A stretch of 21,239 nucleotides of DNA from a virus: the IMG/VR virus record IMGVR_UViG_3300024510_000011, positions 1 to 21,239 of that record; one strand, written 5' to 3'. The position numbers and the translations under genes are program-made. The notes under the pieces are model-generated. The model saw nothing but the letters and a program-made list of their open reading frames with translations, was not told the origin of the DNA and made no database searches. Positions 1 to 21,239 of this stretch are shown here, in pieces (positions within the stretch are counted from its first letter, which is position 1; each line of letters begins with the position of its first letter).

Positions 1-536
1 ACGTCGTTTCCGTGCGCTGCACAGGGGCTGACGGTAGGGTTAGCGAGAACCAGGGCGCTGTAGACGTTTCTAGCCTGTCTGGAGAGCGTTTGGCTAATGC
101 CATCCTGAAAGCCACCACCAAAGCTATTCGCAGGTCTGTGCTTGCACATTGTGGACTAGGAATGATGGACGAGACTGAGGTCGAAACCATCCCGGAAGCC
201 AGGCGCACACCGATGGTTACTATCGAAGAGTCCAAGCCTACACAAGCGCCTGCTGGCATTGTGTTCATGGTTCCCGGCGCAAAGGATGCTTACGCCAAGT
301 ATGCCAATAACGAGGAATGGGTAGCTGGTTATCTGGATATGGCTGGCAAGATTGCTGGTAGCAAGAAGTTTTCTGCCGCCGAGAAAGAAGCCAAGCTCAA
401 TTCATTGACAGAAGTTAATAGCTTCATCATGGAAACAATCTCGGCAGAAAGCAAGGTGTTGTTTGAGGTTCTGGAGCGCGGTATCGCCAAAGTGATGGCC
501 GACATTAAGGGGGCTGGTGATGAGCCAAAACAATGA
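1..536 (+). CDS. RecT/Bet-like single-strand annealing recombinase, C-terminal part (5' truncated)
   Basis: The reading frame is already open at base 3 and runs to the TGA at 534-536, so the true start lies before the window; the GTG at position 12 is an internal valine. The segment around the motifs KATTKAIRR and CGLGMMDETEVETIP matches, from memory, a pattern found in phage annealing proteins of the RecT/Red-beta type, where a basic TKAxRR helix precedes a conserved CGLGxxDETE stretch. Such proteins pair complementary single strands during phage recombination and replication. The last 90 or so residues are helical and charged, with no recognised domain. It is followed at once by small early genes including an SSB-tail protein and a nuclease, which fits a DNA-metabolism operon. 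The annealing-protein assignment is family recognition, not proof; a conserved phage protein of unknown function is the alternative. Confidence 0.55.
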   Translation, partial: VVSVRCTGADGRVSENQGAVDVSSLSGERLANAILKATTKAIRRSVLAHCGLGMMDETEVETIPEARRTPMVTIEESKPTQAPAGIVFMVPGAKDAYAKYANNEEWVAGYLDMAGKIAGSKKFSAAEKEAKLNSLTEVNSFIMETISAESKVLFEVLERGIAKVMADIKGAGDEPKQ

Positions 537-723
537 AATACTCTCTTACATGGCAAAAGGCCGATCAATAACGCCAATGGATGCGCTAAAGAAGTTTGGC
601 TGCTTCCGGCTGGCATCCAGGATCAATGAATTACGCAATGATGGTCACAAGATTCACAAGATCATGAAAGAGCGTAACGGCAAACGGTTTGCATCCTACT
701 ATCTGATTGAGAGGGCAAAATGA
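520..723 (+). CDS. Small helix-turn-helix protein
   Basis: This 67-residue protein has the pattern SITPMDALKKFGCFRLASRI followed by NELRNDGHKI and GKRFASYYL. That is the arrangement of the phage helix-turn-helix family HTH_39: a first helix, a GCxRLAxRI recognition helix, then a wing ending in a YxL strand. It probably binds DNA, perhaps as an early regulator, but no target site is visible. A GTG at 517 is also in frame. I prefer the ATG at 520 because the AAGGGGG at 507-513 is well spaced from it. It overlaps the end of the recombinase gene by 17 bases and the next start by an ATGA junction, so it is part of the translationally coupled early operon. Confidence 0.75.
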   Translation: MSQNNEILSYMAKGRSITPMDALKKFGCFRLASRINELRNDGHKIHKIMKERNGKRFASYYLIERAK

Positions 724-923
724 AACTCAGGACTGTTAATATCCATTGGAATAAATATACCAACACATACACTGGCACAGTATGTGTTGGCAATGAACTT
801 GCCAGTCTTGATGTTACGTTGTCTATTGGCGATGCTCAGAAGATAGCTGACACTATTTCAGAGAAAATCAAAGAACTTGTTGGCGAATCTGTCAGCACTA
901 TTACCGACGAAATGAGGGCATGA
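720..923 (+). CDS. Small early protein of unknown function
   Basis: This 67-residue protein is not recognised. The first half looks like beta strands (TVNIHWNKYTNTYTGTVCV, then LASLDVTLSI), and the second half is a probable helix (DAQKIADTISEKIKELVGE). No cysteine pairs, membrane segment or catalytic motif is visible. Its ATG overlaps the previous stop as ATGA and is preceded by GAGAGGGC, a good ribosome binding site. The coupling and even reading frame argue that it is a real gene of the early operon. No function is proposed. Confidence 0.65.
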   Translation: MKLRTVNIHWNKYTNTYTGTVCVGNELASLDVTLSIGDAQKIADTISEKIKELVGESVSTITDEMRA

Positions 924-925
924 TT

Positions 926-1186
926 ATGGAACGAAAAGAAGGCACTGGAGTATTGTTGACCAACCAGCGGAAGAAAGGTGCCGGGCCGGACTGGAAGGGA
1001 GAAATGAAGGTAGAGCGAGCCTATGCTGCCGGTGAAACAATCAAGCTGGCAGGATGGACTAAGGAATCAAGCGTTGGCGTATTGATTAGCCTGAAAGAAG
1101 ATAACTGGCGTCCAGCCCAGGAAAACAATGGAAACGTCAATCCTATTCCTGCAAAGCGCATTGATGATGAAGATGTGCCGTTCTAA
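926..1186 (+). CDS. Small protein with SSB-like acidic C-terminal tip
   Basis: This 86-residue protein has a compact, probably beta-rich body (KGEMKVERAYAAGETIKLAG, then GVLISLKEDNW) and ends in RIDDEDVPF. The terminal DDEDVPF closely resembles the conserved C-terminal tip of bacterial single-stranded DNA-binding proteins (DDDIPF), through which SSB recruits partner enzymes. It sits between a putative annealing recombinase and a nuclease, so a role at ssDNA or in recruiting host repair proteins is a reasonable inference. It is much shorter than a typical SSB (about 150-180 aa), and an OB fold cannot be demonstrated by eye. Two ATGs are possible. The one at 920 overlaps the previous stop, but the one at 926 has GAGGG at a better distance and is chosen here. 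Confidence 0.7.
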   Translation: MERKEGTGVLLTNQRKKGAGPDWKGEMKVERAYAAGETIKLAGWTKESSVGVLISLKEDNWRPAQENNGNVNPIPAKRIDDEDVPF

Positions 1187-1548
1187 TGAGTAAGCTATCC
1201 CGACAACGCGGAGCAGGTTATGAGCGAGAGATTGCCGCCGAAATCTTTGAGGTCACAGGCCACAAGGTAAGGCGCAATCTTAACCAGTATCAGGTTAAAG
1301 ACGAAGGTGATCTGCTGCTAGGTCAGTTCCTTCTGGAGTGCAAGCGCCGCCGTAAGATAGCTGTGTACGAGTGGATGGAACAGGCAGAACGATCCTGCAA
1401 GCTGGATCAAACGCCCGTAGTAGTAATGCGGGCTGATGGAGAGAAATCGCTTGCAGTCATGCGCTGGCCTGATTTGCTGAAGTTAATCAATGGTGAGGTT
1501 TTGCCCCCGCAGTCGCAAGTGGAATCTGGCGCAATGCCGGATAGTTAG
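1186..1548 (+). CDS. PD-(D/E)XK family nuclease (Holliday-junction-resolvase-like)
   Basis: This 120-residue protein has the core of a PD-(D/E)XK nuclease: an N-terminal helix with GAGYERE (E13 and E15), then EGDLLLG (D42), then LLECKRRR (E51-x-K53), then a helix and the strand TPVVVMRAD. D42, E51 and K53 are the expected metal-binding and catalytic residues. The size and the N-terminal RGAGYERE helix resemble archaeal-type Hjc resolvases and small phage restriction-like endonucleases. It probably cuts branched DNA or otherwise processes replication or recombination intermediates; the substrate is inferred from family and neighbours. The start overlaps the previous stop as TAATG. The C-terminal 15 residues look like a loose tail. 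Confidence 0.75.
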   Translation: MSKLSRQRGAGYEREIAAEIFEVTGHKVRRNLNQYQVKDEGDLLLGQFLLECKRRRKIAVYEWMEQAERSCKLDQTPVVVMRADGEKSLAVMRWPDLLKLINGEVLPPQSQVESGAMPDS

Positions 1549-1557
1549 GACGTTGAC

Positions 1558-1583
1558 GGGGCGCGACGTTTGCGACACGCCCC
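1558..1583 (+). other. GC-rich hairpin upstream of glycosyltransferase gene
   Basis: GGGGCG (1558-1563) pairs perfectly with CGCCCC (1578-1583) around a 14-base loop, giving six G-C pairs. It lies in the only real gap of the early operon, between the nuclease stop (1546-1548) and the AGAGGAC ribosome binding site at 1594-1600. No T-run follows, so it is not a classical terminator. It could be an attenuator, an RNA processing or stability element, or chance. Confidence 0.45.
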
Positions 1584-1603
1584 ACCTACAACTAGAGGAC
1601 ACT

Positions 1604-2341
1604 ATGGCTAAACTATTTATTGCGACACCTATGTACGGAGGCCAATGCACAGGCGTTTATGTGCAATCGTTGCTTGGTCTGGTTGGTGCCTTGACACAGG
1701 CAGGGCATCAAACTATCTGTAATTTCATGTTCAATGAAAGTCTTATCCAGAGGGCAAGGAACAACCTGGCTTACCAGTTCCTGAAGGGTGACGCTGATTA
1801 CCTGTTCTGGATTGACGCTGATATAAAGTTCCGGCCACAAGACGTTATCAAGATGCTGGAAGCAGACGTTGATCTGATTGGCGGCCTGTATCCCAAGAAG
1901 GAAATCAACTGGGCTTCGGTCAAGGATGCAGTCAGCAAAGGTAAGGATAACCTGCAAAACTTTACCGGCAGCTTTGTAGTCAACACTGTTGGCTATAAAG
2001 ACAATCTGATTGTTCCGGTAGATCAGCCTCTGGAGGTCTATGCCATTGGCACGGGCTTTATGCTGGTCAAGCGCAAGGTGTTTGAGGAAATGCGTGAATA
2101 TACCGAGCAGTATTCCAATGACATGAGCCACATGCCAGCAGGGGAGAAGATTTATAACTTCTTCCAGGTGCCGGTCTGCCCTGAAACCAATCGTTTGCTG
2201 TCAGAAGATTACTTCTTCTGCAAGCATTACCGGGATCATGGCGGCAAAGTCTATGCCGCGCCGTGGTGCCAGCTTGGACACATGGGAACCTATCTGTTTG
2301 AGGGGCAGCTTGTATCTACTGAGGAGCCTTGCAATGTCTAA
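1604..2341 (+). CDS. Putative GT-A fold glycosyltransferase
   Basis: This 245-residue protein opens with KLFIATPMYGG, a Rossmann-like first strand. It has the DxD metal/nucleotide-sugar motif in LFWIDADIKF (D71, D73), a GTGFMLVKR strand (149-157), and LSEDYFFC (200-206) with E201/D202 followed by H226. This order (DxD, GTGFM, SEDxxFC, H) fits GT-A glycosyltransferases that use a nucleotide sugar and a divalent metal. The acceptor is unknown; phage enzymes of this kind can modify DNA bases, capsid proteins or host surface glycans. I choose the ATG at 1604 because AGAGGAC sits just upstream and the first strand begins directly after it. A longer in-frame version from 1490 would overlap the nuclease gene and adds an implausible Arg/Cys-rich leader. 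It is separated from the rest of the early operon by a hairpin-bearing gap, so it may be an acquired cargo gene. Confidence 0.7.
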   Translation: MAKLFIATPMYGGQCTGVYVQSLLGLVGALTQAGHQTICNFMFNESLIQRARNNLAYQFLKGDADYLFWIDADIKFRPQDVIKMLEADVDLIGGLYPKKEINWASVKDAVSKGKDNLQNFTGSFVVNTVGYKDNLIVPVDQPLEVYAIGTGFMLVKRKVFEEMREYTEQYSNDMSHMPAGEKIYNFFQVPVCPETNRLLSEDYFFCKHYRDHGGKVYAAPWCQLGHMGTYLFEGQLVSTEEPCNV

Positions 2342-2483
2342 CGGGGCTGATTGGCAGCAACAGGCGCAGCTAGAAGAGGAGCGCCAGCAAGACCTTATGG
2401 AGATTCTAAACCGCGTAAGGACTGGCACTACCACCCAAGAGGATGCAAGTATCCTGGCGGCAGAGCTAGGAATCGTGGCATAA
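2334..2483 (+). CDS. 49-residue early protein, unknown function
   Basis: The ATG at 2334 follows GAGGAG (2321-2326) and overlaps the glycosyltransferase stop by 8 bases. The product is helical and charged (WQQQAQLEEERQQDLMEIL, then TQEDASILAAELGIV), with no recognised domain. The strong ribosome binding site and the coupling support it as the last gene of the early operon. Its TAA stop merges into the A-run that forms the U-tract of the opposing terminator. An in-frame upstream start at 2238 would lie deep within the preceding gene and is rejected. Confidence 0.6.
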   Translation: MSNGADWQQQAQLEEERQQDLMEILNRVRTGTTTQEDASILAAELGIVA

Positions 2484-2507
2484 AAAAACCCCGGCACACA
2501 GCCGGGG
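2482..2507 (-). terminator. Rho-independent terminator of the late operon
   Basis: Read on the minus strand, a 7-bp perfect GC-rich stem (2501-2507 pairing with 2489-2495) with a 5-base loop is followed directly by seven T residues (complement of the A-run 2482-2488). This is a textbook intrinsic terminator for transcription coming from the late genes. On the plus strand the same hairpin lacks a following T-run, so it would act poorly in that direction. It lies at the junction of the two convergent operons. Confidence 0.9.
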
Positions 2508-2514
2508 CGAAGGA

Positions 2515-2534
2515 CGCGAGGGGAGAGTCTCGCG
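2515..2534. other. Second hairpin at the convergent junction
   Basis: CGCGAG (2515-2520) pairs with CTCGCG (2529-2534) around an 8-base loop, between the last late gene and the terminator. There is no T-run on either side. It may stabilise the 3' end of the late mRNA or help stop plus-strand transcripts; a chance hairpin cannot be excluded. Confidence 0.45.
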
Positions 2535-2543
2535 GGAGGACAC

Positions 2544-2690
2544 CTAGCGTTTCTTGGCAGTTCTGGCAGATTGTCTAAAAGCCTTGGCAGTGGGTGCGCC
2601 CTTGGTTCCGGGCTTCCGCATACGTTCCCCGCTGCCAGAGGCGATTCTGGCGCGTTTGGCAGCTATGTTTGAGTAGAGTCCTGGCTTCAT
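2544..2690 (-). CDS. 48-residue highly basic phage mini-protein
   Basis: The frame starts at 2690 with an ATG overlapping the previous gene's stop (ATGA) and ends at TAG 2544-2546. The product begins MKPGLYSNIAAKRARI and ends SARTAKKR. I count 14 Lys/Arg and one acidic residue in 48, a net charge near +13. The GLYxNIxAKRxRI start followed by GAPTAKAFxQSA is a pattern I associate with small late proteins of environmental phages; the function is unknown. A preceding AGGGTGG is a usable ribosome binding site. It is the last gene before the late terminator. Extreme basicity suggests nucleic-acid binding, but this is inference only. Confidence 0.7.
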   Translation of the reverse strand: MKPGLYSNIAAKRARIASGSGERMRKPGTKGAPTAKAFRQSARTAKKR

Positions 2691-2839
2691 TTTCCACCCT
2701 TTTGTTTCGGTTTAGCGTGAGTTATGACCTTGCTGGACTTGGTATGTGTAGCGCCAGTCATCAAGGTTTTGCCTACTTTGTGGGTTGCACCCTTGTAAAC
2801 CTTGCCGCTAGGCAGGTAGTGCGTTGCAGATTTGCTCAT
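2687..2839 (-). CDS. 50-residue Lys/His-rich mini-protein
   Basis: The ATG at 2837-2839 (minus) is preceded by AGAGG at good spacing, and the frame closes with a TGA that overlaps the next ATG. The product has 11 lysines, four histidines and no acidic residue in 50. It shows a near-repeated pattern: KVYKGATHKVGKTLMTGATHTKSSK, where the KG-ATH and TGATHTKSSK halves resemble each other. No membrane segment or cysteine is present. The function is unknown; nucleic-acid or virion-protein binding would suit the charge. Tight coupling to both neighbours and the ribosome binding site are the main evidence that it is real. Confidence 0.65.
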   Translation of the reverse strand: MSKSATHYLPSGKVYKGATHKVGKTLMTGATHTKSSKVITHAKPKQKGGK

Positions 2840-2876
2840 CCCGAATAACCTCTGATTTTCTAGTTAATTAAGTAAT

Positions 2877-3137
2877 CTACCTACAATTCCATCTACGCAT
2901 TGATGCTCTTGCACGGCTTCCCTTTGGACTGGCTTTTGCGATAGGAGCCATACGAGCGCAGAAACTAGCCTTACGGCCAGCATCCTTCTTGGTCTTAGGA
3001 TTGGGCGCAGGAGCCTTCAGATTGCTCCCTGTTGCACGATTCATCTTAGCCCTACCCTTGGCAGTCAAGCCAGCGCCACGGCTTACAGGCAGCTTCTCGC
3101 CACGCCCAATGGATAGGCTTACAGACTTCTTAGGCAT
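2877..3137 (-). CDS. Small basic phage protein with SFCARM motif (DUF6321-like)
   Basis: This 86-residue protein contains GAGLTAKGRAKMNRATGSNL followed by KAPAPNPKTKKDAGRKASFC and a final RRWNC. I recognise this arrangement (GxGLTAKGRAKxNRATGSNLK, then KDAGRKxSFCARM, then ASxRRWxC) as a small phage family, DUF6321 to the best of my memory. I count 23 Lys/Arg against two acidic residues. Two conserved cysteines (60 and 85) are too few for a zinc finger in a monomer. I choose the ATG at 3137: AAGGA lies nine bases upstream and it overlaps the endolysin end by eight bases. The in-frame ATG at 3161 would intrude further. Molecular function is unknown. Confidence 0.75.
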   Translation of the reverse strand: MPKKSVSLSIGRGEKLPVSRGAGLTAKGRAKMNRATGSNLKAPAPNPKTKKDAGRKASFCARMAPIAKASPKGSRARASMRRWNCR

Positions 3138-3573
3138 AGGGTCTGGTTCCTTGCTTATCAATAATCAGCCTGGAATCTCTTGGCTGTGCTTCAGGCAGAC
3201 TAGGAACTGAGATATGAGTCCACGAATCGAACTCAAGGATGATCTGGTCAAACGGCACCTTCGCCGCAATACAGGCTTCTACTACTTCACGGGGCTTCAT
3301 GCCTGGCACCCGAATATCGGCTGCACAGCCAATACGATGCTGACTACTGTTCTTTGAGCCTACCGCATCGTTGACCTGCTTCGACCGGAATCCGCTGTTA
3401 ATCATCACCGGCTTACCGCCAACTGCCGTCTTGACCTGCTGAAGCAGGGAGGCCAATCGACGTAGGTTCTCGATCTCTTCCTCGTTCGGACTGTTATCCC
3501 ACCCATTACGTTGAGCCACCTCGGAGTGAGTCAGTTCTTCAAGGGTAAAGTTTGCTGATAACGGAAAGCTCAT
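3130..3573 (-). CDS. Peptidase M15A-type endolysin
   Basis: This 147-residue protein matches the M15A zinc peptidases (D,D- or L,D-carboxypeptidase/endopeptidase fold) used as phage endolysins. The N-terminus FTLEELTHSEVAQRNGWDN is typical of the family. SGFRSKQVN is followed by SSQHRIGCAADIRV and then SWTHISV. The expected zinc ligands are H79, D86 and H120. It should cleave peptide cross-links of peptidoglycan to release virions. There is no signal peptide, so export would depend on the holin encoded immediately upstream. The start overlaps the holin stop (ATGA). The length is normal for the family. Confidence 0.92.
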   Translation of the reverse strand: MSFPLSANFTLEELTHSEVAQRNGWDNSPNEEEIENLRRLASLLQQVKTAVGGKPVMINSGFRSKQVNDAVGSKNSSQHRIGCAADIRVPGMKPREVVEACIAAKVPFDQIILEFDSWTHISVPSLPEAQPRDSRLIIDKQGTRPYA

Positions 3574-3971
3574 TCTTTTGCCTTCTTCATGCCGATAATC
3601 TTTTCAAGCGTCCTGCCTCCGAAATAGAAGGACATAATCAGCATGCCCCACTGTCCCAGTAGTTCCACGTAATTGTTGTTCACCTCAATATCCCATGCCG
3701 ACATAAGACCAAAAGCGGTATAGGTAATTAGGATAAACACCAACGTCATAGGGCGGATGTTCTTGGACAGCCATGAATCCGATCCCATGTCAGCCTTTAG
3801 CCGTTCGGTCAGTTCATGCTGTTCAGTTACATCGGCGTTAAGTTGCGCCAGTTCACCATTTTGCTGCATCTCCAGCAGCTTCAGCTTGGCCTGTTCCGCA
3901 GCCTGTGCGTCAGGGAAGAACTTGTCGATCAGCTTTGCGCCAACGGATAAAAGGGCAGGAATCGGAATCAT
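3570..3971 (-). CDS. Holin, GTA/3TM type
   Basis: This 133-residue protein begins with an amphipathic stretch (IPALLSVGAKLIDKFFPDA) and continues with a coiled-coil-like charged helix (about residues 23-60). Then come SWLSKNIRPMTLVFILITYT and a second hydrophobic segment around GQWGMLIMSFYFGG. The WLSKNIRPMT motif before the first strong membrane helix is characteristic of the 3TM holin family found with gene-transfer-agent and phage lysis genes. It would make the membrane lesion that lets the following M15 peptidase reach the cell wall. It lies directly upstream of the endolysin with overlapping stop and start, three bases after the end of another membrane protein gene. Confidence 0.87.
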   Translation of the reverse strand: MIPIPALLSVGAKLIDKFFPDAQAAEQAKLKLLEMQQNGELAQLNADVTEQHELTERLKADMGSDSWLSKNIRPMTLVFILITYTAFGLMSAWDIEVNNNYVELLGQWGMLIMSFYFGGRTLEKIIGMKKAKE

Positions 3972-3973
3972 TT

Positions 3974-4336
3974 TTACCTCGCCGTGTGAACTTCGCTGTC
4001 ACCTTTCTTGACTACGACCTTATCGCTTTCCACAGATACAGACATGGGATCGCGGTCAGCCATGCGGTCAAGACGTTCAATGAGTTGCTTCATGACCTCA
4101 AACTCAGGCTTATCCTGCTTAGGGGTAGCGCCAGCGATGCCGTTCATCATGGATATCAAAGCGGTCAACGAAGCACCAAGCAGACCCATTACTGCGGCCA
4201 TCTTGGATTCTTCCAGCACAATCGAAGCGCCGACACCTACGCAGACAATCAATGTAATATAAAACAGCCCTTGCTTACCGATAGTCTTACCGGCAACTTC
4301 CTTGGCAGATTCCGGCTGAATAACTGGCTCGTTCAT
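3974..4336 (-). CDS. Two-TM membrane protein of the lysis cassette
   Basis: This 120-residue protein has a short charged N-terminus. Two closely spaced hydrophobic segments follow (about 22-40, FYITLIVCVGVGASIVL, and 46-68, MAAVMGLLGASLTALISMM), then a charged, probably coiled-coil C-terminal tail with KPEFEVMKQLIERLDRM. It lies between a 59-residue membrane protein and the holin, overlapping the former by ATGA. Position and topology suggest a second holin, an antiholin or a pinholin-type partner. I see no lipobox or periplasmic coiled coil that would identify a spanin. The function is inferred from location only. Confidence 0.7.
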   Translation of the reverse strand: MNEPVIQPESAKEVAGKTIGKQGLFYITLIVCVGVGASIVLEESKMAAVMGLLGASLTALISMMNGIAGATPKQDKPEFEVMKQLIERLDRMADRDPMSVSVESDKVVVKKGDSEVHTAR

Positions 4337-4512
4337 TTTATTGTGAGTGATGCCCAGATAACGCCAGCCATAGCAAATATCATAATTCCGGCAACCTTAA
4401 TCATAATGTTCTCAATCCGCTTCAGCCTGGCGTTAATCTGTTCATATCGCTCGGCGCATACAGCTTCATGGGAAGATAGTCTGGATGATACGTTTTGAGT
4501 TTTTGTAGGCAT
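4333..4512 (-). CDS. 59-residue XhlA-like coiled-coil membrane protein
   Basis: The ATG at 4510-4512 (minus) opens a 59-codon frame ending in a TGA that overlaps the next ATG. The product has a helix with heptad character (LSSHEAVCAERYEQINARLK, then RIENIM) followed by one C-terminal membrane segment (VAGIMIFAMAGVIWASL). The layout of an E-x3-CAERYxxIxxRLxRIE helix ahead of a single TM is that of XhlA/hemolysin-type phage accessory lysis proteins. It heads the lysis cassette, upstream of a two-TM protein, the 3TM holin and the endolysin. It may assist or regulate lesion formation. The gene is short and easily missed by length cut-offs. Confidence 0.72.
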   Translation of the reverse strand: MPTKTQNVSSRLSSHEAVCAERYEQINARLKRIENIMIKVAGIMIFAMAGVIWASLTIK

Positions 4513-4514
4513 GA

Positions 4515-5024
4515 TTATCGAATTTGTGCGGCAGTTATGATTACAGAAGGAATTGCAGGATGTGTTGCATTTGCATTTTCATGCTCAATGATTATGTTTG
4601 AATTGTCAGTAAACCATGAAATTTCAGCGTAATCACCGGCAGCAACACTTACAATAAAGTTCCATGCAGCAACAACATACGGGGCATTTGATGGAACAGT
4701 TAGCTTAGTATCTGAGTTATCAATGTTATTACCATTGAGTTTGAACCAGACATCTACAGTATTACCGGAACCTCCGCCGCCAGTGTTATGAAATTGCGCG
4801 GAAAACTGGATGTTGTAAGTTCCAGCATGGGCAAAGGTGATTTGGCTTTTGGTGGCCTCGTCACCTAATTCCATCGTAACGCCATCAGCATCAGCGGTAT
4901 TTTCACAAAACATCAGGTGTGGAGTCACACCATCGGTTTGATCTAAGCTACTGTAAAAAGACCCGTAGTAACCAGCAAATTCTGTGGTCTGATTGACAGT
5001 GATACCGCCAGCAGTACGTAGCAT
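4515..5024 (-). CDS. Jelly-roll-like (C1q/TNF-like) virion surface protein
   Basis: This 169-residue protein has the pattern FAGYYGSFYSSLDQT, then SQITFAHAGTYNIQFSAQFH, then VDVWFKLNGNNI, then VVAAWNFIVSVAAGDYAEIS, then PSVIITAAQIR. I recognise this strand order from C-terminal domains of phage tail fibres and host-binding appendages with a C1q/TNF-like jelly-roll. Here the domain stands almost alone, with only about 15 residues before it. It could attach to another fibre or be a small head or tail decoration that binds host polysaccharide. The gene begins with a TAATG overlap with the preceding small beta protein, hinting that the two are made together. Confidence 0.65.
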   Translation of the reverse strand: MLRTAGGITVNQTTEFAGYYGSFYSSLDQTDGVTPHLMFCENTADADGVTMELGDEATKSQITFAHAGTYNIQFSAQFHNTGGGGSGNTVDVWFKLNGNNIDNSDTKLTVPSNAPYVVAAWNFIVSVAAGDYAEISWFTDNSNIIIEHENANATHPAIPSVIITAAQIR

Positions 5025-5350
5025 TACACGCCATCCCCAGGAGTGATGTTTACAACAGCAGTTCCAGATGCAGTAGCGCCAGTGAAGTATTGATTTGCGT
5101 TAAACGTAAATACTTCAACGGAGTTCGGCATCAGACTGATTGTCGATCCGGTAACAGTTACATTTGCCATCGTTTCTGCTGCGTTAGCAGTAGCGCCAAA
5201 GCCCATGTAAACCGCCACATTGCCAAGATTGTGAACGCGAAACTGTGTTGCTCCAATCGTTGACGAAACGGCTTGAACAGCGGTAGGCGCAGAAACGGCA
5301 GCGGTAAACGTCACCGTGTTGCCTTGCGGAGTAAATGCCATGATGCCCAT
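5024..5350 (-). CDS. Small beta-rich virion protein, paralogue of 14252-14581
   Basis: This 108-residue protein is Gly/Thr/Val-rich and probably all beta. It aligns end to end with the protein at 14252-14581: both have AFTxxGNTVxFTAxVxAPxxVQAV near the start and YFTGxTAxGTA followed by TPGxGx at the end. I choose the ATG at 5350 (MGIMAFTPQ), coupled to the previous stop as TAATG; the ATG at 5341 is an equally simple alternative. A longer frame from 5428 overlaps the upstream gene and is not similar to the paralogue. Its position next to the jelly-roll protein suggests a small tail- or head-decorating subunit, but no function is known to me. Confidence 0.65.
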   Translation of the reverse strand: MGIMAFTPQGNTVTFTAAVSAPTAVQAVSSTIGATQFRVHNLGNVAVYMGFGATANAAETMANVTVTGSTISLMPNSVEVFTFNANQYFTGATASGTAVVNITPGDGV

Positions 5351-5595
5351 TAGATAATCCTCTTGCCGCCTGCATTGCCAGGTTTGCTTGTCGGACTCAG
5401 GCGCTGATCCGGCGAACCAGAAAAACATTGCATACCCATAAACCCGCCAACAGGGTTGGTGCGAGTGGGTTTGCCCATGCCAAAGGTATCAGTAATAGTG
5501 GCGTTCCGATAAGCCTCACCAGCAGGTCGGCGATTGCTTTGTGGGCTTTTATCAGCACTCATATACATTTCAGTCTTTTTGATTGACAGCTTCAT
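5350..5595 (-). CDS. 81-residue protein of unknown function
   Basis: The ATG at 5593-5595 (minus) is preceded by AAAGGAAAC, a good ribosome binding site. An in-frame start at 5643 lacks one and would lie further inside the preceding gene. The product is basic and rich in Gly, Pro and Asn (KSPQSNRRPAGEAYRNATI, then GKPTRTNPVGGFMGMQCF), so it may be partly disordered. No domain is recognised. It overlaps the end of the upstream membrane protein by 26 bases and the next start by TAATG, consistent with the coupled arrangement of this late operon segment. Confidence 0.6.
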   Translation of the reverse strand: MKLSIKKTEMYMSADKSPQSNRRPAGEAYRNATITDTFGMGKPTRTNPVGGFMGMQCFSGSPDQRLSPTSKPGNAGGKRII

Positions 5596-5797
5596 TTTGT
5601 TTCCTTTCCCAGTTAATGCACGGTAAATAAACGCAAACGGCAAAGAACGAAGCCATTGCCATCCTCTCCCACGTAGGCATCCACATCACCCAACATGCCA
5701 GCAGGAAACTCATAGCCATCGCCAAAACAGTCAACGACCGCATAGACATAATTTCCAGTGCAACTCGAATCATCTTCAACACAGCCCCGTCCATCAT
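5570..5797 (-). CDS. Small two-TM membrane protein
   Basis: This 75-residue protein has two hydrophobic segments, roughly 20-41 (RSLTVLAMAMSFLLACWVMW) and 46-62 (MAMASFFAVCVYLPCINW), separated by PTWER, and a charged C-terminus. Small proteins with an IxSMRxLTVLA start and a W-x-P-x-WER turn are familiar to me from phage late regions, but the function is not established. The start is coupled to the previous stop (TAATGATGG; a second ATG is available one codon later). It is separate from the lysis cassette, so a role in superinfection exclusion or in lysis timing are both possible guesses. Confidence 0.65.
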   Translation of the reverse strand: MMDGAVLKMIRVALEIMSMRSLTVLAMAMSFLLACWVMWMPTWERMAMASFFAVCVYLPCINWERKQNEAVNQKD

Positions 5798-6003
5798 TAG
5801 TCCTCTCCGTCATCATTGTTGAAAAACCCTTTTCCCCACTCATCGTCCGCAATTTTTTGTTTGATTTGCTCAAGTTTTAACGCCCTATCCAGAACCTTAG
5901 TTTTATCAGTTAGTGACGCTGTTTCATCTTCCATCACCTGCTTTAGTAAACTACTTACAGCCTGCTCAAGTTCTGGATTCAGCCCCTTAATTTTCTTTGT
6001 CAT
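5797..6003 (-). CDS. 68-residue helical acidic protein
   Basis: The product is almost entirely predicted helix: NPELEQAVSSLLKQVMED, then SLTDKTKVLDRALKLEQIKQ, then KIADDEWGKGFFNNDD. The TDKxKVxDRALKLEQIK helix followed by DDEWGxGF looks like a conserved phage family of unknown function that I have seen near structural or packaging genes. No catalytic motif is present. It overlaps the previous stop (ATGA) and the next start (TAATG). Possible roles are a scaffold-like or adaptor helix protein, but nothing here proves one. Confidence 0.65.
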   Translation of the reverse strand: MTKKIKGLNPELEQAVSSLLKQVMEDETASLTDKTKVLDRALKLEQIKQKIADDEWGKGFFNNDDGED

Positions 6004-6182
6004 CGCTCCATCTTCCGGCTTCCACGTTTGTTACGCTTGAATCTGACTCCCGCTGGCATACGATCCATAGCCTTAAACGGTGAACGGAATGATTCCGCCT
6101 CACCCTCAGACGAACGTGATTTCCCCCGCTTCTCTCGGCTAAGGGAAATCTTGGCCTCATCCGTCATCATATCGTAGTCCAT
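6000..6182 (-). CDS. 60-residue basic protein of unknown function
   Basis: The ATG at 6180-6182 (minus) follows AGGAAAGG at good spacing and overlaps the previous stop as TAATG; the TGA overlaps the next ATG. The product has an acidic first decapeptide and a strongly basic remainder (SREKRGKSRSSEGEAESFRS, then RFKRNKRGSRKMER). It is probably disordered. No domain is recognised. Evidence for the gene is its signals and coupling rather than any homology. Confidence 0.55.
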   Translation of the reverse strand: MDYDMMTDEAKISLSREKRGKSRSSEGEAESFRSPFKAMDRMPAGVRFKRNKRGSRKMER

Positions 6183-6328
6183 TACCGCTTTCCTTTCCTC
6201 ATTTTCCTGGCAGTACGTGCAGTACTCAGGGCAATGGCAATAGCCTGTTTCTGCGGCTTGCCACGCTTCATTTCCTTGGAAATATTCTTGCTTACAGATT
6301 CCTTACTGTAACCTTTAATCAAGGGCAT
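6182..6328 (-). CDS. 48-residue basic mini-protein with QKQAIAIAL motif (DUF6496-like)
   Basis: The ATG at 6328 is preceded by AAAGGACTGAAA, a strong ribosome binding site, and the gene overlaps the end of the 797-residue gene by 14 bases. The product MPLIKGYSKESVSKNISKEM continues to PQKQAIAIALSTART. The (K/R)QAIAIALSxAR helix is the hallmark of small basic phage proteins in or near DUF6496. I count 15 Lys/Arg against two acidic residues. The function is unknown. A longer in-frame start at 6370 is not supported, because it has no comparable ribosome binding site and lies deeper in the upstream gene. Confidence 0.72.
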   Translation of the reverse strand: MPLIKGYSKESVSKNISKEMKRGKPQKQAIAIALSTARTARKMRKGKR

Positions 6329-8708
6329 TTTCAGTCCTTTCAGGGGTTTCAACGCCAAGCTGAGTTCCAACTGCCTGCCGGATCATCTTAGCAATCATGC
6401 GTTCCTGTTCTTGAACGGGCTTGCTCATTACCTGCTTTAGCTTTTGAGGATCAGTAACAATATCGCTAACGGCTTTTCTGATATTTTGAGAATACATGCG
6501 GTATCTCTCGCTGGCTAACGCTCCAGCCGCGACACCACCTAATGCACCGCCAACGCCACCAAGGTCAGGGAAATCAACTCCAGCCATCTTTGCCCCGCCA
6601 CCAAGTGCCGCCAGCATCCCGCCAGTAACAGCGCCGCCAATCTTCATCTTTCCGACTTCTTCGGAAATCAATCTAGTCAATTCCCTCTCGCTACTTTCTG
6701 CGCCAGGTATTTGCGAAGCCCTTGAAACCGCTCTCATTACGCCTTCCTGAACGGCTGTGATCTGTCTTACAGCATCATCAATGAATTTCTGTTCATCCGG
6801 CGTGTAAAGGCCGCTTGCCTTCATTGCAGGCTGTATTTTGTCTCGGTATGTGCGCTCAAGACCGCCAGCAGGCTCGGTGCCAATAATGTCTCTGATGCCC
6901 TGCTGGAATACCTGCTTACCTTCAGGGGTTTTGCCTAGCGTTCTTCCAGCAGCTTCCATAGCCTGAGAACCGCCGGTCTTTACTAGCGCCTTAAATGCGT
7001 CTGCCTGCTCTTGCTGGCCTCGACCAAGCTCAAATCTACCGGCACGTTCTTCAGTTCTAGCGGCAATCTTTTGTTGAACACCTTGCTCTTGAGCCAATTT
7101 CTTTGCATATCGAGAAAAGTTTGATTTAAGAGCAGGAAATTCAGATAACCAGCCTTGATTTGCCCGAATAAAAGCATCAATTTGCGCTGGACTTTTTCCT
7201 AGCAACTGTTGGCTCATGTAGTTCCTAGCCAAAATTTCTGTTTTTGTTCTTTCTAATCCAGTTAATTCAATAAAATCCCGTACAGTTTTAGGACTGGAAA
7301 ATATGGCTTTTGGAACCGCCAACGGATCAGTTTTAAATTCTCCAGTTTCGATCCTCTGTTTACCAAGAATTTTTTGTCCAAAATCCGTAGAGAACCTGTT
7401 AATCGGCTCTGATGCTTTTTGATAATCACGTAGATATTTTTCAAAAGCGCCGCCAGTCACCGTCCTGGTTTCCGCATCAAACGTGCCTCCAGTAAACTCT
7501 TTCATCACGTTTTCTACAAGCGTCTTTAAACGTCCAGCCTGTTGCTGTCCAAGCGCAGCATACCCTTCAGCCGGAACGCCACCAGCAGCATCACCAAGTT
7601 CACGGCGAAGGTTCTCTAGTTTCTGGAATGAAACGCCAATCTTCTTTGTTTCTCCAGTCGTAGGGTCAAAAATAATGCCGGTAAGCTCTCGTCTTACTTT
7701 ATCAATCGCGCCAGAAAGATCGCCTGTAGCTATTGGCAGCTTTGTTTGCGGGTCAACCTTCATGGCCTTCAGAGCCATTTCAGCGTCTTTAAAGGACTCT
7801 GTGTTGTTGATCCTAGAGCCAGCAACTTCGGCCTCTCTAGCCATATTAAAGGCAGCGTCTTTATTGGTTTTTACCGCAGCCTGACGAGCAGCTTTAAGTT
7901 CATCAAGCCTGGAGTTAATTAACTGTCTAGCTTCTTCGCCAATCTCAGTTTCTGACCTCGGTGCGCTAATATTTGCCAGCCGTTGCTCAGATGCCTGCGC
8001 TAACCTTTCCCCAAGTTCTTTGCCGCCAGCACGGATGCCACGCGCTTCGGTTCCAAGAATCCTTGATATTTCAGTAACGTCAACAGGTTCAGCGGAAGGT
8101 GCGCCACGCAAACGCTCTTGCATCTGTCTCATTACAGAAGTTCGTTTTTCAGCGGCTTCAGGTAATGCCGTGATAGCTTCTGGCTCTAATCTGCGGGTTA
8201 CTCGCTCCGCCGCCCTCTCAACGCCGCCAGGCATCAATGGCCGCAAGGCGCGGCCTATTTGACGCGCCGCACCAAATGGCAGTTCAGCAGCCATGCCAGC
8301 GGCAAACTCAGCGCCCATCCTGCCAAGTCTTGATGTATCTTCTGGCAATACATTGCTTAACGCTTGTGATGCAGCACCTCCGGCAGCGGCCCCGCCACCG
8401 CGCAACAAAAGTTCTGCACCAGTCTTAGGTATAAACAAATCAGCAGCCCTAGCCGCATACGGTGCAAGCCTTCCGCCTTTTGTTGCTAACTGAGCGGCTC
8501 TTGCCGCGCCACCCAATACAGGCACGGCACCAGCAGACTGCAAAGCAGACTCAAATACTGAAGGCTTTTCAGGCGTTGGCCGGGCTGCGGCAGCAGCTTT
8601 CATTTCCGGCGTAAAACCAGGCTGCTCCGTTGGAATTTGCTCAACTAAAGATTTGTCGGGAACAAACGATCCCTTTTTTTCTTCAGGTTGGTCAGCAACA
8701 AAAGCCAT
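6315..8708 (-). CDS. Large helical protein, candidate internal virion/DNA-ejection protein
   Basis: This 797-residue protein is mostly helical, with many Ala, Arg, Glu and Gln. Two Gly/Ala-rich hydrophobic stretches could insert into membranes: about 97-116 (LLLRGGGAAAGGAASQALS) and about 690-735 (KIGGAVTGGMLAALGGG, then GGVGGALGGVAAGAL). The first 40 residues are charged and probably disordered. Large proteins of this build, encoded after the tail genes of short-tailed phages, are typically internal core proteins that leave the capsid with the DNA and form a trans-envelope channel. No lysozyme or transglycosylase motif was recognised. It is the last of four consecutive candidates of this type. 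The assignment rests on context and composition. Confidence 0.6.
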   Translation of the reverse strand: MAFVADQPEEKKGSFVPDKSLVEQIPTEQPGFTPEMKAAAAARPTPEKPSVFESALQSAGAVPVLGGAARAAQLATKGGRLAPYAARAADLFIPKTGAELLLRGGGAAAGGAASQALSNVLPEDTSRLGRMGAEFAAGMAAELPFGAARQIGRALRPLMPGGVERAAERVTRRLEPEAITALPEAAEKRTSVMRQMQERLRGAPSAEPVDVTEISRILGTEARGIRAGGKELGERLAQASEQRLANISAPRSETEIGEEARQLINSRLDELKAARQAAVKTNKDAAFNMAREAEVAGSRINNTESFKDAEMALKAMKVDPQTKLPIATGDLSGAIDKVRRELTGIIFDPTTGETKKIGVSFQKLENLRRELGDAAGGVPAEGYAALGQQQAGRLKTLVENVMKEFTGGTFDAETRTVTGGAFEKYLRDYQKASEPINRFSTDFGQKILGKQRIETGEFKTDPLAVPKAIFSSPKTVRDFIELTGLERTKTEILARNYMSQQLLGKSPAQIDAFIRANQGWLSEFPALKSNFSRYAKKLAQEQGVQQKIAARTEERAGRFELGRGQQEQADAFKALVKTGGSQAMEAAGRTLGKTPEGKQVFQQGIRDIIGTEPAGGLERTYRDKIQPAMKASGLYTPDEQKFIDDAVRQITAVQEGVMRAVSRASQIPGAESSERELTRLISEEVGKMKIGGAVTGGMLAALGGGAKMAGVDFPDLGGVGGALGGVAAGALASERYRMYSQNIRKAVSDIVTDPQKLKQVMSKPVQEQERMIAKMIRQAVGTQLGVETPERTENALD

Positions 8709-8716
8709 TTAATACC

Positions 8717-10078
8717 TCACTGATAAGTTCCGGTTTGACCGCCGACAGTTACTTTGTCACCCTTTTTAACTTCTCCCCTAGCAGCAGCAGCATCTAATTC
8801 ATCTACTGATTTAAATGATTTTGGTGCCAGAGATTCTTCAGGCAATCCAACATAAGCATCAATAACGTCAGCAGGTATTCTCAATGAAATCGCTTTACTT
8901 CGCTCTCTAGCAACTGCATTGTTTACTAATTGCATTTGTTTGCTCAGATAATCCATTGCAATCGCAGGGTCTGTTGCGGGGCTAATTGTAAATTTCCTGA
9001 AATCATCTGCCTCACGACCAGTGAGCGTTGCGCCAAACAAAAGGTTTCTAACTTTTGAAACATATTCCTGATAGTCCTTCCACCAGCCAACAGTTTCTGC
9101 ATTTACTTTTGGTGCCGTTTTAATTACAGAATTTACTACATCACCAACCGGCAATCCCTTCTCAACCCCAGAAACGACCGCGTTCGCAACCGCATCTGTT
9201 GGTGCAATACCAAAATATTGAGGCTTGGCAGACTGCGACATACGAGCCATTGAAACCCTAGTGCTGCCAACATTTTCCAGTTTCTTTTCAATTCCAGAAG
9301 GCAAAGTAATCGGTTTTTCTGGCTTATCACCTTTGGCCATAGCTTTTGCCAAAGCAATTTCAATAGCAGCATCTGTTTTTGCTCTGGTTTGTTCTCTTGC
9401 AATCTGCAATTTATCAGCGGTATCTGAAAATTTATTGAATTGATCCGCAGCCTTTTGAAGATTACCAGCGCGAATGTTTGCGCGGATAGCACCTTCACCA
9501 AGGCTGGATTCAATAATCTTGGCTTCTGCCAGCGCCGCATTTCTATCCGTAGAAAGCAGTTTCATCATGCGGTCAAACCGTTGCTTCAGGTTGTCATTGA
9601 AGTCTTTACGAGCCTTCTCACCTTCATCAAACCGAATCTTGGCGGCAGCAAACTCTTCACGCAATCCCTGATCTTCGGCTTTCTGCATGTCACGAACGGC
9701 TTTAAGTTGACCAATGGCCGATGTTTTCGCAATGCCGCCTACCATTAAGCCAGTAAACAGCCTTGCAGCAGCGTTGGCAGCGTAGTCAGATGCCTTGTAT
9801 TCAGGTTGAACAAACTCCTGATACGGTTTAATACCAGCCTCTAACTCACTGGCAGCAACCCTAGATTTTCCAGCAATATCTTTTTCTACGTCAGCAACCC
9901 GCTTCTGCACACCTTGTTCAGCTTTAAACTTGCTGATCTCAGCCTCTTCCTTGGATTTGCTGCTTTCCTGCAACAATGCAGGGATTTCCTTCCTGGCAGC
10001 AACACCGCGACTTGCAATATCTGTTGCTCCGTAAACGCCGCCCAAAAGAGCAGGGAGTCGATCTTGTTCACCGTTCAT
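8717..10078 (-). CDS. 453-residue coiled-coil protein, candidate internal virion protein
   Basis: The first third is a long charged helical region (KSKEEAEISKFKAEQGVQKR and following), with one short less-charged Ala/Gly segment around residues 102-120 (AARLFTGLMVGGIAK). The middle is an extended coiled coil (EEFAAAKIRFDEGEKARKDF onward). Later comes VRNLLFGATLTGREADDF followed by ISPATDP, a pattern I associate with phage internal structural proteins. The C-terminus contains a small Gly-rich KKGDKVTVGGQTGTY element. It lies three bases after its neighbour and fits the run of four ejection-type proteins. No enzymatic motif is visible. Confidence 0.6.
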   Translation of the reverse strand: MNGEQDRLPALLGGVYGATDIASRGVAARKEIPALLQESSKSKEEAEISKFKAEQGVQKRVADVEKDIAGKSRVAASELEAGIKPYQEFVQPEYKASDYAANAAARLFTGLMVGGIAKTSAIGQLKAVRDMQKAEDQGLREEFAAAKIRFDEGEKARKDFNDNLKQRFDRMMKLLSTDRNAALAEAKIIESSLGEGAIRANIRAGNLQKAADQFNKFSDTADKLQIAREQTRAKTDAAIEIALAKAMAKGDKPEKPITLPSGIEKKLENVGSTRVSMARMSQSAKPQYFGIAPTDAVANAVVSGVEKGLPVGDVVNSVIKTAPKVNAETVGWWKDYQEYVSKVRNLLFGATLTGREADDFRKFTISPATDPAIAMDYLSKQMQLVNNAVARERSKAISLRIPADVIDAYVGLPEESLAPKSFKSVDELDAAAARGEVKKGDKVTVGGQTGTYQ

Positions 10079-10080
10079 AT

Positions 10081-11052
10081 TTATCCTCTCGGAGCGGGAG
10101 CTTGTTGGCGGGTAGAAGCAGTCAACTCACGGCCTAAAACTTCGCCCAAAATATCGCTAAGTGCTTTATCTTGCGCCAACTGAAGCTGCAACGCTCTGGC
10201 CTCGTATTGATCGGCAATGCCAGCCATCTTCATGCCTTCTGCCATAGCCCTTGCTCTAGCTTCACTGGTGGCTCTTGCGCGTTGTCCAGCCTGGATTCCT
10301 GCCGCCGCACTGCCAGTAGCAATGTTGCGCTCACTCAATCCTTGTCGCGCTCTGGCTTGCGCCGCCTCAAATGCACGTTGCTCCTGCGGGGTCATGCCGC
10401 CAGCAGACATCCTTGCAGTAGCCTCTTGTGCGGCAGCACGGAACGGTGCGCCAGCCTCGCGTTGCCGACCAGCCATAGCCTCGGCTTCCCTGCGGCCTCT
10501 ACGTGCCAGCAAAGCCTGTCCTAGTGCAGATGCGCCGCCAACACCCAAGCGGGTAAGAGCGGGATATTTGTCTGCCGTTTCTTTTGCGCCACGAAAAACA
10601 TCTTCAATGCGCTCTAAGGCGCTAGGCTCCCTCATTAACTGTGCGCCAGTTTCCCTTTCAACTATGTCTACCGGGCTTACCTGTGGAAAAGCAGAATAAT
10701 CGGTAAGTGGTTGAACTTGTTGAACACTTGGCTCAATAGCGTCACCAAACATCGCACTGTAATCTGGCGTAGTTCCATATTGAGGCTCAAAAGCAGCGGA
10801 AGATTGATAAAGCTGGTCAATTTCCTCTGGAGTTTCGTAAGAATAGTCAAAGCCTTCATCTTCCTGAAACTCAGGCAAGCCAGTATTCGGGTTGGGCTTT
10901 CCACTACCACCAATCCGGCGAAGAAGCTCGGCCTCTTCAGGGGTAATGTGCGCTAGGACAGTATCTCGACCTCTACCAAGACTACGGATCATTTCAGCTA
11001 GTTCATGGGCACTACCAGTGCCGCCACCAGAAAGCATTGCCATTGTTTTCAT
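10081..11052 (-). CDS. 323-residue structural protein with DTVLAHITPEEA motif
   Basis: Near the N-terminus the protein has GRGRDTVLAHITPEEAELLR followed by GGSGKPNPNTGLPEF (about residues 26-62). This is a motif I recognise from virion proteins of environmental podovirus-like phages. Residues about 63-150 are acidic and probably disordered. The C-terminal half is one long Ala/Arg/Gln-rich helix series (AQEATARMSAGGMTPQEQRA and following) with an ALGQALLARRGRREAEAM segment. The start could be M1, M4 or M6. It lies between two other candidate ejection proteins, so an internal virion role is likely. No catalytic residues were recognised. Confidence 0.6.
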   Translation of the reverse strand: MKTMAMLSGGGTGSAHELAEMIRSLGRGRDTVLAHITPEEAELLRRIGGSGKPNPNTGLPEFQEDEGFDYSYETPEEIDQLYQSSAAFEPQYGTTPDYSAMFGDAIEPSVQQVQPLTDYSAFPQVSPVDIVERETGAQLMREPSALERIEDVFRGAKETADKYPALTRLGVGGASALGQALLARRGRREAEAMAGRQREAGAPFRAAAQEATARMSAGGMTPQEQRAFEAAQARARQGLSERNIATGSAAAGIQAGQRARATSEARARAMAEGMKMAGIADQYEARALQLQLAQDKALSDILGEVLGRELTASTRQQAPAPRG

Positions 11053-11053
11053 A

Positions 11054-13480
11054 TTAGAGTCCTAACACTTTACGAAGTCTTAATGATCTACGGTTCCACT
11101 CGGCACTTTGCTCATCTTCATCACCGCTAAACATGGGCTGCTTTTTGCCAATAATACCCGTAACTGAACCACTTATCTCGCGTGGCGATATAGATTCTTG
11201 CGTTACTGAACGCCTCGGAGCAGATGCACCAGCATTAGCACCACCACCACGTTCACTTAACAACAATGAAGCAATTAACTTGTCAAGGCTTGACGGGCCT
11301 TCCGTCGGCTCACGTTCGGTGCCAGGCTCTTCTTCAGGTTCTTCTTCGGTAGGCAAAACTTCCTCGCCTTCAGGTGCAACTTCCTCGCCGATATCTTCTT
11401 CAGGTGCGGCCTCTTCTCCTGCTCCTTCTTCGGCAAGCGCGTCCAGAACCTCCTGATCGCCAATCCCACCCTCTCCAGTTCCCTCCCCTTCTCCAGATGC
11501 CGTTCCCTCTCCAGTTGCAGGCTCTTCTCCGGTTCCAGCCCCTTCTCTTGCCTGGCTTTCTTTTGGAAGTACAGGTTCAGGTTCAACCTCCGGCATGGTT
11601 TCTGGAATGGGTTGTTCTTCAGGCAAAGAAAAATCTACTTTAGCCTCTGGAGTTGGTGCCGTTTCCCCGCCAAATAAATCAAACTCAGGCAAAAATTCTG
11701 CATCCGCTTTAGCGGCAGGCTGCGTTTCTGGAACAATAAATGCAATAGTTCCATCAGGTAGCGTTTCCGCAGGTATCCCCTGCGCGGCCATTTCATTAGC
11801 TTCTTCATAAGTTGCAAGGCGCATTCCATCAGGGATGCCAGTAACAGATTCAGACCCTTCTGCTCCAGCGTAAAGGGGTGAACCTCTTACATCAAGGGTT
11901 GTTTTATTAAGGCCAGATACATCTGCAAGCATTAAATTTTCAGATGTTTCACGTGAAACATCCTCTGGTTGTTGCGGCGCAACAATGGCAGTTTCTTGGG
12001 GTTGGGTAGCAGTTTCAGCCATTGCCGCCCCAATCTCAGCATCTTCAATGTCTGATGGTGCCGTTCCAGCGGTAATGTTATTTACAATGTCTGTTACTTC
12101 GCCTCTTACGGCGCTAACCCCTGCTGCGACAAGAGTATTTGCTAAGGCGGCAGCAGCATCGCCTCCGGTGGCCTCGGCAACAATGGCTGCGGTTACGGCT
12201 CTTTCTGCTGTATCCGCTACTTTATTAGCTAAATTTGCATCAAAACCAACGGATTCCAGCGCGCTAGAAACCTCGGCTGCAACGCCCACATTAGCCAGTG
12301 CAGCGCCAGTTCCAGCGGTCAAAGCAGACTTAATAGCGCCATCAAGGAAGTCACCACCGTTAATTTCGGCTGTTAAGCCACCAATAATGGACGCTGCCGC
12401 AATATTTGCCGCAATCGTGCCGCCCATAGCTTGAGCGAGGGCCGCTCCCATGCCAGGAAAAACAATGGCACCAATAATTAACGGAATAAATCGTCCAAAC
12501 CCACCGCCACCCATACCTTGCCGCTCAAATACCTGCCAAATTGGAACGCCAGCCTCATGTTCCGATCCAAATTGATTAGCAACATCTATTTGAGCCTGTG
12601 AAGTTGTGTAACGAGCGCCTCTCGCGCTAACAACTTCAGGCTGATTTAAGAAGGTATTTTTTAACGCCTCTGAAAGGAGTGCTGTATTTACTCCTGGGCC
12701 ATAGCCAAGGCTACTACCGTTTTGCCCTACGTTCTTGACGTAGAAATCCAGAGCCACTTCATCGGGGTTTTTAGCTGGGGTTTTGCCTTGGGCTTTTAGC
12801 CTGTCGTATTCATTCCAAAGCTGGTTGCGAGTATTTGCTGCAATGACGTTTGCTTTATATTGAGTCGGATCAATATGCGACCAGTCGGTTACTCGTCCAG
12901 CAGCATATTGAGTGCCGCCCCAAAGCGCATTTAGGTTAAATGGCTGGCGGCTAGAAAGCCCTTCATATACGTTATCAATATTCCACGGCACATAGCCACG
13001 GGAATAAAATTGCGACGCTAAATTTGCGTCTGACAAATATTGTTCTTTATCACCCCAAATATAACGATCTTCAGAATCTTCACCGCCAGAACCCAATGGG
13101 CGAAATACCATCCCATTATCTTCATCGTATCGTTTTGTAAATAATTGTTTACTTCCAGTATCGACATATATGGCAGGCCTATCTTCATCAGCCTCACGAT
13201 AAATCTCGTACCGCCCAGAAGGGCTAACGGCACCTCCAGAATACGGAACTCTTTGATATATGGCCGTAGATACATAACCACGATACAAATCATTTAGTTG
13301 CTTGCTTGGTATTTGACTTACAGATGGAATAGATTGTCCAGAGGATGAAGATCGGCCAGAATTGGTGGCAAGACCCAACCCACTATAAGTGTCTCCTTGA
13401 CCAGTATCTTTTCCGGCAATTCCAGGAGTATATGTATATCCCTGACTTCTCAACCAATCTTCATAGGACATAACAGCCAT
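11054..13480 (-). CDS. 808-residue virion protein with Gly/Ala membrane-like region and acidic linker
   Basis: Regions in order: a polar, Tyr-rich N-terminal part (1-330); a hydrophobic Gly/Ala-rich section from about 335 to 460 (FIPLIIGAIVFPGMGAAL, then NIAAASIIGGLTAEINGG, then AIKSALTAGTGAALANV) that could insert in membranes; a linker; a long Glu/Pro/Gly low-complexity acidic tract from about 613 to 733; and a basic C-terminal 60 residues. The build fits a protein ejected or associated with the tail during DNA entry. It heads the run of four such genes. Codons 507-512 (DVSRET) encode a perfect parS sequence, described separately. The low-complexity tract creates several long shadow frames on both strands. 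Confidence 0.6.
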   Translation of the reverse strand: MAVMSYEDWLRSQGYTYTPGIAGKDTGQGDTYSGLGLATNSGRSSSSGQSIPSVSQIPSKQLNDLYRGYVSTAIYQRVPYSGGAVSPSGRYEIYREADEDRPAIYVDTGSKQLFTKRYDEDNGMVFRPLGSGGEDSEDRYIWGDKEQYLSDANLASQFYSRGYVPWNIDNVYEGLSSRQPFNLNALWGGTQYAAGRVTDWSHIDPTQYKANVIAANTRNQLWNEYDRLKAQGKTPAKNPDEVALDFYVKNVGQNGSSLGYGPGVNTALLSEALKNTFLNQPEVVSARGARYTTSQAQIDVANQFGSEHEAGVPIWQVFERQGMGGGGFGRFIPLIIGAIVFPGMGAALAQAMGGTIAANIAAASIIGGLTAEINGGDFLDGAIKSALTAGTGAALANVGVAAEVSSALESVGFDANLANKVADTAERAVTAAIVAEATGGDAAAALANTLVAAGVSAVRGEVTDIVNNITAGTAPSDIEDAEIGAAMAETATQPQETAIVAPQQPEDVSRETSENLMLADVSGLNKTTLDVRGSPLYAGAEGSESVTGIPDGMRLATYEEANEMAAQGIPAETLPDGTIAFIVPETQPAAKADAEFLPEFDLFGGETAPTPEAKVDFSLPEEQPIPETMPEVEPEPVLPKESQAREGAGTGEEPATGEGTASGEGEGTGEGGIGDQEVLDALAEEGAGEEAAPEEDIGEEVAPEGEEVLPTEEEPEEEPGTEREPTEGPSSLDKLIASLLLSERGGGANAGASAPRRSVTQESISPREISGSVTGIIGKKQPMFSGDEDEQSAEWNRRSLRLRKVLGL
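11945..11960. other. parS: Perfect parS (ParB-binding) site inside a virion gene
   Basis: The 16-base sequence TGTTTCACGTGAAACA is identical to the chromosomal parS consensus bound by ParB (Spo0J) in very many bacteria. It is the core of a 20-bp perfect palindrome, GATGTTTCACGTGAAACATC, at 11943-11962. It lies in codons 507-512 of the 808-aa gene, in a presumably flexible linker. I saw no other CACGTG-centred site in the window and no ParA or ParB gene. The match itself is certain; that ParB binds it in the host is inferred. Confidence 0.85.
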
Positions 13481-13489
13481 ATCAGTTCC

Positions 13490-13837
13490 TCAAGTTACGC
13501 CAAGTGAACGTGCAATCTGCTCATGGATCAGCAAATGCCTATTCACCCAGTCATAAAAGTCATCTTCTTGGTTGAAATCCAAGTCCTGCATGTTAAAAGG
13601 GTTATTCAAATCCAGTAGATTGGCAAACTGTTGATGCTCTAACTGATGAATTTGTAACCAATCGTCCAAATCCTGCGGGTCAGCATCCATAATCGGGTAT
13701 CTAACGATCTGTGCGCCAGCATCAATCAGCCTTTCAGCGAACACCTGGTGCTGAATACCGTTCTCAAACAGAAATTCTCTGAGTGAATCAGGCTCCCCGA
13801 AGATTGGAGTTGCTAGGGTGTCCATATTTAGGCTCAT
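13490..13837 (-). CDS. Small acidic helical protein with three W/F-x3-H/N-x3-H-x3-A repeats
   Basis: This 115-residue acidic protein contains three copies of one helical motif: FLFENGIQHQVFAERL (22-37), WLQIHQLEHQQFANLL (60-75) and WVNRHLLIHEQIARSL (97-112). The aligned positions are W/F, then H/N at +4, H at +8, A at +12 and L at +15, with a period of 37-38 residues. Repeat one has diverged (F and N for W and H). Similar small proteins rich in WLxIHxxxH motifs occur next to phage structural genes, with unknown function. It is encoded between tail-related genes and the ejection-type proteins, suggesting a virion or assembly role. Metal binding by the histidines is possible but unproven. Confidence 0.7.
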   Translation of the reverse strand: MSLNMDTLATPIFGEPDSLREFLFENGIQHQVFAERLIDAGAQIVRYPIMDADPQDLDDWLQIHQLEHQQFANLLDLNNPFNMQDLDFNQEDDFYDWVNRHLLIHEQIARSLGVT

Positions 13838-13838
13838 G

Positions 13839-14249
13839 TCATACGCCGTAGTAAGGAACCTTCTTGTTCACCCCGCCAATCTGCACGGTCACATAGCCTT
13901 CAGGATTCAGCGGCAGGCTAGGATCTGGCATAGCAGCCGTATTTGCCGTTGTACTCGTAATATTTACATTGGCCAGCGTTGCAAGCTGAGTTACATCAAT
14001 CGTTGTAAAGTTTCCGGTGCTACCGCCATCCACTTTTTGCCAGATGGTGCCATTAAATACAGCCCAATCCCCTACTCCCCAAAGGGTTTCACCGTCTAGG
14101 TTAGTGCTACCTGCCACAGAAACAACGTAGTAATCCCCTTTGGAACCAACGCCAGAGGCCAACGTAGGGCTATTGGTATTAGCGTTCCAAACGCCTTTGT
14201 AGTTCAGAGCGCCAATCGCGTTTACGATTGAAGAGATCGTCTTTAACAT
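13839..14249 (-). CDS. Tail-associated protein with GxW carbohydrate-binding-like module
   Basis: This 136-residue protein begins MLKTISSIVNAIGALNYKGVW, then NANTNSPTLASGVGSKGDYY, then VVSVAGSTNLDGETLWGVGD, then WAVFNGTIWQKVDGG. The series YKGxWNANTNxPxLxxGxGxxGDYYVVS, GDWxxFNGxxWxKV is a very common phage tail-fibre module resembling type 5/12 carbohydrate-binding domains. Its conserved tryptophans probably contact glycans. The C-terminal 30 residues (PLNPEGYVTVQIGGVNKKVP) form a short strand-rich tail. It could be a small receptor-binding or fibre-associated subunit. The start is two bases after the preceding gene's end. Confidence 0.7.
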   Translation of the reverse strand: MLKTISSIVNAIGALNYKGVWNANTNSPTLASGVGSKGDYYVVSVAGSTNLDGETLWGVGDWAVFNGTIWQKVDGGSTGNFTTIDVTQLATLANVNITSTTANTAAMPDPSLPLNPEGYVTVQIGGVNKKVPYYGV

Positions 14250-14251
14250 GA

Positions 14252-14581
14252 TTAGAGTCCTTCTCCCGGCGTTACATATACCGTAGCAGTTCCAGCGGCG
14301 GTAATGCCAGTAAAGTAAGCGTTTGGCGGCGCAGAAATGATCTTATCCGTGCCAGGAAGCAGGGGATAACCATATCCCGTTGATGTCACAACAACAGCAT
14401 TATTTGAGGCTTCTCCTGATGTTGTGCCATACCCCAAAAATACGGTCACATTGCTAGGATTTTGCACCTCATACTGCGTGGTGCCGATTCCTACGGCCAC
14501 AGCCTGAACAGGCGATGGTGCGGCTACGTTTGCAGTAAATGCAACTGTGTTACCTAGCTTGGTAAATGCTGTCACATTCAT
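14252..14581 (-). CDS. Small beta-rich virion protein, paralogue of 5024-5350
   Basis: This 109-residue protein, rich in Val, Thr, Gly and Ala, is probably all beta. It aligns along its entire length with the protein encoded at 5024-5350, sharing AFTxxGNTVxFTA, VQAV, IGxTQ and YFTGxTAxGTA, and the final TPGxGx. The flanks differ, so this is a gene-size duplication rather than a repeat of a longer block. It is preceded by a 62-base gap containing a perfect hairpin and a GGACGG ribosome binding site. It lies among tail genes, so a small tail or capsid surface subunit is the best guess. Confidence 0.68.
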   Translation of the reverse strand: MNVTAFTKLGNTVAFTANVAAPSPVQAVAVGIGTTQYEVQNPSNVTVFLGYGTTSGEASNNAVVVTSTGYGYPLLPGTDKIISAPPNAYFTGITAAGTATVYVTPGEGL

Positions 14582-14619
14582 TTTATTCCGTCCAAATAGA
14601 CTGATTGCATTTAATCGGC

Positions 14620-14650
14620 AGACTGAGATTACTTGCGGCCATCTCAGTCT
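14620..14650. other. Perfect 10-bp hairpin between two late genes
   Basis: AGACTGAGAT (14620-14629) pairs perfectly with ATCTCAGTCT (14641-14650) around an 11-base loop. In the late transcript it begins in the last codons of the DUF5658-like gene (stop at 14644-14646) and ends 39 bases before the next ATG. No T-run follows on the minus strand; CTTTTG follows on the plus strand. It may be an RNA stability, processing or attenuation element. It sits in the longest non-coding gap of the late operon. Confidence 0.55.
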
Positions 14651-14922
14651 CTTTTGTTAATCTGATAAAAATTGTTAGATATAACTATTAGGTAAAACAA
14701 AACCAACAACGACATTACTATTTCATACGACTGCACATATATATACACTAATCCAACAACCACGATTTTAGACACTACAAGCGCAGGTAATACACCAAAC
14801 TTCTCAAATGCCTTCGCCATCAGCGGATTCAATTCACGCCCACCATCATTGAGAATCGTTTTGGTGGTGTAGATGTCCGCCAGTTGGAGGATGACGAAAG
14901 CAATGAAAAGAGGTTCAATCAT
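14644..14922 (-). CDS. Small multi-TM membrane protein, DUF5658-like
   Basis: This 92-residue protein has hydrophobic segments near 3-18, 45-65 and 69-86 and the motif LADIYTTKTILNDGGRELNP. That motif, LxDxxTTxxxLxxGGxELNPxM in the first loop followed by KI in the second helix, is the signature of the DUF5658 membrane family. The family occurs in bacteria and phages and its function is unknown. I choose the ATG at 14922, coupled to the previous stop as TGATG, rather than the in-frame ATG four codons earlier. It is unusual among tail genes and could be involved in lysis control or superinfection exclusion, but this is a guess. Confidence 0.7.
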   Translation of the reverse strand: MIEPLFIAFVILQLADIYTTKTILNDGGRELNPLMAKAFEKFGVLPALVVSKIVVVGLVYIYVQSYEIVMSLLVLFYLIVISNNFYQINKRD

Positions 14923-15242
14923 CACGCAGCCCACGGCAGCGGCAAGGTCTGAACAGTCGGTGCAATCTGTTGCTGAATCTGCTGCTCTACGGCCAGTTGG
15001 GTAGCGTCTTTATCCACACCGCTATTCCAGCACCAGCCTAAGACTTGGTCTTGAGTCAGTTGGTCGTAGGGGGTGAAATCACCGCCGGTATAAGTGAATC
15101 CGCAAGTCCCATAAACGGTTCCGTAGGTATCAGCAAATACCCCATTACACCGCCAGTGGGCAGTGATTACAACATCAGACTCGCCATCCTGCTGAACGGC
15201 GCATTGCATTTGTTCAATTATCCATGTGAACTGAGTTTCCAT
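14922..15242 (-). CDS. Small tail-region protein, DUF7936-like
   Basis: This 106-residue protein shows FTWIIEQMQCAVQQDGESDV, then VITAHWRCNG, then TPYDQLTQDQVLGWCWNSGV and ends LPLPWAA. The order FTWxIxQM, VxxxHW, an FTPYxxLTQDQVxGW turn and a final PLPW matches a small phage family I recall as DUF7936, often encoded beside fibre genes. It appears to be a beta-sandwich followed by a helix. The function is not known to me; a fibre chaperone or tail-tip subunit would fit the location. AAAGGAG stands at a good distance before the ATG. The same AAGGAGAAACAAA-type leader precedes the gene ending at 20309. Confidence 0.7.
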   Translation of the reverse strand: METQFTWIIEQMQCAVQQDGESDVVITAHWRCNGVFADTYGTVYGTCGFTYTGGDFTPYDQLTQDQVLGWCWNSGVDKDATQLAVEQQIQQQIAPTVQTLPLPWAA

Positions 15243-15268
15243 TTGTTTCTCCTTTATTTAGCTTCCAG

Positions 15269-17188
15269 TTAGCAAGCCATCAATACACACGGCACACAGT
15301 AAGAACCGTCATCGTATGTGCAAGTAATATGGGTCGATGTGACTTTGGCTACAGTCTTGGAGCGCACAATATCGTCACCTTGAGGCTTTGCAGTTCCATC
15401 ACCAGCAGACATTAGCAAGTCACCGCGCTGCACCACAGTTCCTTGAGCAATACGGATAATCATGTCACCTGTCATGGCAATATTCATGTCATTAGTAAAC
15501 TCGTCATCATCGTTATCCCAATTAACAAAAACACCGGCAACATTTACATCGCCTTCGACATCAGAAACCTTCATGCAGTTTAGCTGCTCATTTGCTTGAC
15601 CATCCCAATTAGCCATTTGGTCAAGGTTAGACATTACGGTGCCTTTAACCAGCGGGATGCGGGTGTTGTCTGTCGTTTGCGACCAACGCGCTAAATGACC
15701 GCCGTTGTATGAGACAGTCGTTCCGCTTACAGAGATTGTTCCTTCAAGCGATGAAGCCTGATAGAACTCAATTAAGTTTCCGTCATCAGTAAGCCTATTA
15801 ACAGCCTGTGGAGTTGCCCCATCTCTCACTATAAGCAATGCGCCATTTGCCCCCTCGTATTTGAGGCCAGAACTGCTGATTGATGCTGAAGTAGTCCCTG
15901 CCAGCACTGCGCCGGAGGCGGTGATACGCATCCGTTCTGTATACGACCCGCTTGAATACCTAGAAAACGTCAAATCGCCATCAACAGCATCACATTTCAA
16001 GCCATAACCGTCTGTAACATTATATTGTTCAAGATGTAGTTGAGTTGAACCAGTGGTGCCACCAGATTGTTGTTTAATTGAGACTTTGGCCGTGCTGATT
16101 GGCGAACCCGTCCCAATCCCTACGTTACCGGAGGAGTCGATACGCATGCGTTCTGTGTAAGTGACTGCATTTCCCGCTGTGCCGGAGGCTGAACTCGTAG
16201 ACCATACGTGAGCGCCGGCGCTAGGGTCTTGTGCGTAATAAAGTGCGTATCCAGTACCAACAAATTTATCTCCGCTGTTATAAACAGCATTTGCTTGCAG
16301 TTGCATAACGCCAGAAGACACCCAATATCCAACAGGCGAACCACAATTTTGAACTGTTGTTCTTGTTGCTGTTGATGGGGAGCCACCAATCCCTACGTTA
16401 CCGGAGGAGTCGATACGGGCGCGTTCTAGTTTTGTGCTTCCATTGTTGCCAGAATAAAAAGTAATCGGCCCAGCCCAAGCACCAATAGAACAAGCACTAC
16501 CATCAGAAGCAAATCCACTTCCGCTACCGGCATCAGAAACAGTAGCAGCGTTCTGAAGTTTTAGTTCGGTTCCAATGTTTCCAACACCAACAACAGAACC
16601 AGAACCAGAAACGTGAAGTTTATAACTTGGCGAACTCGTCCCAACACCCAGACTCGTTCCATCAAACACCAGCGCACTGCCCGTGGTCAGGACTTTGGAG
16701 CCATCAAGGTAGGCCACGCCGTTGGCGGTGCCGCCGTTTAAAGTGACCGTGGAAGATGTAGTGAGCGTCGTAAACGCACCAGTATTCGGTGTTGTTGCGC
16801 CAATGGATGTGTTGTCTATCGTGCCGCCGTTGATGTCGGTGGTGGTCAGGACGGACGATCCAATCGTCATTACACCAGTGCTGTCTGCAATCGTCGCAGA
16901 GGCCGTGCCATCCTTGGCCTTGATATTGGTGACTTCTACGTTAGTAGCGTCTAGCGTCGTAACATTAGCTACGTTAATCGTGACATTGCCGCTACTAATG
17001 GATACGTTTGACAGACTTGCATTAGCAATCGAGCCGCCAGTAATGTTTACGTTCGACAGCGATTCAGCGCCATTTGCCATGCCATTGATGGCAACAGCAA
17101 CGGTGCTAAAGTTATTGTCAAGCTGACTAAGGGGTATGCTTGCGTTTGCGTTAGCAAAAGTATTCGGAATAACTACGGGAAGTGCCAT
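15269..17188 (-). CDS. Tail fibre/spike with Peptidase_G2-like C-terminal domain
   Basis: This 639-residue protein has an N-terminal virion-anchor segment (VIPNTFANANASIPLSQLDN, NF) and a long repetitive beta region of short N/V/T/S/G strands to about residue 170. Next come several copies of an ERxRIDSSGNVGIG-type unit (about 257, 348 and a diverged one near 410) seen in phage fibre shafts. The last 150 or so residues contain HLARWSQ, then GTVMSNLDQMANWDG, then KVSDVEGDVNVAGVFVNWDN and then DMIIRIAQGTVVQRGDLLMS. That section matches the Peptidase_G2/intramolecular-chaperone type of domain that trimerises fibres and may cleave itself off. It should recognise the host surface. The start has GAGGTT upstream. 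Confidence 0.85.
   Translation of the reverse strand: MALPVVIPNTFANANASIPLSQLDNNFSTVAVAINGMANGAESLSNVNITGGSIANASLSNVSISSGNVTINVANVTTLDATNVEVTNIKAKDGTASATIADSTGVMTIGSSVLTTTDINGGTIDNTSIGATTPNTGAFTTLTTSSTVTLNGGTANGVAYLDGSKVLTTGSALVFDGTSLGVGTSSPSYKLHVSGSGSVVGVGNIGTELKLQNAATVSDAGSGSGFASDGSACSIGAWAGPITFYSGNNGSTKLERARIDSSGNVGIGGSPSTATRTTVQNCGSPVGYWVSSGVMQLQANAVYNSGDKFVGTGYALYYAQDPSAGAHVWSTSSASGTAGNAVTYTERMRIDSSGNVGIGTGSPISTAKVSIKQQSGGTTGSTQLHLEQYNVTDGYGLKCDAVDGDLTFSRYSSGSYTERMRITASGAVLAGTTSASISSSGLKYEGANGALLIVRDGATPQAVNRLTDDGNLIEFYQASSLEGTISVSGTTVSYNGGHLARWSQTTDNTRIPLVKGTVMSNLDQMANWDGQANEQLNCMKVSDVEGDVNVAGVFVNWDNDDDEFTNDMNIAMTGDMIIRIAQGTVVQRGDLLMSAGDGTAKPQGDDIVRSKTVAKVTSTHITCTYDDGSYCVPCVLMAC
16113..16144 (-). 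repeat. 32-bp direct repeat in fibre gene, copy 2
   Basis: These 32 bases are identical to 16386-16417 and encode the same IDSSGNVGIG segment in the same frame. Exact DNA identity over 273 bases of spacing suggests recent duplication or gene conversion. Confidence 0.85.
16386..16417 (-). repeat. 32-bp direct repeat in fibre gene, copy 1
   Basis: This is the partner of 16113-16144 (identical 32 bases, same orientation and reading frame). Recombination between the copies would remove exactly 91 codons in frame, including the divergent segment in between. Confidence 0.85.
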
Positions 17189-17190
17189 GA

Positions 17191-18918
17191 TTAGAACCTC
17201 GCTCTCAATTCGTGTTCGTATTGCAATCCGCTGATCGTAAATGGAGTTGCGTTTGCAGTAATCGTCATGCCAAGATATTTGCCATACATTTTTGCGTCAG
17301 AACGATACAGATAATAACCGGCACCTGGATTAACACTATTCGTCCATATAACAACATTAGAACTATTGTTAATCCAGTTAATAGACGCAAGACTGTTATT
17401 TATCCATTGCGTCGAGTTTGCAAAGACAATAGGTGGTGACTGTGCCGACTCAGAATCTACATAACCAACCATTACAACAGGAAGATTGCCAAGTGTAGCC
17501 TCAATACCAATCTTTAATGCCTGCTTATCCCTGATTGGATCGCCCATTGGCATCAATGCAGTTTCTATCAAAACATCTACGCCAGTTGTATCGTCGTAAT
17601 AAAGGCGATGAAGGTCTGTTCCTGTTGTGGAATAAGCGTTCAGTATGTTGTCATCAAACGCATTGGTTATGAAAAAACCATTAGTAAGCTGGTTAGAGAA
17701 AAACCACTTTCTCTCGAAAAACACAGCCTGTATCCACTCATCTGTTCCATTGTTGTCGTATTTAAAATTCCATACGGCACACAAAATATTGTTTATCAGG
17801 CACTGTCCTCCATTAACCTCAGTATTGAAGTCAATCAGAGGGAAGATTCCGTCAAGCGGATCGCTAATCTTTGTCGTAGTGGAACCTACCAACGCATAAA
17901 CTCCATACTCGTTCATAAACAGGATTGAACGAAAATACGGGAATATTGCGTGGTTTAGCTTTGTGCCAATAGACGCAGATACGTTTGTGTTGGTAAACAA
18001 AGATACGCCAGTAGCAGGATCAATGCGAACGTCTGAAAATACGTTGATTGAATCCTCACCAAACACATACAGGAAGTTGTTTGCAGACAGAATCCTGATA
18101 ATGTCTGTGCGAAGCGTAGAGTCTGTGATGGTCAGGAATCCAGCAGATACGTTGTAGAAATCGTTGAACGTATCAGCCGCCGAGTAAAACACAGTCCTAC
18201 CATCAGCAATCCATGAGCGTCCTGAGAAAGTTGCTACATCAATACCGTTTTGGTCTAGGATCGTGCAAGTTACATTGGCATTGCTACCAGAGCCAGTAAT
18301 GGTGACTGTCGGGGCACTTGTGTAGCCGGTTCCGGCCTCCGTAACTACAATCTCTGAGACTGCATTAGCTGTTACAACAACCTCACCAGTAGCCTGTATT
18401 CCGTTGGCCTGGTTAGGAGCGCCAAAGGTTACGGTAGTATTTGCGGCGTATCCAGAGCCGCCGTTATTGATGGTAATGGAATTGACGCTACCAATGTCAT
18501 GCAGGTCAGTGCCATCCCAAGTCTTGTATCCGTTGTTAGGATCAATAATCAGGGCGCGTTCATTCTTCCACTGCGTTGCCATAACGCCAGTGTTTGAGAA
18601 TGTTCCTGCATTTGCAATGTTACCAACAGAACCTGTGCCTACGTTCACATACTGTGCGCGGCCATTGTCCTCAAATGCCAATATATACTCAGTGTTATTG
18701 ATGTTTACACTGGTCATATATGTCACGGTATTTGCAAACGTGACATTGGCAAGCTGGCTGGCTGCGTTCAGAATCTTGATATTGCCGTAGCCAATCGGCA
18801 TGGCGTTTTCCATCCAGGAAAACTCGCCATTATCAATAACGGTGCGATTGTTTTTGGTGTTTACGCCCTTGAAGTCTTTTACTACGGCGTAATTCTTTTT
18901 CTGCTCAACCGCAGCCAT
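17191..18918 (-). CDS. Tail hub/nozzle protein (P22 gp10-like beta-propeller)
   Basis: This 575-residue protein starts VVKDFKGVNTKNNRTVIDNG followed by EFSWMENAMPIGYGNIKIL. This is the usual opening of podovirus DNA-stabilisation/tail-hub proteins related to P22 gp10 and T7-type nozzle proteins. After residue 226, FSGRSWIADGRTVFYSAADT and FGEDSINVF show the typical blade-like repeats of a beta-propeller, with YGVYALVG and WIQAVFFERKWFFS further on. Residues about 146-221 form an inserted Gly/Thr/Val-rich domain with two GGSGY/AGTGYT-type units that is not part of the propeller. The protein closes the tail and contacts the adaptor encoded directly upstream. It starts one base after that gene ends. 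Confidence 0.78.
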   Translation of the reverse strand: MAAVEQKKNYAVVKDFKGVNTKNNRTVIDNGEFSWMENAMPIGYGNIKILNAASQLANVTFANTVTYMTSVNINNTEYILAFEDNGRAQYVNVGTGSVGNIANAGTFSNTGVMATQWKNERALIIDPNNGYKTWDGTDLHDIGSVNSITINNGGSGYAANTTVTFGAPNQANGIQATGEVVVTANAVSEIVVTEAGTGYTSAPTVTITGSGSNANVTCTILDQNGIDVATFSGRSWIADGRTVFYSAADTFNDFYNVSAGFLTITDSTLRTDIIRILSANNFLYVFGEDSINVFSDVRIDPATGVSLFTNTNVSASIGTKLNHAIFPYFRSILFMNEYGVYALVGSTTTKISDPLDGIFPLIDFNTEVNGGQCLINNILCAVWNFKYDNNGTDEWIQAVFFERKWFFSNQLTNGFFITNAFDDNILNAYSTTGTDLHRLYYDDTTGVDVLIETALMPMGDPIRDKQALKIGIEATLGNLPVVMVGYVDSESAQSPPIVFANSTQWINNSLASINWINNSSNVVIWTNSVNPGAGYYLYRSDAKMYGKYLGMTITANATPFTISGLQYEHELRARF

Positions 18919-19557
18919 TTAGTACCCCGCTACATAAGGTGTGGGTAGCCTGCGTGTGAATGTATTGCTTAGAATCTCGCGCACATGCTTATTGTATTCT
19001 TGGTTGAATATCTCTGCCTCACCATACGATTGCTCCTGATACTTGGCAATATATGCGGCATAGAATGGCACGGCCTCAGTAAACGGTGCGGCAAGCACCT
19101 CAACCTCTGCGCCAGTAACCATTGGATCAACCTCAACTACGGTATCAAACTCCATCACGTAGGTTTGATCTGGAGTCGGCCCAATAAACAGCTTCTTGGG
19201 GCCATACATAGAGTATGCAATCGGCCTGCCAGTGTAGTTCTGCCAGTAACGCAACTGTGCGTTAAAGTCAGTCCAGGCAAGGTAATACAGAGGAATACGG
19301 GAGTTACCCCAATACAGATTGACGTTAATTACATCAATCGTGTTTGTGCCCTCCGGCAGAACAGAAAAATCTACTGTTTCAACGCCTGAAGGAACTGTAT
19401 AACTTTGAAGAACACGGTTACACCCCGTATCACGGACAAGGGTGTTCCTACCATCGTTAATGTAATCCGTTAATTCAGCATCAGTCCAAAAATTGCCATT
19501 AACGTCATGCAACAAACGACGGGTTTGCGTAATGTAACCCGATAAAGTCTGAGCCAT
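18919..19557 (-). CDS. Head-tail adaptor protein
   Basis: This 212-residue protein opens TLSGYITQTRRLLHDVNGNF followed by WTDAELTDYINDGRNTLVRD. The pattern of an ITxxRxLLxD helix and a WxDxELxxYINxGRxxLxxDTGC helix is typical of the phage adaptor (gp4/gp6-like connector ring) that docks under the portal. The middle is strand-rich (SRIPLYYLAWTDFNAQLRYW, then GRPIAYSMYGPKKLFIGPTP) and the C-terminus returns to helices (FYAAYIAKYQEQSYGEAEIF). It is encoded between the small head proteins and the tail hub, as expected. In the virion it would join portal to hub. The start ATG at 19557 is clear. Confidence 0.78.
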   Translation of the reverse strand: MAQTLSGYITQTRRLLHDVNGNFWTDAELTDYINDGRNTLVRDTGCNRVLQSYTVPSGVETVDFSVLPEGTNTIDVINVNLYWGNSRIPLYYLAWTDFNAQLRYWQNYTGRPIAYSMYGPKKLFIGPTPDQTYVMEFDTVVEVDPMVTGAEVEVLAAPFTEAVPFYAAYIAKYQEQSYGEAEIFNQEYNKHVREILSNTFTRRLPTPYVAGY

Positions 19558-19559
19558 GT

Positions 19560-19898
19560 TTACTCATTTATTGCTGAAACTTTCGCCGCTCCCTTTGCTT
19601 TAGGCATAGGGGCGGCTACTCGCTCCACCACAGGGGCTGACAAGTGGACTGGCTTGGAAGGCTCTTTTGAAAACGAAAACTTGCAGAGTTTTTGCATTGC
19701 AGCATCAAACTCATTGCTCATCTTCATCCAGCCGAGCCTAACCAAGTAGGGTTCCTTATTGTCATCGTCATAACCGAAAATATGCTTTGCCGCCACTTCA
19801 GGCAGTTCTATCTCTTTGCCAGGAATGAAGTCGTATTTAACTCCATCAAAGCTGTCAGAAAGCGTATCCTGACTGTTGTTGCGGACATAAACGGTCAT
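19560..19898 (-). CDS. Conserved small structural protein, unknown function
   Basis: This 112-residue protein has a probable beta-rich first half (MTVYVRNNSQDTLSDSFDG, then VKYDFIPGKEIELPEVAAKH and IFGYDDDNKEPYLVRLGW). The VxNxSxxxxxDxFDGxxYxFxPGxxxxxPxxAAxHIFG...YLxRLGW pattern is familiar to me from podovirus-like phages, encoded between capsid and adaptor. The last 40 residues are basic, Pro/Ala-rich and probably disordered. Its place suggests a head-completion or portal-proximal role, but none is established to my knowledge. Its start overlaps the previous stop (ATGA). Confidence 0.65.
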   Translation of the reverse strand: MTVYVRNNSQDTLSDSFDGVKYDFIPGKEIELPEVAAKHIFGYDDDNKEPYLVRLGWMKMSNEFDAAMQKLCKFSFSKEPSKPVHLSAPVVERVAAPMPKAKGAAKVSAINE

Positions 19899-20299
19899 AG
19901 CGTAACAATATCCCCATAAACGGCAACGTCACAGGTAACGGCATTGGTGTTTGCAATCAGCCGCAGATACAGCGGTTTGGCAGTCAATACCGTGGTATTA
20001 CCCGATGCACTCAAAGTGAGATCAACGAAACTCGTGTTTGCCGTAGCACCAGAAGTCACCTGCGCGTTAGCAACGGCAGTGCCGGTGCCTCCCGCAGCAG
20101 GATACAGCGCGACGTTAGCGTTAGACGCTGCGCCGCTGAAGTTTGACAGCGTTACACGACGAACAATGTATTTCGATGCCTCTTGAGGAACGAGAGTGGC
20201 AACATCGCCAGTCGCAGCCAGGCTTACGCCCGTTTGCGATGCCAGTCGATAGTTGCCAAACTCATCCGGGTATGAACGTCCTACTGCATTTGCGTCCAT
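19895..20299 (-). CDS. Small beta-rich head-associated protein
   Basis: This 134-residue protein has Ala, Thr, Val and Asn in an all-beta pattern: ASKYIVRRVTLSNFSGAASN, then ANVALYPAAGGTGTAVANAQ, then TSFVDLTLSA and PLYLRLIANTNAVTCDVAVY. No catalytic motif is visible. The perfect ribosome binding site AAGGAGGGGTC precedes the ATG, implying high expression, as expected for a virion component. It lies two genes downstream of the capsid and may decorate the capsid or tail. The family is not recognised with certainty. Confidence 0.65.
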   Translation of the reverse strand: MDANAVGRSYPDEFGNYRLASQTGVSLAATGDVATLVPQEASKYIVRRVTLSNFSGAASNANVALYPAAGGTGTAVANAQVTSGATANTSFVDLTLSASGNTTVLTAKPLYLRLIANTNAVTCDVAVYGDIVTL

Positions 20300-20308
20300 G
20301 ACCCCTCC

Positions 20309-20632
20309 TTAGGCGTAAGTTTCGCCAGCAGCTTGACCGCCGTTAATGTCCAGCATGGTCACGTTTGCGTTACCGCTGCTGTTCTTCACGTAGACGTTCA
20401 CGCCGTCCGAAATGACCACGCCGCCAGTGTTTGCAGCCATCACAGTAGCGTTGGAGCTACCGTTGTTAGCAAGCACAGTGACGTTGGCCGAGGGAAACAT
20501 TACATAAATACCGGCAGGAACCACTGTGCCGTTGCCAGAATCCACAGCCGTTACAGTAACGGTCTGGAAGTAAGCGCCAGCAGTATTGGTGGTTGCACCG
20601 GCAAGAATGATCTTGTTAGTAGCAAGTGCCAT
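20309..20632 (-). CDS. Small beta-rich protein beside capsid gene, candidate decoration protein
   Basis: This 107-residue protein has repeated short strands with Asn-Val pairs (FPSANVTVLANNGSSNATVM, then ANTGGVVISDGVNVYVKNSS, then GNANVTMLDINGG). The first strand, ALATNKIILAGATTNTAGAY, may pack against the capsid. AAGGAGAAACAAAC before the ATG is a strong ribosome binding site. Being the first gene after the major capsid protein, small and all beta, it would suit a capsid decoration or head-fibre protein. That role is inferred from location; no family is firmly recognised. Confidence 0.62.
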   Translation of the reverse strand: MALATNKIILAGATTNTAGAYFQTVTVTAVDSGNGTVVPAGIYVMFPSANVTVLANNGSSNATVMAANTGGVVISDGVNVYVKNSSGNANVTMLDINGGQAAGETYA

Positions 20633-20644
20633 GTTTGTTTCTCC

Positions 20645-21239
20645 TTACAGGCTCAGAGAGTTATAGCCGGTAACTTTCGTCATGGCCTTCGGTTTCGTGT
20701 TGACGAGTTCAGCAATCATCAGCACGGCACCAACGTAACCAATCTGGAAGTTCGGCAGGGTGGACTCAAAGCCAGTGAACGCAAACGAAGCCTGTTCATG
20801 GATATACATGGACATATAGTTCGTGTTCAGCAGGTAGAGCGTTCCTTCCGGGCAATACGGATCAGGATAGATCGGCACACCGGCAACCATCAGGGCGCGG
20901 AAAGCAGCCTGGGGGCCGTTGGCTTCACCATCAAAACCGGAGCCGGGGGTAATCATGTATTGCTCTTGACCAACGTAGTCTTGAGCCAGCAGCGTCCAAG
21001 TGCCGAAGCCGCAAACACCAAAGGTCGGAACTTCAGCGCCGTTTTTCACGGTGCCGCTGATGTATTGCAGCACGTTCTGACGGGTCGGGTTGACCGAGCC
21101 AGCAGCATACTGTTTCGACTTCCACCAGGTGTTCGTGGAACGGTTGATGTTGCCGTAGGTTGCCGTGCCAGTGCCATCATCAACGGCGGCAGGCAGACCA
21201 ATGAATTGCTGGTTGTTCGTGGTGTTGGTGTAGAGGGCC
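20645..21239 (-). CDS. Major capsid protein, C-terminal part (5' truncated)
   Basis: The frame is open to the right edge of the window; 198 codons are visible, and the GTG at 21073 is an internal valine. Motifs include STNTWWKSKQYAAGSVNPTR, then FGVCGFGTWTLLAQDYVGQE, then FRALMVAGVPIYPDPYCPEG and YIHEQASFAFTGFESTLPN. The WWKS, then VNPTRxNVLQYI, then VAGVPIYxDPYCPEGTxYxLNTxY pattern is that of an HK97-fold-type phage major capsid protein's C-terminal half, including the late A-domain strands. It assembles the icosahedral shell. It is followed by small beta proteins and the adaptor, in the order expected for a head module. Confidence 0.78.
   Translation of the reverse strand, partial: ALYTNTTNNQQFIGLPAAVDDGTGTATYGNINRSTNTWWKSKQYAAGSVNPTRQNVLQYISGTVKNGAEVPTFGVCGFGTWTLLAQDYVGQEQYMITPGSGFDGEANGPQAAFRALMVAGVPIYPDPYCPEGTLYLLNTNYMSMYIHEQASFAFTGFESTLPNFQIGYVGAVLMIAELVNTKPKAMTKVTGYNSLSL

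Follow-up and report, generated by a model that had tools for sequence, protein, structure and literature searches.

A small phage protein with an SSB-type C-terminal tip: a probable minimal single-stranded DNA-binding protein within a recombination block

The gene discussed here, found in a 21.2-kb virus record (the window, that is the whole stretch of DNA that was analysed, with 126 listed ORFs), raises the question of what so small a protein does with a C-terminal end resembling that of the bacterial single-stranded DNA-binding protein (SSB). The ORF that the initial annotation had placed at positions 926–1186 (86 aa) is present, and DDEDVPF does form the last seven residues of its translation. 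With respect to the start site, a GAGG sequence at 914–917 lies 8 nt before the ATG at 926 and 2 nt before an alternative ATG at 920, and the ATG equivalent to the latter is absent in the close relative L008. From the spacing and from L008, a start at 926 is at least as likely, and the earlier choice is reasonable. Also noticed nearby were an annealing recombinase, which the window edge truncates, and a PD-(D/E)XK protein, and both are there. The features of the locus are the following.

3–536, plus strand: single-strand annealing protein (SSAP), C-terminal part (about 60%), with the start outside the window
517–723, plus strand: winged helix-turn-helix protein HTH_39, 68 aa (Pfam PF14090, E 6e-12)
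720–923, plus strand: 67-aa protein from the ORF list, overlapping the first ATG of the next gene by 4 bases
920–1186, plus strand: small SSB-like protein with 88 aa (86 aa when translation begins at 926)
941–1108, plus strand: its conserved body, residues 8–63 (AlphaFold model, with the same strands in the relative L121)
1109–1162, plus strand: its flexible linker, residues 64–81 (low model confidence, pLDDT about 50)
1163–1183, plus strand: its SSB-type C-terminal tip, DDEDVPF (translation, conservation and codon use)
1186–1548, plus strand: PD-(D/E)XK nuclease, grouped with the RusA-like Holliday junction resolvases

Its profile matches place the protein in a large phage family, PHROG 18154/7364. 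In a full-length profile search it matches phrog_18154, ‘single strand DNA binding protein’, with E 1.1e-5, and the match persists with the tail cut off (residues 1–63 alone, E 1.9e-5). An annotation resting on the tail only was considered and is rejected at the phrog_18154 level, given that the body alone still matches. The database ‘ssDNA binding’ label may itself be based on the tail; the family profile reaches solved bacterial SSBs over C-terminal residues only (E 0.7), and the annotation of the Vibrio phage VpV262 protein was based on ‘C-terminus’ similarity. PHROG 18154 is matched by all 26 of the family members sampled, and at least 564 relatives were confirmed in IMG/VR using a wider alignment. 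Relatives are also encoded by the cultured Erwinia phage Faunus, Vibrio phages VpV262 and VP2 and Methylophilales phage MEP301, as well as by the genome of phage C72C1, and they are mostly annotated as SSB, so that the window protein is of a known kind. Scans of genome contigs with two family alignments confirmed no relative and a plasmid search found none; thus, at the search sensitivity used, the family looks phage-bound. Three residues of the body, P23, G27 and W46, are invariant across very diverse phages. Matches of the window protein to Pfam DUF7617 (E 0.016) and to the NCBIfam SSB model (E 0.023) are below cut-off and were ignored. DUF736 (PF05284) was matched, also below cut-off (E 0.0027–0.1), by 9 of 26 relatives and not by the window protein, and this link was set aside as too weak to use.

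The number of bodies per protein varies in two relatives. In MW202825 (L016:3597–3770 and 3766–3999) a second body lacking the tip lies upstream of the tip-bearing copy and overlaps it. In VP2 (L064:3758–4231) a chain of 158 aa contains two body domains and a single tip, and its gene adjoins those of DNA polymerase I and primase.

That the tip arose by accident on an unrelated small phage protein has to be considered, short motifs being liable to occur by chance. Under a base-composition model in which a comparable tip was defined as an [ILVM]PF end with at least 3 acidic residues among the preceding 4, the probability is 5.5e-7 per ORF, that is about 7e-5 expected over the 126 listed ORFs. 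In a set of 97 distinct complete relatives, the C-terminus is -PF in 91 and -PFN in a further 2, and the full acidic-hydrophobic-PF tip is kept in 85, a count that ranking of relatives by similarity may have raised by favouring tip-bearing ones, although the DNA search patterns were placed in the body. Relatives lacking an acidic-aromatic tip, which the initial annotation had named as an observation that would speak against it, are not the rule. The codons that specify the tip differ from one relative to another (four Pro codons, both Phe codons and three stops are used) while the residues are fixed, which argues for selection on the peptide itself. On conservation, codon variety and low expected count, the accidental origin is rejected as vanishingly improbable.

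Some tips depart from the common form. The SSB tip of L002 is one residue longer (IPFN). In L053:4004–4264 and L057:3168–3428 an acidic-Trp ending (KDEWDI and KEEWDI, respectively) replaces the PF tip, in proteins whose loop between strands 2 and 3 is also longer; these endings are possibly a variant of the tip matched to another host.

The linker that precedes the tip varies in length across relatives, is rich in P, Q, S, T, A, G and N, and is near neutral, whereas the body is basic, with a net charge of about +3 in the window protein and a mean of +2 in the mildly basic bodies of the relatives. The family has, in other words, the layout of SSB: basic body, flexible linker and acidic tip.

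Such a tip would also suit a protein that displays it to the host partners of SSB (RecQ, RecO, PriA, ExoI, RecG and polymerase chi), whether to block them or to draw them to phage DNA, with no need to bind ssDNA. The SSB tip alone suffices to bind many host proteins, and that of the window protein closely resembles it. However, the body is conserved along with the tip across very diverse phages, down to the three invariant residues; the gene is found in recombination and replication modules beside SSAPs and not among host-takeover genes; and the two bodies per tip of VP2 and the extra tip-less body of MW202825 fit DNA binding better than tip display. A role as decoy or recruiter of host repair proteins, as proposed in the initial annotation, is thus regarded as unlikely, and in the closest analogue that has been tested the tip serves the phage's own annealing protein (PMC5928155). 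The other half of that proposal, a minimal phage ssDNA binder, is the better supported one, with a body that matches phrog_18154, a location in recombination modules and a tip that is kept, except for the OB fold that was expected of it.

The body was modelled with AlphaFold from 76 family sequences. Four antiparallel strands are predicted (residues 10–14, 25–31, 39–49 and 54–60); the pLDDT is near 90 in the core, and the tail is disordered. The same four strands are found in a second model, that of L121. Neither model, at the moderate confidence that a pTM of about 0.5 indicates, contains a helix or a fifth strand, so that the OB barrel suggested earlier is unsupported. Sequence searches of the PDB gave nothing useful. 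Foldseek and VIA-align comparisons with the PDB gave no clear fold, OB-fold SSBs not being among clear matches. Borrelia Pur-alpha, whose fold is known for nucleic-acid binding, tops both rankings with weak scores (Z 3.8, 3.7 Å over 51 residues; Z 4.7, 3.6 Å over 50), and a PC4 homologue of phage T5 is also weakly matched (Z 3.9), but unrelated chains of the WD40 type, DDB1 among them, score as well as these in the second list. The PUR/PC4-type fold consists of a four-stranded curved sheet plus a helix; the models contain no helix. Foldseek hits among viral models are mainly small phage proteins, plus the SSB of Vibrio phage JSF9. The structural conclusion is therefore limited to a predicted four-stranded antiparallel sheet.

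The surroundings of the gene provide further information. In the window the order is annealing protein, winged helix protein, 67-aa protein, SSB-like protein and nuclease, with overlaps of a few bases; the nuclease ATG overlaps the stop codon of the SSB-like gene (TAATG). The annealing protein, by its sequence a divergent one, is 93.7% identical to residues 101–274 of the full-length ORF of L002 and is laid out as a Rad52-like core followed by a helical-looking C-terminal region. Its homologue in L023 matches Pfam Rad52_Rad22 just below cut-off (E 8e-4), and the C-terminal region is 32% identical (46 bits, in a very small database) to that of the RecT-type annealing protein that fills the same slot in sister phages (L031). 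The gene for HTH_39 between those of the annealing protein and the SSB is conserved in L002, L005, L008, L023 and L031, and its product may belong to the recombination unit. The 67-aa protein has no significant family in Pfam or PHROG profile searches. The nuclease matches PDDEXK_15 (Pfam, E 7.6e-8) and phrog_244 (E 1.5e-20), and a true RusA occupies its slot in L031 and L015.

Directly upstream, full-length relatives of the locus encode an annealing protein of 274 aa and an exonuclease of the RecE-like (YqaJ) type. In a survey of 108 ORFs just upstream of the gene at 61 loci, 32 Erf-like and 6 Sak SSAPs were counted, and the exonucleases numbered 17 of the RecE-like type and 16 from another family; a Sak protein is also the neighbour in C72C1. 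Downstream ORFs at related loci include helicases, primases and NinB/Orf, while the family protein lies beside DNA polymerase, helicase and primase in VP2 and VpV262 and beside a DprA-like mediator in Faunus. From this variety (Erf, Sak, RecT or Rad52-like on one side, PD-(D/E)XK or RusA on the other), it appears that the small protein stays and that the annealing and resolving partners are swapped.

A constant position next to SSAP and exonuclease genes, and structure matches in which a clear nucleic-acid fold is absent, are also what would be expected of a recombinase adaptor, with the body binding the annealing protein or the exonuclease, the tip binding host SSB partners or the replisome, and no binding of ssDNA. 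Against such a role, one and the same body occurs together with SSAP families that are unrelated (Erf, Sak, RecT and Rad52-like) and also at loci with DNA polymerase, helicase or primase as the listed neighbours, so that a common ligand such as ssDNA is a simpler explanation than one protein partner, and we consider the adaptor quite unlikely.

Several other elements were observed around the block. In L002, ORFs that, on reading their sequences, resemble HNH homing endonucleases lie directly 3′ of the SSB-like gene and of the PD-(D/E)XK gene (L002:5314–5748 and L002:6165–6629). In the window, positions 1604–2341 encode a glycosyltransferase-like protein (phrog_1574, E 2e-48; weak Anp1), whose gene follows that of the nuclease in several relatives, at times behind an inserted gene. 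On the minus strand, a GC-rich hairpin with a T run after it (2484–2508, terminator-like) separates the plus-strand recombination block from the leftward genes of the remaining window, among which genes for very small and strongly basic proteins are clustered (2544–2690, 2687–2839, 2877–3161 and 6182–6370, minus strand). RNA families or tRNAs were not found in the window.

For the window protein, its place in the family, the conservation of the tip, the coupling of the genes and the association with its neighbours are direct observations. On the body-only match to phrog_18154, the selected tip, the SSAP and exonuclease neighbours and the precedent of the SSB of phage HK620, the protein is probably a minimal phage ssDNA-binding protein of PHROG 18154/7364 that, by analogy with the latter, would use its tip to load the annealing protein on resected DNA. 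The basic, four-stranded body of approximately 56 residues would most likely bind ssDNA, and may do so as a dimer or higher oligomer. In the course of recombination and replication of the phage, DNA would be resected by a RecE/YqaJ-type exonuclease, which we infer for this phage from its relatives, the gene being outside the window, and the small protein would coat the resected 3′ strand. The acidic-Val-Pro-Phe tip would then dock on the annealing protein, its putative partner, probably at the conserved C-terminal region of the latter, and so load it; the resulting joints would be cut by the neighbouring PD-(D/E)XK/RusA-type nuclease. A broader proposal, which can be put forward only tentatively, is that the family represents a non-OB class of ‘mini-SSB’, with a four-stranded sheet of approximately 60 residues, possibly PUR/PC4-like after dimerization, on which the SSB tip was acquired convergently, and which would act as the fixed partner of swapped annealing proteins (Erf, Sak, RecT, Rad52-like) and resolvases (RusA, PD-(D/E)XK).

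If the minimal-SSB reading is right, an abundant family would be the phages' own SSB, with one of the smallest ssDNA-binding bodies and with a docking tag that is read by annealing proteins. Compact pairs of SSB and annealing protein could then be of use for recombineering where the SSB tip limits portability between hosts. The apparently non-OB body is what makes the protein of interest, and the same reading, if right, would also settle whether ssDNA binding and the SSB tip arose on a non-OB scaffold.

Among known systems, the nearest are the members of the family in cultured and sequenced phages (VpV262 ORF24, VP2 p29, Faunus gp13 and C72C1 CDS0047), which have in common with the window protein the body profile, the acidic-x-PF tip and the type of neighbourhood. 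The window lineage diverges from them (about 30–45% identity), has a loop between the second and third strands that is 5 residues longer (VERAYAAGE) and, unlike them, adjoins an annealing protein with no PHROG match. A literature search found no biochemical study of family members and no paper on the small phage SSBs of PHROG 18154/7364; the closest report was a phage genome paper that describes the same kind of module (PMC8451122).

Canonical bacterial SSB (PF00436) shares the design of linker and C-terminal tip, but the window protein, with a body about half the size, as the initial annotation had remarked in calling it far shorter, is predicted to have four strands and no OB barrel. PF00436 did not match the window protein in a Pfam scan, nor did it match anything in the window and ten related records, in a search in which the control genomes gave a signal. 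PF05037 (DUF669) likewise left the window protein unmatched in the Pfam scan and gave nothing over cut-off in the 11 records, with the control genomes silent too. In 7 carrier phage genomes deposited as complete, no PF00436, DUF669 or Enc34 SSB was found over cut-off, the absence of the last two weighing less because the control genomes responded for PF00436 only. The SSB of Enterobacter phage Enc34 (PF10991) and the lactococcal phage proteins (Orf14 of bIL67 and Orf34 of p2) are phage ssDNA-binding proteins whose relationship to bacterial SSB is only remote, and are of the OB-fold type; the window protein does not match them in sequence, nor clearly in fold. For bIL67 SSB, binding to ssDNA was shown and an OB-fold model is available (PMC3208561).

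The functional precedent comes from HK620, although its SSB, of the DUF669 type, belongs to a different and larger protein family. The 21.3 kDa monomer eluted at approximately 95 kDa and was proposed to be a tetramer; it is encoded beside the annealing protein Sak4, which it stimulates and with which it interacts on ssDNA only (PMC5928155). Removal of its last 6 residues lowered Sak4 recombineering 10-fold and abolished the loading of Sak4 on SSB-covered ssDNA (PMC5928155). In HK620, a tail of the PPF type is needed for the SSB to load the annealing protein encoded beside it.

Follow-up and report, generated by a model that had tools for sequence, protein, structure and literature searches.

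ParB is a CTP-dependent clamp, and phages such as P1 and N15 possess their own ParA and ParB together with phage-specific centromeres. To our knowledge, phi29 is the main known example of a virulent phage that uses the ParB of its host. Since the Spo0J-dependent entrapment of phi29 in spores, in which the host Spo0J (ParB) is implicated, was already reported in 2005 (Meijer et al. 2005, as cited in PMC9437464), the use of a host-type parS by a phage is not new in principle. The cyanophage Mic1 is described as having a ParABS system of its own (PMC7156551). The parS mimics of SGI1, according to PMC10954446, bind the ParB of the IncC helper plasmid, stabilise SGI1 and displace the helper plasmid. 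For bacterial chromosomes, the parS consensus is given as mainly TGTTNCACGTGAAACA (PMC7022226), and the ParB-parS complex is presented as the standard loader of SMC (PMC9564211, PMC8494293).

Phage type and genomic context

The window, i.e. the whole stretch of viral DNA analysed here, is a linear fragment of 21,239 bases of a viral record and its source is a 37–38 kb SU10-like podovirus. Among the neighbours of the gene carrying the parS site are genes with matches to major head protein families, to the SU10-type adaptor, to a tail fibre, to a RusA-like resolvase/PDDEXK endonuclease and to an M15 peptidase. The window also contains two paralogous small genes (positions 5024–5428 and 14252–14581), the second of which is about 50% identical to the relatives' copies of the first. 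Long contigs of the phage family cluster at about 37–38.5 kb and the relative G002 (IMGVR_UViG_3300005805_000217; 37,132 bp) is, because of this clustering, probably near-complete. Among ten ORFs of G002 scanned against Pfam, an SU10-type portal, a YqaJ exonuclease, a C5 DNA methylase, ArdC and a DnaN-like clamp were recognised; a 215-aa protein of this genome (L226:16836–17480) matches the central domain of the DNA polymerase sliding clamp.

The ParB_N domain was absent from all 11 records of the family that were tested, among them the window, the L122 record and G000–G002. The preliminary description of this DNA had stated that no ParB is present in the window, and this holds for ten other records of the family as well; a phage-encoded ParB, as part of a ParABS system, was therefore rejected. 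Of the genes scanned, none was assigned to lysogeny or partition, and a search for tRNA genes as a clue to the host found none. Among cultured phages, ArdC had its best-scoring matches mostly in Caulobacter phages, which is a weak hint at Alphaproteobacteria as the host group. The sole genome match was a 37.6-kb contig (L230) binned in a Balneolaceae MAG and related through its tail protein (73%); since its length equals the phage genome size, this contig is probably a misbinned free phage. The Balneolaceae MAG itself contains parS, which is likewise a weak clue to the host.

The parS site and the gene carrying it

An exact parS within a 20-bp palindrome had been claimed previously, and scanning of the whole window confirmed it as the sole match at up to three mismatches (Table 1). 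The site is of the chromosomal type, i.e. a palindromic 16-mer fitting the consensus. Under a first-order Markov model of the window, 8e-6 exact copies of the 16-mer are expected by chance, which is of the same order as the 5e-6 calculated earlier, and 1.2e-4 copies of the degenerate consensus TGTTNCACGTGNAACA are expected under the same model. The site codes, on the minus strand, for codons 507–512 (DVSRET), as had been indicated, and the approximately 2300 ways of encoding this peptide were also reproduced (2 × 4 × 6 × 6 × 2 × 4 = 2304).

Table 1. Positions in the window of the parS site and of the regions of the gene in which it lies
Feature	Position	Strand	Remark
parS 16-mer TGTTTCACGTGAAACA	11945–11960	.	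identical to the site of ParB loading on bacterial chromosomes
20-bp perfect palindrome GATGTTTCACGTGAAACATC enclosing parS	11943–11962	.	sequence scan
parS-bearing ORF, 808 aa, late virion-gene block	11054–13480	-	no Pfam or PHROG match
Conserved N-terminal region, about residues 75–504	11969–13258	-	about 61% identity to the G002 homologue
Variable E/P/G/A/T-rich linker, residues 505–728, with parS at its N-terminal edge	11297–11968	-	
Conserved C-terminal region, residues 729–808	11057–11296	-	present in distant relatives without linker or parS

Because the 808-aa protein has no family match in Pfam or PHROG, its designation as a virion protein follows from the position of its gene; the earlier term virion gene is thus supported by the location in the structural block, but not by any assignment to a family. 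The linker had been considered flexible. Its composition and its extreme variation in length agree with that view, but the AlphaFold model of the protein (mean pLDDT 37) is too poor to prove flexibility or to indicate a function. In the close clade, the linker comprises 180, 224 and 549 residues and contains E/P/A/T-rich repeats, both flanking domains being conserved.

Conservation of the site among relatives

Scans of IMG/VR delivered two close relatives covering the linker, L122 and L205/G002, so that three genomes including the window could be compared; the IVP453 alignment and the N-terminal region of the gene, used as queries, retrieved no more close genomes covering it. L122 matches the window at 59% over the C-terminal half of this gene and at up to 97–100% in other genes, and L205/G002 at 97% in the MCP, 89% in the tail and 55% overall in the homologue of the 808-aa gene. 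Both relatives carry, within the same gene, the consensus-fitting variant TGTTCCACGTGAAACA (positions 431–446 in L122 and 8488–8503 in L205/G002), and neither the L122 record nor the G002 record, the latter being 37 kb long, contains any other site at up to two mismatches.

The protein around the site differs among the three genomes. The peptide reads QQPEDVSRETSENLM in the window, TEEAVVPRETMGEL in L122 and VEEPIVPRETTQDA in L205, the flanks not being conserved. The DNA alignment of the window with L122 ends at nucleotide 1527 of the gene, inside the window parS, and resumes only after nucleotide 1855, the parS of L122 being situated about 130 bp downstream of this break. Between L122 and L205, a 28-bp island centred on parS is all that aligns in the linker's upstream half (before nucleotide 498 of L122). 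The codon preceding the parS core is GAT, GTT or ATT (Asp, Val and Ile, respectively) and always ends in the T needed by parS. The 549-residue linker of G002 has a single lysine and a single arginine, the latter encoded by the CGT of parS.

Calculated with the codon frequencies of the virion genes, the probability of the parS codons given the peptide is 0.0021 for the window and 0.0009 for G002. At fourfold-degenerate sites the window and G002 agree at only 44% (823 sites), so that their agreement in parS is not simply a matter of recency. The site is found in all three close genomes, in differing peptide contexts and written in minority codons. The low codon probabilities, the low fourfold agreement and the retention of the site within a non-aligning protein together show, for the three genomes compared, that parS is under selection as DNA, not as peptide. 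The idea of a real parS selected as DNA was in this way supported: the alignment of relatives, suggested in the preliminary description as a check, gave the opposite of a conserved peptide with scrambled bases, since the relatives retain the bases while the surrounding peptide and the position change.

Homologues with a 40–64% identical C-terminus have a different middle part of the gene and lack the E/P-rich linker, and the best parS match in them has 3–6 mismatches. A further 35 records, several of them near 37 kb, contained no parS at up to two mismatches. Sites with two mismatches were seen once in G006 (position 14367, read as YVPRET in another gene) and in MW202825 (position 28668), both near chance level. 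Since the distant relatives have neither the linker nor parS, both features belong to the close clade and not to the whole phage type, and because near-complete distant relatives of about 37 kb are without parS, phages of this type can do without it.

parS sites in other viruses

The exact parS 16-mer was found in at least 120 viral contigs, in comparison with one contig for the mirror-image palindrome of the same composition. Among 100 parS-bearing viral records tested, ParB_N scored above the cut-off in three, a figure limited by the fragments and host-derived contigs in IMG/VR. The 120 listed loci contain 146 sites, 56 of which fall within open frames 150 aa or more in length; these frames include a head-tail adaptor, DNA polymerase, primase/helicase, transglycosylase-containing virion proteins and DarB-like polyvalent proteins. 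Cultured phages with parS matches are Listeria phage A511, Ruegeria phage RpAliso and Microbacterium phages.

The Microbacterium phage Paschalis (L240, 2506–2521) has the same perfect 20-bp palindrome as the window, in an annotated DNA-binding-protein gene, and many related Microbacterium phages have near-identical matches to it. Arrays of five parS sites exist in some of the listed contigs (L017, L044), and an in-frame VSRET reading within P/T/E-rich stretches recurs across unrelated proteins (L002–L121). A polyvalent protein (L012:3–4064) with a match to the PHROG 'ParB C-terminal domain' has a parS encoded within its own C-terminal portion, at residue 1327 of 1354. The inovirus bajarodino virus 6 (L243, PQ006149.1), with a genome of 5.9 kb, contains perfect parS sites at positions 635, 662, 1414, 2857, 4096 and 5628, three of the six being located 1–2 bases past annotated stop codons; these six sites suggest that a chronic infection may be partitioned by the host ParB.

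It is a tentative proposal that lytic and chronic phages of many bacteria might, as a general strategy that has gone largely unrecognised, use the ParB of the host through orphan parS sites in coding sequence. The literature considered, which comprised neither subscription papers nor preprints, yielded no survey of phage parS sites unaccompanied by ParB. If the proposal is true, virulent phages of non-sporulating hosts would gain a segregated, plasmid-like waiting state or an ordered positioning within the cell, and the window clade would be one instance, in which a fast-changing protein linker harbours parS. With so many contigs bearing the exact site, and nearly all of the tested ones without a ParB domain, many phages regarded as purely lytic may be positioned, compacted or inherited via the segregation machinery of the host, provided that ParB loads there.

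Possible role of the site

The window parS is presumably a functional loading site for the host ParB, to which a probability of roughly 0.8 may be assigned; that the host protein loads there is likely in view of the lack of any ParB found in the phage group and of the precedent of phi29. As the relatives keep parS while the surrounding protein changes, the virus probably uses the chromosome-sorting machinery of its host. After infection, the host ParB would load at the phage parS and spread over the phage genome, most likely tying it to the ParA, nucleoid or origin machinery of the host. The phage genome tied in this manner could be positioned, and could be inherited under slow or deferred lysis, as in starved or dividing cells; the role of Spo0J for phi29 in sporulating Bacillus would be the model for such inheritance. 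Because no lysogeny or partition gene was seen among those scanned, a role in partition would need deferred lysis or a carrier state. Among the conceivable purposes, positioning or partition may be placed first, recruitment of SMC next, and titration, protection or silencing last.

If the peptide V[SP]RET were selected and the DNA match incidental, the same peptide core would be expected, as observed, in all three homologues; this is, however, very improbable, since minority codons are used with a joint probability of about 0.001–0.002 per genome, the residues flanking the core differ on both sides, other phages read the site in another frame (FHVK) or carry it outside genes, and the mirror control speaks of one contig against at least 120. 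Codon choice, differing flanks and non-homologous positions were the grounds for rejecting peptide selection on DVSRET. A 16-mer arisen by chance or passed on by neutral inheritance is hardly credible: close relatives are few, and the window and L122 are close to each other (97% in some proteins), but the number of copies expected in the window is minute, consensus sites occur in three of three genomes, their flanks are non-homologous and the synonymous divergence from G002 is near saturation. Chance origin was rejected from the expected number together with the mirror control.

Other explanations accept the loading of ParB and concern its use. A single parS could in itself equally serve SMC loading or another role, and the host ParB might be loaded mainly to recruit SMC/condensin onto replicating phage DNA for its compaction and untangling, not for partition. 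Such a use is consistent with the standard function of ParB-parS as SMC loader (PMC9564211, PMC8494293), would be satisfied by one site per genome, is compatible with a lytic lifestyle in which there is no carrier state and agrees with the sites in late genes of lytic phages; yet distant relatives of similar genome size manage without parS, and it is considered unlikely as the main function. A site directed against the host or serving protection, by titrating ParB, coating the DNA against defence or silencing late genes early, is less likely still. The mimicry by which SGI1 is stabilised and its helper plasmid displaced, as described in PMC10954446, the late region in which the window parS lies and the anti-restriction genes of G002 (ArdC and DNA methylase) all point in that direction, but titration would favour arrays and there is one site per genome.

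Comparison with known systems

The window sequence is identical to the consensus TGTTNCACGTGAAACA of bacterial chromosomal parS (PMC7022226), but it is located inside a phage gene, away from any bacterial origin. With P1, N15 and Mic1 the window phage shares a ParB-parS combination on a phage genome, but no ParB_N domain was found in the tested records of its group and its parS is of the chromosomal type. SGI1 resembles it as a genetic parasite with orphan parS copies exploiting the ParABS of another replicon; SGI1, however, is an integrative element with plasmid-type parS and a plasmid ParB, whereas the window belongs to a phage with a chromosomal-type parS.

phi29 (L242, NC_011048.1) has four TGTTTCACGTGGAACA sites, at positions 10445, 15903, 17243 and 18760, within genes 10, 15, 16 and 17 or at their ends, the site in gp17 reading DVPRETS, which resembles its reading in the relatives of the window; TGTTTCACGTGGAACA is the variant of L122 and L205 read on the opposite strand. 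Like phi29, the window phage is a small podovirus with a host-type parS and, as far as its group was tested, without a ParB of its own; three of the four phi29 sites lie within virion, lysis and early genes. The differences are that the window phage represents an unrelated lineage with SU10-type portal and adaptor, that one site each is present in the window and in the 37-kb G002 record instead of four, and that phi29 infects a sporulating Bacillus, whereas the host of the window phage is not known to sporulate. What is new here in comparison with these systems is an unrelated phage clade with a single site, in which parS is maintained within a fast-changing coding linker.
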